From assembly GCA_039555135.1 (NCBI GenBank), contig CP114179.1:2976001-3040000 (forward strand): a stretch of DNA of 64,000 nucleotides. The letters run 5' to 3'. The notes beneath the pieces were generated by a model, which was not told the DNA's origin, ran no database searches, and worked only from the letters and a program-made list of their open reading frames with translations. The DNA is from Phycisphaeraceae bacterium D3-23 (GTDB lineage: Bacteria; Planctomycetota; Phycisphaerae; Phycisphaerales; Phycisphaeraceae). Shown here piece after piece: positions 1-64,000 of the stretch; position 1 is the first letter of the stretch; each line of letters opens with the position of its first letter. The position numbers and the translations under genes were made by a program.

Positions 1-808
1 TGCGCGTCTGGAAGAACTCGACGCACAGGACGCCGACGACGTCGAGCGCGGTCATCACCCGGGTCGCGATCTCAACCGCGCGCGTCTCCACACTTGCGGG
101 GGCGCCGCTGGGGACGACGGAGACGTCGAGGATGTGGTTGCGGTGCGAGTTGGCGATCGGGCCGTAGCACACGACCTGCCCCTCGACCCCGCGGGCCGCG
201 ACGATCGAGACCTCCTGCTCGAAGTCGATGAACCCTTCGAGCACGCAGGGCTGCCGGCCAAGGTCCTCCCACGCATAAACGAGTCCCGCATCATCGCCAT
301 TATGCAGCACGCGCTGGCCCTTGCCGTCGTACCCGCCGCCCGCCGTCTTGAGCACGGCCGGGACACCGATCCGCTTGACCGCGTCCTTGAGTTCATCGAG
401 CGACTCTACCTTCGCGAAGGGGCCGACGGGGATATCGTGCTCCGCCAGGAACGTCTTCTCGCGGATGCGGTCCTGCGCCACGTGCAGCACGTGCTCGCCC
501 GGCCGCACCGGGGAGTAGCGGGCACACGCCGCCGCCGTCGCCGCCGGGACGTTCTCAAACTCGTACGTCACGACCGACACCGACTGCGCAAAGCCCTCCA
601 CCGCCGCGAGGTCGTCGTACCCCGCGATCGTTTTTTCATCGCACGCCAGCGTCGCCGGCTCCCCATCGCTCGGGCAAAACACATGGGTGCGATACCCCGC
701 GCGTTTCGCGGCATGGCAAAACATCTGCCCGAGCTGGCCCCCGCCGAGGATGCCCAGGGGCTGGGCGTCGGGTGATTTGACGATTGGGTGATTGGGTGAA
801 GTCGGCAT
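1..808 (-). CDS. purK: 5-(carboxyamino)imidazole ribonucleotide synthase PurK (C-terminus off window)
   Basis: ATP-grasp enzyme of purine synthesis that carboxylates AIR to N5-CAIR in the cytoplasm. Translating the minus strand from the ATG at 808 gives an N-terminal nucleotide-fold motif (LGILGGGQLGQMF), then YEFENVPA, VGPFAKV and the ATP-grasp signature AVLKTAGGGYDGKGQ, all typical of PurK. About 269 of the usual ~380 codons are present and the frame runs off the left edge. The first ~14 residues (rich in Pro, Asn and Ser) are not PurK-like. They come from an inverted repeat with GATTGGGT words (777-933), so the gene appears to take its start codon and leader residues from the repeat. No purE is visible next to it inside the window. 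The family call is secure; the start is less certain. Confidence 0.93.
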   Translation of the reverse strand, partial: MPTSPNHPIVKSPDAQPLGILGGGQLGQMFCHAAKRAGYRTHVFCPSDGEPATLACDEKTIAGYDDLAAVEGFAQSVSVVTYEFENVPAATAAACARYSPVRPGEHVLHVAQDRIREKTFLAEHDIPVGPFAKVESLDELKDAVKRIGVPAVLKTAGGGYDGKGQRVLHNGDDAGLVYAWEDLGRQPCVLEGFIDFEQEVSIVAARGVEGQVVCYGPIANSHRNHILDVSVVPSGAPASVETRAVEIATRVMTALDVVGVLCVEFFQTR

Positions 809-933
809 CGTTGGGCGACAGTTTATCGTGCTGGTGGTAAGTCGTGACGCGCATCAAACACCAGCACAGGAACCCGCTCCTGCGTCGTATCAAAGTGATG
901 TTTGTTTCACAAAATCGCCAAATCACCCGATCG
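777..933. repeat. Inverted repeat built from GATTGGGT words
   Basis: The left arm (777-800) carries GATTGGGT twice in tandem. The right arm (910-933) carries the complementary CCAAATCACCCGATCGC. The element lies between panD and purK and overlaps the 5' end of purK, so it contributes that gene's start codon and first residues. Confidence 0.6.
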
Positions 934-940
934 CATAATG

Positions 941-1333
941 CTAAAGCACCGCCGGCTGGTCGACATCGCTGTGGTACTTCAAGACCTGGTGAATGCCGTT
1001 GTACTCGTCGCAGAGGACGACGTTGGCTTCGTGGGCTTCGCATTCTTCCTCGGTCATCATCGCGTAGGTCAGGATAATGACCTTGTGGCCGACCTCGGTC
1101 AGATGCGCGGCCGCGCCGTTGATCTCGATGCATCCACTCCCGGGTTCGCCGCGGATGATGTAGGTCTCGAAGCGTTGGGCGTTGTCGATATCGAGGACCC
1201 ACACGGCCTCGTTGGGGCGCATCCCTGACGCGACGAGGAGGTCGGCGTCGATCGTGATCGAGCCGACGTAGTCGGGGTCGCAGCGCGTGACGGTCGCGCG
1301 GTGGAGTTTGCTGAGCATCATCTTGCGAAGCAT
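941..1333 (-). CDS. panD: Aspartate 1-decarboxylase proenzyme PanD
   Basis: Makes beta-alanine from aspartate for pantothenate and CoA synthesis. The 130-residue product begins MLRKMMLSKLHRATVT and has the self-cleavage site Gly24-Ser25 (YVGSITID), where Ser25 becomes the catalytic pyruvoyl group. The substrate-site region with Asn-Gly-Ala-Ala and the C-terminal VIILTYA strand also match the family, and the length is normal. It lies upstream of purK in the same direction with a 130-bp gap filled by the GATTGGGT inverted repeat. The pathway partner coaX lies far away at 58486. An alternative start at 1321 (MMLSKL) exists, but the longer N-terminus matches known PanD proteins better. Confidence 0.96.
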   Translation of the reverse strand: MLRKMMLSKLHRATVTRCDPDYVGSITIDADLLVASGMRPNEAVWVLDIDNAQRFETYIIRGEPGSGCIEINGAAAHLTEVGHKVIILTYAMMTEEECEAHEANVVLCDEYNGIHQVLKYHSDVDQPAVL

Positions 1334-1416
1334 GGCGTGGCTCCCGTGGGCCAGAGGGCGAACGCCTCATTGTAGGCGGGGTGAGACGGGGTGTCGATGG
1401 GAGTGCAACGGGGGGG

Positions 1417-1498
1417 TGAGTCTTGAGGTTTGAGTCTTGAGGCGTGCGGGCCGTGCCACTCTAGGGACTCAGAACTCAGGACTCAAACCTCAAGACAC
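1417..1498. repeat. Inverted repeat built from GAGTCTTGAGG words
   Basis: The left arm (1417-1442) has TGAGTCTTGAGG twice with a short linker. The right arm (1464-1498) has the reverse complement twice (ACTCAGAACTCAGGACTC, then AAACCTCAAGACA). It fills most of the gap between pdxH and panD. No protein or typical terminator U-run is seen. Confidence 0.75.
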
Positions 1499-1509
1499 AG
1501 GCCTCTCTC

Positions 1510-2151
1510 TCAAGGCGACAGCCGTTTGATCCGCCAGCCGTCACCGTCTTTCACATACACCAGCCGGTCGTGAAGGCGGGACGGCTGGCCTTGCCAGAAC
1601 TCGACCGCTTCGGGCGCGACGCGGTAGCCGCCCCAGCCGTCGGGGAGGGGGATATCGTCGACGTCCGCGTAGCGCTCGGCGGTCTGGGCGTAGGCGGCTT
1701 CGAGCGCGGCGCGGTCGGCCAGTTCGCTCGACTGCTGCGAGGCGATCGCGCCGAGCTGGCTGCCGCGCGGGCGGGAGGCCCAGTAGGCCTGCGACTCTTG
1801 ACGGTCAACTTTCGTCACGGCCCCGCGGATGCGGACCTGGCGGAACAGCACGTCCCAGTAGAAAACGAGCGACACGTCGGCGTGGGCCGACATTTGTTTG
1901 GCCTTCGTGCTGTCGTAGTTGGTGTAGAAGGTGAAGCCGCGTTCGTCGACATCCTTGAGCAGCACGATCCGCGCATCAGGTCGGCCCCCGGCATCGACCG
2001 TCGCGAGCGTCATCGCGTTGGGCTCCTTGATGTCGGCGTTCCGGGCGTCGGCGAACCAGGCGTGGAACTGCGCGACCGGGTCGGCGGCGAGGTCGGCGAC
2101 ATCGAACCGCGGGGCGTCATCGTAGGATTGGCGGAGGTCGGAGATGGACAT
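1510..2151 (-). CDS. pdxH: Pyridoxamine 5'-phosphate oxidase PdxH
   Basis: FMN enzyme that oxidises pyridoxine or pyridoxamine phosphate to PLP. The protein has the hallmarks of PNPOx: AMTLATVDAGGRPDARIVLLK with the RIVLLK FMN-contact motif, FYTNYDSTKAKQM, the dimer/FMN segment VRIRGAVTKV, PRGSQLGAIASQQS, and the C-terminal signature WGGYRVAPEAVEFWQGQPSRLHDR in two parts. An ATG at 2214 is in frame, but its extra 21 residues lie in degenerate GGGTTTC-type repeat sequence, so I take the start at MSISDLRQSYD (2151), giving 213 residues, the normal family size. No clear Shine-Dalgarno is visible. Confidence 0.95.
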   Translation of the reverse strand: MSISDLRQSYDDAPRFDVADLAADPVAQFHAWFADARNADIKEPNAMTLATVDAGGRPDARIVLLKDVDERGFTFYTNYDSTKAKQMSAHADVSLVFYWDVLFRQVRIRGAVTKVDRQESQAYWASRPRGSQLGAIASQQSSELADRAALEAAYAQTAERYADVDDIPLPDGWGGYRVAPEAVEFWQGQPSRLHDRLVYVKDGDGWRIKRLSP

Positions 2152-2277
2152 GGGGGCGGGTTTCGGGTTCAGGGTTCCGGATTTCGGGATCGCGGTATCC
2201 CGGGCTTGGGCCACGCCGAAGCTGAGCCCGTGAAGCGTCTGGTAGGGTCACGTGCCGCCGCAAGCCGCTTTACTGTA

Positions 2278-3186
2278 ATGCCCTTGGGGCCGGTCGGCTC
2301 TGTCAGGTATAAAGGATACGGAATCACCGGCGACCCAGGAGGCCGACCCATCCCACGCTTCGCGATCTGCAACGAGACCTATGGCGAGCTGCCGCTGGAC
2401 GCGGCGCTCAAGGATATCGCCGACGCCGGGTACGACGGGGTCGAGCTCGCACCGTTCACGCTGTCGGACGACCCACGGAACTTGTCGCTGGAAGATGCGC
2501 AGGAACTCGGCGAGCTCGTGCGGTCGCACGGGTTGGCGGTCGTCGGGCTGCACTGGCTGCTGGCGCAGACGGAAGGGTTGCACCTCACTTCGCCCGATGT
2601 CGAGGTCCGGCGTCACACGGCCGACTACGTGGGCCACCTCGCCGAGCTGTGCGGGGCGATGGGCGGGGAGGTCCTGGTGTGGGGCAGCCCGCAGCAGCGG
2701 AGCTTTAGCCCGGATGAAAATATCGAGCATGTGATGCGTCGCGCGGTGGAGGTGCTGCGGGAGGTGTGCGATTTTGCAGGGCGTTGCGGTGTGACGGTCG
2801 CGGTCGAGCCGCTGGGCCCGGGCGAGACGAATTTCTTGAACACCGCGGCGCAGACGATCGAACTCATCGAACGCGTGAGGCACCCCAACTGTCGGCTGCA
2901 CCTGGATGTCAAGGCGATGGCCAGCGAAACGAAACCGATCATCGACATCATCCGCGACAGTCAGGCGTACACCGCACACTTTCACGCCAACGACCCCAAC
3001 CTCCGTGGCCCGGGCCAAGGCGAGGTCGATTTTGCAACGGTCGCCAAGGCGCTCGAAGCGACCGGGTACGACGGCTGGGTGAGTGTCGAGGTGTTCGACT
3101 ACACGCCCGATGCGCCCACGATCGCGCGGCAGAGCATGCAGGTGTTGCGAGAGAGTTTTTCGGGAGCCAAACAGGAGCAGATGTGA
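2278..3186 (+). CDS. Sugar phosphate isomerase/epimerase (xylose-isomerase-like TIM barrel)
   Basis: AP-endonuclease-2-like TIM barrel family that isomerises or epimerises sugars. Visible barrel features include DAGYDGVELAPF after the first strand, VVGLHWLL, GGEVLVWGSP, VAVEPLGPGETNFLNT, LHLDVKAM, a metal-ligand-rich HFHANDPNLRGPGQGEVDF, and the terminal WVSVEVFDY. The last codons overlap the next gene (TGATG at 3184-3188), implying translational coupling with the DUF6807 protein. The ATG at 2278 is the only in-frame ATG before the conserved region. However, a perfect AGGAGG at 2337-2342 sits 7 bases before an in-frame ATC (2350) that would give the expected N-terminus (I/M)PRFAICNETY. The true start may therefore be 2350. 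The exact substrate is unknown. Confidence 0.9.
   Translation: MPLGPVGSVRYKGYGITGDPGGRPIPRFAICNETYGELPLDAALKDIADAGYDGVELAPFTLSDDPRNLSLEDAQELGELVRSHGLAVVGLHWLLAQTEGLHLTSPDVEVRRHTADYVGHLAELCGAMGGEVLVWGSPQQRSFSPDENIEHVMRRAVEVLREVCDFAGRCGVTVAVEPLGPGETNFLNTAAQTIELIERVRHPNCRLHLDVKAMASETKPIIDIIRDSQAYTAHFHANDPNLRGPGQGEVDFATVAKALEATGYDGWVSVEVFDYTPDAPTIARQSMQVLRESFSGAKQEQM
2337..2342 (+). promoter_or_regulatory. Consensus Shine-Dalgarno AGGAGG in front of a possible ATC start
   Basis: A perfect AGGAGG ends 7 bases before the in-frame codon ATC at 2350. No ATG, GTG or TTG lies at the right distance. It decides between the ATG at 2278 and a non-standard start for the isomerase gene. Confidence 0.5.
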
Positions 3187-4349
3187 TGATGACCAAGCGA
3201 ATGCCAAGCCCGAACCGTAGGGTGGGTGGAGCGAGTCCGCGAGCGATACCCACCGCGACTGAAACTGCAACACCAATCAGCCGGCAGCCTACGGACGCCG
3301 GACGTATTGCGTCAAGCCAAGCCCTGCCGTCCGTCGTTCGTCGTCCGTCGGCTGTCTTCGCTGCGCTGGTGTTGCTGTGTCTGGTATGGCCTGTGTTTGG
3401 GCAGGAGATCACTGCCGAAAAAACCGACGACGGCACACGCATCCTCATCGACGACGAATTGTTTTGTGAGTTGCTCACCAGCCCCGAGTCACGCTACGGC
3501 GACCTGCCGCGGCCGATCATCTACCCCATCATCGGCCCGACCGGCGCGGAGATGACACGCCACTACCCGATGCGCGACGATGTCGAAGGCGAAGCACACG
3601 ACCACCCGCACCACCGCTCAATGTGGTTCGCGCATTTCGTGAACGGTATTGATTTCTGGACACAGGGGGAGGGCAAGGGTGTGATTCGTGTGACGGAGCT
3701 GGCTCGGATTGCGATACCGCTGGAACGGCAGACGGTCGCGGCCCGTACCGAGTGGCTCGCGCCGGACGGCGGCTTGTTGGCGACAAGTAACGGCGCGTGG
3801 GAATTTGAGGTCTTGGATGACGGCTCACGCGTCATCGATTTTGATATGGCGATCACACCTGCTGATGGTATCGGTGAACTCGTCTTCCAAGACACCAAAG
3901 AAGGCACGATGGCCATCCGCACCCACCCGGCGCTGCGGCTGGTCGGCGAGCACGCGACGGGGCATGCCGTCAACTCCGAAGGCGATACCGACCGCGACCT
4001 GTGGGGGAAACGCGCGGCGTGGGTCGCGTACTGGGGCACGATCGATGGCGAAGTCTGCGGCGTCGCGATCTTCGACCACCCCGAAAATTTACGCCACCCG
4101 ACGTGGTGGCACGCGCGGGACTACGGCCTGATCGCCGCCAACCCGTTTGGCATCCATGACTTCGAAGACGCGGAACCCGGCACCGGCGACTACACGCTGG
4201 AATGGGGCGAGACGCTGACGCTACGCTACCGCTTCGTCTTCTTCGCCGGGGATGCGGAGGAGGCGGACATCGCCGGGAAGTATGCGGCGTGGGTGGCGGA
4301 GACGACGGACGGCGAGGCCGCCGAGGAAACCGACAGTGAAACGGACTAG
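3186..4349 (+). CDS. DUF6807 (PmoA-like) secreted protein
   Basis: Member of the DUF6807/PmoA family, usually found beside sugar oxidoreductases in planctomycetes. Its biochemical role is unknown to me. Conserved features are RPIIYPIIGPTG, the His-rich DHPHHRSMWFAH segment, FWTQGEGKG, HPALRLVGEHATGHAVNSEG, DHPENLRHPTWWHARDYGL and the C-terminal LRYRFVFFAGD. A hydrophobic stretch (VFAALVLLCLVWPVFGQ, roughly residues 56-73) looks like a signal peptide, but about 55 residues precede it. Those are encoded by two dispersed repeats, at 3218-3257 and 3278-3354. The start ATG overlaps the stop of the upstream gene, and the acidic C-terminus ends at 4349. It probably forms an operon with the genes on either side. 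Confidence 0.85.
   Translation: MMTKRMPSPNRRVGGASPRAIPTATETATPISRQPTDAGRIASSQALPSVVRRPSAVFAALVLLCLVWPVFGQEITAEKTDDGTRILIDDELFCELLTSPESRYGDLPRPIIYPIIGPTGAEMTRHYPMRDDVEGEAHDHPHHRSMWFAHFVNGIDFWTQGEGKGVIRVTELARIAIPLERQTVAARTEWLAPDGGLLATSNGAWEFEVLDDGSRVIDFDMAITPADGIGELVFQDTKEGTMAIRTHPALRLVGEHATGHAVNSEGDTDRDLWGKRAAWVAYWGTIDGEVCGVAIFDHPENLRHPTWWHARDYGLIAANPFGIHDFEDAEPGTGDYTLEWGETLTLRYRFVFFAGDAEEADIAGKYAAWVAETTDGEAAEETDSETD
3218..3257. repeat. Dispersed GTAGGGTGGGT palindrome (copy 1)
   Basis: GTAGGGTGGGTGGAGCGAGT followed by CCGCGAGCGATACCCACC. It is closely matched at 61165-61206 and partly at 39112-39215. Here it is read through in frame by the 5' part of the DUF6807 gene. Confidence 0.75.
3278..3354. 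repeat. Dispersed CAGCCGGC...GCCGGCTG-type palindrome (copy 1)
   Basis: Inverted arms CAGCCGGCAGCC and CGTCCGTCGGCTG around a conserved centre TTGCGTCAAG...TGCCGTCCG. The same arms and centre recur at 48086-48161, and a half copy lies at 50923-50950. This copy lies inside the coding frame just before the DUF6807 signal peptide. Confidence 0.75.
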
Positions 4350-4352
4350 CAT

Positions 4353-4370
4353 GTTTAGCCGTCGCCCACG
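4353..4370. repeat. Solitary half of the GTTTAGCCGTCGCC repeat
   Basis: GTTTAGCCGTCGCCCACG starts 4 bases after the DUF6807 stop codon. It matches the left arm of the full inverted repeats at 26355-26430 and 29384-29462, but no right arm follows here. Confidence 0.55.
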
Positions 4371-4415
4371 TTCAACCTGTTATCAATCAACCATCATTTC
4401 AAGACGGAGCCCCCC

Positions 4416-5867
4416 ATGCCACCCATCACCCGCCGAACCTTTATCCAGTCCACCGCCGCGACCGCCGGGGCTTTATCACTGATGCCGACGTATTCGAAAG
4501 TGTTGGGCGCGAACGAGGATTTACGGGTCGCGTTGATCGGCTTCAATAGCCGGGGCCGGGCGCTCTTAGGGCAGTTCGGCGGGCTCGACGGCGTGCGGGT
4601 GACGGCCCTGTGCGATGTGGACGAGAACGTCCTGGCGCGCGAGTCGAACAACCGGCCCGACGCGTTCGCGACGACGGACCTGCGTGAGATTCTGGACCGC
4701 GACGATGTCGATGCGGTCGTGAGCGCGACGCCCAACCACTGGCACGCGCTCTTGACGATCTGGGCGTGCCAGGCGGGCAAGGATGTGTACATCGAGAAGC
4801 CGGTGTCGCACAACCTCTGGGAGGGGGTGCAGATGACTGCGGCCGCGCGGAAGTACGGCCGGGTGGTGCAGTCGGGGATGCAGAACCGTTCGGATACGGC
4901 ACTCCAGGAGTTCTACACCGACCTGCACGACGGCATGTTCGGCGAAGTGAAACACATGCGCGCGATGTGCTGCAAGACACGCTCGTCGATCGGCAAACGC
5001 GAGACGCCGCTCACGCCGCCCGACCACATCAACTACGACATGTGGCTGGGCCCCGCCGCTGACGAGCCGATCTTTCGCAATAACCTGCACTACGACTGGC
5101 ACTGGATGTGGAATACGGGCAACGCCGACATCGGCAACCAGGGCCCGCACGAGCTCGACCTCTTGCGGTGGGCGGTCGACGACCCGATGGACTACCCGAC
5201 GAACGTGCAGTGCTTCGGCGGGCGGTTCAAGTGGAACGACGCGGGCGACACGCCCAACGTGCAGGTCGCGATGTTTGACTACGCCGGCGTGCCCTGCATC
5301 CACGAGACCTGCGACATCCCGTATCCCCACCCGGACAACGACAGCCGGATGGTGGCGTATACGAAGGACGGCATCAACGTCGGCGTGATGATTACCTGCG
5401 AAGAAGGCGAGTTCCGTGGCGGGCGCGGCGGCGGCGTCGTGCTGGACCCGGACGGCAACGTGATCAAGCGGTACCGCGGCGGCAGCGGCGACCGGCACGT
5501 GCGCAACTTCGTCGAGGCGGTCAAGGCGCGCGACCACACGATGCTCACCAGCGAGGTCGAGGGTGCGGCGGTGTCGGCCGGGCTCGCGCACGTGAGCAAT
5601 ATCGCCTGGCGGGTCGGACACGCGATGGGCAAGGAAGATGTCGAGGCGTCACTTGGCACGGTCGACCAGCACCGCGAGGCGCTGGACCGCTACACGGCCT
5701 ACCTCGGCGAGCGCGGCGTGGACCTGGGCGATGAGCAATGGACCTGTGGGCCCAAGCTCACGTTCGACTCGGCCGCGATGCGGTTCACCGGCCCGATGGA
5801 CGACGCGGCCAACGCGCTGGTCCGGCGGGAATACCGCGATGGGTTTGCGGTGCCGGAGGAGGTTTGA
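4416..5867 (+). CDS. Gfo/Idh/MocA-family NAD(P)-dependent oxidoreductase with Tat signal
   Basis: Probably a secreted dehydrogenase acting on a sugar or cyclitol. It begins with a Tat-type signal (TRRTFIQSTAATAGALSL), then a Rossmann fold (VALIGFNSRGRALLGQF, CDVDENV), the SATPNHWHALLTIWA stretch, and the family EKP motif (DVYIEKPVSHN). The C-terminal half has the substrate-domain signature DWHWMWNTGNADIGNQGPHELD typical of planctomycete members. Length is 483 residues, normal for Tat-exported forms. It lies 66 bp after the DUF6807 gene, with a GGAGC ribosome site before the ATG. With the isomerase and DUF6807 protein it forms a plausible carbohydrate-processing operon, substrate unknown. Confidence 0.94.
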   Translation: MPPITRRTFIQSTAATAGALSLMPTYSKVLGANEDLRVALIGFNSRGRALLGQFGGLDGVRVTALCDVDENVLARESNNRPDAFATTDLREILDRDDVDAVVSATPNHWHALLTIWACQAGKDVYIEKPVSHNLWEGVQMTAAARKYGRVVQSGMQNRSDTALQEFYTDLHDGMFGEVKHMRAMCCKTRSSIGKRETPLTPPDHINYDMWLGPAADEPIFRNNLHYDWHWMWNTGNADIGNQGPHELDLLRWAVDDPMDYPTNVQCFGGRFKWNDAGDTPNVQVAMFDYAGVPCIHETCDIPYPHPDNDSRMVAYTKDGINVGVMITCEEGEFRGGRGGGVVLDPDGNVIKRYRGGSGDRHVRNFVEAVKARDHTMLTSEVEGAAVSAGLAHVSNIAWRVGHAMGKEDVEASLGTVDQHREALDRYTAYLGERGVDLGDEQWTCGPKLTFDSAAMRFTGPMDDAANALVRREYRDGFAVPEEV

Positions 5868-5879
5868 ACGCTAACTGAT

Positions 5880-5958
5880 GGGTGCCACATAGCGCAGCTA
5901 TGTGTTGCTCGTGGTATGTCGCTCAGGGTCCTGCACACAGCTGCGCTATGTGGCACCC
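5880..5958. repeat. Long inverted repeat GGGTGCCACA... (copy 1)
   Basis: GGGTGCCACATAGCGCAG at 5880-5897 pairs with CTGCGCTATGTGGCACCC at 5941-5958. The family recurs at 7696-7796 and 17106-17214 with the same GGGTGCCACA tips but a different stem interior. Confidence 0.85.
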
Positions 5959-5965
5959 GGCGGTC

Positions 5966-5996
5966 CCACAGATGAAAACTGTGGGCTTCGGTTACG
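5966..5996. repeat. Short hairpin of the GAAGCCCACAGAT family (copy 1, reversed)
   Basis: CCCACAGATGAAAACTGTGGG followed by CTTC. The same hairpin appears at 14640-14668, 58366-58390 and 59308-59335, each shortly before a gene start or in a gene-gene gap. It could act as an mRNA element, but the lack of a consistent U-run argues against a simple terminator. Confidence 0.6.
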
Positions 5997-6011
5997 CTAT
6001 GCCATAGAGCC

Positions 6012-7283
6012 ATGGCGTTATCGCGGACGAAATCGCGTCGGGACACGAAGCAGCAGGCGCTGAGCGACCGCGCGACCGGCAAACGCTCGGGCGGGTGCGC
6101 CTTGGTGTTGTTCGGCCTGGTGTTCTTCCTCGCGGGGCTCGGCACGCTGGTCTGGATGGCGGTGATCCCGCTGTCCAAGGTCGCTGCGGCACGGAGCTGG
6201 CAGCCCGTGCCCTGCGCCGTCGTGTCGTCGCAGGTCACGACGCACAGCGACTCGGACGGCACGACCTACGGCATCGAACTGGTCTACGAATACGAGTTCG
6301 GCGGCCAGACGTATACCTCCGACCGGCGGTCGTTTGGCATCCACGGCTCGTCGTCGGGCTACAAGGGTAAGAAGAAGTTTGTCGATGCCCACCCGCCGGG
6401 CCACGCGATGACGTGCTATGTCGACCCGTCGGACCCGGGCGAGGCGACGCTCGAGCGCGGGGTCGGGCTGTCGTTTCTGTGGGCGCTGTTCCCGCTGCCG
6501 TTTTTGCTGGCGGGGTTCTTCATCATGCGGGCGGGGGTGAAGTCCATGCGCGGGGGCGGGAAAGGCGCGGACTGGCGTCCCGACGCGCTGCGTGAGGGGG
6601 AGCACGGCGTCTTGCCGGTGGCGGGCGAGCACGAGGCCGGGCCCGTCGTGCTTCGGCCGCGCGGCCAGCGGCTGGGCGGGGCGGTCGGGCTACTGGTGTT
6701 CGGGCTGATCTGGAACGGCGTCGTCGCGTTCCCGGTCACGCAGGTCGTCGGCGGCTGGCGGTCGGGCGACCCGGACCTCTGCCTGTCGCTGTTCATGCTC
6801 CCGTTCGTCGCGGTGGGCATCGGTGTGATGCTGATGTGGGTTAGGCAGGTGATGCTGGTCTTTGCGCCGGTGATCGAGGTGGAGCTCAGCCGATCGGCGC
6901 TGGCGGTGGGCGAGACGGCCGAGCTCAGGTGGCGGGTGCAGGGCCGGCTGTGGCGTCTGACGGCGATGACGATTGTGCTGGTCGGCGAAGAGAAGGCGAC
7001 CTACCGGCGGGGGACAGATACGGTGACGGATACGCACGCTTTTTTTGAGCAGACGGTGGCCGGGGCCGACGGCAGCGGGCAGACTTTCCAGACGCTCCCG
7101 GCCGTGCCCGAGCGGGGGAGCACGACGGTCACGATCCCCGCGGACACGATGCACAGCTTCGACGCGCCCAACAACAAAATCGTCTGGTCGATCAAGGTCA
7201 GCGGCGAAGTCCACCGCTGGCCCGACCCGAAAGACACCTACGAACTCACCATCCTTCCCCGGCCGACCGATACAGAGGCGTAA
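6012..7283 (+). CDS. DUF3592 domain membrane protein
   Basis: A 423-residue inner-membrane protein of unknown role. After a basic, cytoplasmic-looking N-terminus come TM1 (GGCALVLFGLVFFLAGLGTL), a soluble domain with the DUF3592 pattern (SWQPVPCAVVSSQV..., YEYEFGGQTYTSDRRSFG, the YVDPSDPGEATLERG motif), and TM2 (LSFLWALFPLPFLLAGFFIM). Two further TM segments follow near residues 220-280, and a C-terminal beta-rich domain occupies the last ~140 residues. The stop is 8 bases before the next gene, implying co-transcription. Two repeats lie just upstream (5880-5996). Confidence 0.85.
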   Translation: MALSRTKSRRDTKQQALSDRATGKRSGGCALVLFGLVFFLAGLGTLVWMAVIPLSKVAAARSWQPVPCAVVSSQVTTHSDSDGTTYGIELVYEYEFGGQTYTSDRRSFGIHGSSSGYKGKKKFVDAHPPGHAMTCYVDPSDPGEATLERGVGLSFLWALFPLPFLLAGFFIMRAGVKSMRGGGKGADWRPDALREGEHGVLPVAGEHEAGPVVLRPRGQRLGGAVGLLVFGLIWNGVVAFPVTQVVGGWRSGDPDLCLSLFMLPFVAVGIGVMLMWVRQVMLVFAPVIEVELSRSALAVGETAELRWRVQGRLWRLTAMTIVLVGEEKATYRRGTDTVTDTHAFFEQTVAGADGSGQTFQTLPAVPERGSTTVTIPADTMHSFDAPNNKIVWSIKVSGEVHRWPDPKDTYELTILPRPTDTEA

Positions 7284-7291
7284 CGCAAACG

Positions 7292-7663
7292 ATGCCCGAT
7301 CCGAATGACAACCTGACGCTGACGCTCGACCGTACCGCCGGCGGGTACCGCCCGGGCGAAGCGATCACCGGGCTGATGCGCTGGTCGCTTACGCAGCCGG
7401 CCGAGCGGATCGATGTCCGGCTGTTTTGGTGGACCTCGGGCAAGGGCTCGTCGGACTCGGGGCTGGCGGGCGAGCTGAAGTTTGAGGGGCTTGCGGCGTC
7501 GGGCGAGCAGGCGATCGTGTTTGATGCGCCGGCGGGGCCATACAGTTTTTCGGGCAAGCTGGTGACAATCCAGTGGGCGGTCGAGGCGATCGCCCGGCCG
7601 GGCAAGCAGGTCGCGCGGGCCGAGTTTGTGTTATCGACAAGTGGGACGGAGGTGACGGTTTGA
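7292..7663 (+). CDS. Small beta-rich hypothetical protein
   Basis: A 123-residue protein with no signal peptide or TM segment. Alternating hydrophobic strands (LTLTLDRTAGGYRPGEAI, RIDVRLFWWTSG, YSFSGKLVTIQWAVEAIA) suggest an immunoglobulin or arrestin-like sandwich. The ending resembles the C-terminal beta domain of the upstream DUF3592 protein in style, and the 8-bp gap indicates one transcript, so the two may work together. I cannot name a family. Confidence 0.7.
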   Translation: MPDPNDNLTLTLDRTAGGYRPGEAITGLMRWSLTQPAERIDVRLFWWTSGKGSSDSGLAGELKFEGLAASGEQAIVFDAPAGPYSFSGKLVTIQWAVEAIARPGKQVARAEFVLSTSGTEVTV

Positions 7664-7695
7664 TTGGGCGTGCAGGCGATCTACAGTTAGAAAAG

Positions 7696-7796
7696 GGGTG
7701 CCACACAACTGCCCGAAGGGCTGCTGTGTGCGGGGACACAATCAGGCATGGTTCAGCCGGACACACAGCAGCCCCGGGAGCAGTTGTGTGGCACCC
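7696..7796. repeat. Long inverted repeat GGGTGCCACA... (copy 2)
   Basis: The outer stem GGGTGCCACACAACTG (7696-7711) pairs with CAGTTGTGTGGCACCC (7781-7796). The inner stem GGGCTGCTGTGTG pairs with CACACAGCAGCCC (about 7762-7774). The right arm contains the GTG codons that are the best start candidates for the following ATPase gene. Confidence 0.9.
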
Positions 7797-8379
7797 GGAT
7801 CGTGCGGCGAGTGCGAGCACGCGGCCTTGCGACAACCCGTTCCGGGCGCAGCGGCTCGATGCGCTGCGGTATGCCGAGGACGGTGTGGTCGTGGATGAGG
7901 TGGTCGAGAAGCTCCGGCAAAAGTGCTACCGCGGCGCGCTGGTTGGGCCGCACGGCACGGGCAAGACCACGCTCCTGCGCGAGGTCGGCGACCGGCTGAT
8001 CGGAGAGGGGCTTTCGCCCATGCCGCTGTTTATCAACAGTGATGAGCGCGGCACGCTGCCGCGGCATTGGCGGTCGGCGATCCGCATGGCGGGGCACGGC
8101 GACGCGCTATTGCTCGACGGCTACGACCTGCTGCCCCTGTGGGCCCGGGCGTGGGTGCTGCACGCCTCGCGCGGCGCGAGCGCCGTCGTGGTGACGAGCC
8201 ATCGGCGCTGCGTCTGGAAGACGGTTGCGAAAACGACGAGCAGCCCGGCGGTGCTTCGGCGGCTGGTCAGTGAACTCACCGAAGAAGACGACGCGGCATT
8301 GATCGACTGCGATGCGCTGTGGCACAAGCACCAAGGCAACCTGCGCGACGCGCTGCGCGAGCTTTACGACCGGCATTAG
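7786..8379 (+). CDS. P-loop ATPase, AAA-like (start inside a repeat)
   Basis: A cytoplasmic NTPase with Walker A GPHGTGKTTLL, a Walker B-like run DALLLDGYDLL, and a sensor-like AVVVTSHRRC. The frame has conserved-looking text NPFRAQRLDALRY before the P-loop, so the start must lie upstream of it. No ATG is available there. The closest in-frame start is the GTG at 7786, which lies in the right arm of the inverted repeat, with another GTG at 7726 in the same repeat. I use 7786. Planctomycetes often carry this short ATPase near DUF3592-type proteins, but its function is unknown. The 198-residue protein ends 27 bp before the convergent gene at 8407. Confidence 0.75.
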   Translation: MWHPDRAASASTRPCDNPFRAQRLDALRYAEDGVVVDEVVEKLRQKCYRGALVGPHGTGKTTLLREVGDRLIGEGLSPMPLFINSDERGTLPRHWRSAIRMAGHGDALLLDGYDLLPLWARAWVLHASRGASAVVVTSHRRCVWKTVAKTTSSPAVLRRLVSELTEEDDAALIDCDALWHKHQGNLRDALRELYDRH

Positions 8380-8406
8380 CGCCGGGTGTCGGAACAGCGG
8401 CTCGCA

Positions 8407-9630
8407 TTACTCCACCGCGATGAGCACGGATTCGTGGACCATGTCCAGGCCGGGTATGGTTTGCTCGGCGTGGACAAGTAGGCCGACGCTGGCGTCGTAG
8501 GTGTTGGTGGAGACGTAGCTGTTTTGCGGGCCGTGCTCGGTGATCTCGACGAGTGTGACACCGTCGACCTGGTAGACGTCCGTGACGACAATGCGGTAGC
8601 CGATGTCGGGGTCTACGTCGAGGTCCTGGCCGTCTTCGAGCTGCGTCAGGACATCGGGCGCGATGTAGAGCCCCAGGCGCTGGTTGGTGCAGAGCATCTG
8701 TTCGACGGGCTGGGATGCGGCGTCGTCCATCGGGGGGGCGCCGCGTTGGGCGTGGCGCTGCATCGAGACGGCGACCTGCATGATCGACTCGGTGCTTTGG
8801 CCCAGGTCGAACGTGACCGCGCGCCCGATGCTTTGTGGGGGGAGCCCGGGCGTCACGTTGGTGGAGGTGAAGTCGTAGACGAGTTTGTCCAGCCCGCGGA
8901 CGCGATCGGTGTACTGCGTGCCGTGCCAGGGGAGCTGCGCGACGCGGTAGGACCGAAACTCGGAGTTGTTGATGGCGGTCCCTTCGTCGTTGTCGAGCGT
9001 CTCGCTCTGGTAGAGGACCAGCCCGGTGCGTTGGTCGTAGACCCGGCGGGTGGTGTGTGTGCCGTTGTTCTGCTGGGTCCGGGTGAAGTGGATCGCGTCG
9101 TAGGTGTCGCCGTCGATGGTGTAGGGTGCGAGCTCGATCTTCGGGTTGGCGTCGGGGTCGGTGGTGACGGGGATGTTTTGGAGTTCGGAGCGTGGGACCC
9201 ATAGCTGGCCCCCGCTGGCGGCGTCGACGAGCATGAGCTGGACATCGCTGAGCTGGGGCCGGGTCTCGTTGAGCGGGATGACGTAGTTGCGGTACTCCAT
9301 CAGGACGCCTGCGGGTGTGACGGCGATGATGTCGTACTGCTGGTAGCCCGTGCCCGCGGTGCCGATGCGTGGGTTTTGGGGGTCGTTCTTTTTGAGGGTG
9401 TTTGCGACCTGGCCGTAGAGCGTGATGCGTGCGCCGGGCACGACCCAGTCGGGCGCGGCGTCTTGCGCCCAGGGCTCGTCTTGCCCGGGTTGTTGCGGCG
9501 GCTGGCCCGGGGTGTTGCCGTGCTGTGCCCAGCCGTTGGGTGGGCCGTCTTCGCTCAGCGCGCATGGCGCAAAGAGCAGGGCGGCAAGGATCGTGAGGCA
9601 TGTCACGAGATGGGTGGATCGTTGTTGCAT
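8407..9630 (-). CDS. Secreted WVVPGARIT-family protein, paralogue 1 of 3
   Basis: A protein of unknown function with a signal peptide (after MQQRSTHLVTCLTILAALLF, cleavage near ALSE). Features shared with the next two genes are the N-terminal DWVVPGARIT, then GTAGTGYQQYDIIAVTPAGVLM, YRVAQLPWHGTQY in mid-protein, and a C-terminal block with GLYIAPDVL, IGYRIVVTDVYQVDGVTLVE and YDASVGL. About 407 residues. An in-frame ATG at 9714 gives a longer leader without signal character, so the ATG at 9630 is preferred. Predicted largely beta; no catalytic motif is obvious. It is probably periplasmic or surface-exposed. Confidence 0.85.
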   Translation of the reverse strand: MQQRSTHLVTCLTILAALLFAPCALSEDGPPNGWAQHGNTPGQPPQQPGQDEPWAQDAAPDWVVPGARITLYGQVANTLKKNDPQNPRIGTAGTGYQQYDIIAVTPAGVLMEYRNYVIPLNETRPQLSDVQLMLVDAASGGQLWVPRSELQNIPVTTDPDANPKIELAPYTIDGDTYDAIHFTRTQQNNGTHTTRRVYDQRTGLVLYQSETLDNDEGTAINNSEFRSYRVAQLPWHGTQYTDRVRGLDKLVYDFTSTNVTPGLPPQSIGRAVTFDLGQSTESIMQVAVSMQRHAQRGAPPMDDAASQPVEQMLCTNQRLGLYIAPDVLTQLEDGQDLDVDPDIGYRIVVTDVYQVDGVTLVEITEHGPQNSYVSTNTYDASVGLLVHAEQTIPGLDMVHESVLIAVE

Positions 9631-9814
9631 GGCGTGGCCTGTGTGGGGGTCGGCTTGTGTCCTTGGCGCGTTACGGTGTCGGGCGGGTTGGGTTCTCATA
9701 CAAATATGCGTCAACCCAACGCATTCGGGGCCACGGGCATGCAGGGTGTTGCCCTGGCCCGCCCGGGCCCCGATCCACGGAACAAACTGGGATGCGTTGC
9801 CCGGCAGGTGGGAG

Positions 9815-11029
9815 CTATTCGACGCGTTCGAGCTGGGACTCGATCCGCTGGCTCATCGCGGGCTGGGTCCACTCGGCGGCGACCTGGAGCCCGACGCTCG
9901 CGTCGTAGGTGGCCTTGTTGTGGTAGCTGTTGCCCCGGCCCTGCTCGGTGATCTCGACGAGGGTGACGCCCTGGACCTGGTACACGTCCGTGACGACGAT
10001 GCGGTAGCCGATGGTCGGGTCTTCGTCGAGGACCTGGCCGTCTTCGAGTCGGATGAGCACGTCCGGGTGGATGTAGAGCCCCATGCGCTGGCCGGGGCAG
10101 ATCGGCTCCTGGCGTTCGTTGGTCTGGTTGGGGCCCTCGGGCATGTCGATGTCGAACGTGAGGTTGACGGCGATAAGCTGCGGGCTCGCGACGGCGAACG
10201 CGAACTCGGCCTCGAAGTCCATCTCCATGTCGGGCATCCGCTCGATCCCGGGCGTCGGGGGCGAGACGAAGACCATCGCGCCCTCGTAGATAAGCTTGTT
10301 GAGCCCCTGGATCTGCTCGGTGAATTCGGTGCCGATCCACGGGAGCTGCGCGACGCGGTAGCCGGCGTACTGCGCGCTTTCGTGGTTGCGGTTCTGCGCG
10401 TCTTCGGTGAGGTTGCTTTCGGCCAGTCGGATGCCGGTGCGGATGTCGTAGACCCGGCGGATGGTGGTGTTGCCCGACTTGTTGACGAAGTGGATGGCCT
10501 CGTAGGTCTCGCCGTTGATCTCGATGGGTTCTTTCGTAATGGTGGCGTTGGGGTCGCTGTCCGTGGGCTGGGTCGCGGCGATCACGGTGGGCTGCATCCA
10601 GAGCCCGCCGCCCGTGGCGTGGTCGGTCAGCGCGATGTGTGTGCCGCTGAGCTCGACGGGTCGGCCCGGCTCGTAGGCCATGTAGCTGCGTGCCTGGATC
10701 ACGACGCCGTCGGGCGTGACCGCGACGATGTCGTACTGTGTAAACCCGGTCCCCGCCGTGCCCGGGGCCTGGTTGGGCCTGACCTCTTTGGGGCCGCTGG
10801 CAAACATGAAGGCGTCGGTGATGCGTGCGCCGGGCACGACCCACTCGGGCGCGGCGGCCTGCTGGGCCGGGTTGCCGCCCGGGCCGTTGCGGTCCAGCGG
10901 GTTCGCGGCGTCGTCGGCCCTGGCGGTGGGCACGAGCAGCAAGGCCAGCGCGACAAGCGGTGCGGCAAGACGCCAGCGCGTCCGGGTCTTGTGTCGGCGG
11001 CGGGTGGGCGTTGGCGTGGTGGGAAGCAT
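9815..11029 (-). CDS. Secreted WVVPGARIT-family protein, paralogue 2 of 3
   Basis: A 404-residue paralogue of the genes on either side. The signal peptide has an Arg/Lys-rich n-region and a Leu-Ala core (LAAPLVALALLLVP, cleaved near ARADD). Conserved blocks are EWVVPGARIT, GTAGTGFTQYDIVAVTPDGV, YRVAQLPWIGTEF, GLYIHPDVLIRLEDGQVLDE, IGYRIVVTDVYQVQGVTLVE and YDASVGLQV. The block with LEDGQ.LD.DP is also kept in all copies. Spacing to paralogue 1 is 184 bp and to paralogue 3 only 73 bp. It may share a transcript with paralogue 3. Function unknown. Confidence 0.85.
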   Translation of the reverse strand: MLPTTPTPTRRRHKTRTRWRLAAPLVALALLLVPTARADDAANPLDRNGPGGNPAQQAAAPEWVVPGARITDAFMFASGPKEVRPNQAPGTAGTGFTQYDIVAVTPDGVVIQARSYMAYEPGRPVELSGTHIALTDHATGGGLWMQPTVIAATQPTDSDPNATITKEPIEINGETYEAIHFVNKSGNTTIRRVYDIRTGIRLAESNLTEDAQNRNHESAQYAGYRVAQLPWIGTEFTEQIQGLNKLIYEGAMVFVSPPTPGIERMPDMEMDFEAEFAFAVASPQLIAVNLTFDIDMPEGPNQTNERQEPICPGQRMGLYIHPDVLIRLEDGQVLDEDPTIGYRIVVTDVYQVQGVTLVEITEQGRGNSYHNKATYDASVGLQVAAEWTQPAMSQRIESQLERVE

Positions 11030-11102
11030 GACGGGAACCGATCTTGGGTAGGTGGTGATTGGGCTGTTGTTTGCGGCGGGCTCGTGCGGTCCGCTTGTTC
11101 GT

Positions 11103-12434
11103 TTACTCGACGCCGGTCAGGTTCAGTTCGATCCGCCGCATCTGCGACGGGTGGTGGCCGACGTAGGCGACCTGCAGGCCGACGCGGGCGTCGTAGGTGA
11201 CGACGACGCTGTGGGTATTGGCCTGGCCTTGTTCGGTGAGTTCGACGAGGGTCACGCCGTCGACCTGATAGATATCGGTGACGCGGATCGAATAGCCGAT
11301 GACGGGGTCTTCATCCAGGACCTGCCCCCGCTCGAGGCCCGCCAAGACCTCCGGGGCGATGTAGATCCCGAGCCGATGGCTCGGACTCAGGACACCCTCC
11401 TGCTCGGTGGGCTCGCCGGGGCCCAGGCCCTGGATCTCGACCCGAGTCGTCGCGTCGATCGCGTCGGCGGCGGGCGCCTGGATCGCGATGGAGACCTTCA
11501 TGGGATGCACATTGTCGGGGACCCGGTCCAGGCCCGGTGTCTGGGGCATGACCGCGACAAAGGCGCCTTCGTAGGCGAGGCCGCGAAGCCCGCGCACCTG
11601 TTCGGTAAATCGCGTGCCGACCCAGGGCAGCTCGCTGACACGGTAGCCGGCCAGTTCGGTGCTCTGATGGCTGCGCAGGTCGTCGGTGTCGGTGATCTGG
11701 CTCTGGTAGAGCTGGATGCCGGTCGCCGTGTCGTAGACCTGCCGGATGACCGTATCGCCGGAGCTAAGCACCCAAGCGACCGCGTCGTAGGTGTGCTCCC
11801 CGATCGTGTACGGGGCGCGGTAGGCCCGTGAGATGCCGTCGCCCCGCCCGTCCAGCGCTCGCTGGATCATGGCCGGCGTCACCCACAACCCCCCGCCCGT
11901 GGCGTGGTCGTAGAGCTTGGACTGGATGACGAAGCTGAGTTCGGGCAGGTTGTTCGTGGCCGGGTTGAGGGTGTAGAAGCGCACCTCCATCAGCACCCCG
12001 TCCTCGGTGATCGCGACAATGTCGTACTGGACGTAGGAATACCCACCCGTGCCGGTGTTGTAGAGCCGGCGGTCGCTGGCGCGTTGCTCCTCGCGCTGGC
12101 GGGCGCGCCGCTCGACCTCGTCGGCCGGGAGCCCCGCGTCGATGTCGCGCTGGCGGGCACGCTCGTCGTCCTCACGCCAGCGGTTGTCGCGGGCGCGGTT
12201 GCGTTTGGTGTGCTGGCTCGACATGGCGTACTGCGTGATCCGCGCCCCGGGCACGACCCACTCGGGGACGGCCGTTTGGGTCTGCCCCCGGCCCGCGTCG
12301 TGCGGTGCTTCCGGGCGGGGCTGGGCATCCGCCTTGGGCGCGAGCAGCAGGGCGATCATCAGCACAGCGACGGCCAGCAGCGTGCCGTGCATCGAGCCGG
12401 AGTCGTCTTGGGTCGGTCGGGGTCGCTGATTCAT
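11103..12434 (-). CDS. Secreted WVVPGARIT-family protein, paralogue 3 of 3
   Basis: A 443-residue paralogue and the first gene of the tandem set in the direction of transcription. Signal peptide MHGTLLAVAVLMIALLLAP cleaved after ADAQ; MHGTLL may be the true start, 14 codons inside the 12434 start. It shares EWVVPGARIT, YVQYDIVAITEDGVLME, YRVSELPWVGTRF, GLYIAPEVL, IGYSIRVTDIYQVDGVTLVE and YDARVGLQV with the other two. It differs by a charged Arg/Asp/Glu-rich insert (about residues 85-135) between the first two blocks. No enzyme motif recognised. Confidence 0.83.
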   Translation of the reverse strand: MNQRPRPTQDDSGSMHGTLLAVAVLMIALLLAPKADAQPRPEAPHDAGRGQTQTAVPEWVVPGARITQYAMSSQHTKRNRARDNRWREDDERARQRDIDAGLPADEVERRARQREEQRASDRRLYNTGTGGYSYVQYDIVAITEDGVLMEVRFYTLNPATNNLPELSFVIQSKLYDHATGGGLWVTPAMIQRALDGRGDGISRAYRAPYTIGEHTYDAVAWVLSSGDTVIRQVYDTATGIQLYQSQITDTDDLRSHQSTELAGYRVSELPWVGTRFTEQVRGLRGLAYEGAFVAVMPQTPGLDRVPDNVHPMKVSIAIQAPAADAIDATTRVEIQGLGPGEPTEQEGVLSPSHRLGIYIAPEVLAGLERGQVLDEDPVIGYSIRVTDIYQVDGVTLVELTEQGQANTHSVVVTYDARVGLQVAYVGHHPSQMRRIELNLTGVE

Positions 12435-12637
12435 CGTACACCTGCGTTGGGTTGGTAGACTCTGATGCTGACGATCATCCCAAAGACGACCGCCCCCACC
12501 AAGGGGTTTCTCACCTTCCTATGCGTCGTGTCGGCTCGATCGGGGCCAGCGTTGGGAGAAAAAGGATCGAAAATGGCGTTTTTGAGTTGGTAGAGCGCTT
12601 CCCTGCCCCAAGAACGCCCCGATCAACGCGCGCAAAA

Positions 12638-12730
12638 TAGCCCGCAGCAAACCGCTGCGCGGTGCATCGATGTCGCTGGGCGTTGCAAGTTTTTGATGAC
12701 ACGGCCGCGCAGCAGTTTGCTGCGGGCTAT
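12638..12730. repeat. Long inverted repeat ATAGCCCGCAGCAAAC...
   Basis: ATAGCCCGCAGCAAACCGCT (12638-12657) and the following GCGCGG pair with CCGCGCAGCAGTTTGCTGCG and GGGCTAT (12705-12730). It occupies the gap between paralogue 3 and the pseudouridine synthase. The rest of that ~320-bp gap (12435-12637) shows no gene or RNA that I can recognise. Confidence 0.8.
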
Positions 12731-12754
12731 GGATCAGATGCGTTTGTTGTGGCG

Positions 12755-13726
12755 TTACCCCAGCCCCGCGGCCTTGCGGAGTTTCTTGACCTCGGGCGCG
12801 GTCAGCAGACGCCAGTTGCCGCTCTTGAGGGTCTTGAGCTTGACCGGGCCCAGCGCGACGCGCTTGAGTTTCGTGACCTTGAAGCCGAGCCGGGCGAGGA
12901 TGCGGCGGATCTCGCGGTTCTGCCCCTCGCGCAGCGTGATCGCGAGCATCGTCTTGTCCCCGCCCTCGCGGTCGGATTGGTAACGCAGGATGCGGACCTG
13001 CTCGACGGCGGCCTTCTTCGCGCCGGGCTTGTCCTTGGGGGAACCCGCAGTCGAACCCGTTCCCGGGGCGCGATCCGGGGATTCGCTGCGCTCATCGCCC
13101 GGCTTGTGCGCGCTGGATTCCGATGCCTTGGTCTTCGCGACCGACTTGGGGGTCGCGAGGTAAATGCCTTTCTGGAGGCGTTCAAGGTCATCGAACTCGA
13201 CCTTGCCCTTGACGGTGACACGGTACTCCTTGGGCACCTCGAAGCTCGGGTGCGTGAGCCGATGCGTGAGATCGCCGTCGTTGGTCAGGACCATGAGCCC
13301 GGTCGAGTCGGCGTCGAGCCGGCCCACGGGGTACAGCCGCATCTTCGCGGCGAGGCCGGGGTCGATGAGGTCGATGACGCGCTTGCGGCCGTGCGGGTCG
13401 TCGTTGGTGCTGATGACGCCGCGCGGCTTGTTCACCATGATGTAGGCGTGTGAACCGGGCAGCAGCGTCTGCGCGGTGGAAGCGCGTTGACGTTTGCCTT
13501 GCACCGCCGCCTTGGTCTTGCGCGGGCGGGGCAGAGGCTGGCCATCGACCTTGATCGTGTCCTCGCTGGGGTCCACCCACGCGGGCAGCTCCGCGACGCG
13601 CTCACCATTGACAGTCACCCGCCCGGCTTCGATGAGCTCTTCGCAGGCCCGCCGCGACGCATGGCCCGCCTCGGCCATCGCCTTTTGCAATCGAATCCCG
13701 CGCGCGTTGTCGGTGTAGTGGTGCAT
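12755..13726 (-). CDS. rRNA pseudouridine synthase, RsuA/RluB family
   Basis: Converts uridine to pseudouridine in rRNA. It has an N-terminal S4 RNA-binding domain (RLQKAMAEAGHASRRACEELI, then INGERV-like VTVNGERV, in the first ~65 residues) and the catalytic motif with the nucleophilic Asp, YPVGRLDADSTGLMVLTNDG. The C-terminus NREIRRILARLGFKVTKLKR is also typical. A Lys/Ser/Pro-rich insert of about 45 residues (DNA near 13020-13140) interrupts the catalytic domain before VRILRYQ. The ATG at 13726 fits the S4 domain; an in-frame ATG at 13855 lies across repeat DNA and is rejected. rluB-like or rsuA-like function cannot be separated by eye. Confidence 0.93.
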   Translation of the reverse strand: MHHYTDNARGIRLQKAMAEAGHASRRACEELIEAGRVTVNGERVAELPAWVDPSEDTIKVDGQPLPRPRKTKAAVQGKRQRASTAQTLLPGSHAYIMVNKPRGVISTNDDPHGRKRVIDLIDPGLAAKMRLYPVGRLDADSTGLMVLTNDGDLTHRLTHPSFEVPKEYRVTVKGKVEFDDLERLQKGIYLATPKSVAKTKASESSAHKPGDERSESPDRAPGTGSTAGSPKDKPGAKKAAVEQVRILRYQSDREGGDKTMLAITLREGQNREIRRILARLGFKVTKLKRVALGPVKLKTLKSGNWRLLTAPEVKKLRKAAGLG

Positions 13727-13730
13727 GGGA

Positions 13731-13851
13731 GTCGGGTGCCGGGTCTGGGGTTTCGGGTCTTGGATGGGTGTCGGAACGCAAAGGCAACTCGCTCCGCCAA
13801 GCGGGACATTGTACGCGAGCTTAGACACGAGCCCCCAGACCCGACACCCGA
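13731..13851. repeat. Inverted repeat built from CGGGTCTGGG / GGGTTTC words
   Basis: The left arm (13731-13765) reads GTCGGGTGCCGGGTCTGGGG then TTTCGGGTCTTGG. The right arm (13830-13851) reads GCCCCCAGACCCGACACCCG. It fills the whole gap between lptB and the pseudouridine synthase and abuts the lptB stop codon at 13852. Related words appear at 2158-2200 and inside kdsB and the mnmE-like gene. Confidence 0.7.
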
Positions 13852-14589
13852 TCAATCAAACTCATCACCCTTGAACATCGACCCAAGATACGCCTGGCGG
13901 ACGCGTTCGTTGTTGATGATCTCTTTGGGCGTGCCCTCGGCGAAGATGCGGCCGTCGGAGACGACGTAGACCCGGTCGCACACCGCGAGGATGTGGTGGA
14001 CGTTGTGGTCGGTCACGAGCATCGAGATCTCATACTCGTCGCGTAGCCGGCGGATCTCGTCCTGGAGTTCCTCGACCGCGACGGGATCGACACCCGCAAA
14101 GGGCTCGTCGAGCAGGATCAGCGTGGGCTCGGTGACGAGCGCACGCGCGATCTCGAGCTTGCGCCGCTCGCCGCCCGAGAGCGTCCGGGCCTGCTGCTTC
14201 TTGTTCTTGGTGAGGTCGAACTGGTCCATGAGCTGTGCGGCGCGTTGCCGGCGTTCCCTGCGCCGCATCGGCCGGGTCTCGAGGATCGCCATCAGGTTCT
14301 GATAGACCGTCAGCCGCTGGAACACGCTGGGCTCCTGCGCGAGGTAGCCCATGCCGCGCTGGGCCCGCTGGTACATCGCGAGCTTCGAGACGTCCTGGCC
14401 GTTGAACACGACCTGCCCCTCGTCGGGCACGACCATCCCCATCGTCATGCGGAAGCTCGTCGTCTTGCCCGCGCCGTTTCGGCCCAGCAGCCCGACGATC
14501 TCGCCCTCCTCCACCGCGAACGAGACCTGGTCCACGACCGTTCGGCCCGAGTAGCTCTTCACCAGGTTGTTCGACTTGAGGATGTACAC
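13852..14589 (-). CDS. lptB: LPS export ABC transporter ATP-binding protein LptB
   Basis: ATPase of the LptB2FG complex that extracts LPS from the inner membrane. It has Walker A GLLGRNGAGKTT, Q-loop region GMGYLAQEPSVFQRLTV (the LptB-typical LAQEPS/F.L), signature motif TLSGGERRKLEIARAL, Walker B PTLILLDEPFAGVDPVAV and switch TDHNV. Length 245 residues is normal. The LptB-type H-loop and C-terminal YLG..F ending are present. Together with kdsB at 44640 it indicates a lipopolysaccharide outer membrane. The neighbouring lptA/lptC genes are absent here. The stop lies against a repeat element. Confidence 0.93.
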   Translation of the reverse strand: MYILKSNNLVKSYSGRTVVDQVSFAVEEGEIVGLLGRNGAGKTTSFRMTMGMVVPDEGQVVFNGQDVSKLAMYQRAQRGMGYLAQEPSVFQRLTVYQNLMAILETRPMRRRERRQRAAQLMDQFDLTKNKKQQARTLSGGERRKLEIARALVTEPTLILLDEPFAGVDPVAVEELQDEIRRLRDEYEISMLVTDHNVHHILAVCDRVYVVSDGRIFAEGTPKEIINNERVRQAYLGSMFKGDEFD

Positions 14590-14639
14590 GCGGCACAGGA
14601 TACCGGGCGATCGCTACGTAGGCATCCCGCCCTATCACC

Positions 14640-14668
14640 CCGAGGCCCACCGATTCCATCGGTGGGTG
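14640..14668. repeat. Short hairpin GAGGCCCACCGATTCCATCG...GTGGG
   Basis: GCCCACCGATTCCATCGGTGGG, a stem with a short ATTCCAT-type loop, matches the hairpins at 58366-58390 and 59308-59335. It lies in the 268-bp divergent gap between lptB and the TPR lipoprotein gene, which must also hold both promoters. Confidence 0.55.
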
Positions 14669-14856
14669 CTCTCGATCAACACAGGATCGCGCACAAAAGC
14701 ACAACGCTTCGTTTCGCCTGGCTGCCGCGATACAATCGCAATGCTGTAACACGGCGGGCGTACGCACGTCCTTGACCCCCGGGGCCGACCGAATCGGCAA
14801 GCGTTTGCGATCGATCCGTATGCCCGCCGGGGCGAGATTCAACAAAGGAGCCGGCC

Positions 14857-17019
14857 ATGCCCAGTCGATGGAAACGGATGCGGGGTTTCGCGCTGCTCTT
14901 GATTGTTGCGTTGCTGATCGCGGGCTGCTCGACCCAGCGGCACCTGCGCCGTGGAGATGAGGCCGCAGAAGCCGGGGACATGCGGGCGGCGCTGCACTAC
15001 TACGAACGGGCCTTGGACTCTCGTGACTCGCTCTCGGAGGATGAGGACTTCGTCGCGAAGCTGCGTGTTGCCCAGTCGCGCGTCGCCTTTGAAGACGCGG
15101 CCGCGCTTCGGCTGCGCGGGCACTACGAGGCGTCTGCCCGGAAGCTGCACGAGTCGCTGGGCTACGACCCGACATACGCTGCGGCGCAGAACCTGCTGCA
15201 CCAAGTCAACAGCCAGGCCGCGTCGCAGCGTTATGAACAAGCGATCGCCTCGGCCAACCGCGGGAACCTCGGTGCGGCGAACGAGCACCTCCGCATCGCA
15301 CAGGCACACGACACGGCGAATGAAGATGTCGTCGCGGCACTCGCGTCGCTGCGGCTAGAGATATTGCCCGCAAACACGGCCGGGCTCGCGCCTTTTGAGT
15401 CGGGGCTTGCGCTCGCGGCCGAGCGGCGGTGGGACGACGCGGCCGGGGCGTATCGCGAATCGATCGGGCTCAACCGCAACATGCTCCCCGCCCGGGCGGA
15501 ATTGGCCGAGGCGACCGCTCAACTCGCCGAGTCGCGTCGGCTGTCCGACAGTGGCGCGGCGCGCATCCGCGAGTCGCGCATCAGCGCGGCGATCCCGTTG
15601 CTTGAACAGTCGCTCTCGGTCTGGCCTTTCAACGAGCCGGCCCAGGCGTCGCTGACGCAGGCGCGGGGTGTGCTGGCGCAGGCGGACGCGAAGTTCAGCC
15701 AGGCCGTGACGGCGGGCGAGGCGTCGGACTGGGACACCGCGATCGCCGCGGCCGACGCGGGGCTGGTGCTGGATAAGTCGCACGCCCGGCTGCGCGCGTT
15801 TCGGCCTCAGCTCGCGCTGCGTGCGGCGACGGACTACACCGAGCGTGGCGCGGCGCATGCCGACGCCGGTGAGCTCGAAGACGCGCGTGATGCGTACCTG
15901 CGGGCGTTGTCGTACAAGCGGCCGCACAACCCGGCGCAGCGCGGTCTCGCGGGGGTGTACCGGGCTTGGGGCCAGGCGCACGAGCAGGCGGGCCGGGTCG
16001 GCGCGGCGCTATTGCACTACAACCGTGGCCAGGCGTACATGGCCACGAGCGGCATCGCCCAGGGCCGGTCGCGCACCCTCGCCGCGATCTACAACGGGCT
16101 TGGTATGTCGATCGCGATCGATGTCGATGACACGCCGCGCGGCCTCGCGGTGACGGGCGAACGGATGGGCCGGGCGCTCGTGCAGCTCGCCGAGCGCAAC
16201 GCCCCGGCCGGGCTGTCGGTCGTCGCCGAGCAGCCGCGCTTCGTGATCGAGAGCGAGGTCGCCGAGGCGCATATCGCGCCGCAGCTCGTCGATAGCACGA
16301 CACGCTCGCATCAGTACTACGTCAGCGAGCGCCGCCCCAACCCCGAACACGCCCGGCTGGTCGATTGCCTCCACGACTACCAGCAGCAGCTCGACCGCCT
16401 CGAACGCGACTACCACAGCCACGTCGGCCCCAACCACGGCCACCACCACCACGACCCGCACACCCCCGAGAACAACCACCTCAACCGGCTCGTCCGGCAG
16501 ATGGAAGATAAACAGCGGCAGATCAGCCAGACGACCGGCCAGCTACGCAGGACGCCGCTGACCATCACGGTCCAGGTCTCGCGCACCTACCAGTACACCC
16601 TCGAGACCTACGCAAAGATCGGGACGCTCGCCGTGACGTCACGGCTGATCGATACCGTGACGGGTGAAACGGTCGAGACCTTCCGCGACGAGGCGAGTTT
16701 CGAAGCGACCGACACAACGATCCGCGGCGCTCGGCCCGAGATCGGCCTGCGCCCCAACGCGCTGCACCTGCCCGACGACAGTACGGTCGCAAGTTCGCTC
16801 GCGCATGATGCGGCGCAGCGCGTAGCGCGCCGCGCGATCGAGGCGGCGGTGATGTACGAACTCGACCGCGTCCGCGCGTTCGGCGCGGAGCAGCTCGAAG
16901 ACGGCGAGTTGATCGCGGCGCTGGAGATCGAGGTCGCTGCGGGCGTGCTGATTGGTATGGTCGACGAAAGCGCGTCGGCCCGCGTGCTCGATCGGCTGGG
17001 TGAGGCGAACGTGGAATAG
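14857..17019 (+). CDS. TPR-repeat lipoprotein
   Basis: A 720-residue protein with a lipoprotein signal (lipobox LIAGC, Cys ~27), so probably anchored in the outer or inner membrane facing the periplasm. Tetratricopeptide-like helices fill the first ~390 residues (for example GDMRAALHYYERAL, YAAAQNLLHQVNSQAA). A His-rich patch (NHGHHHHDPHTPENNH, near residue 530) could bind metal. The last ~200 residues form a beta-rich domain with LTITVQVSRTYQYTLETY and TVTGETVETFRDEASF. It is paralogous to the next gene: matched TPR order, similar C-terminal domain with a D-T-xx-GE-VV/E-x-R/F-x-D pattern. A GGAG ribosome site precedes the ATG. Confidence 0.85.
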   Translation: MPSRWKRMRGFALLLIVALLIAGCSTQRHLRRGDEAAEAGDMRAALHYYERALDSRDSLSEDEDFVAKLRVAQSRVAFEDAAALRLRGHYEASARKLHESLGYDPTYAAAQNLLHQVNSQAASQRYEQAIASANRGNLGAANEHLRIAQAHDTANEDVVAALASLRLEILPANTAGLAPFESGLALAAERRWDDAAGAYRESIGLNRNMLPARAELAEATAQLAESRRLSDSGAARIRESRISAAIPLLEQSLSVWPFNEPAQASLTQARGVLAQADAKFSQAVTAGEASDWDTAIAAADAGLVLDKSHARLRAFRPQLALRAATDYTERGAAHADAGELEDARDAYLRALSYKRPHNPAQRGLAGVYRAWGQAHEQAGRVGAALLHYNRGQAYMATSGIAQGRSRTLAAIYNGLGMSIAIDVDDTPRGLAVTGERMGRALVQLAERNAPAGLSVVAEQPRFVIESEVAEAHIAPQLVDSTTRSHQYYVSERRPNPEHARLVDCLHDYQQQLDRLERDYHSHVGPNHGHHHHDPHTPENNHLNRLVRQMEDKQRQISQTTGQLRRTPLTITVQVSRTYQYTLETYAKIGTLAVTSRLIDTVTGETVETFRDEASFEATDTTIRGARPEIGLRPNALHLPDDSTVASSLAHDAAQRVARRAIEAAVMYELDRVRAFGAEQLEDGELIAALEIEVAAGVLIGMVDESASARVLDRLGEANVE

Positions 17020-17040
17020 CCATCAGTACGCTGGTTTGTG

Positions 17041-17080
17041 TCTGTTTCGCCGCCGCCCAACGGGCGGCGGCGAACACGCA
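17041..17080. repeat. Compact inverted repeat related to GCCGTCGCCCAACGGGCGGC
   Basis: GTTTCGCCGCCGCCCAACGG with the complementary CGGGCGGCGGCGAAC forms a tight stem. It resembles the arms of the GTTTAGCCGTCGCC family but without the spacer. It lies 21 bp after the TPR lipoprotein stop and could also end transcription. Confidence 0.5.
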
Positions 17081-17105
17081 TCCCTACAAAAACAAGCGTG
17101 GTTCC

Positions 17106-17214
17106 GGGTGCCACACAACTGGCTTGTCCGCAGGCCTGCTGTGTGCTGCGGGGACAACCGACTTAGTACACTCGCACACGGCAGCCCTGCGGACGGGCCA
17201 GTTGTGTGGCACCC
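17106..17214. repeat. Long inverted repeat GGGTGCCACA... (copy 3)
   Basis: GGGTGCCACACAACTGG (17106-17122) pairs with CCAGTTGTGTGGCACCC (17198-17214), with nested CCTGCTGTGTG / CACACGGCAG arms. It is nearly the same as copy 2 at 7696-7796 in the outer stem, while the loop sequence differs. Confidence 0.9.
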
Positions 17215-17416
17215 ACGGAAGGAACACGCGCGTTCTAACTGGGATGTGTATAAACAGCAGCTTGCAGCCCGATGCTGTGCCCAGCCCGCACAACCGCGCG
17301 CGCCCAAGGGATTGACCTACCCGTTTTCATGGCGATTGTTCTTGGTGGCCACGGGCCTGCCCGATATCCTGAATCGGCGGGGCTATGATGTTTTATTGTC
17401 ACCCAGGAGTTTTCCG

Positions 17417-19249
17417 ATGTTGCGACTACCGCGTTACGTGTTTGTTTCACGCAAGGGCCGGGCGATCGGCGGTGCGGTGGTCTGCGGCGTGTTGCTGTCC
17501 GCGTTGCCGTCGGGGTTGGGGGCCGGCAGCGTGTATGCGCAGGGCACCCATGAGGCGTCGGCGCAGGACCGCCGAGCCGCGTCGCATGCGTACGAGACCG
17601 GGCTGCTGCTGCACCGCGAGGGCGAGTTCGAGGCGGCGGTCGAACAGTTTTATGAAGCCATCGGCCACGACCCGTCGCTGCAACGCGCCTACGCCGCACT
17701 GACCGATGCCCAAGTCAGCGGCGCACGCAACCGCCTGCTGCTCGCGATCCGTGCGGCCGACGAGGGCGACCTGCTCGCCGCGCGTCGCCACACGCAGCGC
17801 GCGATGGCGCTGGACGGCGGGAACGAACATATCCGCGCGGCAGCGCAGTCGTTCGGCCCGATCGAGGATGCACTGATCGCCACGCAGCAACATGCGTTCA
17901 CGCAAGGCCAGGCCTTGGCCGACGAACAGAACTGGCGGCTGGCGCGCGAGCGCTTCGAGGCACTGATCGAGACGGCTCCGCTCTATCTCCCGGCCCGCGC
18001 TGCGAAGCAGCGCGCCGCACACTTCGAAAACCGCTCGATCGAGCTGGCCAACCAAGGCACTGCGCTGATGCAGCAGCACCGGCTGGGCCCAGCGCTCGAG
18101 TCGCTCGCGGCCGCTTCTGCGATCTGGCCTTACCACCCCGACGCGAGCGAAACGGCGGAGCAGGTCGAGGCGCAGATCGCGGATGCCCAGGCCCTCGCGG
18201 GCCGGGCGGCGAATGCGGTCGCGGCGGGCGATCTCGAAGAGGCCCTGGGTCTGGCGCAGTCGGCGACGGCCATCGACAGCTCCAACGCCCAAGCCCGCGG
18301 CGCGGTGCGTGATGCCGAGCGCGGCTTGGCCGAGCGTTACAGCGTGCAAGGCGACGAACAACTCGAAGCGGGTGACTTCGCCGCCGCCCGGGCGCATTAT
18401 GTGCAGGCGTTCGAGTATGTCGGCTATTACCCCGACGCCCGGCGCGGCATGGCGCAGGCCTACCTCGGGGAGGGGCAGGCGCTGTGGCTCTCAGGCCGAT
18501 CGGGCGCGGCGTTGCTCGCGTTCCTGGCCGGCGAATCGCACGACCGCAGCGCGGTGAACGACGCGATCAGCCAGTTACGGCGTGAAATGCTGTCGCAGTT
18601 TGACGTCACGTTGACGATCGACGTGCCCGAGCACGCGCCGGCGATCGGTGTCGAATCGCGTGCGTTGTGGGCCGAGCTCGCGACGGCGCCGCTCTCGCCT
18701 TACATGGCCCGCGCGGATGCAGACGAGGCGCGCTACGCGGTCGAGGTCAGGATCAACGACACCGACGTCGAGCTCCGCCGGACCCGCACCACGCAGTCGA
18801 CCTACGGCAACAGCTCGGGCTACGCGACGGGCTACACGCAGTGGGAAAAACGCGGCACGCTCGACTGCACCGTCACGATCACCGACACCGCGTCGGGCGA
18901 GGTCGTCCGCCGATGGGATGCGAACCGCTGGGTGACGCACACGGATCGCCAGCAGTATGTGGTGGGCACGACTTGGCGTCGCAGCTACTGGACGCTGCCC
19001 AGCGACGATGAGGTCGAGGGCCGGCTGGCGCGTGACCTGGTCAACGAGGTCTGGCCCGACATCCGCGCGGCGGTGACACTGGCCCGGGCGCGCGACCTGC
19101 GTGACCAGGCGGATATGCCTCCCTTCGCACAGACGCCCGAGCAGACGTTGGAACTGCGCGTGGCATCGACCCTGCTCGCCGGCCAGGTCAACGAGCGCGA
19201 GGGCGACGCGGCGCTGCGCGAGCTCGCGCGGGAGTTCGCGGCCGAGTAA
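17417..19249 (+). CDS. Secreted TPR protein, paralogue of the upstream lipoprotein
   Basis: A 610-residue exported protein. Basic n-region then a hydrophobic core (GGAVVCGVLLSALPSGLGAG) with a signal cleavage near VYAQG; no lipobox. TPR-like helices span about residues 50-370 (ASHAYETGLLLHREGEFEAAVEQFYEAI, GDLLAARRHTQRAM, GDFAAARAHYVQAFEYVGYYP). The C-terminal domain (ELRRTRTTQSTYGN, LDCTVTITDTASGEVVRRWD) parallels the preceding lipoprotein. The ATG at 17417 has AGGAG 7 bases upstream, so the longer in-frame ORF that passes through the repeat at 17106-17214 is rejected. The pair may form a periplasmic assembly; function unknown. Confidence 0.85.
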   Translation: MLRLPRYVFVSRKGRAIGGAVVCGVLLSALPSGLGAGSVYAQGTHEASAQDRRAASHAYETGLLLHREGEFEAAVEQFYEAIGHDPSLQRAYAALTDAQVSGARNRLLLAIRAADEGDLLAARRHTQRAMALDGGNEHIRAAAQSFGPIEDALIATQQHAFTQGQALADEQNWRLARERFEALIETAPLYLPARAAKQRAAHFENRSIELANQGTALMQQHRLGPALESLAAASAIWPYHPDASETAEQVEAQIADAQALAGRAANAVAAGDLEEALGLAQSATAIDSSNAQARGAVRDAERGLAERYSVQGDEQLEAGDFAAARAHYVQAFEYVGYYPDARRGMAQAYLGEGQALWLSGRSGAALLAFLAGESHDRSAVNDAISQLRREMLSQFDVTLTIDVPEHAPAIGVESRALWAELATAPLSPYMARADADEARYAVEVRINDTDVELRRTRTTQSTYGNSSGYATGYTQWEKRGTLDCTVTITDTASGEVVRRWDANRWVTHTDRQQYVVGTTWRRSYWTLPSDDEVEGRLARDLVNEVWPDIRAAVTLARARDLRDQADMPPFAQTPEQTLELRVASTLLAGQVNEREGDAALRELAREFAAE

Positions 19250-19469
19250 GCGCATACACACGTCCCGCTCATCGCCTGTACGGCTCCACGTGCCACGGTT
19301 GATCCGCTTGAGCGGTCGGCCGTGTTTCCTGTGCCGTTGTGCCACCGACCGACCGAGTTGCAGCGGTTTTGAGGATGCACGACAGGCCGCAGCATGTCCA
19401 CGATGGTTGAGTCGCCGGGCGAGGTTTCTTCCGCGGCGATCGGCCCGTGTTCCGGTATCATGTCGGCAC

Positions 19470-21402
19470 ATGCAGGCACTGTATTTATGGCTTTGGCGCC
19501 TGGTTCCGGGCAACCCGCAGGTCGTGCGGATCGTCAACGGCGGCAGCCGGCGGACGCAGCACGCCTTTGTCCGCATGGGCTACCTCGGCGCGCTGATCGC
19601 GCTGGTGACGATCGGCATGCTCTCGGCCGGGAGCATGGGCGGGGCCGTCGACCTCAACGACCTCGCCAAGGCCGGCTCGCAGGTCTTCCGCGTGATCGCC
19701 TACGGCCAGGTCATCCTCGTCTGCCTGCTCGCCCCGATCTTCATGGCCGGCGCAATCGCCTCCGAACAGTCGGGCAAGACCTACAACATCCTGCTGACGA
19801 CGCCGCTGTCGAACCTGCAGATCGTGCTGGGCTCGTTGTTTGGCCGGCTGTTTTTTGTGCTGACGATCCTGCTCAGCGGGCTGCCGCTGTTTGCGGTGAT
19901 GCTCGTCTTCGGCGGCGTGCCGGTGAGCAGTGTGTTCGCCGCGTTCGCGGTCGCGGGGATGACGGCCCTGTTCGTCGGCGCGGTCGCGGTGGTGCTGTCG
20001 GTGATGCGCGCGCCGGCGGGCGCAAGGCCGTGTTTGTGTTTGTGATCTCGATCGCGGCGTACCTGCTCGTGCTGGGCGCGCTCGACATGGTCCTGCTGCG
20101 CAACCTCGGCCCGACGCGCGGCCACACGACCGTCGTCACCTCGCTCCACCCGCTGCTCGTCCTCGAAGCCACCATCAACCGAGCCAACTACGCCACGCCC
20201 GGCCCCGAGCAGGTCGCCAAGTACCCCGCCCTCGTCGGGTTCTATCTCACCAAGCCGCTGGCGACCTTCAGCATCCTGTCGGTCGTCTCGAGCTTCCTGA
20301 TGCTGCTGTTCTGCTCGCTCTTTGTCCGGCGGATCGGCGCGGGCGACAGCCCCGCGATGATCTGGCTCAAGGCTAAGCTCCGCCTCGCCGAGCAGGGCGC
20401 GGCGCGCACACACGCAGCGCCCGGCAGCTGGGCACGGGCAACCCGATCGCCTGGCGCGAGGCCAACACCCGCGGCAAACTCGCGGCCGGCATCATCGCCC
20501 GCTACGGCTTCGTCGTCCTCGGGCTCATCGGACTGGGCCTGCTCCTCTACTACTACCACGTCGACCCGTACTGGAAGGTGGGCCAGGCCAACGCCACGCC
20601 GGGCAGCACCGTCGCGCGTGGCCCGGTCGAGTGGTTCCACCCTGCGCTGATGACCCTCATCATCGCCGAGATCGCGGTGATTACGCTCGTCGCGATCTAC
20701 ATGTCCGCCGGCAGCGTCTCGAAAGAACGCGAGGACGGCACGCTGGACATCATGCTCACCACGCCCATTACCCCGCGCTACTACGTCTGGGGCAAGCTCC
20801 GCGGCCTGGTCCGATTCCTCAGCGTCATGATCTCGCTGCCCGTCATCACGCTCGCGCTCGTCGCGCTCTACACGTTCGTGGGCCAACTGCTCGGCTGGTC
20901 GCAGGCATCGATCGGCTACAACAACATCAGCTACGACTACATGGGCAACCCGATCACCACGGTCCACCACGTCCCGCTGCTGATCCCCGAAGCGCCCGTG
21001 CTCATGCTCCTGATGCTCGTGCCCTTCGTCGCGCTGTGCGTCGGCGTGGGCATGTTCTGGTCCCTCAAGGCCAAGGGCGTCTTGGGCGCGGTCGTCCCGT
21101 CGGTTGCCATCATCGGCGCGGGCTCTCTCGTGTTGGGCTTGTGCGGGCTCTCCGCCTCGGGCAGCATCCCGCTCATCGGCCCGGTGCTCAACGCCTTTAG
21201 CCCGATGACCAGCGTCGTGATGATCGTCGACCCCGCGACCTGGGTGCAGCAGTACACCGAGACGCCGGCCGTCGGCCGGGTGAGTCTGTTCATCGGCGCC
21301 GTCGCCGTGTGCGCCGGCTACGCGACGATCGTTTGGGCGATGATCGCCGCCATGGTCCGCGGCTTCGACCACACCGTCCGCAAACTCTCGGGCGGGAAGT
21401 GA
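19470..21402 (+). pseudogene. ABC-2 type permease, two frameshifts
   Basis: A membrane permease of an ABC exporter. The product is readable only across three frames. From the ATG at 19470 (MQALYLWLWRLVPGNPQVVR) the first part runs to about 20030, then continues as AVFVFVISIAAYLLVLGALD in another frame to about 20420, then as GTGNPIAWREANTRGK... in the third frame to 21402. Both shifts are in the -1 sense (equivalent to one missing base each). The two halves look like an internal duplication: SEQSGKTYNILLTTPLS in the first and SKEREDGTLDIMLTTPITP in the second, each followed by TM helices. At least 10 TM segments in total. No ATPase gene adjoins it. It is either inactive or affected by sequence errors in GC-rich runs. 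Confidence 0.8.
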
Positions 21403-21407
21403 GTTTT

Positions 21408-21540
21408 CTCACGCAAAGATGCAAAGACGCGGAGAGGGACACAACAGGACTACCCGCAGCCGGTCATGACGCGGCCATGCCTCCCAGTCGCCTCGTGCGC
21501 TGCTCAAACTTACTTTGCGCCTTTGCGTCTTTGCGTGAGG
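21408..21540. repeat. Inverted repeat CTCACGCAAAGA...TCTTTGCGTGAG
   Basis: The left arm (21408-21432) reads TCTCACGCAAAGATGCAAAG then ACGCG. The right arm (21515-21540) reads TTTGCGCCTTTGCGTCTTTG then CGTGAG. Each arm is made of reiterated GCAAAGA words. It lies between the permease and nadA and begins a few bases after the permease stop. Confidence 0.85.
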
Positions 21541-21589
21541 CCTGCGTCTCAATCCGCCTATAATGCGATGTCCCACGCAGGAGACCCCC

Positions 21590-22870
21590 ATGCTTTGGCA
21601 GCCCGCGATCCCCGATGAATACACCCAGCTCAACGACGAGCAGCTCGATGCGCGCATCGCCGCGCGCAAGCAAGAACTCGGCAGCGACCTCGTCATCCTC
21701 GGCCACCACTACCAGCAGGACGACGTGATCGCCTTCGCCGACTTCACGGGCGACTCGTTCAAGCTCTCGCAGCTCGCGGCCGAGCAGGTGAAGAAAAATA
21801 ATGCGAAGTACGTGATCTTCGCGGGCGTCCACTTCATGGCCGAGACGGCCGACATCCTGACCGACGACGGCGTGGCCGTGTTGCTGCCCGACCTGGGCGC
21901 GGGCTGCTCGATGGCGGACATGGCCGACTACGAGCAGACGGTCGAGTGTTGGGAGCAGTTGGAGGAAGTGCTGGGAAGGGGCCAAGGGGCTAAGGGGCCA
22001 AGTGACAAGGCAACAGAGTTAGGGGCACGGTACTCGACCCCCCGGCCCCTCGACCCCTCGGCCCCTTCTGCCTACCGCGTCATCCCCATCTGCTATATGA
22101 ACTCCAGCGCCGCGATCAAGGCCTTCTGCGGGATGCACGGCGGCGCGGTGTGTACCTCGTCCAACTGCGACGCGATCTTCGACTGGGCCTTGGCCGGGGG
22201 CGACACCCCGCTCGAAGACGGCGAGCAGGTGAAGATTCTGTTCCTGCCCGACCAGCACCTGGGCCGCAACACCGGCGCGGCCGCGGGGTTTGATCCCGTC
22301 ACGCAGATGTGCCTGTGGGACCCCAAGAAAGACCTCGGCGGCAACGACGAGCAGCAGATTTTGGACAGCACGTTCATCCTGTGGAAGGGCCACTGCTCGG
22401 TGCACAAGCTGTTCCGCCCGGAGCATGTGGATGAGGCCCGTGCCGAGTGGCCTGATGTGACGGTGATCGCGCACCCCGAGTGCTGCTACGAGCTTTGTCA
22501 GAAGGCCGACATGACCGGCAGCACCGAGGGCATTATCCAGGCCATCGAGTCCGCCGAGCCCGGAACGAGGTGGGCGATCGCGACGGAGGTGCACCTGGTG
22601 AATCGCCTCGTGAACGAAGCGAAGACGCGCGGCGTCGAGGCCCGCATCCTGTCGCAGTGCCAGTGCCTGTGTACGACGATGTACCGCATCGACCGCCCGC
22701 ACATGCTCTGGCTGATGGACAACCTGGTGGAGGGTAAAGTCCTCAACCAGATCAGCGTCCACCCCGAGGCCAAGAAGCACGCGCTGGTCGCGCTCAACCG
22801 CATGCTCGATATCACCGCGAAGGCAAAGGTCAACGCGGTGAAAACGATCGACCGCGAAGCGACGGCGTAG
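21590..22870 (+). CDS. nadA: Quinolinate synthase NadA with in-frame insert
   Basis: 4Fe-4S enzyme that condenses iminoaspartate with DHAP to quinolinate for NAD synthesis. Seen: VILGHHYQQDDVIAFADFTGDS, GVHFMAETADIL, LLPDLGAGCSMAD (Cys106), YMNSSAAIKAFCG, CTSSNCDAI, FLPDQHLGRNTG, HPECCYELC and ILSQCQCLCTTMYRI. These supply the cluster Cys ligands. Start at ATG 21590 with CAGGAG 6 bases upstream. At 426 residues it is longer than usual. Residues ~129-161, rich in Gly, Pro, Lys and Ser and encoded by 21972-22073, interrupt the segment before VIPICYMNSS. The DNA of that insert is itself an inverted repeat of AAGGGGCC words. The rest of the enzyme looks intact. nadB and nadC are not in the window. 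Confidence 0.95.
   Translation: MLWQPAIPDEYTQLNDEQLDARIAARKQELGSDLVILGHHYQQDDVIAFADFTGDSFKLSQLAAEQVKKNNAKYVIFAGVHFMAETADILTDDGVAVLLPDLGAGCSMADMADYEQTVECWEQLEEVLGRGQGAKGPSDKATELGARYSTPRPLDPSAPSAYRVIPICYMNSSAAIKAFCGMHGGAVCTSSNCDAIFDWALAGGDTPLEDGEQVKILFLPDQHLGRNTGAAAGFDPVTQMCLWDPKKDLGGNDEQQILDSTFILWKGHCSVHKLFRPEHVDEARAEWPDVTVIAHPECCYELCQKADMTGSTEGIIQAIESAEPGTRWAIATEVHLVNRLVNEAKTRGVEARILSQCQCLCTTMYRIDRPHMLWLMDNLVEGKVLNQISVHPEAKKHALVALNRMLDITAKAKVNAVKTIDREATA
21972..22073. repeat. Inverted repeat AAGGGGCC inserted in frame in nadA
   Basis: The left arm (21975-22001) reads GAAGGGGCCAAGGGGCTAAG then GGGCCA. The right arm (22042-22068) reads CCGGCCCCTCGACCCCTCGG then CCCCTTC. About 102 bp, i.e. 34 codons without a stop, so the nadA frame is kept. 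Confidence 0.8.
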
Positions 22871-22892
22871 GGCTACTACCTTTGTACTGAAG

Positions 22893-22921
22893 CCGCGTTG
22901 CTACGCAACGCCGCGGCTATT
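22893..22921. repeat. Short imperfect palindrome GCCGCGTTGCTACGCAACGC...
   Basis: AGCCGCGTTGC and GCAACGCCGCGGCT pair around CTAC (with one small bulge), 23 bp after nadA and between convergent genes. It could serve as a bidirectional terminator stem, although no U-run follows. Confidence 0.5.
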
Positions 22922-22951
22922 GGGTTGGTGTTTCAACGAACGCACAATGCG

Positions 22952-23872
22952 CTACTCGTCGTCCGCTTCCACGGCCACCAAGTTCTCATCGAAGAACGCG
23001 ATAAGTTGTTCGATCATCTGTGGGGTTTGGAAGTGCCAGCTTCCGTGGCCGCCGCCTTCGACGACGACGAGTTCGTGCTCGACGCCGGCGTCATCGAGGG
23101 CTTCGGCGAAGTACTCGCTCTGGGCGAGGGGGACCAGCGGGTCGCGGGTGCCGTGGGCGATCATCACGGGCGGGTCTTCGGCGTCGAGGTACGTCACGGG
23201 GTCGGCGGCGTCGGCGAGGTCGGGGCGCTTACGCGGGTCCGCGCCCAGCAGGATCGCGATCGGGGAGTGCTCGGCCAGGCCGCTTTCCTCGGGGATTTCG
23301 GCGCTGAGCGCTTCGAGGTCGGTCGGGCCAAAGAGGTCGTAGACCGCGTGGACTTCGCTGGAGGTGTCGAGGTGTTCGCCCAGTTCGCCTTCGGTCTCGG
23401 GGTCGTTGCCGGTCGTGCCCAGGAGTGCGGCGAGGTGGCCGCCGGCCGAGGCACCGATGACGCCGATGCGGTCGGCGTTGTAGCCGTAGGCCTCGGCGTT
23501 GGCGCGGAGGAATCGGACGGCGGCCTTGCAGTCGTGGAGCTGGGCGGGGTACTGCGCGACGTTGGAGAAGCGGTAGCTGACGCTGGCGACGGCGAAGCCG
23601 TGGTCGGTGAGGAACGCCATCGGGCAGGGCCAGCGGTTGCCCATCATCCATGCCCCGCCGTGGACCCAGACGACAAGCTTGGGCGGCTCGGCGTCCTCGG
23701 CCGCGTCGTCGCTGACGGGCGGGCGGTAGAGGTCGAGCTTCATCTCCGCGCCGTCGTCGAGCGTGGCGTAGACGATATGCCGATCGGTCTGCGGGCGGTT
23801 TTGCCGGCCCTGCGCGAGGCTCGGCAGGGAACAGGCGAGGGCGAGCAGGGCGGCGAGGAGCGTGCGTTTCAT
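22952..23872 (-). CDS. Secreted alpha/beta hydrolase (BD-FAE / HSL-like esterase)
   Basis: An exported esterase or lipase of 306 residues. Signal peptide MKRTLLAALLALACSLPSLA. Oxyanion-hole motif WVHGGAW (His71-Gly73), nucleophile elbow GASAGG (Ser142), acid HGTRDPLVP (Asp244) and His276 in GGGHGSWH complete the triad. The start at 23872 is set by the signal peptide; the in-frame ATG at 24067 would add 65 residues without signal features. It faces nadA and follows sodA by 299 bp. The 299-bp gap holds the sodA terminator. Natural substrate unknown, probably an acylated sugar or similar ester. Confidence 0.92.
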   Translation of the reverse strand: MKRTLLAALLALACSLPSLAQGRQNRPQTDRHIVYATLDDGAEMKLDLYRPPVSDDAAEDAEPPKLVVWVHGGAWMMGNRWPCPMAFLTDHGFAVASVSYRFSNVAQYPAQLHDCKAAVRFLRANAEAYGYNADRIGVIGASAGGHLAALLGTTGNDPETEGELGEHLDTSSEVHAVYDLFGPTDLEALSAEIPEESGLAEHSPIAILLGADPRKRPDLADAADPVTYLDAEDPPVMIAHGTRDPLVPLAQSEYFAEALDDAGVEHELVVVEGGGHGSWHFQTPQMIEQLIAFFDENLVAVEADDE

Positions 23873-24054
23873 AGGTCGTCTCGGGGAGTGTGTGTCCTCC
23901 ATGCTACCGCGACCACCGCCCGAGGTGGCATTAAAAGCGCGGCATGGCCCTAAGCCGAAGCCTGAGTCCGCGAAGGCCCGGAGGTGCTCTACGAGCACGG
24001 CCGACCGCTCCGAGCTGCGGGTCGACCGTGGCACGGATCGACACCGCGAAAGAA

Positions 24055-24084
24055 AAACCCGCCACACCTATGCGTGGCGGGTTT
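24055..24084 (-). terminator. Intrinsic terminator of sodA
   Basis: AAACCCGCCAC (24055-24065) pairs with GTGGCGGGTTT (24074-24084). Read on the minus strand the stem is followed by TTTTTCT, as expected 87 bp after the sodA stop. Confidence 0.8.
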
Positions 24085-24170
24085 GTATGCGTGAGTTTGG
24101 CGGTCCATCCGACGGCGTTGCCGCTCGCGGGGCTCGCGTCAAAGCCGTGTGCTTTGAGCGGCGGACGGTC

Positions 24171-24806
<636 letters not shown>

Positions 24807-25185
24807 GGTCGGCTCCTTATAAAGCTCTGCGAGAAAGAGGATTAGCCAGAACATCAGCCCCGCGTCGTGCGTGCCGCTGGCGTTTCGATGGTCGAGTGTA
24901 GGCCTGCTCCGGGTGGCGGTCAATCGCTGTTTTTGGTCTGAAAAAGCGTGCGATTCAGGTGAAGACCTGATATTCGGCACCACTTTTCCGCCATAGGGGC
25001 CTGTTTCAGGTGCGCGCCTTATTTTGAGCAATTCTAAACAAAGTTGAAACTAAGTCGCGGCTTGGAGCGTTATTAAGGGTAGAAAGGGAGTGGCGAATCG
25101 CCTGCATCCAGCGAGCCGAACGCCACGAAATGCCCAGGGGGGCTGATCAGGGGACCGCAGGGGACTTTAGAAAGGAACGAGCATC

Positions 25186-26211
25186 ATGAAGAATCTCACA
25201 CCCAAGAATTCGCCGCTGGCCCGCGTGGCCGAACGCAAGGGGCTGTCGGTGTCCGACGCCCGCCGGCAGCTCTCGCCGCAGGACGCGGCCGACCTCAAGC
25301 GGGTCCTTGAAGAGAAGTACGAGTACACCGCCGCCGAGGTCTTCGCGCTGCCCGAGAAGCAGGCGATGAAGGAAATCTTCGACGACGCGCCGGAGATCCC
25401 GGTGCCCGACGTGTCGTGGTACCACCCGGTGATGGACTCGGGCAAGAAGCCCGCCGCGACGCCGCGTAAGCTCGGCAGCGTGGTCCTCACCGCGGCGCAG
25501 GAGCGGGCGCTGTTCGTGCAGTACAACTACTGCCGCTTCCGCGTCTGCGCCATCCGCGACGAGCTCAAGGACATGTCGGCGATCGACCTCGACCTGGCCG
25601 AGCAGCTTTTGCACTGGTACCACCGGGCCGAGGCCTACCGCGACCAGATCGCGCAGACCAACCTCGCGCTGGTGCTGGCGATGGCCAAGCGCACCCGCAT
25701 GAGCGACCTCGACTTCGGCGATATGGTCAGCGAGGGGAACATGGCCCTGCTCCGCGCGATCGACAAATTCGACGCCGGCCGCGGCTTCAAATTTTCGACC
25801 TACGGCTGCCGTGCCATCCTCAAGGCCTTCAGCCGTGCCGGCATGAAGCTCAGCAAGTACCGCTCGGTCTTCCCCACGGGCTACGACCCGGAGTTCGAGA
25901 AGTCGAACTACCAGGAGACCAAGAACGCCGAGCACGAAGAAGACTGCGCCGACGAGGTCAAGCGGATCGTCGAGACCAACCAGGCCGACCTCTCCGAGAT
26001 CGAGCAGCGCGTGATCCGCCACCGGTTCAACTTGATCGCGCCCGACATCGTCAACGACCCGCCGGCCCCCGTGCTGCGGACCGATGGCAAGCCGCTCACG
26101 CTCCAGCAGGTCGGCACGATCATCGGTGTGACGAAGGAACGTGTCCGGCAGATCCAGAAACGCGCGATGGAAAAAATCCGTGGGCAGCTTGAAACGCGCT
26201 ACCTGACGTAG
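25186..26211 (+). CDS. RNA polymerase sigma-70 family sigma factor lacking region 3
   Basis: A 341-residue sigma factor. It has a long N-terminal region (1-120) unlike RpoD, then region 2 (NLALVLAMAKRTRMSDLDFGDMVSEGN; AIDKFDAGRGFKFSTYG, with the core-binding and -10 recognition helices). A short acidic linker stands where region 3 would be. Region 4 has the helix-turn-helix LTLQQVGTIIGVTKERVRQIQ plus KRAMEKIRGQL. AAAGGA lies 11 bases before the ATG at 25186. The 379-bp gap upstream (24807-25185) holds the start of sodA and no further gene I can recognise; a weak TTGAAA...TATTAA pair at 25043-25077 has too long a spacer to call. Planctomycete-type alternative sigma factor; regulon unknown. Confidence 0.92.
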   Translation: MKNLTPKNSPLARVAERKGLSVSDARRQLSPQDAADLKRVLEEKYEYTAAEVFALPEKQAMKEIFDDAPEIPVPDVSWYHPVMDSGKKPAATPRKLGSVVLTAAQERALFVQYNYCRFRVCAIRDELKDMSAIDLDLAEQLLHWYHRAEAYRDQIAQTNLALVLAMAKRTRMSDLDFGDMVSEGNMALLRAIDKFDAGRGFKFSTYGCRAILKAFSRAGMKLSKYRSVFPTGYDPEFEKSNYQETKNAEHEEDCADEVKRIVETNQADLSEIEQRVIRHRFNLIAPDIVNDPPAPVLRTDGKPLTLQQVGTIIGVTKERVRQIQKRAMEKIRGQLETRYLT

Positions 26212-26295
26212 ACGTCAGGCCACTACAGGGACCGCAACCCCCGCCCGCCCGGCGGGTAGTGCCCAACCACAGTCCTCCTAAGACAGGCCGTGCCC

Positions 26296-26326
26296 GGTTC
26301 GCTGGGCGCGGTTTGTTTTTAGTGAT
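26296..26326 (+). terminator. Intrinsic terminator of the sigma factor gene
   Basis: CCGTGCCC-GGTTCGCT-GGGCGCGG forms an 8-bp stem with one G-T pair and is followed by TTTGTTTTT, about 80 bp after the stop at 26211. Confidence 0.75.
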
Positions 26327-26354
26327 CCGGGGAACTAGATCACGCAGCTTCATT

Positions 26355-26430
26355 GTTTAGCCGTCGCCCAAAAGGCGGCGCGTCGTGTTGCCGGTAACGC
26401 CACGCGCCGCCCGTTGGGCGACGGCTAAAC
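26355..26430. repeat. Inverted repeat GTTTAGCCGTCGCCCA... (copy 1)
   Basis: GTTTAGCCGTCGCCCA (26355-26370) pairs with TGGGCGACGGCTAAAC (26415-26430), with inner arms AAGGCGGCGCGT / ACGCGCCGCC. The same element recurs at 29384-29462, and a half copy at 4353. The gap between the sigma gene and the PEP-CTERM gene contains only this and the terminator. Confidence 0.9.
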
Positions 26431-26461
26431 GTCCTGTTGTGTTGGCATATTCTGCGGCCGC

Positions 26462-27091
26462 CTACGCGCTGCGCCGTCTGCGTATCAGCACCAGCGCCCC
26501 GACCGCCGCGAGCGCGCCGGTGCCCGGCTCGGGGACGCCGTCGAGCACGAACGCGAACTGCCAGTTGCCCGATTCCCAGCTGTCGGCGTCGTCGTCGCGC
26601 CGCCAGGACTCGCCCTCGCAGCCGTCCTCGCACGAGGCGGACCAGAACCAATTGTCGCCGGCAGTGGCCTCGACGATGGAGATCACGTAGTCGCCGGGGG
26701 CCAAGTTGATCGCGGCGAAGTCGGCGTTGTACTCCAGCACGTCCGACCCGCCTCCGCCGAAGCCGGTGGGTGTGCCGGCGACGGTGCCCAGGTCGATGTT
26801 GTGGAGCGGCGCGTTGTTGGGCGTGCCCGCGTTGCTGAAGATGCGCATCTCGAATTGCTGCTCATCGCCCACGCCCCACCACCGGACCGAGTCGATCGAG
26901 GCGTTCGATGCGAGGTCGAAGTCGTCGCCGACCTGGTTGAACGCGTCGCGCTCCGAGAGGACGTTGGTCCCGAACCCGCCTGACGGGTCGCCGTTGTCGA
27001 AGACCTGTGCGTGGGTGCCGCCCGCGGGGGTCAGGCAAGCGCATGCCGTCACGAGAGTGTAAGTCTGGCGAAACTTTGGGTACGTCTTCAT
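26462..27091 (-). CDS. PEP-CTERM sorting-domain protein 1
   Basis: A 209-residue exported protein, substrate of an exosortase-type sorting system. N-terminal signal (MKTYPKFRQTYTLVTACACL..., cleaved near THAQV), a beta-rich body (GDDFDLASNASIDSVRWWGV, PGDYVISIVEATAGDNWFWS) and a C-terminus VPEPGTGALAAVGALVLIRR then RRSA: PEP motif, TM helix and Arg cluster. No exosortase gene lies in the window. Cys pair CEDGCEG near residue 155 could bond. The gene is isolated between repeats and a broken hydrolase gene. Role unknown beyond probable surface or matrix location. Confidence 0.88.
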   Translation of the reverse strand: MKTYPKFRQTYTLVTACACLTPAGGTHAQVFDNGDPSGGFGTNVLSERDAFNQVGDDFDLASNASIDSVRWWGVGDEQQFEMRIFSNAGTPNNAPLHNIDLGTVAGTPTGFGGGGSDVLEYNADFAAINLAPGDYVISIVEATAGDNWFWSASCEDGCEGESWRRDDDADSWESGNWQFAFVLDGVPEPGTGALAAVGALVLIRRRRSA

Positions 27092-27206
27092 ATCGATTCT
27101 CCTGGGGTGCCGGATCGGGCGGTGAGTGTGAAATGAGCGATATGCAATGTAAGCCCACCCCTGCCGTGGGGCAAGGATTTCCCGGCACGGCCGAGAGAAT
27201 GCCGCG

Positions 27207-28070
27207 CTACTCCCGCACCGCGGTCGACTGGGTCTGCTCGCTCAGCATTCGAACCACTTCACGGACCTCCGCTTCGTGCGTCCACGGGATAAAGTGGTCG
27301 GCCTCGTCCAGCGGGACCAAACGGACGCTCGCGGCATTGGGTAGGTGGGCTTCGAGGTACGCCGTATTGGCGAACGGGACCAGTTCATCCCTGCGGCCAT
27401 GCACCGCGACGACCGGGCAGGCCACTTGGTCGAGCACCCCGGCAAGCCGCTCGCACTGCTCCCGGGCGGCGAAGACCTCGGTGTTAGACCGCTGGATCGG
27501 GTCGCCCAGGAAGAAGCCGAGGAACGGAAACTCGAGCGCGTAGTTGAACCACTTGAGGTCTTCGAGTTGCGGGTCGACCTACCCTGCAAGGACGACAACG
27601 CCCGCGACCCGGTCGGGGTAGTCTGCGGCGAGGCGCAGCGCGATCGGGCCGCCCAGCGAGTGGCCGACGATCAGCGTCCCGGCCCCGCCGCGTTCGACGA
27701 GCAGCGGCGCAAGCTCGACGGCCTGCTGCTCGAAACTCACCAGCGCGCCGTGTTTGTCTGGCCCGGCCTCGGAGCGCCCAAACCCGACCCGGTCCGCCGC
27801 GACCGATTCACGCCCCGGCAACGGGTCGAGCAGGTACGCCTCGTAGTCGCTGGCCGAGCCCGGCGTGCCGTGGAGGTAGAGGATGCGCGGCGCGTCCGGG
27901 TCGCCCGCCCGGTACCAAGCGACCTTCCAGCCGCTGCCTTCTGTCATCGCGGGCTCGGGCGTGATCCCCGTTGTGCCCCCGCTCGTCATCGGCTTGCCGA
28001 AGCCGAGGCTACAGCCGGCACACAGAAAGGCGAAAAGACAAGCGAGCACGGCGCGGAGAAGTCGCTGCAT
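27207..28070 (-). pseudogene. Alpha/beta hydrolase lipoprotein interrupted by an in-frame TAG
   Basis: From the ATG at 28070 the product starts with a lipoprotein signal (lipobox LCAGC, Cys20), then an oxyanion motif YLHGTPGSASDYEAYL and nucleophile elbow VGHSLGG (Ser138), up to VVVLAG. Codon 164 (27581-27579) is TAG. The same frame continues as VDPQLEDLKWFNYALEF and onward to the acid/His part of the fold (VVAVHGRRDELVPF, DEADHFIPW) and a natural stop at 27207. So this is a full-length 287-codon hydrolase broken by one nonsense codon; TCG (giving AGSVDP) would restore it. Real mutation, sequencing error or readthrough cannot be separated from sequence alone. Confidence 0.85.
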
Positions 28071-28100
28071 GGCGAGATTGTAGGCGTCCCCCTGAATAAA

Positions 28101-28130
28101 AACGGCACACGGTTTTCGCCGTGTGCCGTT
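28101..28130 (-). terminator. Intrinsic terminator of the LecA-like gene
   Basis: AACGGCACACGG (28101-28112) pairs with CCGTGTGCCGTT (28119-28130). On the minus strand it is followed by TTTTATT and lies 27 bp after the stop at 28157. Confidence 0.85.
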
Positions 28131-28156
28131 TGCGAAGCCCGTGTGTCATGCGCCGC

Positions 28157-29314
28157 CTACTGCGCTGGCACGATGCGGATGCGGACGGTGAACTTGCCGG
28201 GGAACTGCTGCCGGCCCCAGTTGGGCTGGAGCGCGAACGACAGGTAGAACGTGCCCGACCGGTCGGCGGTGAAGGTGTGGCTTGAGCCCACGAGGATGTC
28301 GTTGCCGCTGTCGCCGACCCGGCCGACGAGTGCGCCCATCATGATGTTGCCGGCGTAGTTGCCGCACTGGGCGCAGCCGTCGGGCGTCGCCACCGCGCCG
28401 TTACCCCAGGGCGTCATGGTGATGTTGCCCTCGGCCCGGATGATGACGCGGTCGCCGCGCTGCAGGCGGATGCCCGTGTTCTTCTCGGCGACGCGGGTCA
28501 TGTCCGTCGCGCTGACCTCGACCGTCCGGCGGACTTCGGGGACCGCGCTGGTGACGATGCCCGCCGACTCGATATCGCCGAGGTTGACGGTGAGCATGCC
28601 GAACTTGGACTCGATCTCGAAGGTGGGGATCGCGATCGACCCGGCGATGGTGAAGCCGTCGGTGACGACCTGGTCGAGCCGGGCGAGCGACGGGCCTTCA
28701 TCGCCATCGTCGAAGGCCATCGGGTCGTCCTGCATGCCGAAGAGCTCTTCGAGGACGGTGGCGATGCGGAGCTTGCGTTCATCGTCCGGGTCGTCGGCGT
28801 ACTGCTGGAGCTCGTCGATGAGGCCCGGGCCAAAGGAGATCAGCTCGGCCTGGGCGCGGTCGCGGTGCGCGGCATTGGACGAGGCGAGCTGCTCGATCAG
28901 CGTGTCGATGCGCTGGGCGAGGACGGGGTGGGCATTGAGCCCAGGCGCGAAGCTCTTGATCGAGTCGATGGGCACGACCAGCCGACCAAACTCGGTATCG
29001 ACCGGCAGCGCGTCGATGGCGAGCGTGCCCGTCAGGATCGAGCCGTCCATCAGGTGGAACCGCATCGTGCCCTCGGGCAATTCCTCGGCGCCGGCGGAGG
29101 CGGGGGGCGCTTCTTCGTCCGGATTTTCTGCGGCGGCCTCGTCCACGCCTTCCTCGGTCGCCGAGTCCACGGCCTGGGCCACGTCTTCGACCGCGTCCTG
29201 CACAGCGAGTTCGGCGACCAATGGCTGGACGAGCTCATCCCCCACCGGCTGCGCGAACGCGGGGATGGCGGCAGCGATCGTCAGGATCAATAACAAACTC
29301 AGGATTCGTTGCAT
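28157..29314 (-). CDS. Secreted protein with C-terminal PA-IL (LecA)-like domain
   Basis: A 385-residue exported protein. Signal peptide MQRILSLLLILTIAAAIPAFA, an acidic Ala/Glu-rich linker (to ~80), a DUF-like beta domain with FHLMDGSILTGTLAIDALPV and LVVPIDSIKSFAPGL, a helical segment (~115-190), and a repeat of the beta motif (FEIESKFGMLTVNLGDIESA). The last ~110 residues resemble the galactose-binding lectin LecA/PA-IL: DRVIIRAEGNITMTPWG..., GALVGRVGDSGN, and the ending FPGKFTVRI, by analogy with the SGSFSVNI ending of PA-IL. This is a memory-based resemblance, so ligand binding is inference. An alternative is a general carbohydrate-binding-like beta sandwich. Confidence 0.75.
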   Translation of the reverse strand: MQRILSLLLILTIAAAIPAFAQPVGDELVQPLVAELAVQDAVEDVAQAVDSATEEGVDEAAAENPDEEAPPASAGAEELPEGTMRFHLMDGSILTGTLAIDALPVDTEFGRLVVPIDSIKSFAPGLNAHPVLAQRIDTLIEQLASSNAAHRDRAQAELISFGPGLIDELQQYADDPDDERKLRIATVLEELFGMQDDPMAFDDGDEGPSLARLDQVVTDGFTIAGSIAIPTFEIESKFGMLTVNLGDIESAGIVTSAVPEVRRTVEVSATDMTRVAEKNTGIRLQRGDRVIIRAEGNITMTPWGNGAVATPDGCAQCGNYAGNIMMGALVGRVGDSGNDILVGSSHTFTADRSGTFYLSFALQPNWGRQQFPGKFTVRIRIVPAQ

Positions 29315-29383
29315 GGCTGTTCTCGTTTCTCGTTTCAGGTCGCGGGTACTTCGGGTCGTTTGGATCTATCAGCCGGTGTCGTC

Positions 29384-29462
29384 GTTTAGCCGTCGCCTAA
29401 CGGGCGGCGCGTTGGCCTTCCAACAGCGAAACGACGCGCCGCGCGTTGGGCGACGGCTAAAC
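29384..29462. repeat. Inverted repeat GTTTAGCCGTCGCCTA... (copy 2)
   Basis: GTTTAGCCGTCGCCTAACGG (29384-29403) and following GCGGCGCGT pair with ACGCGCCGCGCGTTGGGCGA then CGGCTAAAC ending at 29462. It lies in the 188-bp gap between the LecA-like and PQQ-propeller genes. Confidence 0.9.
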
Positions 29463-29502
29463 GAATCGGTACGTTTGTTTGTTTTCGAGCATGGTCTGGA
29501 CT

Positions 29503-31548
29503 CTATTCGCCATTTTCCGTGCCATACACCGTAACACCGTGGGGCCCGACGACGGCGACGCCGTAGTTCAGCAGCAGCGTCGGGCTGCCGTCCGACCCGG
29601 CGGGGATGTCGTCGCGGTAGCCATCGACCTTGCCCGTGGTCAAGTCGATCCGGCACATGCGGCGCGGCCCGGCGATCAGCGCGTGCGTGTCGGTGAACGA
29701 CGGGGCCTGCCCCGCTTCGCCGTGGTGGTCGGTCCACCAGACACGCTCGCCGGTCTTCAGGTCGATCGCGACCAGCTCATCGCCCAGCAGGTAGGCGTGT
29801 CGGCTGTCGGTATGGATAAGCGTCGACTCGCTGTCGACCGCGACCGACCACAGCCGGGCCGCGTCGCGTTCACGGATCGCGTTGAGCCGATCGTCGCGCG
29901 TGTCTTTGCTCAGCACGACGCCGTCCTGGATCGCAACATCGCCCGGCTGCCCGGTCAGCATCGGCATGCCCCGGCCACGCCCCCGGCCCCAGACGTTCTG
30001 CAGGATGCGGTAGCTCATCGCCCAGACGATCTCCTGGCGGATCGGGTCGACCGCGATCAGCGCGCCGTCGTTGGTCAGCACCATGACGTTGCGCTCGCCC
30101 ACCGCGATGCGCGGCGCGAGGCCCATCGGCTGGCCCCAGTTCGGGTCGATCGGCGGCTGGCCCAAGTCGACCGACCACCCGACACTCCCGTCGCGCAGCC
30201 CGGCCGCGACCAGGTGCATCCGGTTGTTGCCGGTGCGATCAATCACGACCGCATAGACCGTCCCGTCGCGCACGGCGGGCTCGCTGATGATGCTGGCGTT
30301 GGGGTGTTCGCGGGCCGTCTGCATCGAGTTCCAAAGCATCTCGCCCGTGGCCTTGTCGTGGACACGCAGACGGACGACGTCCAGCCGTGCAGGGTCGTGC
30401 GCGGTGACGACGAGGGTGTCGCCTTGGGTATCGAGCGACTGGTAGTAGCCCTGGGCGATGCTGTGCGCCTGCTGTGTGATGCGCTGGGCCATGTCCTCGG
30501 CGTTGCCGTTTGTCCAGAGCGTCTCGCCGGTGTCGGGCTGGACTGCGGTGAGCTGCCCGAGCGCCAGGGTGTAGAGCCGGCCATCGGCGGCGACGGCGCT
30601 GGCGCGGGTGACTTCGACGCCCGTCATGCCGGTATTGCGCTGGGCGATCGCCTGGCTGATCAGCGCGGCGGTGCGTTCTTCGACGAGTGTGAATTGAGCC
30701 GACGGGTAGTCGCCGCGTGGGAATGGCAGGGCGTTATCGTGGGCGTCGGGGTTGTCGTGGGCGTCGGGGCGATCCAGTGCGAGCCGGTCGATGACGGCGT
30801 TGAGTGGCTCGTCTTGCCCGCCCAGCTGGATCACGGCGTCGCCCCGACGGAAGGCCGCGTAGCCTGCGAGCTCATCGAACGCAGTCCATTCCCCGGCACG
30901 CGCCAGCGCGTGCAACCGTTTCGCCAACAGCAGCGCATCATCCGGGTCGCCTGCTTCGTGCTCCGCCGCAAGCGTGTACGACCGCGCGGCCTGCGCGAAT
31001 TGGCCGCGCTCGTAGTGCAGGTCGCCCAGGCGGTCGGCCGCGAGGGTCGCGGATTCACATAGCGCGTAGTCGTCGATCAGCCCCGTCAGCGCAACGAGCT
31101 GCGCACCCGGATCGGCCAGCGCCAGCGCGTCGGCCAGGTCCTTCTCCGCAATCGGATCGTACATCATCCGGAACGTCCGCCGGCCCTCCTCGGGCAGCTC
31201 GGCGATGACGTGCGACTGCAGGGTCGACAGCGGCCGAAGCATCCCCGACGGGTCGCGGATCAGCGCATCGTTTTCGGTTTCGCTAAGCGACTCAAGCAGC
31301 CGGATCGCCTTGAGCCAGTCGCCTTCATCCATCGCCGCGAACAGAGCGGGCACTTCCGTGTCCGCCAGGTCCGTGGTCCCGGCCGCGACCGAGAACCCTT
31401 CGGCGCGGGTGTCGTCGTACGCCTCGCCCATCGGCCCGCCCCAGTCCTCGATCATGATCTGTCCGCGGATTTCACGGGCACCGATCGCCGGCATGGCCGA
31501 TAACACCGCCGCCCCCGCCAACAGCCCGATTGCGATGCGCGTCGACAT
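29503..31548 (-). CDS. Secreted PQQ-like beta-propeller protein
   Basis: A 681-residue exported protein. Signal peptide MSTRIAIGLLAGAAVLSAMPAIGA; the ATG at 31548 is preceded by AAAGGA, so the in-frame ATG at 31620 is rejected. The N-terminal ~270 residues are helical and TPR-like (for example LADRLGDLHYERGQFAQAARSYTLAAEHE). They are followed by a PQQ-type propeller with repeated blades ending in G.xLW motifs: LYTLALGQLTAVQPDTGETLW, KATGEMLWNSM, LIAVDPIRQEIVW, LVAIDLKTGERVWWTD. It lacks heme and metal motifs, so it is probably a structural or assembly protein rather than a dehydrogenase. It is transcribed divergently from the aspartic-protease-like gene. Confidence 0.87.
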   Translation of the reverse strand: MSTRIAIGLLAGAAVLSAMPAIGAREIRGQIMIEDWGGPMGEAYDDTRAEGFSVAAGTTDLADTEVPALFAAMDEGDWLKAIRLLESLSETENDALIRDPSGMLRPLSTLQSHVIAELPEEGRRTFRMMYDPIAEKDLADALALADPGAQLVALTGLIDDYALCESATLAADRLGDLHYERGQFAQAARSYTLAAEHEAGDPDDALLLAKRLHALARAGEWTAFDELAGYAAFRRGDAVIQLGGQDEPLNAVIDRLALDRPDAHDNPDAHDNALPFPRGDYPSAQFTLVEERTAALISQAIAQRNTGMTGVEVTRASAVAADGRLYTLALGQLTAVQPDTGETLWTNGNAEDMAQRITQQAHSIAQGYYQSLDTQGDTLVVTAHDPARLDVVRLRVHDKATGEMLWNSMQTAREHPNASIISEPAVRDGTVYAVVIDRTGNNRMHLVAAGLRDGSVGWSVDLGQPPIDPNWGQPMGLAPRIAVGERNVMVLTNDGALIAVDPIRQEIVWAMSYRILQNVWGRGRGRGMPMLTGQPGDVAIQDGVVLSKDTRDDRLNAIRERDAARLWSVAVDSESTLIHTDSRHAYLLGDELVAIDLKTGERVWWTDHHGEAGQAPSFTDTHALIAGPRRMCRIDLTTGKVDGYRDDIPAGSDGSPTLLLNYGVAVVGPHGVTVYGTENGE

Positions 31549-31754
31549 GCGGTCCTTTCCGATGGCGTCGGCCCCAAAAGCAGCCCCATCATATGACGTA
31601 CGAGCCCCCGCAGAGTTCACAAACAGCCCTGTTCGGATGGGAAAACCGAAAAATCCAATGCTGGGTCTTCCCTAAGAACGATCGATCGGGTACTTTATTA
31701 GTATTACTTATTCCATTGCTCGCCTACGGGCGTCTTGTGTTACGGAGCCCCGGT

Positions 31755-33401
31755 ATGTCCTTCCCCTATCGCCCATCGGTCCGCGCCCGGCTGACAACCA
31801 CTGCTTTTCTCGCTGGCTTGTTATGCGGGCCCACTTGGGCAAGCGACTACCTCCTGGGCGAGATGGACTCGCTCGCCATCGACCAGCCCCGCATCACCTT
31901 CGGGCTCTCCGACGAGACCGACCCCAACAACCCCCTCCTCATCGGGCCCACACTCCAGAACCTCGCGCTGCTCGACACCGGCGCCAACGGCATCCTGCTG
32001 GGCCAGCTCTCCTTCGTCGACGGTGAAGACTACAACCAGCCGTTGTTTAACGGCGTGCCCGCGACCTATAACGAGCAAGGCGTCGCCGGGTTCGAGGAGC
32101 TCGACGTCTTCTCGCCCTACGGGCTCCGGCTACTCGATTCCGGCGGCAACGAGTTCCTCGCCAGCGAAGACGTCATCGCGTTCGGCGGAGACGACATCAA
32201 CCTCGGCAGCTTCGCCGCCATCGTCGGCATGCCCGCGATGGCCGGACGCGTTGTCGATATCGACCTGCGTCCGATGCTCGGCCTCGAGTTCCAGGGCGTC
32301 CACTTCCACGATCAGATCAACCAGGTCGGCTTCGAGAGCGCGGCCTCGCTCAACGTCGACCTCCGCATGCTCCCGCCCGAGCACACCGACACCGGCCTGC
32401 CGGTCGCGATGCGCCCGACCTTCGCCGCGTTGCCCCTGATCGACGACATCCGCATGGACCACGCCGGCGGGGCGCTCAACACCGGTGGCCAGACGCTGGA
32501 TACGTCCAACACCTACCTGATGGACACCGGCGCGCAGACCACCATCATCTCCGAGGCCATGGCCGCGAACCTCGGCCTGGACCTTACCGCCTTCGTCACC
32601 GCAGGCGGCGATGTCGTCGACGTCCTCGAAGTCGGCGGCATCGGCGGCACCGCGATCATGCCCTTGGTTATCGTCGAGGAGATGCGCCTGCCCACCGCCG
32701 ATGGCATCGACCTCGTCTACAACAACGTCCTCACCGGCGTCCTCGATATCGACGGCGCGCCCTTCGACGCCGTCCTCGGCATGAACGCCATCACCTCTGG
32801 CTATACCAACGCCATCTTTGGCGGCGGCGGCGGCGGGCTGACCAACCCGGCGGTCGACAAGGAAACCCTCGACCTCTTCATCGACGCCGGCACCGTCTCC
32901 AGCACCCAGGACCTCTTCGACTTCGGCATCATCACCATCGAGCAGGAAGACTTCGACCTCTTGGTCAAGCTCGGTATCCTCACCGACCCCAGCGACCCCC
33001 GACAGGTCTACTGCGAACTGCTCATCCTCGACGAGCAGTCCACCGGCGGCGCGAACGGCGCGTTCTTCGACCGCGTCGTCTTCGACTTCACCGCCACCGA
33101 CGGCACCGGCATCATGCGCCTCGACCTCAACGCCCTGCACGAAGAGGGCGACGCCAACTTCGACGACTTCGTCGGCGCAGAAGACCTCGACATCATCCTC
33201 GCCCACTGGGGCCAGTCCGTCCGCGCCGGCAGCGTCCTCGAAGGCGACCTCACCGGAGACGGGCTCGTCAACCAAGACGACCTCGACGTCGTCCTCGCTA
33301 ACTTCGGCAACGGTACCGCGCCCGGCAGCGTCCCCGAACCCACCGCCGCGCTGCTCCTCCTCGGCGGCCTCGCGCTCGTTGGTCGTCGACGACGGAAGTG
33401 A
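31755..33401 (+). CDS. Bilobal aspartic-protease-like protein with dockerin repeats and PEP-CTERM
   Basis: A 548-residue exported protein. Signal peptide (ARLTTTAFLAGLLCGPTWAS). The catalytic-type motif of clan AA aspartic peptidases occurs twice: LLDTGANGILL (Asp74) and LMDTGAQTTII (Asp257). Each is followed by a hydrophobic-hydrophobic-Gly motif (AIVGM at ~155-159, AVLGM at ~339-343), so both halves of a bilobal active site are present in one chain. After a Gly run come a two-repeat dockerin-like module (GDANFDDFVGAEDLDIILAH; GDLTGDGLVNQDDLDVVLAN) that could bind Ca2+. The PEP-CTERM tail is VPEPTAALLLLGGLALVG then RRRRK. Proteolysis is inference; surface anchoring through an exosortase is likely. 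A self-contained pepsin-like bacterial protein is uncommon. Confidence 0.85.
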   Translation: MSFPYRPSVRARLTTTAFLAGLLCGPTWASDYLLGEMDSLAIDQPRITFGLSDETDPNNPLLIGPTLQNLALLDTGANGILLGQLSFVDGEDYNQPLFNGVPATYNEQGVAGFEELDVFSPYGLRLLDSGGNEFLASEDVIAFGGDDINLGSFAAIVGMPAMAGRVVDIDLRPMLGLEFQGVHFHDQINQVGFESAASLNVDLRMLPPEHTDTGLPVAMRPTFAALPLIDDIRMDHAGGALNTGGQTLDTSNTYLMDTGAQTTIISEAMAANLGLDLTAFVTAGGDVVDVLEVGGIGGTAIMPLVIVEEMRLPTADGIDLVYNNVLTGVLDIDGAPFDAVLGMNAITSGYTNAIFGGGGGGLTNPAVDKETLDLFIDAGTVSSTQDLFDFGIITIEQEDFDLLVKLGILTDPSDPRQVYCELLILDEQSTGGANGAFFDRVVFDFTATDGTGIMRLDLNALHEEGDANFDDFVGAEDLDIILAHWGQSVRAGSVLEGDLTGDGLVNQDDLDVVLANFGNGTAPGSVPEPTAALLLLGGLALVGRRRRK

Positions 33402-33488
33402 ACCCCACCTCCGCCGCTTGCGGCTTAGCGCGGCCACCAATCCCACTGAAACCAACCCCGCCGCCCCCATTGGGCCGATAGTCAGACC

Positions 33489-34121
33489 ATGTCTGACCTC
33501 GACCCGGGCCACGCCCTCGACATCATGCAAGCCGCCCCGACGGGCCAGGTCGAGCTCGTCGCCGACGCACAGCACCTGCGCCGCGTCGTCTACGGCGGCA
33601 TGCTCAAGGCCGGCGTCTCCCTCGACATCATGACCGCCGACTTCAAGGCCATGCTCGTCCCCGACCCCGGCGTCGACCTCTCGCCCACCCGCGGCCGCGA
33701 CGCCCCCTCCATCGTCGACCGCCTCGCACGCATGGCCCAGCGCGGTGTCGAGGTCCGCATCCTCCACGCCGGCGTCCCCTCCGGCCCCGCGCTCCACCAG
33801 CTCAAACGCATCCGAAAGCAGCTCGCCAAAACCACCGGCGACGCCGGCGCGATTACGATCCGCCGCTGCCCGCGCCTCCACGCCAAGGCCGTCATCATCG
33901 ACGCCCAAAAACTCTACCTCGGCAGCGCCAACCTCACCGGCGCAGGGCTCGGCGCCAAGGCCGACCAAAACCGCAACCACGAACTCGGCGTCTGGACCAC
34001 CGCCCCCGACCTGGTCGACGCCGTCAGCCAATACTTCAACCAGCTCTGGGAAGCCGAGCGCTGCGAAGGCTGCGGCCGAAAAGACGTCTGCCCCGTCCCG
34101 CTCGAAGAGCCCAAGCTGTAG
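33489..34121 (+). CDS. Single-HKD phospholipase D-like protein
   Basis: A 210-residue cytoplasmic protein. HKD-type motif LHAKAVIIDAQKLYLGSANL followed by TGAGLG: His, Lys and Asp-like spacing with SxN. Only one HKD motif is present, so it may act as a dimer like the bacterial Nuc endonuclease. N-terminal LVADAQHLRRVVYGGMLKAG and VDRLARMAQRGVEVRILHAG fit the fold. The C-terminus carries a CEGCGRKDVC cluster (three Cys in CxxC...C), possibly zinc-binding. It starts 87 bp after the PEP-CTERM gene on the same strand. Nuclease or phospholipase activity cannot be told apart by sequence. Confidence 0.85.
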   Translation: MSDLDPGHALDIMQAAPTGQVELVADAQHLRRVVYGGMLKAGVSLDIMTADFKAMLVPDPGVDLSPTRGRDAPSIVDRLARMAQRGVEVRILHAGVPSGPALHQLKRIRKQLAKTTGDAGAITIRRCPRLHAKAVIIDAQKLYLGSANLTGAGLGAKADQNRNHELGVWTTAPDLVDAVSQYFNQLWEAERCEGCGRKDVCPVPLEEPKL

Positions 34122-34235
34122 CGGCGTCGTGTCGGCGTTGGTTTCGTTCGCTGCGATGAAGCCGGGAAACACTTACGACCCGCAGCGCAGCACCCACCGA
34201 ACGATTTTGGTAAAGACGTGGAAAACTCAAAGTTT

Positions 34236-35006
34236 TCAATCGCCGCGCACGTCCGCCTCACGCAGCGCCGCGATCTCCGCCAGCAGATCGCGCACCGTCG
34301 CCTCGACGATCACCTCGCCCTTGGCCCGTGTCGCCAGCGTCGGGTCGCCCCAGGCGCCCGTAGGGGAGTAGGTGCCTTCGCCGTCGGGGTCGCGCGTCAA
34401 TCCACCCGTGCCCTGCGGGGCGTCGTCGCGCTGGGCCTTGCCCATATCCACCCGGTCGGGCGCGATGTAGAGCATCATCGACGTCTCCAACTCGTCGGCG
34501 TGCGTCCCGCGCTGCTGCTCTTGCAGGCGTTCCTCTTCCGCGCGGGCGACGCCGAGGATGTCGGTGAAGCGCATCAGCACGCCGTCCTTCGCGAGCCGTG
34601 CGGCCGCCTGTTTGAGCGGGCGTTTCGTCGAGACGCCGGTGTTGAGGGTGTAGAACCGTCGCGGGCCGTGCCGGGCGACGCTGTGGACGATATCGATGAC
34701 GAGGTCGCGTGACGTTTCGAGATTGAGGTGCGTCGATCCCGGGTATTCGAGGAAGGCCGGGTAGAAGTGGTAGTTCACGGTGGGCAGCACGACGACGTCC
34801 GCGGCGTCGCACACCCGCCGGGCGAGGTAGTCGGCCATGCGCAGGTCGTTGTCCAGCCGAAGGTGGGGCCCGTGTTCTTTCGCCCCCGCGCCCAGCGGCA
34901 GCAGGACCACGCGGTCGCGCGTCAGCACACGCTCCGCCTCCCGCCAAGTGAGGTCGGCGAGCATGTGGCCTGGTCTTGCAGCCGGGTTGTGGGCGGGCGT
35001 TTGCAT
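34236..35006 (-). CDS. Creatininase-family amidohydrolase
   Basis: A family that includes creatinine amidohydrolase and the mycofactocin and FAPy-type deformylases. Metal-site motifs: LLPLGAGAKEHGPHLRLDND (Glu, His, Asp ligands), then HADELETSMML (His-Ala-Asp-Glu-Leu-Glu). 256 residues from the ATG at 35006 (MQTPAHNPAAR); the ATG at 34964 (MLADLTWREAE) is an equally possible start that gives the conserved beginning of the family. The ending LREADVRGD lies in a normal place. It is convergent with the PLD-like gene. Substrate cannot be inferred, and no mycofactocin cluster is present. Confidence 0.9.
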   Translation of the reverse strand: MQTPAHNPAARPGHMLADLTWREAERVLTRDRVVLLPLGAGAKEHGPHLRLDNDLRMADYLARRVCDAADVVVLPTVNYHFYPAFLEYPGSTHLNLETSRDLVIDIVHSVARHGPRRFYTLNTGVSTKRPLKQAAARLAKDGVLMRFTDILGVARAEEERLQEQQRGTHADELETSMMLYIAPDRVDMGKAQRDDAPQGTGGLTRDPDGEGTYSPTGAWGDPTLATRAKGEVIVEATVRDLLAEIAALREADVRGD

Positions 35007-35215
35007 CGCAGTCAGTCCGCAGTCAACGCGGGCCAGTCCGGGTCGAGCCGCTGCCAAGACCAGACGCTCAAGGTAGTTTCAACATCACGGTCCGGGATGC
35101 CGTGGCGGGGAGTCCGCCGAGGGCGGGCCCTGTGCGGTGTGGGAGTAGAAGTGGGCTGTCTTTTCTGTCCATAGCGTTCGGTCTGTGTTTTTTAGCGTTT
35201 TTCGTCTGCCATCGT

Positions 35216-36244
35216 CTATCGACGTCGGCGCAGCAGGGTGAGCCCGCCCAGGCCGAGCAGGGCCAGCGACCCCGGCTCGGGGATGAGGCCGGTCGGCGGG
35301 TTGTTATCCTCACCCCAGTTGCTGATGAGGATGTCGAGGTCGGCCTGGTCGGCGATGCCGTCGCCCGACGTGTCGCCGATTGAGAAATCGAACGGGTGGC
35401 TCGTCTCACCCCAATGGGCCAGGAGGATGTCGAGGTCTTCGGCACCTACAAAGCGATCGTTGTTGAAGTCGCCGGGATTCCGTGTGCTGATGACACCGGT
35501 GGTGTAGAGGTGCTGTAAATCCCAGACAACAACACCCGGAATATCGGTCAGGTTGTAATCTGTAAACCGGCCTTGCAGCGTGCCCCAGTCGAGGATGTCG
35601 TACTGCTGGTCCTGTACGATAAGATTGTCGGGTAACGTCACTTCGAGTGTGCCGGAGAGTACGAGTTCGCCGGCGACATCGAGCTGGTCGTTCGCCACGC
35701 CGGGCCCATCGCTCCCGATCGCATAGGCATTGATATCGATGGTCATCGTCGCGCCGCTTTGCTGGGTGTAGTCGCCGTTGACCGTGGTGATCCCGATGAA
35801 CTCGCGGGGCGTCCCGCCGCGCGTCGTTGAATCGGGCAGGGTATGACCGACGACGAGTGTGCCGCCCTGGTTGGTGAAATCACCGTTGAAAGTATCGACG
35901 CGCAAAGAGCCGCCCAGGAAATCGAAGGTGCCGCCTTGGGTGTGGTCGATCGTCTCGCTACGGAACCAACCATCAACGAGGGTAACCGTGCCCTGATTCC
36001 CGATCGTTGTGGTTTCGAGGACTTCGACGGTCCCGCCCTCGATGCTGAGTTCGCCAACCCCGGCAGCGCCCACGATGAGATCGTTGTTCCCCAGGTTCCA
36101 TACATCGCCGCCGCCGTATGCGGGGGAGACCTCGCCCGTGGCGGAGATCTGGGCAAGCGCAGGGGTTGCATCGATGAGTGCCAGCAGAAGTGTTGTCGTA
36201 AGCAGGATCGAAGATGCTCGACTGCAGCGGAGTGGGATTGCCAT
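35216..36244 (-). CDS. PEP-CTERM protein 2 with dockerin-like repeats
   Basis: A 342-residue exported protein. Signal peptide (SSILLTTTLLLALIDATPALA). A beta-helix-like body rich in Gly (NNDLIVGAAGVGELSIEGGT, VTLVDGWF, GGTFDFLGGSLRVDTFNGDF), then dockerin-like repeats (GDFNNDRFVGAEDLDILLAH; GDTSGDGIADQADLDILISN) and the tail IPEPGSLALLGLGGLTLLRR then RR. GGAG 8 bases before the ATG at 36244 decides the start over 36265. This kind of 'autotransporter-like repeat plus dockerin plus PEP-CTERM' build is common in planctomycetes. Probably an adhesin-like or cell-matrix protein, by architecture only. Confidence 0.85.
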   Translation of the reverse strand: MAIPLRCSRASSILLTTTLLLALIDATPALAQISATGEVSPAYGGGDVWNLGNNDLIVGAAGVGELSIEGGTVEVLETTTIGNQGTVTLVDGWFRSETIDHTQGGTFDFLGGSLRVDTFNGDFTNQGGTLVVGHTLPDSTTRGGTPREFIGITTVNGDYTQQSGATMTIDINAYAIGSDGPGVANDQLDVAGELVLSGTLEVTLPDNLIVQDQQYDILDWGTLQGRFTDYNLTDIPGVVVWDLQHLYTTGVISTRNPGDFNNDRFVGAEDLDILLAHWGETSHPFDFSIGDTSGDGIADQADLDILISNWGEDNNPPTGLIPEPGSLALLGLGGLTLLRRRR

Positions 36245-36415
36245 TCTTGTTCTCCAGGGTGACACGCAGGGGGCTGTTCGGTAAGTGTACTCTCGTTTTA
36301 TATATAGCTACAAAGATCTTAGTTGGGCACCAGCCGACCCCGGGCACCCATCGAGTTTTAGTGACGCTGGCGGTTTGCCTGTTTGGGGTGGGGCTACGAT
36401 GATGCTGGGTCCGTG

Positions 36416-37357
36416 ATGGAAGACGCACCCCCCGTACAGCCCGAGGCGACGCATGATGTTTCGCCCGCCGCTTCGTCGGCGGCTGTTTCGCCGCCGGGGG
36501 TGGAGGGTGTGATTGATCTGTTCTGCCCGGCGTGTGGGTATGACCTGCGGGGGTTGGAGACGGAGGCGTGCCCGGAGTGTGGGGCGGGGGTGGACCTGGC
36601 GCAGCTCCGGCTGTCGAGTATCCCGTGGGTGTTGGCCCAGGGGTTTTGGGGGCGGGTCAAGGGGTTCTTGCGGACGTGCGAGCGGGTGATGTTCAAGCCC
36701 GCACGGTTTAGCCGGGAGGTGGCCCGGCCGGTGTCGCTCAAGGAGGCGCGGCGGTTTCGGTCGGTGGTGGTGGGGGTCGTCTGGCTGACGCTGCTGGCGG
36801 CGGCGGCGATGGACTGGTTGCTGCTGGTCTACGCGCAGGGGCAGGCGGACGACTGGGGCGACTTCTTCGAGGTCTCGGGGATCAGCGAGGCGTGGCTGTA
36901 CATCACGGCCGCGTTGTTGCTGCTGCTGTTTCTTGTGGGGTTCACGGGGCTGCACCTGTATGCGCTGCATCCCAAGGCGTTGCCGGTGGAGCGTCAGAAC
37001 CGCGCGGTGGCGCTGGGGCACTATGCGTGTGCGCCGCTGGCCTTCCTGCCGTTTGTGTTGTTGATCCGGGTCACGGGCGCTGCGATTGCCTGGGTCGGTG
37101 AGGCCGCCGATGCGGACTGGGCGAGCATTCTGGGGATGGCGCTGTGGGCGGTGACCTGGCTGCTGGGTCCGGTGCTGGTGTTCTGGTTCCTGGGCGTCAT
37201 TCTGTACCTCACCAGCCGTTCGGTGCATCGTAGCGGCCTGGCGCAGGTGGGGCTGGCGTTAGGGGTCCCGCTGCTGTGGCTGGTCTGGGCGTTGTTCGTC
37301 TTCGCCATCCTGCCCGCCGGGGTCTTGTTCGTCTACCTGTTCTTCATCACCGGCTGA
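36416..37357 (+). CDS. Zinc-ribbon polytopic membrane protein 1
   Basis: A 313-residue membrane protein of unknown role. A soluble Pro/Ala-rich N-terminus is followed by a zinc ribbon CPACGYDLRGLETEACPECG, with four Cys, typical of planctomycete proteins. Five to six hydrophobic segments follow (VVVGVVWLTLLAAAAMDWLL, AWLYITAALLLLLFLVGFTG, YACAPLAFLPFVLLIRVTGA, GMALWAVTWLLGPVLVFWFL, LALGVPLLWLVWALFVFAIL, AGVLFVYLFF). The start is the ATG at 36416; an earlier in-frame ATG at 36383 is within an upstream TA-rich gap. Its 3' end overlaps the convergent gene at 37259-37357 by 99 bp. Confidence 0.85.
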   Translation: MEDAPPVQPEATHDVSPAASSAAVSPPGVEGVIDLFCPACGYDLRGLETEACPECGAGVDLAQLRLSSIPWVLAQGFWGRVKGFLRTCERVMFKPARFSREVARPVSLKEARRFRSVVVGVVWLTLLAAAAMDWLLLVYAQGQADDWGDFFEVSGISEAWLYITAALLLLLFLVGFTGLHLYALHPKALPVERQNRAVALGHYACAPLAFLPFVLLIRVTGAAIAWVGEAADADWASILGMALWAVTWLLGPVLVFWFLGVILYLTSRSVHRSGLAQVGLALGVPLLWLVWALFVFAILPAGVLFVYLFFITG

Positions 37358-39097
37358 TAGCGGGTCGGCGTCGGGCGTGTTGGTTTGGGGCGCTTGTTGT
37401 GCACTGCCGGGCTGGCCCGGTGCGATGCCCCCGCTTCCGGGGCTGGGGGGAGGACCCGTTAAGCTGCTGGGCGCGAATGGATTGACATTCCGGCTGCGTT
37501 GGTTGAACGGGAGAACGCGGGGGTCGGGGATGGGGTTGGGGAGTTCGGTGAGGAAGAAGCACCAATCGGTGGGGGTGTCCTGGCCGGTGAACCCGCCGTC
37601 GATTCTGCCGCTTTCGTCGTGGATCGGGAAGAGCCCGCCGTCGTCGGTGCCGTCGTTGCCGACACAGTAGAGCAGGGGGAAGGTGAGCCCCGAGCGGCGG
37701 CCGACTTCCCGGTATGGGGCTTGTTGCTGGACTTGAAAGCCCCCGCCGCGACGGTCGATCACGGGCGACGCCCCGCCGGGCAGGTAGGTGACTTTGCGGT
37801 TGAGGACGAACGGGTCGTCGGGGACGGCGTCGAGGTAGTCGGGCACGAGGTCGGCGAGGGTGTCGGGCCGTTGGCCGTGGTCGATCGTGTAACGCTTGAG
37901 GGCGATGGCGGTGGCGCAGAGTCGCGCGGTGGCGAGGTGGCGGAAGTGGGTGCGCACGGCGGACTGCGGCGACCATAGCGCTTCGATCGAGATCGGGTAC
38001 TCGATCGGCCATAAGTACGGGGCGTCTGCGAGCGCCTCGGCCATCGCCTGCACGCCCGACTGGGCGACCCGGTTGTCGAAGTCCTGCTGGTTGGTGCAGC
38101 CGTCGACCGCGTCGATCAGTGCGGTGTAGTAGCGGACCATGAAAGACAGGTCGGACTGGTAGTACGGCCGCAGCAGCCGACGCGACGGGCCGAACTCGAG
38201 TGGCAGGAGGTGGTCGGGCGTGTAGCCAAAGAATTGGCTGTAGCTGTATCGGCCTTCGATCATGCCGTCGACGTAGTCGCAGGCGCTCCACATCTCGGCC
38301 CGGTAGGCATGGGCCAGGCCTTGCTCGGCCCAGGCCTCGTCGAGCCAGCGGGTGTTGAGCTGTTCGAGCTGCTGAGCGAGCGCCGGGTCGTCGGGTAGTT
38401 GGGGGATCACGTCTTGCACGGCCCGTGCCGCCATCGCCCGGATCGAGGCGAGGACGAGGTGGTTGATGAGCCCGTACGGGTCGTCGCGGAGGGTGTCGGC
38501 GATCGTCATCAGGTCGCCGAGCATGTCGACCGCGAGCGGGTAGTTTGCTTCGGCCATCGCGCGATGGATCGCGTCCTCGATCACGCGGGCGAGCCGGCGG
38601 CACTCGCCCAGGTGCGGGATCAGCATGTTGAGGGCTGGCCGGGGGATCGGCTGGCCCCGGGTCCAGTCGGAGCGGGTCAGCGCCTCGGCCTGGCGGATCG
38701 CATCAAGCACCAACTGGAACTGCGCGAGGTACGCGGCGTTATCCGTGACAGGGTCGGGGAGCTGGTGCTCATCGAAGGTGTCGGCGCCGCCTTCGTTGTA
38801 CCAGTCGGTGTTGTCGATGTACTGGCCCTGGGCGCTGACGTAGGGGATCGACTGGAGCGCGGCGTCGATGTAGGTCGCGCGGTTATCCTGGGTGCTGGGC
38901 TGGGGCGGCTGGAGGTCTTCGAAGTAGACGGGGTAGCCCTTGTCGCGTGCGGCCTCGACGAGTCGGTCGAACTCGGATTGTTCGCGGTGGCCCCAGTAGA
39001 CGCGCAGGAGCGCGAGCCCGACGAGCGCGATGGCGATGCACAACGCGAGACGTTTGAGCCAGCGGAAGCGCGGCGGGTTGGGGGCCGTATCGGGCAT
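37259..39097 (-). CDS. Large membrane-anchored hypothetical protein
   Basis: A 612-residue protein. One N-terminal TM (LALCIAIALVGLALLRVYWG) anchors a large, mainly helical periplasmic domain: NYPLAVDMLGDLMTIADTLR, LNTRWLDEAWAEQGLAHAYR, ATARLCATAIALKRYTIDHG. The segment ALKRYTIDHGQRPDTLADLV then PDYLDAVPDDPF resembles the C-terminal region of planctomycete proteins with secretin- or pseudopilin-like 'YPxxLxDLVPxYL..xPxDPF' text. That motif is also known from type II pseudopilin-like proteins. The Pro/Gly/Gln/Asp-rich tail overlaps the convergent membrane-protein gene. Function unknown. Confidence 0.78.
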   Translation of the reverse strand: MPDTAPNPPRFRWLKRLALCIAIALVGLALLRVYWGHREQSEFDRLVEAARDKGYPVYFEDLQPPQPSTQDNRATYIDAALQSIPYVSAQGQYIDNTDWYNEGGADTFDEHQLPDPVTDNAAYLAQFQLVLDAIRQAEALTRSDWTRGQPIPRPALNMLIPHLGECRRLARVIEDAIHRAMAEANYPLAVDMLGDLMTIADTLRDDPYGLINHLVLASIRAMAARAVQDVIPQLPDDPALAQQLEQLNTRWLDEAWAEQGLAHAYRAEMWSACDYVDGMIEGRYSYSQFFGYTPDHLLPLEFGPSRRLLRPYYQSDLSFMVRYYTALIDAVDGCTNQQDFDNRVAQSGVQAMAEALADAPYLWPIEYPISIEALWSPQSAVRTHFRHLATARLCATAIALKRYTIDHGQRPDTLADLVPDYLDAVPDDPFVLNRKVTYLPGGASPVIDRRGGGFQVQQQAPYREVGRRSGLTFPLLYCVGNDGTDDGGLFPIHDESGRIDGGFTGQDTPTDWCFFLTELPNPIPDPRVLPFNQRSRNVNPFAPSSLTGPPPSPGSGGIAPGQPGSAQQAPQTNTPDADPLSAGDEEQVDEQDPGGQDGEDEQRPDQPQQRDP

Positions 39098-39111
39098 GGG
39101 GGGGCAAGATT

Positions 39112-39215
39112 GTAGGGTGGGTGGAGGCCGTTTGCGGCCGATACCCACCGTGCGTCACCCACCCTGTGGTCAGCGCGTGGTGGGTACCGCTCGATGACTC
39201 GGTCCACCCACCCTG
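39112..39215. repeat. Composite GTAGGGTGGGT repeat (copy 2)
   Basis: GTAGGGTGGGTGGAGGCCGT, GGCCGATACCCACC, then further CACCCACCCT / GTGGTGGGTACC / CCACCCACCCTGCC blocks. It fills the gap between the deoxyhypusine-synthase-like gene and the next gene upstream. It shares the tip with the copies at 3218 and 61165. Confidence 0.65.
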
Positions 39216-39218
39216 CCG

Positions 39219-40235
39219 TTAGTCGCCCAGGACCCAGGCAAAGATGAGCGGGGCGACGATGGTGGCGTCGCTCTGGATCATGAACTTGGGGGTGTCGATC
39301 TCGAGCTTGCCCCAGGTGATTTTCTCGTTGGGGACGGCGCCGCTGTAGCCGCCGTAGCTGGTGACGGCGTCGGAGATCTGGCAGAAGTAGCCCCAGTACG
39401 GGGTGTCGTCCCACTTGAGGTCCTGGATCATCATGGGCACGGCGCAGATCGGGAAGTCGCCCGCGATGCCGCCGCCGATCTGGAAGAATCCGACGCCGGC
39501 CCCGGGAAGTTGGGCGTCAGGTGGCGCGGGGCTGCCGTCTTCGGGGAGCCCATTGGCGGTGCGGTACCAGCGGGCGAGGTGGGCGAGTTGTTCGGTGCCG
39601 GTGCGGAGGCAGGTGTGGTTGTAGACGTCGGCCTTCATCGCCCAGGCGGTGAAGATGTTGCCGATCGTGGAGTCTTCCCAGCCCGGCGTGTAGACGGGGA
39701 TGCTTTTTTCTTTCGCGGCGAGCAGCCAGGAATCCTTGGGGTCGGCCTGGTAGTGCTGCGCAAGGTCGGGCTGGTCGAGCACTTCGTAGAAGAACTCAAA
39801 CGGGAAGAAGCGCTCGTCACTCTTGAGCGTGCGCTCCCAGATGCTGCGCAGGCGGTGCTCGACGTGGCGCATCACGTCTTCGGGGATGCACGTGTCGGTG
39901 ACGCGGTTCATCCCGCGGTCGTAGAGTCTTTGTTCGTCCTCGGCCGAGAGGGCACGCCAGTTGGGGATGGGCTCGTACTCGTTGACGGAGAGGAGGGTGA
40001 AGACATCTTCTTCGAGGTTCGCGCCGGTGCAGGTGATGGCGTGGACCTTGTCTTCACGGATCATGCGGGCCAGGGACTTGCCCAGCTGTGCGGTGGACAT
40101 CGCGCCGGCGAGGGTGACCATCATCTTGCCGCCGGCGGCGAGGTGGGCCTCGTAGCCGCGTGCGGCGGCGACGAGTTCGCGGGCGTTGTAGTGGAGGAAG
40201 TGGTGGGCGAGGAAGTCGCGGATGGGGGTGGGCAT
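39219..40235 (-). CDS. Deoxyhypusine synthase family protein
   Basis: A bacterial homologue of the spermidine-using enzyme that makes deoxyhypusine or homospermidine-like products. 338 residues. NAD-fold features: GGKMMVTLAGAMSTAQLG, HAITCTGANLEEDVF, IPEDVMRHVE, SIPVYTPGWEDSTIGN and GGGIAGDFPICAVPMM. The active Lys motif WGKL is kept near the C-terminus (ITWGKLEIDTPKF), suggesting activity. Bacteria lack eIF5A, so the real product in this organism is unknown. An in-frame ORF starting at 41972 is antisense to the MATE gene and rejected. The start is the ATG at 40235. Confidence 0.9.
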   Translation of the reverse strand: MPTPIRDFLAHHFLHYNARELVAAARGYEAHLAAGGKMMVTLAGAMSTAQLGKSLARMIREDKVHAITCTGANLEEDVFTLLSVNEYEPIPNWRALSAEDEQRLYDRGMNRVTDTCIPEDVMRHVEHRLRSIWERTLKSDERFFPFEFFYEVLDQPDLAQHYQADPKDSWLLAAKEKSIPVYTPGWEDSTIGNIFTAWAMKADVYNHTCLRTGTEQLAHLARWYRTANGLPEDGSPAPPDAQLPGAGVGFFQIGGGIAGDFPICAVPMMIQDLKWDDTPYWGYFCQISDAVTSYGGYSGAVPNEKITWGKLEIDTPKFMIQSDATIVAPLIFAWVLGD

Positions 40236-40255
40236 AGCGGGGCTCGTGGGAATGG

Positions 40256-40312
40256 TCCCGCGGCGTTGCGGGGCTGATCCCGCGGCATTGCTGGGGCAAC
40301 GCCGCGGGCATG
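40256..40312. repeat. Reiterated CCGCGGCGTTGC palindromic words
   Basis: CCCGCGGCGTTGCGGGGC, then CCCGCGGCATTGCTGGGGC, then AACGCCGCGGGC: two direct words followed by an inverse word. It lies between the divergent deoxyhypusine-synthase-like and MATE genes and uses the same arms as the palindrome at 22893. Confidence 0.55.
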
Positions 40313-40448
40313 GGGGAGTTTCGTTAGGGAGGCAATATACAAAAGCTCCAGATTGCGCGGTCTTGTACGTTGGCGGGTTGGGCGGGGCGGGGTAAGCTGC
40401 CGATAGGGGGGTGAACGCCGGCGTGTGGCGGGCGTAGAGTAGATAGCC

Positions 40449-41903
40449 ATGTTGGATGAGCCCGAATCGAGCGACGGCGGGGAGCGATCCTCGCCGATAG
40501 ACGCTGCGCCTTTGCCTGCGGGCTGGGGCGTGCCGTGGTCGCTTGCGCTCCTGGCGGGGCCGATCATCGCGACGATGATCTCGCGGACGGTGATGAGTTT
40601 TGCCGACTTTGTGATGGTGTCGCAGCTCGGGACCGAGGCGCAGGCCGCGATTATGCCGGCCGGGATCAGCGTGTGGTGCCTGGTGTGCTTCGGCTTCGGC
40701 GTGGTGACGGTGACCAATACGTTCGTGTCGCAGTCGCTGGGCAAGGGCGAGCTGTCCGAATGCTCGCGGTATACGTGGCAGGGTCTCTACGTCGCGGCGG
40801 TGCTGGGCGTGATGGTGCTGCCGGTGTGGTGGCTCGCGCCGTCGTACTTCGCGTTCGCGGACCACTCCCAAGAGGTGCAGCGGCTGGAGGTGATCTACTT
40901 CCGGGTGTCGCTCTTCAGCATCATGCCGGCGGTTGCGGCGAACGTCGTGGCCAACTTTTTCAATGGCATCCACAAGCCATCGGTCGGGCTCTTCGCGGCG
41001 GTGACAGCCAACAGCTTCAACATCCTGGGCAACTATGTCTTGATCTTCGGCAAGTTCGGCTTCCCCGAGCTGGGCATCGCGGGCGCGGCGTGGGCGACGG
41101 CGGCATCGTCCCTCTTGCAGGTGATGATCCTCATGGCGTTCTGGCTCGGGCCGAAGTACGCGCGCGAGTTTTCCAGCCGGGTGACGTGGCGTCCGCACTG
41201 GAAACAGATCAAGCGGATTTTTCGCGTCGGGCTGCCGGTCGGGCTGCACTGGGAATCCGACATCATGGGCTTTACGATCTTCACCGTGTTTATGGTGGGG
41301 GAGTACGGCGATGCGCAGCTCGCGGCGAACAACCTCTCGTTCAAGTTCCTGGAGATCGCGTTCATGCCGGTCGTCGGGCTGAGCATCGCCATCACCGCGG
41401 CGGTGGGCAAGGCCATCGGGCGCGGCCGACCCGACTATGCGCGACTGGTCACCCGTTGGGCGATCGGCGCGGCGCTTTGCTACATGTTTGTCATCGCGTC
41501 GGTCTACCTGCTGTTCCGCTTCCAACTGCCCGGGCTCTTGACCGACGACCCGGAGGTCATCGCGTGGTCGGCCAAGCTGCTCGTGCTCTGCGCGGCATTC
41601 CAACTTTTCGACGCGTTCGGCATCACGATGACAGGCGCGCTGCGCGGCGCAGGCGATACGTTCTGGCCCGGGATGACGACGTTCGTGCTCACTACCACGG
41701 TCTTTATGGGCGGCGGATTCGCGATGATGCACTTCGCGCCCGGGCTCGAAAGCATCGGCCCCTGGCTCGCGGCGACGGCGTTTATCTGCGTCTACGGCAT
41801 GATTATGGCCGTACGCTGGTGGTACGGGCCTTGGGAAAAGATCGACCTCTTCGCGGACGAGAAAGTGGCGGCTGTGGAAATCGCGATCGAGCCAGCGGTG
41901 TAA
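40449..41903 (+). CDS. MATE family efflux protein
   Basis: A cation-coupled drug/metabolite exporter of the inner membrane. 484 residues, 12 expected TM helices. Features of the family: SLALLAGPIIATMISRTVMSFADFVMVSQLG in two parts, FVSQSLGKGELSE, ANFFNGIHKPSVGLFAAVTANSFNILGNY, the second-half repeat GLPVGLHWESDIMGFTIF, AVGKAIGRG, and GALRGAGDTFWPGM. The ATG at 40449 starts a short hydrophilic tail before TM1. It is divergent from the deoxyhypusine-synthase-like gene and convergent with dapB. Substrate unknown. Confidence 0.93.
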   Translation: MLDEPESSDGGERSSPIDAAPLPAGWGVPWSLALLAGPIIATMISRTVMSFADFVMVSQLGTEAQAAIMPAGISVWCLVCFGFGVVTVTNTFVSQSLGKGELSECSRYTWQGLYVAAVLGVMVLPVWWLAPSYFAFADHSQEVQRLEVIYFRVSLFSIMPAVAANVVANFFNGIHKPSVGLFAAVTANSFNILGNYVLIFGKFGFPELGIAGAAWATAASSLLQVMILMAFWLGPKYAREFSSRVTWRPHWKQIKRIFRVGLPVGLHWESDIMGFTIFTVFMVGEYGDAQLAANNLSFKFLEIAFMPVVGLSIAITAAVGKAIGRGRPDYARLVTRWAIGAALCYMFVIASVYLLFRFQLPGLLTDDPEVIAWSAKLLVLCAAFQLFDAFGITMTGALRGAGDTFWPGMTTFVLTTTVFMGGGFAMMHFAPGLESIGPWLAATAFICVYGMIMAVRWWYGPWEKIDLFADEKVAAVEIAIEPAV

Positions 41904-41918
41904 AAATGCACGACTGTC

Positions 41919-41995
41919 GAATGAATTCTCAATGACCCAGCACCGATGAGCGATCACGTGTGTAGGTTTCATTCGTCATTCGGGCTTGGTCATTC
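41919..41995. repeat. Inverted repeat built from CGAATGA / TCATTCG words
   Basis: The left arm (41919-41940) reads CGAATGAATTCTCAATGACC then CAG. The right arm (41970-41995) reads ATTCGTCATTCGGGCTTGGT then CATTC. It fills the gap between the convergent MATE and dapB genes. Confidence 0.7.
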
Positions 41996-42030
41996 TTTCG
42001 GCATTCGCCAGTCGGACTTCGACATTTCAG

Positions 42031-42843
42031 CTACACCCCCAGCACATCCCCCATCGTGTAGCGCCCGGGCTTCTGCTGGGCGAGCCACTTCGCGGCGCGC
42101 AGCGCGCCAAGCGCGTAGCTGTCTCGGCTGGTGGAGACATGCCGGAGTTCGAGGCGTTCGCCGGGGCCCGCGAAGTAGGCGGTGTGCTGGCCCGGGTCGT
42201 CGCCGAGCCGGAGGGACTGGACGGTGATCTCGTTGGGCTTTCGGAGCACATCGTCGCCGTGGCGGGTGTTGACGACATCAGCGGGGGTGCGGCCGGTCAT
42301 CGCGCAAAGCCGATCGACAAGCGTCTTCGCCGTGCCGGAGGGCGCGTCTTTCTTCGCGTTGTGGTGCGCTTCGAGGACCTCGATGTCGTAGCCGATCAGG
42401 AGTGCGGCGGCCTGCTCGGCGAGGTTCCACAGGACATTGACAACGAGGGAGAAGTTCGTGGCTTGGAGGACAGGGACGGCGGTTGCGAGCTCGTCGAGTT
42501 GGGCGTGGTCGTCGTCGGTGAGGCCGGTGGTGCCGACGACCATCGGGAGCTTGTACATTTTGCAGGCCGCCAGGGCCTGGCGGAAGCCGTCGGGCAGCGA
42601 GAAATCGATGAGCACCGCACGGGACGACGCCTGGATTGCTTGGGCGAAGGCGTCATCGCTGCACGTGCCCAACGGGACGCCCACGTCCTTCGTCCCGGCG
42701 AGTTGGCCGGCGTCTTTGCCCAGGTCGGGGTGGTCGGCGTGGTCGAGCGCGGCGACGACGTTGAGGGTGTTATCTGCGGCGGCCAGCGCGACGAGCCGAC
42801 GGCCCATCCGGCCGGCGGCCCCGTGGATCAGGAGCGGGGTCAT
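42031..42843 (-). CDS. dapB: 4-hydroxy-tetrahydrodipicolinate reductase DapB
   Basis: NAD(P)H reductase of lysine/diaminopimelate synthesis in the cytoplasm. 270 residues. N-terminal Rossmann motif LIHGAAGRMGRR; VLIDFSLPDGF; VVGTTGLTDDD; catalytic His-Lys segment EAHHNAKKDAPSGTAKTL (His, Lys160-like); C-terminal PGERLELRHVSTSRDSYALGAL. The presence of DAP synthesis fits peptidoglycan or lysine need. Its upstream gap to the TPR gene is 184 bp. No other lysine genes are in the window. Confidence 0.96.
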   Translation of the reverse strand: MTPLLIHGAAGRMGRRLVALAAADNTLNVVAALDHADHPDLGKDAGQLAGTKDVGVPLGTCSDDAFAQAIQASSRAVLIDFSLPDGFRQALAACKMYKLPMVVGTTGLTDDDHAQLDELATAVPVLQATNFSLVVNVLWNLAEQAAALLIGYDIEVLEAHHNAKKDAPSGTAKTLVDRLCAMTGRTPADVVNTRHGDDVLRKPNEITVQSLRLGDDPGQHTAYFAGPGERLELRHVSTSRDSYALGALRAAKWLAQQKPGRYTMGDVLGV

Positions 42844-43027
42844 AGTGGGTCTCGTCTACAATAGGTCCGTGTAACTGGCGATTCGCGTGCGCGAACGATA
42901 GCCCGCCCCGCGCCGTGCGCCAAACGGCATATAATGATGCCGGTACCCGCTTGCACGCGATATAAAGCCCGATGGGCCCACAGGACGCGGCCGGCACAGC
43001 CAACATTTTTTCACAACGAGGTGCGGC

Positions 43028-44545
43028 TTGGCGCTATTTGGATTAGGTAAAAAGAGCAGTGGCAAAGGCAAGGGCGACGACAACGGCGACGGCGGCGGTG
43101 GCGATCAGCCCGCCGGCGATGACGACCGCTTCAAGCGCAAACTCCGCAGCGCCCGCACCTTCTTCGACCACGCCGAGACCACGGCCGACACGAAGAACTA
43201 CGACTACTCCATCGAGATGTACATCGGCGGGCTCCGCCACGACCCGGACAACCTCACCCGCCACGAAGAGCTCCACGAGATCGCCAAGCGGCGCAAGGTC
43301 AACGGCGGCAAGCCCAAGAAGCCCAACAAGATCGGGCCCTACACCGTCGACAAGATGCTCCAGCATGAGATGGCTTGGGCGCTGGACCCTTTGAACGTCA
43401 AGCACATGGTCAAGGCGATGGGCTACGCCGTCGACGCCGACCAGGAGGAAGGCGAAGAGGCGAACCTCGCCGAGATCGCCTACTGGATCGGGTCGCTGAC
43501 AATCGAATACAACGCGAACCCCAACACCAAGCCCGACCGCGGCGTATACCTCAAGCTGATCGACCTGTTCGAGCGGATCCAGCGTTACGACAAGGCCGTC
43601 GAGGCCTGCAAGCGTGCGCTGCATATGAAGGAAGACGACACGCTGCGGACCCGGCTGCGCGACCTTGAGGCCGAGCTCTACAACCAGACCTCTCAGGAGA
43701 GCGAGGGCTCCAAGGGGATGATCAAGGACGCCGAGGAGCAGCAGCGGATCCAGGACCAGCTCGACACGACCGGCTCCCACGCCGAGCAGCTCATCGCGGC
43801 GACACGCGCCGAGTACGAAGAAGAGCCCGAAGACACCGACCGCATGCAGAAGTATGTCGATGCGCTGCTTCGGCCGCAGGACAACGCGCGTGACAAGGTG
43901 GCGTCGGAGGTGCTGCTCAAGGCCTACGAGCAGACGAACCAGTATCGCTACAAGCTCAAAGCCGGGGATGTGAAAATCCGGACGTACAACCGCGTCCTGC
44001 GCGGGCTCGCCGAGAAAGTGAAGGCCGGGAACGAGGAGGCGAAGCCGAAGTACCAGGAGCTGCTCAAGCGTCGGCTGGTTTTCGAGCACCAGGAGTTCAC
44101 CGAGCGGGTCAAGCACTACCCGACCGACCTCAAGCTCAAGTTCGAGCTGGGCAAGCGCCAGTTCCAGGGCGGGCAGTTCGACGACGCGATCGGCAGCTTC
44201 CAGCAGTCCAAGGCCGAGCCCAAGAGCCGGGGCTACTCGCACCTATACCTCGGTAAGTGCTACATCCATAAGGGCTGGCTCGACGAGGCGATCGACACAC
44301 TGAGCCAGGGCATCGAGCAGCACCCGGCCGACGACGACACGCTCGGTAAGGAGCTGCGATACGACAAGATGGTGATCCACCTCGACATCGCCGCCGCAGA
44401 GGGTGGGGAGAAAGACGCGAAGCTCGAACACGCCAAGCAGGCCCAGGCGCTGGCGTCTCACCTGCTGCAGACCGACATCAACTACCGCGATATCCGCGAT
44501 CGGATGAACGCGATCAAGGAAACGATCGCGAAGCTGACGGGGTGA
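43028..44545 (+). CDS. TPR protein, cytoplasmic (TTG start)
   Basis: A 505-residue protein. The frame opens with a TTG at 43028 (LALFGLGKKSSGKGKG), with GAGGTG 4 bases upstream; no ATG is near. A Gly/Asp/Lys-rich low-complexity N-terminus (1-35) precedes helical repeats. Clear TPR-type helices are at ~60-85 (TKNYDYSIEMYIGGLRHDP), ~180-205 (IQRYDKAVEACKRALHMKED) and 385-460 (GQFDDAIGSFQQSK, KGWLDEAIDTLSQGIEQHP). It has a coiled acidic middle. No signal peptide, so probably a cytoplasmic scaffold. It ends at 44545, and a 7-bp tandem repeat and terminator follow. Function unknown. Confidence 0.82.
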   Translation: MALFGLGKKSSGKGKGDDNGDGGGGDQPAGDDDRFKRKLRSARTFFDHAETTADTKNYDYSIEMYIGGLRHDPDNLTRHEELHEIAKRRKVNGGKPKKPNKIGPYTVDKMLQHEMAWALDPLNVKHMVKAMGYAVDADQEEGEEANLAEIAYWIGSLTIEYNANPNTKPDRGVYLKLIDLFERIQRYDKAVEACKRALHMKEDDTLRTRLRDLEAELYNQTSQESEGSKGMIKDAEEQQRIQDQLDTTGSHAEQLIAATRAEYEEEPEDTDRMQKYVDALLRPQDNARDKVASEVLLKAYEQTNQYRYKLKAGDVKIRTYNRVLRGLAEKVKAGNEEAKPKYQELLKRRLVFEHQEFTERVKHYPTDLKLKFELGKRQFQGGQFDDAIGSFQQSKAEPKSRGYSHLYLGKCYIHKGWLDEAIDTLSQGIEQHPADDDTLGKELRYDKMVIHLDIAAAEGGEKDAKLEHAKQAQALASHLLQTDINYRDIRDRMNAIKETIAKLTG

Positions 44546-44549
44546 GTGG

Positions 44550-44576
44550 ATTGATGATTGATGATTGATGATTGAT
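44550..44576. repeat. Tandem 7-mer ATTGATG x4
   Basis: Four almost perfect copies of ATTGATG immediately after the TPR gene and before its terminator. It is the only multi-copy simple 7-mer noted in the window. Its inverse partner is not found, so it may be a half element. Confidence 0.7.
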
Positions 44577-44581
44577 AATGG

Positions 44582-44616
44582 AAGCCGCCGGTGAGATTCG
44601 CCGGCGGCTTTTCTTA
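44582..44616 (+). terminator. Intrinsic terminator after the TPR gene
   Basis: AGCCGCCGG-TGAGATT-CGCCGGCGGCT (9-bp stem) followed by TTTCTT, 24 bp before the kdsB start. It suggests kdsB has its own promoter. Confidence 0.8.
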
Positions 44617-44639
44617 TCAAGATAGATCGAGCGACCCCG

Positions 44640-45494
44640 ATGCCCAGCCCCCAAACCCCAGACCCAAACACCGCGCTCGCGATCCTCCCCGCGCGCTACG
44701 CCTCGACGCGGCTGCCGGGTAAGCCGCTGCTCGCGGAAACCGGCAAGCCGTTGATCCAGCACGTCGTCGAGCGCGTCGCGCAGGCCAAGCGTGTCGGCCG
44801 GGTGCTCGTGGCGACCGACGACCAACGTATCTACGACGCCGTCGCCGGCTTCGGCGGCGAGGCAATGATGACCCGCGCCGACCACCCCAACGGCACATCA
44901 CGCCTCGCGGAAGTCGTTGAGAAATTGAAACAAGAAGCGAGAAGCACCAAGCGGGACACTTCGATTGCTGCGGGCGGCCTACACTTCGGTCCCAGACCCG
45001 ACACCCCCGACCCGACACCCCAGATCATCCTCAACGTCCAGGGCGACGAGCCCGAGATCGACCCGGCGGTGATCGACGCGCTCGTCGATGCGATGACGCA
45101 GGATTCGGAAGCCCCGATGGGCACCGTCGCCGCGCCGCTCACCGGCCCCGAAGAGATCGCCAACCCCAACGTCGTCAAAGTCGTCTGCGATCGGCGTGGC
45201 CGAGCGCTCTACTTCTCACGAAGCCCGATCCCGTTTGAACGCGACCCGCCAGTGGACGCCGCGAAGCGTCCCATCACCCTCCGCCACCTCGGGCTCTACG
45301 CCTACCGCGCCGCGTTCCTCCCCGTCTACGCCGCGCTGCCGACGACCCCGCTCGAAGACGCCGAGAAACTCGAACAGCTCCGCGCCCTGGAGCACGGCCA
45401 CGCCATCCGCGTCATCCAAACCGACACCGCCCACCCCGGCATCGACACCCCCGAGCAGTACGCCGCGTTTGTCAGACGGCACTCCGCGGAGTGA
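44640..45494 (+). CDS. kdsB: 3-deoxy-manno-octulosonate cytidylyltransferase KdsB with insert
   Basis: Activates Kdo with CTP for LPS inner core. 284 residues. Nucleotide-binding motif ILPARYASTRLPGKPL, VATDDQRIYDA, HPNGTSRLAEV, the catalytic Mg site ILNVQGDEPEIDP, YFSRSPIPFERD and GLYAYRAAFL. Residues ~96-127, between the helix after HPNGTSRLAEV and ILNVQGDEP, are an extra loop not expected in KdsB. It is encoded by 44926-45020, which carries CCCAGACCC/CGACACCC words like the other repeats here. The short leader MPSPQTPDPNT is from the same kind of sequence. The terminator upstream separates it from the TPR gene. Confidence 0.93.
   Translation: MPSPQTPDPNTALAILPARYASTRLPGKPLLAETGKPLIQHVVERVAQAKRVGRVLVATDDQRIYDAVAGFGGEAMMTRADHPNGTSRLAEVVEKLKQEARSTKRDTSIAAGGLHFGPRPDTPDPTPQIILNVQGDEPEIDPAVIDALVDAMTQDSEAPMGTVAAPLTGPEEIANPNVVKVVCDRRGRALYFSRSPIPFERDPPVDAAKRPITLRHLGLYAYRAAFLPVYAALPTTPLEDAEKLEQLRALEHGHAIRVIQTDTAHPGIDTPEQYAAFVRRHSAE
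44926..45020. repeat. Repeat-derived in-frame insert in kdsB
   Basis: GAAGCGAGAAGC words at the left and CCCAGACCCGACACCCCCGA then CCCGACACC at the right. The right part matches the GGGTCTGGG family at 13731-13851. Adds about 32 codons with no stop. The pairing arm is incomplete. Confidence 0.55.
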
Positions 45495-45543
45495 TGCGGG
45501 TGTCAGGCGGATGGGGTTATGCAGACTTGGCCGCCGGTGACGC

Positions 45544-45966
45544 CTACTCCTCCCAGCTCGGCTGCGACTCCACGATCGCTTGCATAAACGTATCCATCGC
45601 CGGTTCGAGCCGTGACATCAGCGCCGGGTCCAGCTCCATGATCCGGCCGATCTCCGCCTGGAAATGTTCGCTGCCGGCGGCCCCACGCGACTCAAACGCC
45701 TCTTGGACTTGACGTTCGGTCTCTTCATCCGGCTTGCCCAGCGCATCGAGACGCGCCGCGACATCGCGGAAATCCTCGGCCAAGGCCTTGATCTTCTCAC
45801 CCGCCCGGTCGGCCGACGCTTCGTCCTCCACTTCCGAGAGCGCCTCGGTGATCCCCTCCATGATCTCGATCCCTTCCTCGGCCAACGACTCGTGCGTGTC
45901 GGCCCCGCACCCGATGAGAGACAGCGAAATCAGTACGAGCAATGCAATCGGTTGTCGGCGGGGCAT
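45544..45966 (-). CDS. Small lipoprotein
   Basis: A 140-residue protein. Signal peptide MPRRQPIALLVLISLSLIGC with lipobox LIGC (Cys20). The mature part is helical and acidic (EGIEIMEGITEALSEVEDE, KALAEDFRDVAARLDALGK). The ATG at 45966 has GGAG 6 bases upstream; an earlier in-frame TTG (45978) lies inside that ribosome site. It is convergent with kdsB and divergent from pyrG. Function unknown. Confidence 0.8.
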   Translation of the reverse strand: MPRRQPIALLVLISLSLIGCGADTHESLAEEGIEIMEGITEALSEVEDEASADRAGEKIKALAEDFRDVAARLDALGKPDEETERQVQEAFESRGAAGSEHFQAEIGRIMELDPALMSRLEPAMDTFMQAIVESQPSWEE

Positions 45967-46071
45967 TAGCTTCTCCAAGCGTCAATAGGGGATTGGGCCG
46001 TGACGCAAACAGGGTATCCGGCAATATTCCCCCTTGCTTGTCCCGCCACCACCGGCGCGTTACAGTGGGCT

Positions 46072-47988
46072 ATGCCCCCATCGCAGAACGACGAAAACGC
46101 CGCCTCATCCACCCAAGACCTCCTCGAGCAGGCCGGGCACCAGACCCACGACTCGGAGTTCTTTAACCCCATCCCGCCGGGCTATGTCCAAGGCCGACAC
46201 AAGTACGTCGCCGTCTTCGGCACCGTCATGTCTGGGCTGGGCAAGGGCATCTTCTCGTCGTCGCTCGCGATGCTGCTCAAAGACAAAGGGATGGCAGTCG
46301 CCCCCATCAAGATGGAGGGCTACCTCAACATCGACTCGGGCACGCTCAACCCCTACCGTCATGGCGAGGTCTACGTCCTGGACGATGGGCTCGAGACCGA
46401 CATGGACCTGGGCACCTACGAACGCATCCTCGACCAGGACCTCACCCGCGACAACTACCTCACCTCCGGCCAGGTCTACCGCACCGTCCTCGACAAGGAA
46501 CGCTCCGGCGGATACCTCGGCCGCGATGTGCAGATGATCCCCCACGTCACGGGCGAGGTGAAGTACAAGCTCCGCGACGTGGCGGTTAAGCAGAAGGCGG
46601 ATGTCGTCTTCGTCGAGGTCGGCGGGACGGTGGGCGACCACGAAAACGCGTTCTATATCGAGGCGCTCCGCCAGCTCGCGTTCGAGGAAGGCCCGGGCAG
46701 CGTGTGCTACGTCGCGCTCACCTACATCATTTCCCCGCCCGCGCTGGGCGAGCAGAAGTCCAAGGCCGCGCAGCTCGGCCTCAAAAAACTCCTCGAAGCC
46801 GGCATCCAGCCGCACATGATCGCCTGCCGCGGCAAGGACCCGCTCCAGCAGGGTGCCCGCGAAAAGGTCGCGATGTTCAGCAACGTCCCGGTCGAACGCG
46901 TCTTCTCGATGCACGACCGAAAGTCGATCTACACCATCCCCACCGCCATGCGTGACGCCGGCGTCGACCGGCATATCCTCACCCAGCTCAACCTCCACGA
47001 ACGCGTCGACCAGCAGCAGGAAGATAAACGCCGGAACACATGGCTGGGCTTCGTCAAGAAAATCACCGCGACGCGCAAGCACACCGCCCGCATCGGCATC
47101 ACCGGCAAGTACGCCGCCCTCCGCGACGCCTACGCCTCGATCGACAAGGCCATCGAGCACTGCGGCGCGCACCTGAGCGCCAAGATCGAGCTCGACTGGA
47201 TCGACGTCACCAAGATCGCGCCCGAAAAAATCGCAGACGAGCTGGCCGGGTTCAACGGCATCATCGTCCCGGGCGGGTTTGGCCACCGGGGCACCGAATC
47301 CAAGATCGCCTGCGTCCGCCACTGCCGCGAGAACAAGCTGCCCTACCTCGGCATCTGCCTGGGGTTCCAGATGGCGGTCGTCGAGTTTGCGCGCAACGTC
47401 TGCGGCATCGACGACGCCGCCTCCAGCGAGTTCGACCCCGAAGGCCGATCCCGCGTCATCGACATCCTCCCCGAGCAGAAAAAGATCGAAGGCCTCGGCG
47501 GCAACATGCGACTGGGCGGCAAAGACGTCCTCATCCACCCCAGCACCCTCGCCGCCAACCTCTACTACAACACCCGCGCTGGCCAGCACGACCGCCACCA
47601 GCCCTTCACCATCCGCGAGCGCTTCCGCCACCGCTTCGAGGTCGACCCCAGCTATATCGAACTGCTTGAAGCCCAAGGGCTCGTCTTCTCGGGCCGACAC
47701 CCCGAGTACCCGATTATGCAGGTGCTCGAACTGCCCCAGCCCTGCGCCGGCGAACGCGCCGCGAAGCTCGCCGAGGTGAGCCCCTACTTCAAGGAACATG
47801 GCGGGCACCCGTACTTCATCGGCGCCCAGTTCCACCCCGAGCTGCTCAGCCGACCCGTCGACCCCGCCCCGATGTTCATGGGCCTCATCGCCGCCGCCCT
47901 CCAACACGCCAAGCCAGACCTGCCCCCCGACCAGATCGCCCCCCGCTGGCTGCCCGACCCGAAGAACGACCGGCCGGTGGTGGTGTAG
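46072..47988 (+). CDS. pyrG: CTP synthase (glutamine-hydrolysing), divergent N-terminal motif
   Basis: Makes CTP from UTP and glutamine. 638 residues, longer than the usual ~545, with ~40 extra N-terminal residues. Synthetase domain: SGLGKG (P-loop Lys), HGEVYVLDDGLETDMDLG (keeps the Mg-binding Asp), EVGGTVGDHE (Mg-binding Glu), EQKSKAAQLGLKKLL. Glutaminase domain: VPGGFGHRG, LGICLGFQ (nucleophilic Cys), QFHPE (His, Glu). Odd: the near-invariant DPYxNxDxGTM segment reads EGYLNIDSGTL here, and FVTGG reads VFGTV. The ATG at 46072 is used; a longer ATG start at 46000 overlaps the promoter region. Active-site residues are otherwise complete, so it is probably functional. Confidence 0.95.
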   Translation: MPPSQNDENAASSTQDLLEQAGHQTHDSEFFNPIPPGYVQGRHKYVAVFGTVMSGLGKGIFSSSLAMLLKDKGMAVAPIKMEGYLNIDSGTLNPYRHGEVYVLDDGLETDMDLGTYERILDQDLTRDNYLTSGQVYRTVLDKERSGGYLGRDVQMIPHVTGEVKYKLRDVAVKQKADVVFVEVGGTVGDHENAFYIEALRQLAFEEGPGSVCYVALTYIISPPALGEQKSKAAQLGLKKLLEAGIQPHMIACRGKDPLQQGAREKVAMFSNVPVERVFSMHDRKSIYTIPTAMRDAGVDRHILTQLNLHERVDQQQEDKRRNTWLGFVKKITATRKHTARIGITGKYAALRDAYASIDKAIEHCGAHLSAKIELDWIDVTKIAPEKIADELAGFNGIIVPGGFGHRGTESKIACVRHCRENKLPYLGICLGFQMAVVEFARNVCGIDDAASSEFDPEGRSRVIDILPEQKKIEGLGGNMRLGGKDVLIHPSTLAANLYYNTRAGQHDRHQPFTIRERFRHRFEVDPSYIELLEAQGLVFSGRHPEYPIMQVLELPQPCAGERAAKLAEVSPYFKEHGGHPYFIGAQFHPELLSRPVDPAPMFMGLIAAALQHAKPDLPPDQIAPRWLPDPKNDRPVVV

Positions 47989-48085
47989 GGGGCGCCGTAC
48001 CAGACGCTTCGCGGACTCAGCGTCGGCGTGGGGCGGACATCCTTGTCTACCGCGATTCGATCTATTCGTGCGGACATTACGAGAC

Positions 48086-48161
48086 CAGCCGGCGGCCTTG
48101 GACGCCGGACCTGTTGCGTCAAGATTAGCCATGCCGTCCGGCGTCCGTAGGCCGCCGGCTG
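48086..48161. repeat. CAGCCGGC...GCCGGCTG palindrome (copy 2)
   Basis: CAGCCGGCGGCCTTGGACGC (48086-48105) pairs with GCGTCCGTAGGCCGCCGGCT (48141-48160). The centre TTGCGTCAAG...GCCATGCCGTCCG matches the copy inside the DUF6807 gene at 3278-3354. It lies in the gap between pyrG and the ankyrin lipoprotein gene. Confidence 0.85.
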
Positions 48162-48213
48162 TGCGAGTTCCATTCGATGAAAATGCTAAGAAGAACCGCT
48201 TTCGCCCGTTACC

Positions 48214-49533
48214 ATGAAGATCATGCGTCACCACCCTCCCCTTGCCCTCTTCGCCTGCATTCTCTTGGCCGCGCTGTTTCCGGGCTGCCAAACCACCGAC
48301 CCCGCAGACACGCCGAACGCAGACCCCTCCACCCAGCGGTTTGCCCAGCTCCCCGTCGAGGAGGCGCTCGCGTTGGAGATCGCGCTGACCGAGGCGGCGT
48401 GGAAAGGCGAAGCCGAGGAGGTTGAGCGCTTGCTCCAAGCGGGGGCCGATCCCGAGGGCGTTTCGGGGCGTCGCGCGCGGCGCTATTGGCAGGCAGTCGG
48501 CCAACCGCCAGCGAGAAGCATTCCCGGCGTCTACCCCACACCGCTTTTAGCGTGCCTGCATTCTTACATCCCCGAGGGAGAAGCGGGGCCCGCGCCGGGT
48601 GCTCGGGTGCAGATCACGCAGGCCTTGCTGAAAGCGGGCGCGGACCCGAATCGGCAGGCCCGGTTCTGGTTCGGACAATTCCCGCTGCTCTCCGCCGTCG
48701 AGTGCGGAAACGTGGAGGCGGTCATCTTGTTGCTGGAAGCCGGCGCCGATATCAAGATGACACTGGAAAACATGCCGGTGTTTGACGTGCCCAGCGGACC
48801 TGACACGGCCTTGCAACAGGCGGTGGAGCAACGTGACGCGCAACTCGTTCGCATCCTGCTTGCGGCGGGGGCTTCGCCGCTCGAAGGCGTACTCCATAAA
48901 ACGCCTGTTTACGCAGCGGCATCGAACCCCGAGATGCTCGCGTTGTTGCTGGACGAGTTGGTGGCCACGGATGCGAATCCCAGATGGGGCCACGTGAAGC
49001 TCACGCTGCAGACGGCGCTGTCAAGAACCCTCAGCGAGTGGACGAGTATCTCGGCTCGGCTGGATAGCGACGGTGCCTTTGCAGAGGACTGCGCGACTTG
49101 TTTCCGGATGCTGACCGATTTTGGGGCGGTGCTCGACCTTGATGATGTCGGGATCGCCTTTCATGCGGAGGAGATCGAGGATGCCGAACTCGAGGCCTGG
49201 TATCTGCATCAACTGGCCACGCGCGAGCCCGCCGGGCTCTTTGCGAGCTATTGGCTGGCCGGCCTGGTCGATGAGCAGGATATCGATGGGTTACGCGATG
49301 CGCTTGAAGCGGGGCTGGACGTCAACGCAAAGGGTGAGGATGGGCGCACCGCGCTGCATTTCGCGGTGTTTGAGGACGACGTTGAGCTGGTTGCTTTTCT
49401 GTTGGAATCCGGTGCTTGGGTGAATGCTCATGATGACGATGGCGAAACGGCCTTGGCGTGGTCCTCGGACGAACGTGTGATCGCGGTGCTTCGAGAGGCG
49501 GGCGGGGTCTATAGCGACAACGCTGCGGAGTGA
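48214..49533 (+). CDS. Ankyrin-repeat lipoprotein
   Basis: A 439-residue lipoprotein. Signal with lipobox LFPGC (near Cys25). Ankyrin repeats: EAAWKGEAEEVERLLQAGAD, ITQALLKAGADPN, AVECGNVEAVILLLEAGADI, AVEQRDAQLVRILLAAGASP, and two at the C-terminus (DGLRDALEAGLDVNAKGEDG, ALHFAVFEDDVELVAFLLES). A stretch of ~120 residues in the middle has no clear repeats. Base and codon use looks slightly less GC-rich than neighbours. Internal start alternative ATG 48223 exists. It likely works in protein-protein binding in the periplasm. Confidence 0.85.
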   Translation: MKIMRHHPPLALFACILLAALFPGCQTTDPADTPNADPSTQRFAQLPVEEALALEIALTEAAWKGEAEEVERLLQAGADPEGVSGRRARRYWQAVGQPPARSIPGVYPTPLLACLHSYIPEGEAGPAPGARVQITQALLKAGADPNRQARFWFGQFPLLSAVECGNVEAVILLLEAGADIKMTLENMPVFDVPSGPDTALQQAVEQRDAQLVRILLAAGASPLEGVLHKTPVYAAASNPEMLALLLDELVATDANPRWGHVKLTLQTALSRTLSEWTSISARLDSDGAFAEDCATCFRMLTDFGAVLDLDDVGIAFHAEEIEDAELEAWYLHQLATREPAGLFASYWLAGLVDEQDIDGLRDALEAGLDVNAKGEDGRTALHFAVFEDDVELVAFLLESGAWVNAHDDDGETALAWSSDERVIAVLREAGGVYSDNAAE

Positions 49534-49640
49534 TTCAGGATCAGTCAAGCCCATCGCGGCCGGCTATCGAACTCGCCCGGGCGGGAATCGGTGTTTTTCT
49601 GCACTTCGATTGAATCTGGCCCCTTGCGTAACGCCATGTG

Positions 49641-49790
49641 CAAGGCGCTCGTCGCCTAGATAGGACAGGCCTCACGATTGGTCCGCGAAGGAACGCGGAA
49701 GGTTGCGCTTGGGCATGGTGCGGTGCCCGGCTGGCCGATAGGAACGCATGGAGGCGGCCTGCTATCACGGCGGGTCCGGAAATCAGTGGG
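49641..49790 (+). other. Possible structured 5' leader of the DUF481 gene
   Basis: The ~264-bp gap upstream of the DUF481 gene (49534-49797) contains no ORF with gene character but several short stems: CCGCG-AAGGAA-CGCGG (49683-49697) and GGGCA-TGGTGCGG-TGCCC (49713-49730). It may be a structured untranslated leader. It does not match a riboswitch I can name. Confidence 0.3.
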
Positions 49791-49797
49791 ATTCGGG

Positions 49798-50883
49798 ATG
49801 GCACGCACGACTCAACATTTCGGGATACGGACCGCGGCGCTGGCCGCGACACTCGGCGCGGTGGTGCTGGCTGGGCAAGCGGTCGGCGACACGGTCGAGC
49901 TGACCAACGGCGACACGCTGACCGGGCGTGTGGTCGCGCAGGACGACGCGCGGGTGGTGCTGGAGCATGATGTTCTCGGACGTGTCGAGCTCGAGGCCCA
50001 GCGGGTCCGGGCGGTGACGCGCGACGTGACGGAGGCCGCCGAGGCGGCGCTCGCGGCGCAGGAGCCCGAGCCCGCCGAAGGCGAAGCCGAGCAAGCACCG
50101 GAACAAACGCCGCCCGCCGCAGCCCCGGCGCAGCCCGCGGCGGATCCGGCGCAGGTGCAGCAGGACGCCGACGCCGCGGCCGAGCAGCAGATCGTCGACG
50201 ACCGCTCGATGCTCAAGATCTTCATCGACGACTGGGCGGGCAAGCTCACGCTCGGCTTCAACGGCGCGTCGGGCAACACCGATAACCTCAACTTCTACGC
50301 CCGCATCGAAGGCAAACGCCAGGTCGAGAACAACCGCTGGACCTTCAACGCCCAGTGGTTCTACGGCACGAACCAAGGCAACACCAACCGCTCGCAGTTC
50401 AACAGCACGTTCACACGCGACTGGCTCAAGAACGACGACAGCCGGCTGTTCTACTTCATCCGCGGCGAGTACCAGTACGACCGGTTCCGCGGCTACGAGA
50501 GCCGGGCGTCGGGCTACGGCGGCGCGGGGTACACGCTCTTCAAGACCGACGACGTCGAGGTCAACACCCGGCTGGGCTTCGGCGGGACGTACGAGTTTGG
50601 GGATGTCAACGAGTTTACACCCGAGGCGCTCTTCGGCGGGTCGGTCATGAGCTGGAAGATCACCGAGCGCTCGACGATCTCGGGCGAGGCGATCTGGTAC
50701 CCGTCGCTCGAAGACTCGGCCTCCTACCGCATCACGTCCAAGCTCGAGTGGGTCTACCGGCTGGATGTCGCGTCGGGTCTCTCGCTGAAGTTCGGTGTGC
50801 AGAGCGAGTATCTCTCGCAGACCCAGGGCGACCGAGACCACAACGACCTGCGGTACTACGGGGCGCTTGAGATCAAGTTCTAG
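49798..50883 (+). CDS. DUF481 outer-membrane beta-barrel protein
   Basis: A 361-residue exported protein. Signal (ALAATLGAVVLAGQAVGD), a small beta domain TVELTNGDTLTGRVVAQDDA resembling an Sm-like/SH3-type fold, an Ala/Pro/Glu/Gln-rich linker (~85-150), then alternating aromatic beta strands of the DUF481/YdiY type: WAGKLTLGFNGASGNTDNLN, WTFNAQWFYGTNQGNTNRSQ, RLFYFIRGEYQYDRFRGYES, ending with ALEIKF, a typical OMP C-terminal Phe. The start is ATG 49798 by signal peptide. Role unknown; barrel insertion in the outer membrane is inferred. Confidence 0.87.
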   Translation: MARTTQHFGIRTAALAATLGAVVLAGQAVGDTVELTNGDTLTGRVVAQDDARVVLEHDVLGRVELEAQRVRAVTRDVTEAAEAALAAQEPEPAEGEAEQAPEQTPPAAAPAQPAADPAQVQQDADAAAEQQIVDDRSMLKIFIDDWAGKLTLGFNGASGNTDNLNFYARIEGKRQVENNRWTFNAQWFYGTNQGNTNRSQFNSTFTRDWLKNDDSRLFYFIRGEYQYDRFRGYESRASGYGGAGYTLFKTDDVEVNTRLGFGGTYEFGDVNEFTPEALFGGSVMSWKITERSTISGEAIWYPSLEDSASYRITSKLEWVYRLDVASGLSLKFGVQSEYLSQTQGDRDHNDLRYYGALEIKF

Positions 50884-50922
50884 AGCGTGTACGAAAAAGT
50901 CTGGACCCAAGCGCGGTATGAA

Positions 50923-50950
50923 CAGCCGGCGTCCGTAGGCTGCCGGCGGG
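50923..50950. repeat. Half copy of the CAGCCGGC repeat
   Basis: CAGCCGGCGTCCGTAGGCTG then CCGGCGGG, matching the right-hand arm region of the copy at 48086-48161. It lies 40 bp after the DUF481 stop. Confidence 0.6.
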
Positions 50951-51005
50951 TTATCTTTTAGTAGACGTAGTTCTTCACGTGTGGGTCCGCTGGACGGAGT
51001 CCCAA

Positions 51006-51683
51006 ATGTTCTGCCTCGGCTGCGGGTACAACCTGAAACAGCTCACCGAGCCGCGCTGCCCCGAATGCGGGCGGGGGTTTGATGCTCGCGACCGGCGGAC
51101 ATGGGGCTCGGCGCGGGCGTTTCGATTCCGCAGGGGCGCACGGGTCGCGGGCTGGCTGCTGTTTGTTGCGGCCACGCCCCCGACGCTGTTGGGCTTCGCC
51201 AAGATCGCGCTGGGCGAGGACCCCGCGGTCACGATTCTGATCTGGATGATCGCGCTGCTGCCGGTGGTGGCGTTGATGATGGTGTGGGTGGGCTGCCTTT
51301 CGGCGGGTGGGGCCTGGCCCCGGCTGCGTGCGGGGGTCTGCATCCTGGCGGTCGTCGTCTTGAACGCGAGTTACTTCACGCACTGGCCTGCGGAGGTGGG
51401 GTTCGCGCTGAGCCGAGACGCGCTGAACCACGCCGCGCAGCAGGCGAAGGCGGGGCAGTTGTCGGGGCCGTTCCCGCGGCGTATCGGCGTGTACCGTGTC
51501 CACTCGATCGGGGTCACTTACACGGGTAGCCAGCCGGGGGCGGTGGTGTTTGACCTGAGCCCGCAGTCCGATGGCCCAGACACGCTGGTCTTCGGGCTGA
51601 GCGATGCGGAGGTGAAACAGCGGGTCTGGCTCTGGTCGTCTTATCCGCTGGACCAGGACTGGCATCTCCTGCATGAAGATTGA
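51006..51683 (+). CDS. Zinc-ribbon membrane protein 2
   Basis: A 225-residue protein. It opens with the zinc ribbon MFCLGCGYNLKQLTEPRCPE then CG (four Cys), as in the protein at 36416. Two strong TM helices follow (GWLLFVAATPPTLLGFAKIA, AVTILIWMIALLPVVALMMV) plus a third (RLRAGVCILAVVVLNASY), and then a ~110-residue soluble C-terminal domain. The ATG at 51006 is chosen over an upstream GTG at 50979, since the family starts at the ribbon. Function unknown; the shared N-terminal ribbon suggests a common localisation or regulation module. Confidence 0.8.
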   Translation: MFCLGCGYNLKQLTEPRCPECGRGFDARDRRTWGSARAFRFRRGARVAGWLLFVAATPPTLLGFAKIALGEDPAVTILIWMIALLPVVALMMVWVGCLSAGGAWPRLRAGVCILAVVVLNASYFTHWPAEVGFALSRDALNHAAQQAKAGQLSGPFPRRIGVYRVHSIGVTYTGSQPGAVVFDLSPQSDGPDTLVFGLSDAEVKQRVWLWSSYPLDQDWHLLHED

Positions 51684-51821
51684 GGCGTGAGTCGGCGAGG
51701 GGCTCGGATCGGGTTGCGTGTGGGCGGCGTAGACGTACGGCGACCACGCCAGTTGCGCGGGAAACACGGCTGACCGCTGATGTGGATCAACCGTGGGGCG
51801 GGGCAACCGGCGCAAGAAAAA

Positions 51822-51850
51822 ACCGCCGGCGGTGAGGCCGGCGGTTTTTG
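51822..51850. terminator. Bidirectional terminator
   Basis: ACCGCCGGC (51822-51830) pairs with GCCGGCGGT (51837-51845). It is flanked by AAAAAA on the left and TTTTTG on the right, between the convergent zinc-ribbon and secretin genes. Confidence 0.88.
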
Positions 51851-51876
51851 TTATTCAGTTGTGGTTGACGCTTGGC

Positions 51877-54800
51877 TTACTCACCGCTGAAGGTGGGTGG
51901 GCGGCCGATGTCGAATGCGTCGGGGTTGTCGTTGAGGCCAGGGTACAGGAGTTCTTCCTGCTCGGACTGGATGATGATCGTCGGCTTGATGAGGATCAGC
52001 AGGGTCCGTTCGTCCTTCACGATCGCCGTGTTGGTAAACAGGCGGTTGATGTAGGGGATCTTGGAGAGGACGGGGACGCCGGATTCGATCTCGGCCTCAC
52101 CGACGAGTCGTTGTCCGCCGACGAGCAGGGTCCCGCGGTCGGGGATGCTGACGGTGGCGCGGACCTGAGTGATCTCGACCTCGGGTGCTTCGATGAACGC
52201 CGAGCCGCCGGGTTCAGGGACGCCCGTGATGGGGTTCTGAATGGGTGCGCCCTCCTGGGGGATGGTGCGGATCGGCTGGCGGACGGTGGCGAGCGACGGC
52301 CGGAGCGTCATGGTGACGTATCGGCGGTCGGCGGAGATGGTGCCTTCGACGTCGAGGATGACGCCGGACTGGGTGACCGACAGGGTGGGGTCGAAGCCGC
52401 CGGTGTCGGGGATGGGCTCGAGGTCAGAGATAAAGGAGATCTGCTGGGCGACCATGACAAACGCCCGCTGGCCGTTGAAGAAGGTGATGCGTGGGGCGGT
52501 CAGCGAGAGGGAGTTCTGCTGGGCGAGGGTGGCCGAGACGAGCAGGTTGACCTGTAGGTCGTCGACGAAGCCGACGCCGAGCTCGAGGCCGCGTCCGATC
52601 GCGCCGCCGTCGCCGCCGGTGAAGACGACGGGCGAAAGCGAGTTGGTGACGCGGCTGGCGATGCCGCCGGCGCTGGAGCCGCTGGGGTTATGGAACACGG
52701 GGGCGGGGGTGCCTGCGAGCGACTGCGGTGCGCCGCCGGCGGTGAAGTTGTTCGCCGCCGAGTTCTGGGAGATCGTCGTCGGCATCCAGTTGGACCCGTT
52801 GTCGGGCAGCCCGTCGGTGGCGTCGGGGATCATGTCGCCGTCGGTGTCAATGTTGAGCAGCGTGTCGGTGTTCATCGCACCGAAGGCCACGTCGAGGTCG
52901 ACGCCGAACTCTTCGAGGAAGTGCTCGTCGACGAGGAGGAAGCGGGCTTCGACCGAGATCTGAATGGCCCGAGTTTCGCGGAGCCGGCCCAGGAGGGAGA
53001 AGATCTGTCGGTGGTTGTCGTTGGTGGACTTGACGATCAGGTTGCCGTTGAGCTCGCGGATCGAGGAGTCGTCGTCGAGCCACTCGTCCTGGTTGCCGAC
53101 GGTGTCCTGAATGAGTTCGATGATCTCTTCGATGAGCTCATCGCGTGAGGGGGTGTCTTCTTCGGTGTCGTTCTGGTCGTCACCGAAAAGCCCGCCGCCG
53201 CCACCGCCGCCGCCGCCGCCACCGCCGCCGCCACCGCCGCCGCCGTTGGAGCCGCCGGTGTTGGTGTTGGAGAGTGCTTCGTTGAGGTCGAATGCGGGTG
53301 CGTTGTTGAAGTTAGGCACCTGGACCAGGAGGTCGCGGATGTCGTAGAGCCGGACCTCGGTGGAGGTCTTGAGCTCGGCGAGGGTAGAGATCTGGACGAT
53401 GCCCTCGATGATGGAGTAGCCGGCCTTGTCGTCTTCGAAGGCGTTAGCGCTGGCCTGTTCGAGGACGAGCTTGAGCAGCTGCTCTGCGGGGACGCGTGCC
53501 AGGGAGATGGAGATCAGCGTGTCCTGGTCGATGCCCGGGATTTCCAGGGCGGGCCAGTTGACGGTGATGTTGGCGCCGGTGGTGTCGCGGATGTAGTCGA
53601 TGACGCTGCCGAGGCCGGCCGAGTCAAAGTTGACCGTGACGACGCGACGCATGGCGAGCTGAGCGGTGCGGTTGGCTTCGGACTCGCCGGTGTTGTCTTC
53701 GAGGCCGGCCAGACGCATCTGGGTCAGCTCAGGCCACTCGCCAGGGTAGGTGAGCAGCTCGTCGTAGGGGATGATGGCCTCGTCGTTAATGAGCTGTTGG
53801 TTGGACCGCAAGATGTCCAGCTCGCGGCGGAGTCGGACGGCTTCGGTCGCAACCATGACGTCTTGGAGCAGGTCACGCAGGGTCTGGACCGCGGCGTTGT
53901 GCGGGTCGATGAAGAGGGCGGCCTCAAGCTCGTCGATCGCTTCGGCGTAGCGGCGGTCTTCCTGCAACGCGCGGGCGTTGTGGAGGCGTTCTTGCACCTG
54001 CTGGACACGCTGCACACGGGCACGCTCGACGGCTTCGCGTTCAGCGGCTTCTTGCTCCGCTGCGGCTTCGGCGGCGATGCGTGCTTCGTCCATCGCACGG
54101 GCTTCGTTGATGCCGGCCTGCATCGATGCCGCACGCGAGATCATCTCGTTGCGTTCGGTCTCGCTGAAGGCCGAGCGGTTGGCGTTCAGGATCGTCCGGG
54201 CTTCGATGACGGCATCGACGGCCGCGTCGTATTCCTTGTTGTTCAGGGCGGCGCTGGCACGGGTCATGGCCTGGTCGTAGCGGGCCATGGTTTCCTGGCG
54301 GACGATTGCGATGTCGGCCGCGCGGTTGGTCAGCGGGTCGACGGGGCGGATGTCCTGGTTGACCTGGGCCTGTGCGTCGGCGAGCTTGGCGGCGACGTCG
54401 GCGTTGTCGGGGTCGAGCAGGGCGGCCTCTTCGTAGAGCTGGACCGCGAGGTGGATCTGGCCGTTGGCCATGGCGTCGTCGGCCTCGGCGACCTTGTCCT
54501 CGGCGCTCTGCATCCGGGCCTGGGCCAGCAGGTCGCTCGCAGCCGGTCGGGAGGTGACGTGGCTGGCGTTCTCGCTGAGCTGGTCCTGGAGAGAAGCGAT
54601 CTCGGCTTCGGCCTCGGCCAGGCGCGCTTGTGCTTCGGCGAGCTCCGAGTTGTCGCCGGCGTCGGAGGCCTGGGCGACGGCGGCCCGGGCTTCGCGGTAC
54701 TCGCCGATGCTGGCGAGCTTGTCTTCGATGCCTTCTTCGTCGAACGGGCTGAGCTGGGCGCCCGAGCCGCGTGCATCGAGCAGCTTGGCTTCGGCGGCGT

Positions 54801-55362
54801 CCATGTTGCCGTTGGCGAGGTCACGTTCGGCCAGGGCGATCAGCCGGCGTGCCGCGGTGGCGTCGCCGTTGATCTGGCGCTGGGCCTGGGCGATGCGAGC
54901 GTCGGCGCGGCTGCGCTGGACATCGCTCGCGTTGTCGCCGGCCACAAGCGACTGGTAGTAGCTCAGCGCGTCGGCGTAGTTGCCGGCGAGCATCGCGTCG
55001 TCGCCTTTCGCCATCAGCTCAGCGGCGCTGACCTGGACGGCGGGCTCGACGACAGCGGGCTGCTCGGCGGTGCCGGGCTGCTGCACTTCGACACCAGCGA
55101 GGCGCTGCTCGATGGTGGCGATGGTGTTGTAGAAGCTGGGCCGCAACTCACCGGGGAGCTGCAACTCATCGACGCGTCGCAGGACGGCTTGCGCCTCCTG
55201 CAGTTGGCCGGCTTCGTAGAGCTCGATGCCCTGCGTGTAGAGTTCCTGTGCGGTGGGTTGAGCGTCTTGTGCCAGCGCCGCTCCTGCGGACGCCGGTGAT
55301 GTGACACTCAGAAATGTGCCGGAGCACAGAACGAGTACGAGAGCAGATGTTCGGATGCGCAA
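51877..55362 (-). CDS. Type II/IV-like secretin with TPR N-terminus
   Basis: A 1161-residue outer-membrane secretin subunit. The TTG at 55362 has GGAGG 7 bases upstream and begins the signal peptide LRIRTSALVLVLCSGTFLSV, so the longer ORF from 55506 is rejected. TPR-like helices (~30-190), then a long coiled, Ala/Glu-rich middle (~200-520), an N0/STN-type domain (VNFDSAGLGSVIDYIRDTTG), N-domains with LIVKSTNDNHRQIFSLLGRL, a 19-Gly run, and the secretin core (EFGVDLDVAFGAMNT; ADRRYVTMTLRPSLATV; GGQRLVGEAEIESGVPVLSK then IPYINRLF). Compared with GspD/PilQ it has an unusually large N-terminus. No other secretion or pilus genes are in the window, so its partner machine is unknown. Confidence 0.92.
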   Translation of the reverse strand: MRIRTSALVLVLCSGTFLSVTSPASAGAALAQDAQPTAQELYTQGIELYEAGQLQEAQAVLRRVDELQLPGELRPSFYNTIATIEQRLAGVEVQQPGTAEQPAVVEPAVQVSAAELMAKGDDAMLAGNYADALSYYQSLVAGDNASDVQRSRADARIAQAQRQINGDATAARRLIALAERDLANGNMDAAEAKLLDARGSGAQLSPFDEEGIEDKLASIGEYREARAAVAQASDAGDNSELAEAQARLAEAEAEIASLQDQLSENASHVTSRPAASDLLAQARMQSAEDKVAEADDAMANGQIHLAVQLYEEAALLDPDNADVAAKLADAQAQVNQDIRPVDPLTNRAADIAIVRQETMARYDQAMTRASAALNNKEYDAAVDAVIEARTILNANRSAFSETERNEMISRAASMQAGINEARAMDEARIAAEAAAEQEAAEREAVERARVQRVQQVQERLHNARALQEDRRYAEAIDELEAALFIDPHNAAVQTLRDLLQDVMVATEAVRLRRELDILRSNQQLINDEAIIPYDELLTYPGEWPELTQMRLAGLEDNTGESEANRTAQLAMRRVVTVNFDSAGLGSVIDYIRDTTGANITVNWPALEIPGIDQDTLISISLARVPAEQLLKLVLEQASANAFEDDKAGYSIIEGIVQISTLAELKTSTEVRLYDIRDLLVQVPNFNNAPAFDLNEALSNTNTGGSNGGGGGGGGGGGGGGGGGGLFGDDQNDTEEDTPSRDELIEEIIELIQDTVGNQDEWLDDDSSIRELNGNLIVKSTNDNHRQIFSLLGRLRETRAIQISVEARFLLVDEHFLEEFGVDLDVAFGAMNTDTLLNIDTDGDMIPDATDGLPDNGSNWMPTTISQNSAANNFTAGGAPQSLAGTPAPVFHNPSGSSAGGIASRVTNSLSPVVFTGGDGGAIGRGLELGVGFVDDLQVNLLVSATLAQQNSLSLTAPRITFFNGQRAFVMVAQQISFISDLEPIPDTGGFDPTLSVTQSGVILDVEGTISADRRYVTMTLRPSLATVRQPIRTIPQEGAPIQNPITGVPEPGGSAFIEAPEVEITQVRATVSIPDRGTLLVGGQRLVGEAEIESGVPVLSKIPYINRLFTNTAIVKDERTLLILIKPTIIIQSEQEELLYPGLNDNPDAFDIGRPPTFSGE
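53191..53245. repeat. GCC/CCG trinucleotide run (poly-Gly tract in the secretin)
   Basis: About 55 bp of CCG/CCA triplets coding 19 consecutive glycines between the secretin N-domain and core domains. The copy number could slip. Confidence 0.85.
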
Positions 55363-55793
55363 CGCAGGGCCTCCCAAAAAAACGGGGTGTAGCGCAGGAC
55401 GCGATGCCGTCGTCGTCCTGTGGGGGTGGGCCGTGACATTCACGGCGTCTGCAACAACTGCGAGCTGGCTTCGGGTCGACGAGACCCTCGTCAGACGAGC
55501 AGGCATCTAATACAAACGACCACCTGAATCCGAAGTGTAAAGGCAGGGCTATCGATCCGCAAGTAGAGTTTTCAGGGATAGTTGCAGTTTTTTTACCGGG
55601 CCTTAAACGGACCTGTGGTTCGTCTTGGTAATCTCGGGGATTTTGGCAGGACAGAAGGCCGTCAATACCGGGTTGGCGGCCGGGCTTAGGTTTGCTACAA
55701 TGCCCGGCTCGCTGCGGCCCGACCGACCGGGCCCGGCCACGCTCCAAACCCCCAAAGCGCCGGCTTGCCGGCCAAACGCACCCGAGGTGACTC

Positions 55794-56036
55794 ATGGCAC
55801 ATAAAAAGGGACAGGGCTCGACCAAGAACGGCCGCGACTCCAACCCCCAGTACCGCGGCATCAAGCTCTACGGCGGCGAGACCGCCAAGGCCGGCTCCAT
55901 CATCATCCGACAGTGCGGAACCAAGTTCAAGCCCGGGTTCAACGTCGGTATCGGCAAGGACGACACCCTCTACGCCCTGACCCCCGGCACCATCGAGTTC
56001 CAGGGGCGAAAGGTCCACGTCCGCGAATCAGCCTGA
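55794..56036 (+). CDS. rpmA: 50S ribosomal protein L27
   Basis: bL27 of the large ribosomal subunit. 80 residues: [20 protein letters not shown], then [29 protein letters not shown] and the terminal VHVRESA. It starts directly with MAHKK, so no N-terminal leader cleaved by a protease is present. AGGTGA precedes the ATG. The usual rplU (L21) is not upstream: the gap 55363-55793 holds no L21-like ORF, only unassigned sequence and the promoters of the divergent pair. obgE lies about 1.1 kb downstream with a PEP-CTERM gene inserted between, so the common rplU-rpmA-obg order is partly broken. Confidence 0.97.
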
Positions 56037-56099
56037 TTACCGGACCGAGACTGGACTTAGTTCAGCACCATACCTAGTGCAACACCATATAGAGATGAA

Positions 56100-56130
56100 G
56101 CCCACGTTCGCCGAACGTGGGCTTCATTTA
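56100..56130. terminator. Bidirectional terminator after rpmA
   Basis: AAGCCCACGTTCG (56099-56111) pairs with CGAACGTGGGCTT (56113-56126), followed by CATTTAT. It lies between the convergent rpmA and PEP-CTERM 3 genes. Confidence 0.75.
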
Positions 56131-56175
56131 TGTGTGGTTCACCTGTCGAGTCGGGCTGGGGTCCTTGACCGCGCC

Positions 56176-56751
56176 TCAGTTGGCTCGCCGCCGCCGCATC
56201 ACCGCCAGCCCGCCCAAGCCGAGCATGGCCAGCGAAGTCGGTTCGGGGGCGAGACCTGTGACCACGACGTTGTCGATCGCGACGGCGTCGGCACCGCTGC
56301 TGACGGACTGGTCTTTTTCGTACTGGAAGCTGATGACGTGCGTGCCGGGGGTGAGCGCGAACGGGCCGAAGCTGCTGGTGGTGGTGCCCGAGTCCGCAAA
56401 AATCTGGGGGCCATCCAGGAACAGACGGAAGAAGTCGAAGCCCGGTTCGGACCCAAGGCCGTAGTCGAACTCAAGCGTGCCGCCCGATGGGCCAATCATC
56501 ACGGTGAGGTTGAGGGTCGAGGTCTGGCCATGATCCAGGTCCTGCCCGGATTCGTAGTGGTCGCCCGGTAACAGCCCACTGACGCCGGGCGCCCAGGGCA
56601 GGGTGCCGCCGCCATCGGCCCAGACGACGGTGGTGCCGTTGTGGGTATTGATGGTGCCGCCATCGAAGGTTTCAACGATACTGTCCGCCGCGGCCGTGGA
56701 GGCGAAAAGCGAAGCGGTGGCCATGGCAGCGAAAAGGGGCATCGGTTTCAT
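56176..56751 (-). CDS. PEP-CTERM sorting-domain protein 3
   Basis: A 191-residue exported protein. Signal peptide MKPMPLFAAMATASLFASTA then AA; AGGAG 8 bases before the ATG at 56751 decides the start. Beta-rich body (TVVWADGGGTLPW, GTLEFDYGLGSEPGFDFFRL, GTHVISFQYEKDQSV). C-terminus LAPEPTSLAMLGLGGLAVMR then RRRAN: the PEP-CTERM tail. It is placed between rpmA and obgE in the opposite direction, an unusual break in a housekeeping block. The body resembles a lectin-like or carbohydrate-binding sandwich, not assigned. The gap 56752-57126 (375 bp) up to obgE has no further gene that I recognise. Confidence 0.88.
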   Translation of the reverse strand: MKPMPLFAAMATASLFASTAAADSIVETFDGGTINTHNGTTVVWADGGGTLPWAPGVSGLLPGDHYESGQDLDHGQTSTLNLTVMIGPSGGTLEFDYGLGSEPGFDFFRLFLDGPQIFADSGTTTSSFGPFALTPGTHVISFQYEKDQSVSSGADAVAIDNVVVTGLAPEPTSLAMLGLGGLAVMRRRRAN

Positions 56752-57126
56752 TTCATCTTCTCCTAAGGGATGGGTTGGACAGTGCGATGTGTGTTCATAC
56801 TGTCGCGAAATGGTAGACGCTCTCCACGGGTGAGAGGGTCGAGACGGTCGCACAGACGGAATATGAGTATTGGAAGGAAATCTCCTAAGATAGGCCAGAG
56901 GTTAGAATAGCGGTACCTGTGTAAAAGTGCTAGGTTTTTCGGGAGTCCCGCCGAGTTTTGCTCCGCCAGACCACCCGTTTGGAGCGCGGCAACACGATCT
57001 CGCGTCCCGGCTTCCGCTAAAGAATGATCCCGAAAGTTAGGATGGGGGGTTGGCTGAATCGCGCCACATCACCCGTTGGCCCAGACTCGTGCAGCGGGTT
57101 GAGGCGAGAAAGAGTTCCAGTTCGCT

Positions 57127-58317
57127 ATGTTCATCGACGCCGCCAACATCTTGGTCCGCTCCGGCAAAGGGGGTGACGGCTGCGTCGCCTTCCACCGCGA
57201 GAAGTTCGTCGCCAAGGGCGGGCCCAGCGGCGGCGACGGCGGCAACGGCGGGTCGGTCATCCTCGTCGCCGACCCCGCCGTCGAGACCCTCATGGACTTT
57301 GCGGGCCGGCACCACTGGTTCGCGCCCGATGGCGAACAAGGCGGGTCCAAGGGCATGACCGGCAAGAAGGGCGACGACCTCGAGATTCACTTGCCCCCCG
57401 GCACGCTGGTCTACGAAAACCCGCCCGAGCTGCTCGCCCCCAAGCCGCCCGACCCCGACGACCCCGACCGCATCCTCGAAGAGATCTTCCTCACGGGCCA
57501 GGAACGCGCCCACCTCGCCCAGGTCCGCTCGCCCCAGCCCGGCGAGTCGCCGTCGGGCCCGCTGCTCGTCGACCTCAACACGCCCGGCATGCGCTACACC
57601 ATCGCCGGCGGCGGGCGCGGCGGCTTCGGCAACGAACACTTCAAATCCTCCACCAACCAGACCCCACGCGAGGCCTCGCCCGGCGAACCGTCCATCGAGC
57701 TCTACCTCCGTCTCGAGCTGAAGCTCATCGCCGACGTCGGGCTGCTGGGTAAACCCAACGCGGGTAAGAGCACGCTGCTTTCGCGCATCAGCGCCGCGCA
57801 GCCGAAGATCGCCGACTACCCGTTTACGACGCTCAAGCCCCAGCTCGGGATCGCGAAGCTCGACAGCCCGGGCCCCGCGTCGTCGGGCGTCGGGCGTCGG
57901 CTGGTGTTCGCCGACATCCCGGGCCTCATCGAGAACGCGCACCAGGGCCAGGGGCTCGGGCTTCAGTTCCTCAAACACGTCGAGCGGACGCGGGTGCTGC
58001 TGCATGTGCTGGAGATCGAGCCGACCGACGACAGCGACCCGATCGAGAACTACCGCGTGATCCGCAACGAGCTCAAGCAGCACAGCGAGGCGCTCGCCGC
58101 CAAGCCCGAGGTGGTCGTGTTGAGCAAGGCAGACCTGCTCGGCGGCCCAGAGGACCACGCCGTCGCGGCGGAGATGATCAGCGCAGAACTCGGCGTCCAG
58201 GTGCTCACCATGAGCGCCGCGACGGGCGAAGGCATCCCCCAGGTTCTCGAAGCGTGCTGGAACCTGCTCGACGGCACGCAAAAACAGCGTCCCGCCTGGA
58301 GCGACCGCATCGACTAA
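57127..58317 (+). CDS. obgE: Obg family GTPase
   Basis: Ribosome-assembly GTPase. 396 residues. Obg fold: MFIDAANILVRSGKGGDGCV, GGPSGGDGGNGGSVILVADP, GGRGGFGN; G domain: LLGKPNAGKSTLLSRI (G1), YPFTTLKP (G2), ADIPGLIENAHQGQGLG (G3), LSKADL (G4) and MSAATGEG (G5). Odd: after PPGTLVYENP there is an insertion of ~45 residues (ELLAPKPPDPDDPDRILEEI onwards) in the Obg fold before LVDLNTPG. The C-terminal OCT domain is absent, as in several bacteria. Predicted to be functional. Confidence 0.96.
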   Translation: MFIDAANILVRSGKGGDGCVAFHREKFVAKGGPSGGDGGNGGSVILVADPAVETLMDFAGRHHWFAPDGEQGGSKGMTGKKGDDLEIHLPPGTLVYENPPELLAPKPPDPDDPDRILEEIFLTGQERAHLAQVRSPQPGESPSGPLLVDLNTPGMRYTIAGGGRGGFGNEHFKSSTNQTPREASPGEPSIELYLRLELKLIADVGLLGKPNAGKSTLLSRISAAQPKIADYPFTTLKPQLGIAKLDSPGPASSGVGRRLVFADIPGLIENAHQGQGLGLQFLKHVERTRVLLHVLEIEPTDDSDPIENYRVIRNELKQHSEALAAKPEVVVLSKADLLGGPEDHAVAAEMISAELGVQVLTMSAATGEGIPQVLEACWNLLDGTQKQRPAWSDRID

Positions 58318-58365
58318 CGCGCCCGCGCTTCGACGTGCAGCCCCCATCTTCACACTGCAAAGCGA

Positions 58366-58390
58366 AGCCCACAGATTCCATCTGTGGGTG
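58366..58390. repeat. Hairpin GAAGCCCACAGATTCCATCT...GTGGG (copy 3)
   Basis: GAAGCCCACAGATTCCATCT then GTGGG forms a stem with an ATTCCAT loop. It occurs between obgE and coaX, and the next copy (59308-59335, with CACAAATTCCATCTGTGG) occurs between coaX and the membrane-protein gene. Confidence 0.7.
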
Positions 58391-58485
58391 TCCCCACCCT
58401 GCGCGCACCCAACCCACACTCAAAACCCATCCGGTTATCATGCCTACGCCCCACAGCGAACCCTCCCCTTAGGTGTGTTAACCCT

Positions 58486-59262
58486 ATGTCCAACCTCAAC
58501 CTCCTCGCGGTCAGCGTCGGCAACACCCGCACCCGGGTCGGCTCGTTCGTCGATGGCAAACTGCTCGAAGTCTCCGCCTTTGTCAACGCACGCTCCGAAA
58601 AAATCGGTTCGGCGATCGACACCGCCTACGCACCGCTTATCGATCGCCCCGACGCGAGCATCCTGCTCTCCACCGTCGACCCCGACCGCGGCGATGCCGT
58701 CGAAACCATCATCCGCAAGCAGCTTGGCCAGGACGTCTTCCGCGTCGAACGCGACATGCCCATCCCCGTGGGTCGGCAGCTCGACCGCGAGGCGATCGTC
58801 GGCGAAGACCGCCTGCTCAACGCTGCGGCCGCGTACGACAAGCTCAAGCAGTCGTGCGTTATTGTCGATGCCGGCACCGCGATGACCATCGACCTCGTCG
58901 ACGGCGAAGGCACGTTCCACGGCGGGGCGATCGTCCCGGGCGCGCAGCTCATGCTCGACGCGCTGGGCCAGCGCGCCGCGCAGCTCCCCGAGATCGAGCT
59001 GCGCAAGCCCGAAGAAGTCGTCGGCCACAACACCGCCGAGGCGATGCTCTCCGGCGTGTTCTACGGCATGCGTGGCATGGTCCGCGAACTCGTCGAGCAG
59101 TACGCCACCGAGGCCGGCCAGTTCCCGCTCGTCATCGCGACCGGCGGCGATGCGCAGGTCCTGTTCCGCGAGTGCGACATCGTCGAACGCGTCGTCCCCG
59201 ACCTCACCCTCTGGGGCATCGCCGTCACCCTCCGCGCCGCGCTCGAACAGGCCGAGGGCTAG
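58486..59262 (+). CDS. coaX: Type III pantothenate kinase CoaX
   Basis: First enzyme of CoA synthesis, unable to be replaced by CoaA-type enzymes structurally. 258 residues. ASKHA fold: phosphate motif AVSVGNTRTRVGSF, then VGEDRLLNAAAAYD, VIVDAGTAMTIDLVDGEGTFHGGAIVPG (in two parts; the catalytic DAGTA), HNTAEAMLSGVFYGMRGMV, and IATGGDA. Family motifs intact. A short gap follows obgE, and the start is the ATG at 58486. Complements panD at 941 for pantothenate/CoA metabolism. Confidence 0.96.
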   Translation: MSNLNLLAVSVGNTRTRVGSFVDGKLLEVSAFVNARSEKIGSAIDTAYAPLIDRPDASILLSTVDPDRGDAVETIIRKQLGQDVFRVERDMPIPVGRQLDREAIVGEDRLLNAAAAYDKLKQSCVIVDAGTAMTIDLVDGEGTFHGGAIVPGAQLMLDALGQRAAQLPEIELRKPEEVVGHNTAEAMLSGVFYGMRGMVRELVEQYATEAGQFPLVIATGGDAQVLFRECDIVERVVPDLTLWGIAVTLRAALEQAEG

Positions 59263-59307
59263 CACGCCCGTCCCCGACCTGCGGTGTGTTGAGACCGTCC
59301 GAATCTC

Positions 59308-59335
59308 GAAGCCCACAAATTCCATCTGTGGGTCT
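59308..59335. repeat. Hairpin GAAGCCCACAAATTCCATCT...GTGGG (copy 4)
   Basis: GAAGCCCACAAATTCCATCT then GTGGG; same sequence family as 58366-58390 with one base change in the stem. It is 22 bp before the next start codon. Confidence 0.7.
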
Positions 59336-59356
59336 GCCGCACCCACCCACCCACAC

Positions 59357-59852
59357 ATGCCCCCCTCGCCCACCCAAGACGCCGCCCTGCAACGCGCCCG
59401 GTCGTACTGGCTCGCCGCGCTGTTCATCGTCGTGCCCCTGCCCTTCCTCATCCTCCCCATGACCGGCGCGGCCTGGCTCAACGCCGCGCCGGGCGATGCG
59501 TTCCCCGGCGGCACCCGCTTCACCCTCATGTCGCTCGGCTTCGCCGCCGCACTCGCCATGCTCGGCATGTTCGCACGCAACCAGGCCTACAAAAGCAGCT
59601 GGCAAGGCGACATCGTCACGCCCGCCGGCTACGTCCGGGGCAACCTCTACTTCTTCGCAGCGCTGGTCATCGGTGCTGTCGGCATCGCGCTCGCCGGCGT
59701 CAAAACCGCCTACCCCCGCGCCCAGCTTCGCCGCAGCGCCCGTCTACTTCGGCCTGCTCCTCCTGAGCCGACCCAACGGCAAACCGATGCACCCGCACCC
59801 GCCGACACCGGGCCCGGGCGGCCGCGCCAGCGACGCGAAGGACACGCCGTGA
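59357..59852 (+). pseudogene. Small membrane protein, one frameshift
   Basis: From the ATG at 59357 the product has two TM helices (YWLAALFIVVPLPFLILPMT and TLMSLGFAAALAMLGMFARN), a loop, and a third TM (LYFFAALVIGAVGIALAGVK). After TAYP the frame loses meaning. The +1 frame continues as APSFAAAPVYFGLLLLSRPN and stops at 59852. Removing one C from the CCCCC run near 59713-59717 restores an uninterrupted ~165-residue protein. The stop overlaps the GTG start of the mnmE-like gene (GTGA), which supports that end. Either a sequence error or a recent frameshift. Confidence 0.75.
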
Positions 59853-61168
59853 CGCGACTCCACCTCGCCACCGCAAACACCCCCGGCGCCATCGCGCTGC
59901 TCCAGCTCCACGGTCCCGACACGCCGCGCATCCTTAAACAGCTCACCGGCCGCGCCGACTGGCGGCCCGGCCGGGTCTCGCTCTGCCACTTCGCCGACAT
60001 CGACGAAGGCCTCGCGGTGCTGATGAACCGAGATGTGCATGCAGGCGACGGCATTGCTCCCCCTCCCTCCCAGGGAGGGGGCCGGGGGGAGGGTCTTCGG
60101 TCTGGCGAAACTAGAGGCCGTGAACCAGACGCCGACCGCAGACCCCCACCCCAGCCCTCCCCCTGGAAGGGAGAGGGGGCCGGAACAAAGGCAGAAGAAG
60201 TAACACGAAAACACAATGCCCCCTGGGCGCAGCTCATGCCCCACGGCGGCCCGCGCGTCGTCCAATTGCTCATCGACCACCTGCTCACGCTGGGATGCAC
60301 CCTCGAGCCCGCCCCCGCCCCGCGCGATGTTTACCCCGAAGCGGGCAGCCCGATCGAGGCCGATATGCTCCACGCGATCGCTGCCGCTGCCAGCCCCGCC
60401 GCGATCGACCTGCTCGCCCGGCAGCCCACGCTTTGGCGCGGCCTGCTTCAGCAGGCCGGCGACTCCCCCGAGATACCGCAGCGTGACACCCTCGCCAAAC
60501 GCTCACGCACCCTCGACCAACTGATCACGCCGCCGACGGTGGTCGTCGTCGGCCGCGCCAACGTCGGCAAGTCCACCCTCACCAATGCGCTCTCGGGCCG
60601 GGCCGTCAGCATCGTCGCCGACCTGCCCGGCACGACGCGCGACTGGGTGGGGGCGTTGGTCGAGCTTCGCTCGGGTCTTGGGTCTCGGGTTGCGGGACGG
60701 GCAGGAGATGGCGGCGCAAACCCGAAACCCGAGACCCGAGGCCCGGCACCGGAGATCGCCGTGCACTGGCTCGACACGCCGGGGCTCCGCGCAAGCGACG
60801 ACACGGTCGAGCAACGTGCGATCGCGCTGGCGCGCTCGGTGATCGAGCGTGCGAATGTGCTTGTCGTGATGCGCGACGCCGAGAACGCCTGGCCCGACAC
60901 CGACGCACTGCCGCGCACCCCCGACCTGTGGGTGATGAACAAGTGCGATGAAGCTGAGACACCCAGCGAAAGCGCAGGCCAATCACCCGACCGCCCGCTC
61001 CCCCTCAGCGCCGAACACGGCCACGGCCTGCCCGCACTCCAGCATCACATCCTCGGTTTAGTCGGCCTCGCGTTCTTCGACGACGACACCCCTTGGGCAT
61101 TCTCAAACACCCTCCGCGACTGGGCCGCCGGCGAGCCGGTTGACCTTGATGCGTACCTTCGGCCGTAG
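59849..61168 (+). CDS. MnmE/TrmE-like tRNA modification GTPase, two repeat inserts, altered C-terminus
   Basis: Potassium-dependent GTPase of the tRNA cmnm5U34 modification (with MnmG) by homology. 439 residues. N-terminal tetrahydrofolate-type domain (TRLHLATANTPGAIALLQLH; HGGP at 132-135), a helical domain, and the G domain: GRANVGKSTL (235-244), PGTTRDWV (G2), DTPGLR (G3), NKCD (G4). Two in-frame repeats interrupt it: residues 70-123 (60054-60210) and 274-301 (60671-60750). The canonical C-terminal CxGK that carries the catalytic Cys is missing. The frame ends LDAYLRP with its TAG stop inside the GTAGGGTGGGT repeat at 61165. Start: the GTG at 59849. Activity is doubtful; mnmG is not in the window. 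Confidence 0.85.
   Translation: MTRLHLATANTPGAIALLQLHGPDTPRILKQLTGRADWRPGRVSLCHFADIDEGLAVLMNRDVHAGDGIAPPPSQGGGRGEGLRSGETRGREPDADRRPPPQPSPWKGEGAGTKAEEVTRKHNAPWAQLMPHGGPRVVQLLIDHLLTLGCTLEPAPAPRDVYPEAGSPIEADMLHAIAAAASPAAIDLLARQPTLWRGLLQQAGDSPEIPQRDTLAKRSRTLDQLITPPTVVVVGRANVGKSTLTNALSGRAVSIVADLPGTTRDWVGALVELRSGLGSRVAGRAGDGGANPKPETRGPAPEIAVHWLDTPGLRASDDTVEQRAIALARSVIERANVLVVMRDAENAWPDTDALPRTPDLWVMNKCDEAETPSESAGQSPDRPLPLSAEHGHGLPALQHHILGLVGLAFFDDDTPWAFSNTLRDWAAGEPVDLDAYLRP
60054..60210. repeat. Inverted repeat CCCTCCCTCCCAGGGAGG... in the mnmE-like gene
   Basis: Left arm (60055-60093): GCTCCCCCTCCCTCCCAGGG then AGGGGGCCGGGGGGAGGG. Right arm (60142-60182): CCCCCACCCCAGCCCTCCCC then CTGGAAGGGAGAGGGGGCC. 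Read in frame it yields a Gly/Pro/Arg-rich loop of about 54 residues directly before the HGGP motif. Confidence 0.8.
60671..60750. repeat. Inverted repeat CTCGGGTCTTGGGTCTCGGG in the mnmE-like gene
   Basis: Left arm (60670-60698): CTCGGGTCTTGGGTCTCGGG then TTGCGGG. Right arm (60719-60745): AACCCGAAACCCGAGACCCG then AGGCCC. It sits between G2 (GTTRDW) and G3 (DTPG) and adds about 28 residues. Same word family as 13731-13851. Confidence 0.8.
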
Positions 61169-61206
61169 GGTGGGTAGAGCGCGTCCGCGAGCGCAACCCA
61201 CCCTAC
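61165..61206. repeat. GTAGGGTGGGT palindrome (copy 3), contains the mnmE-like stop
   Basis: GTAGGGTGGGTAGAGCGCGT then CCGCGAGCGCAACCCACCCT then AC. Left and right tips are complementary. The TAG at 61166-61168 is the stop codon of the mnmE-like gene. It fills the gap to the convergent gene at 61214. Confidence 0.8.
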
Positions 61207-61213
61207 AAGAAAA

Positions 61214-62440
61214 CTAATCGCGACCGCGCTGGGCGCGACTTGCTTCGCCGAGTGCCTCTTCGAGCCGGTCGGTATCCGTCTCCCCGAAGTCGCCCCACGC
61301 GCGGTCGAAGGCGCTGAGTGCCTGGCCCGCCTCGTCGAGCTCGCCGGCCGCGAGGTGGGCTTCGATGACCGCAAGCTCGGCCGCGTAGGCGTCCTGCAGC
61401 TCGGTGAGCTTCGCGCGGGCATCCTCGGCGAAGTCGGCGGTCGAGCCGATCGAGAGCGCATCGAGCAGCATCGGCAGCGCCTCGCCGCGCTTGCCGCGCT
61501 CAGCCAAGCGGACGCCGCGCTGATAATCACGCCGGGCGTCGCGGTGGAAGGGCCGCTCGAACGCATCGAGCGCGACCGCGAGGTGTTCCGCGCCCGGCAC
61601 GCTGTCGCTGCCGTGCTCGGGCTCATCGATGACGACAACGTTGAACCCCGCGCGGTCGTAGGCGGTGGCGGGGAGCAGCGCGATCTCGCGTTCGATGTCG
61701 TCGTCGCCATTGAAGTAGACGAGGGTCGACCGCTGCGACGCGTTACGCAGCGCACGCCGGTCGGCGTTGGGCGCAAAGCCGGGGATCTCATCCCCGCGGA
61801 AGTTGAGGTCGGCGGGGAACGCGCCGCCGAAGAGGATAAACGACGCGCGGAAATAGTCGGGCGTGAGGACGCTCGCGGCGTTGGCGACGGTCGCGCCGTT
61901 GTCCATGCCGACCATGTAGATGCGTCGGGGGTCTAGCGCGTAGCGCTCGGCCAGGAGCTGGACACCGATGATGGCCCGGGCGTGCGCGAACCATGGCCGA
62001 CGCGCTTGGCCTGCGGGGAAGCCGACGTAGATGAGGTTGTGGTCGCTGAGCGCCTCCCGCCAGGCCTCGGGGCAGCGCCGGCGGACGCCCGACTGGATCA
62101 TGATGAGCAGCCCGGCCGGTCGATCGGCGCGGTAGGCCTCGGGGACCTCGATGAACCAGTCCGTGGTCTCGCGGTCGCCGTCGTTGGTGGGCTGGTCGGG
62201 GGTGCGTTGGTAGGTCTCAGTGTCGGCGTTGCGTGGCTCCCAGCCGTAGAGCAGCCGGGTCTCGTGGATGACGCGGTAGGGGATGCCGGGCGTTTCGATG
62301 GCGTAGTGCCCGACGCGGTGGCGCGGGTCGGGCTCGGGGCCTTGCTCGTCTTCTTGCGCCGACGCGTGCGTGGCAGCAGACAAGAACCAGAGCGCCAGCC
62401 CGAATACAGCCAACGCACGCCAGTGGTTTCCGCTTCGCAT
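61214..62440 (-). CDS. Secreted alpha/beta-hydrolase-fold protein with Asp at the nucleophile position
   Basis: A 408-residue exported protein. Signal peptide MRSGNHWRALAVFGLALWFL then cleavage near THASAQ. The middle part resembles PHB-depolymerase-like esterases: YRADRPAGLLIMIQSG, a nucleophile elbow region IYMVGMDNGATVANAA, and later STLVYFNGDDDIER and NVVVIDEPEHG (Asp and His). At the elbow G-M-D-N-G the expected Ser is Asp180. So it either uses an Asp nucleophile, as haloalkane dehalogenases and epoxide hydrolases do, or is non-catalytic. The C-terminal ~120 residues are helical. It is convergent with the mnmE-like gene. Confidence 0.8.
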   Translation of the reverse strand: MRSGNHWRALAVFGLALWFLSAATHASAQEDEQGPEPDPRHRVGHYAIETPGIPYRVIHETRLLYGWEPRNADTETYQRTPDQPTNDGDRETTDWFIEVPEAYRADRPAGLLIMIQSGVRRRCPEAWREALSDHNLIYVGFPAGQARRPWFAHARAIIGVQLLAERYALDPRRIYMVGMDNGATVANAASVLTPDYFRASFILFGGAFPADLNFRGDEIPGFAPNADRRALRNASQRSTLVYFNGDDDIEREIALLPATAYDRAGFNVVVIDEPEHGSDSVPGAEHLAVALDAFERPFHRDARRDYQRGVRLAERGKRGEALPMLLDALSIGSTADFAEDARAKLTELQDAYAAELAVIEAHLAAGELDEAGQALSAFDRAWGDFGETDTDRLEEALGEASRAQRGRD

Positions 62441-62497
62441 GTCTCACTCCTCGCGCGTCGTTGCCTGTTCGCGATGACGCCCCCGACACCCGCCGTC

Positions 62498-63532
62498 TTA
62501 CTCGTCGCTGTCACCCGCGATGCCGTCGCGCATCTTCGTGTCGGCCTGGATGTTGTTCATTTTGTAGTAGTCCATCACGCCCATGTTCCCGTTGCGGAAT
62601 GCGTCGGCCATCGCTTTGGGCACCTCGGCCTCGGCCAAGACCACCAGCGCACGGTTCTTCTGCTCCTCCGCACGGAACTCCTGTTCCTGCGCGACGGCGA
62701 GGGCACGCTTCTGCTCGGCCTCGGCCTGGAAACGCACCTTGTCGGCCTCGGCCTGGTCGGCCTGGAGCTTCGCGCCGATGTTATCCCCCACGTCGATATC
62801 CGCGATGTCGATCGACAGGATGTCGAACGCCGTGCCCGCGTCCAGCCCGCGCTCGAGCACGACGCGGGAGATGCGGTCGGGGTTTTCGAGGACGTCTTTG
62901 TGCGTGCCCGCCGAGCCGATGGTGGTGACAATGCCTTCGCCGACGCGGGCGATGATGGTCTCTTCGAGCGCACCGCCGACCAGCCGGGCGAGGTTCGCGC
63001 GGACGGTGACGCGGGCGCGGGCCTTGAGCTGGATGCCGTCTTTGGCGACGGCGTCGATCGTGCCCCGGCCTGACTGGGTCGCGGGGCAGTCGATCACCTT
63101 GGGCTTCACCGACGTCTGCACTGCCTCGAGGATGTCCCGGCCCGCCAGGTCGATCGCGCACGCGGTGTCCCAAGGCAAGTCGATCTTCGCCCGGCTCGCC
63201 GCGATGAGCGCGTTGATCACGCGCGGCACGTTGCCGCGCGAGAGGTAGTGCGTCTCGAGTTGGTTGGTCGAGACGTTGATGCCGGCCTTCACCGCCTGGA
63301 TGCGGGAGAGGACGATCGTGTTGGTGTTGACCTTCCGGAACCACATCCCGATGAGCGAGCCGAAGCTCACGGGCGCGCCCGACACGCGGGCCTGGAGCCA
63401 GAGGTTGAAGAACTTGCTGACGATGAAGATGAAGATCAGCGCGACGATAATCGCGACGATGATCACGACCGTGAGGATGACCATCGGGGTATCGACGGCG
63501 AGCACGTTGGGTAGCGGCGAGGCGTTTGGCAT
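62498..63532 (-). CDS. floA: Flotillin-like protein FloA
   Basis: Membrane-microdomain scaffold at the inner membrane. 344 residues. One N-terminal TM ([20 protein letters not shown]), then the flotillin/SPFH domain with [40 protein letters not shown] and [20 protein letters not shown], then a coiled Ala/Glu-rich stretch ([20 protein letters not shown]) and the conserved C-terminus [20 protein letters not shown] then TKMRDGIA. All normal for FloA. The often-linked nfeD gene is not next to it. It ends near the hydrolase-like gene on the same strand. Confidence 0.95.
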
Positions 63533-63714
63533 GGTGCGGAATCCTCTCCCGGGGGAGGTGGGTGAATGGGGTAAGCCGGGTGGCCGATCTGGTGTCCATC
63601 ATCGCCGGACGGGGCGGCGGTGGCAAGCGCGGCGGCCGGCCGGGCGAAGGCCCGACCCGGCGGGCGTTCATCGTTTACCATACCCCGTCCCACGAAACGC
63701 GAGGAGCACACCAT

Positions 63715-64000
63715 ATGCGAGCGATTGTCACTGGCCAGGTCGGCGTCGATAAGAAGGGCTACCTCAAACAACTCGTCGACCTCGCCGGCCAGCGCGGCAC
63801 GACGATCGACGTCTACAATGTCGGCGACCGGATGTACGGCGAGGCCCCCGACATCCGCCCGGGCCGGATCCTCGACCTGCCGCTCGCCCGGCTGCGCTCG
63901 CTGCGCCGCGCGGCGCTCAAGGACATCATCAGCGAGTCCGAGGGCCAGGAACACGCCGTCCTCAACACCCACGCCACCTTCCGCTGGCGCCACGGGCTCT
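63715..64000 (+). CDS. Possible P-loop nucleotide kinase-like protein (partial, right edge)
   Basis: A gene starting at the ATG at 63715, with GAGGAG 8 bases upstream, and running off the window (95 codons seen). The N-terminus MRAIVTGQVGVDKKGYLKQL resembles a P-loop in which the usual GK[ST] is replaced by DKK. Later: TTIDVYNVGDRMYGEAPDIR, RAALKDIISESEGQEHAVLN and HATFRWRHG. This pattern is seen in uncharacterised planctomycete or archaeal adenylate-kinase-like proteins, but I cannot confirm a family. It is divergent from floA, 182 bp away. Confidence 0.65.
   Translation, partial: MRAIVTGQVGVDKKGYLKQLVDLAGQRGTTIDVYNVGDRMYGEAPDIRPGRILDLPLARLRSLRRAALKDIISESEGQEHAVLNTHATFRWRHGL

Follow-up and report, generated by a model that had tools for sequence, protein, structure and literature searches.

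The window, a 64,000-nucleotide stretch of DNA, carries nadA, the gene for quinolinate synthase, on its plus strand at 21590-22870, as identified by NCBIfam NadA models, by matches to NadA entries of the PDB and by an alignment of 50 orthologues. The open reading frame encodes 435 aa from 21563 or 426 aa from an ATG at 21590, and the latter start is backed by an MLWQP motif conserved in the 50 orthologues. The original prediction, that residues 129-161 are coded by an in-frame inverted repeat within an otherwise intact enzyme, is borne out when residues are counted from this ATG. The arms of the repeat occupy 21975-21999 and 22044-22068, the frame is free of stop codons across the whole insert, and the NadA models match on either side of it. 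The Fe-S ligand cysteines, C106, C269 and C357/359/361, are invariant in the 50-orthologue alignment and intact here, as had also been claimed.

The insert (21974-22069, plus strand) encodes RGQGAKGPSDKATELGARYSTPRPLDPSAPS and is a palindromic element of about 95 bases, belonging to a family built on the octamer AAGGGGCC. Alignment of 20 copies resolves its left arm (21975-21999, plus strand) into the tandem octamers AAGGGGCC AAGGGGCT AAGGGGCC. There follow the core AAGTGACAAGGCA and a variable loop (22000-22043, plus strand), the same core recurring in other copies as well as in the insert that the relative G022 has in its nadA, and then the right arm (22044-22068, plus strand), in which an inverted-repeat search and the alignment of copies define the reverse-complement octamers GGCCCCTC GACCCCTC GGCCCCTT. 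The arms, 25 nt each and 44 nt apart, are 84% complementary. The element ends, GGAAGGGG...CCCCTTC, are devoid of a GTAG/CGTC tetranucleotide tag, and an Rfam search with the element gave no match, including none to a ribozyme. Folded as RNA, the hairpin reaches -54.2 kcal/mol (z = -2.33), 3 of 200 shuffles folding as well, and taken alone it is improbable only to a moderate degree; a chance origin is ruled out because the same sequence recurs across the genome. Shortly upstream of nadA lies a second, different palindrome, with octamer arms ACGCAAAG/ATGCAAAG at 21408-21434 and 21513-21539 of the window, for which arm-length matches occur at about 12 other places in the genome.

Within NadA, the insert falls between the helix that follows GCSMADMA and the strand leading to CYMNSS, a place that corresponds by alignment to the loop preceding VVLYVNS in the PDB relatives. 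The GCSM-to-YMN spacing ranges from 28 to 56 residues among readable GTDB orthologues, and the three congeners for which a nadA match was obtained have an empty site and a short loop (e.g. WEQVQEVFAANSFRGRVIPICYMNSS in G002). Since this place varies in length among orthologues and since three other lineages hold different palindromes there, it was concluded that it is probably a tolerant loop, not the active site, the alignment also pointing to a surface location. The proposal that a functional NadA may tolerate the insert therefore gains support from sequence comparison with the congeners, the orthologues and the PDB relatives. The opposite view, that the segment is conserved in distant orthologues, finds no conserved counterpart in 80 GTDB sequences, and the comparisons support a recent in-frame insertion as the likely origin of the segment.

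What the original prediction missed, while correct about the insert itself, is that the nadA copy is one of about 36, many of them in other housekeeping genes. With a 116-bp nadA segment as query, blastn returned 57 matches in the genome, and a covariance model built from 20 element copies located the family at 36 places at a cut-off of E<=1e-3. These dispersed copies, about 86-109 nt long, have the octamer, the core and loop-proximal sequence in common: the left arm is a tandem run of three to four octamers (AAGGGGCC and its A/G and C/T variants) closed by AAGTG, and after a loop that varies in length CACT(T/C) leads into the complementary octamers. The same genome contains a second octamer type, AAGTGGCC, and a third, AAGACGCC. 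Terminal inverted repeats are present, as they are in MITEs; TA ends and a parent transposon were sought for the elements and not found, and no target-site duplication is definable, the loop sequence at empty sites differing between congeners. Copying through the hairpin in recent times is not proved, because covariation between the arms shows no excess over between-copy shuffles.

At least 16 copies lie in frame within 15 genes of this genome identified by hmmscan, which was applied to copies with long, high-GC3 frames spanning the element. The host genes encode NadA, PriA (two insertions), MutS, RuvB, Tgt, RarA, an SNF2 helicase, ValRS, acetate-CoA ligase (acsA), QueG, LeuRS, PurL, GltB, ATP synthase gamma (atpG) and HscA. 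The element is stop-free and frame-preserving in all 16 identified intact cases; in RuvB, for instance, NCBIfam matches at residues 11-206 and 245-362 flank an insert at 208-242. Besides NadA, the congeners are without the insert in AcsA, PurL, LeuRS, RarA, Tgt, AtpG and SNF2, at the second PriA site and at the N-terminus of ValRS, and these empty sites establish that insertion took place. In G002, the RuvB and QueG sites are occupied as well, with QueG octamers of AAGGGG there and AAGTGG here, and the first PriA site seems to contain the decayed remnant of half a copy. Four more copies are in three genes that are GNAT-like, though weakly identified, and the remaining copies are mostly intergenic, frequently only a few bases from where a gene ends. 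The GNAT-like genes (L196, L211 and L215, with two inserts of this octamer family in L211) are apparently related and have apparently received repeated insertions near the same place. A further copy, at G000:C1 989764 (L190, about 2765-2866), is in a gene whose motifs suggest miaA. Two compensating frame breaks accompany it, the first at a GC run upstream and the second in a C7 run where the element ends, and they may reflect assembly error or real inactivation.

ValRS of this genome (G000:C1 1598302-1601727, minus strand; L200:3-3428:-) also contains, in frame at residues ~467-645, a complete REP-associated tyrosine transposase (RAYT) that keeps the HUH motif DHVH and is flanked by hairpin repeats of its own. 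Counting this one, at least 10 genomes of the order have a RAYT in the same ValRS loop (also L242, L243 and L299-L308), and the site is empty in the three congeners. When three of the embedded RAYTs were compared, they matched each other at 47-59% and free-standing RAYTs at no more than 46%. At residues ~828-862 the same ValRS has a further insert, TTSRDREGADPGGEENKLAGPLPDGRGSS, which looks like a member of another coding palindrome family.

The gene-borne copies are biased in both orientation and frame. By leave-one-out scoring, 20 of 21 point the same way with respect to their gene, and the codon phase of the right arm, scorable in 19 copies, is the first in 16, the second in three and the third in none; the first PriA copy, which was unscored, is in the first phase when read by eye. 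The favoured frame encodes peptides of the form RGQGAKGPS...QHSAPRPLDPSAPS or, for the AAGTGG type, SGQVAKWSS...HSATRPLDHSATS. Its hydrophobic fraction is the lowest of the six frames, 0.10 where the other five have 0.17-0.32, a difference that points to possible selection on the peptide. Stop codons were rejected as the sole cause of the bias because other frames are also open in about half of the gene-borne copies. Because the unit of the arms measures 8 nt, or 7 nt in one relative, and so is not a multiple of 3, the arms run through all three codon phases whatever the phase of insertion. Arms of AAGGGGCC or AAGTGGCC are stop-free in every forward frame, a property that would mostly be expected anyway in a GC-rich genome, where most random octamers also lack a stop.

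The same architecture is found in relatives, built from other units: AAGTGGCC in G030, AAGGCACC and AAGGGACC in G010, GAGGGACC and AAGCCATC types in G027 and G022, and 7-mer arms in G029. A generic pattern, three repeats of RAGNNNYC followed by RAG, occurs in 21 of 61 relatives, and the reversed pattern, used as a control, gave counts of zero or near zero in nearly all of these 21 genomes; a phylum-wide pattern search gave matches in 29 of 294 genomes, many of those outside the order being plain tandem repeats. Certain loops are occupied more than once. The nadA loop is filled in four lineages (G000, the genome studied here, G027, G022 and L127), the QueG loop in three (G000, G002 and G030), the CarB loop in two (8-mers in G030, 7-mers in G029), the SNF2 loop in G000 and G030, and the RuvB loop in G000 and G002. 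For nadA and CarB, independent landing would be the simplest reading of the sequences, because the elements differ between lineages; where G000 and G002 share an occupied RuvB or QueG loop, inheritance and independent landing are equally possible. A broader view, which is tentative and somewhat doubtful, is that the Phycisphaerales harbor a superfamily of octamer- and 7-mer-armed palindromes adapted to intragenic life, with a unit that is not a multiple of 3 and arms open in any phase. From one species to the next the octamer sequence would be replaced, with architecture and preferred loops staying the same, and the mobiliser would be a new hairpin-copying system.

Together, these observations argue that the nadA insert is very probably a protein-coding palindrome: a mobile hairpin element, small and non-autonomous, that entered the gene after the species had split from its congeners. 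Copies would spread as folded DNA or RNA hairpins via a factor acting in trans, and most landings in genes would be lost. Those that survive within genes would be the ones that are in frame and stop-free and that add a hydrophilic peptide, rich in Gly, Pro, Ser, Ala and Gln, to a surface loop; NadA would be translated through the element and retain its activity. An adaptive role for the elements finds no support, their sites being too scattered and too little conserved. With respect to the trans-acting factor, the element might be REP/REPIN-like and owe its mobility to a RAYT encoded in the same genome, given that RAYTs mobilise hairpins and are common (46 of 61 genomes, with five matches in this one) and that intragenic REPs are known in other bacteria (PMC3733652). 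However, the element is without a GTAG or CGTC tag, the hairpin flanking the ValRS-embedded RAYT copy is another one, GGCACAGGCATCCTGCCTGTG, and G026 combines 33 octamer-pattern matches with no RAYT match. This origin is considered unlikely, and the octamer-rich, RAYT-negative G026 led to the rejection of RAYT as a necessary mobiliser.

Other explanations were also considered. The hairpin could be kept as a regulator of host mRNA, acting on stability or translation pausing, and its stable RNA fold of -54.2 kcal/mol and the location of some copies a few bases from gene ends are in keeping with such a role; yet most sites are unconserved between congeners, the host genes belong to no common pathway, and there is neither arm covariation nor an Rfam match, which leaves a regulatory function very improbable. 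That conserved genes are interrupted and their remainder intact is what an intron- or intein-like intervening sequence, removed from RNA or protein, would produce. The stop-free, frame-preserving state of the segment in all 16 identified intact cases speaks against removal, as do the lack of an Rfam ribozyme match and a length of ~32 aa, too short for an intein, so that there is scarcely any probability in this explanation. Local duplication or slippage inside nadA would readily generate tandem octamers, but it cannot produce an inverted arm and is already refuted by the ~36 dispersed copies with a common octamer, core and loop-proximal sequence; its probability is negligible.

The most familiar protein-coding palindromes are those of Rickettsia and Wolbachia, bacteria with reduced intracellular genomes. 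If the nadA insert is indeed a mobile coding palindrome, a planctomycete genome of 4.6 Mb and those of its relatives have arrived at the same outcome; the architecture is different here, essential genes are among the hosts, and different elements have struck some loops more than once. Two questions thereby become testable, namely how frequently working enzymes gain loops from mobile DNA and by what agent such hairpins are copied.

In the literature searched, no report was found of these elements in Phycisphaerales, nor of octamer palindromes in Planctomycetes, and three known systems provide the closest comparisons. Bacterial MITEs (ERIC, Correia, RUP; PMC2229807, PMC10969869) are likewise short and non-autonomous, with inverted repeats and occasional ORF fusions, but in the element described here the repeats fill the whole length and not only the ends, no TA ends or parent transposon were found, and no target duplication could be defined. 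The GTAG/CGTC REPs and REPINs are also small palindromes, some of them intragenic, with DNA repair and tRNA synthetase genes among their hosts and sometimes the same site occupied in related species, including one shared site in Xanthomonas recB (PMC3733652). Unlike these, the element is longer (~95 bp), has octamer arms and no GTAG/CGTC tag, and is found in a genome with no detectable RAYT; it is not a GTAG/CGTC REP. The Rickettsia palindromic elements (RPEs; Ogata 2000, 2002) and their Wolbachia equivalents are palindromes of ~100-150 bp that are both intergenic and intragenic and lie in frame in many conserved genes, and translation of an RPE as an extra peptide has been shown for the Rickettsia gmk product (PMC10969869, PMC2229807). 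The planctomycete element is similarly a multi-copy palindrome of comparable size (~86-109 nt, 36 places) with intergenic and intragenic copies, and it too interrupts conserved genes without loss of frame (16 copies, 15 genes) and has a preferred reading frame (20 of 21 copies in orientation, 16 of 19 in phase). It differs from RPEs in belonging to another phylum and in having arms of tandem octamers that change from genome to genome and have no fixed frame. By analogy, then, it appears to be a protein-coding palindromic element that works as the Rickettsia RPEs do. Because it has no REP tag, and because the resemblance to RPEs that is seen is one of working, it is not classed as an RPE and is filed instead as a new variety of coding palindrome.
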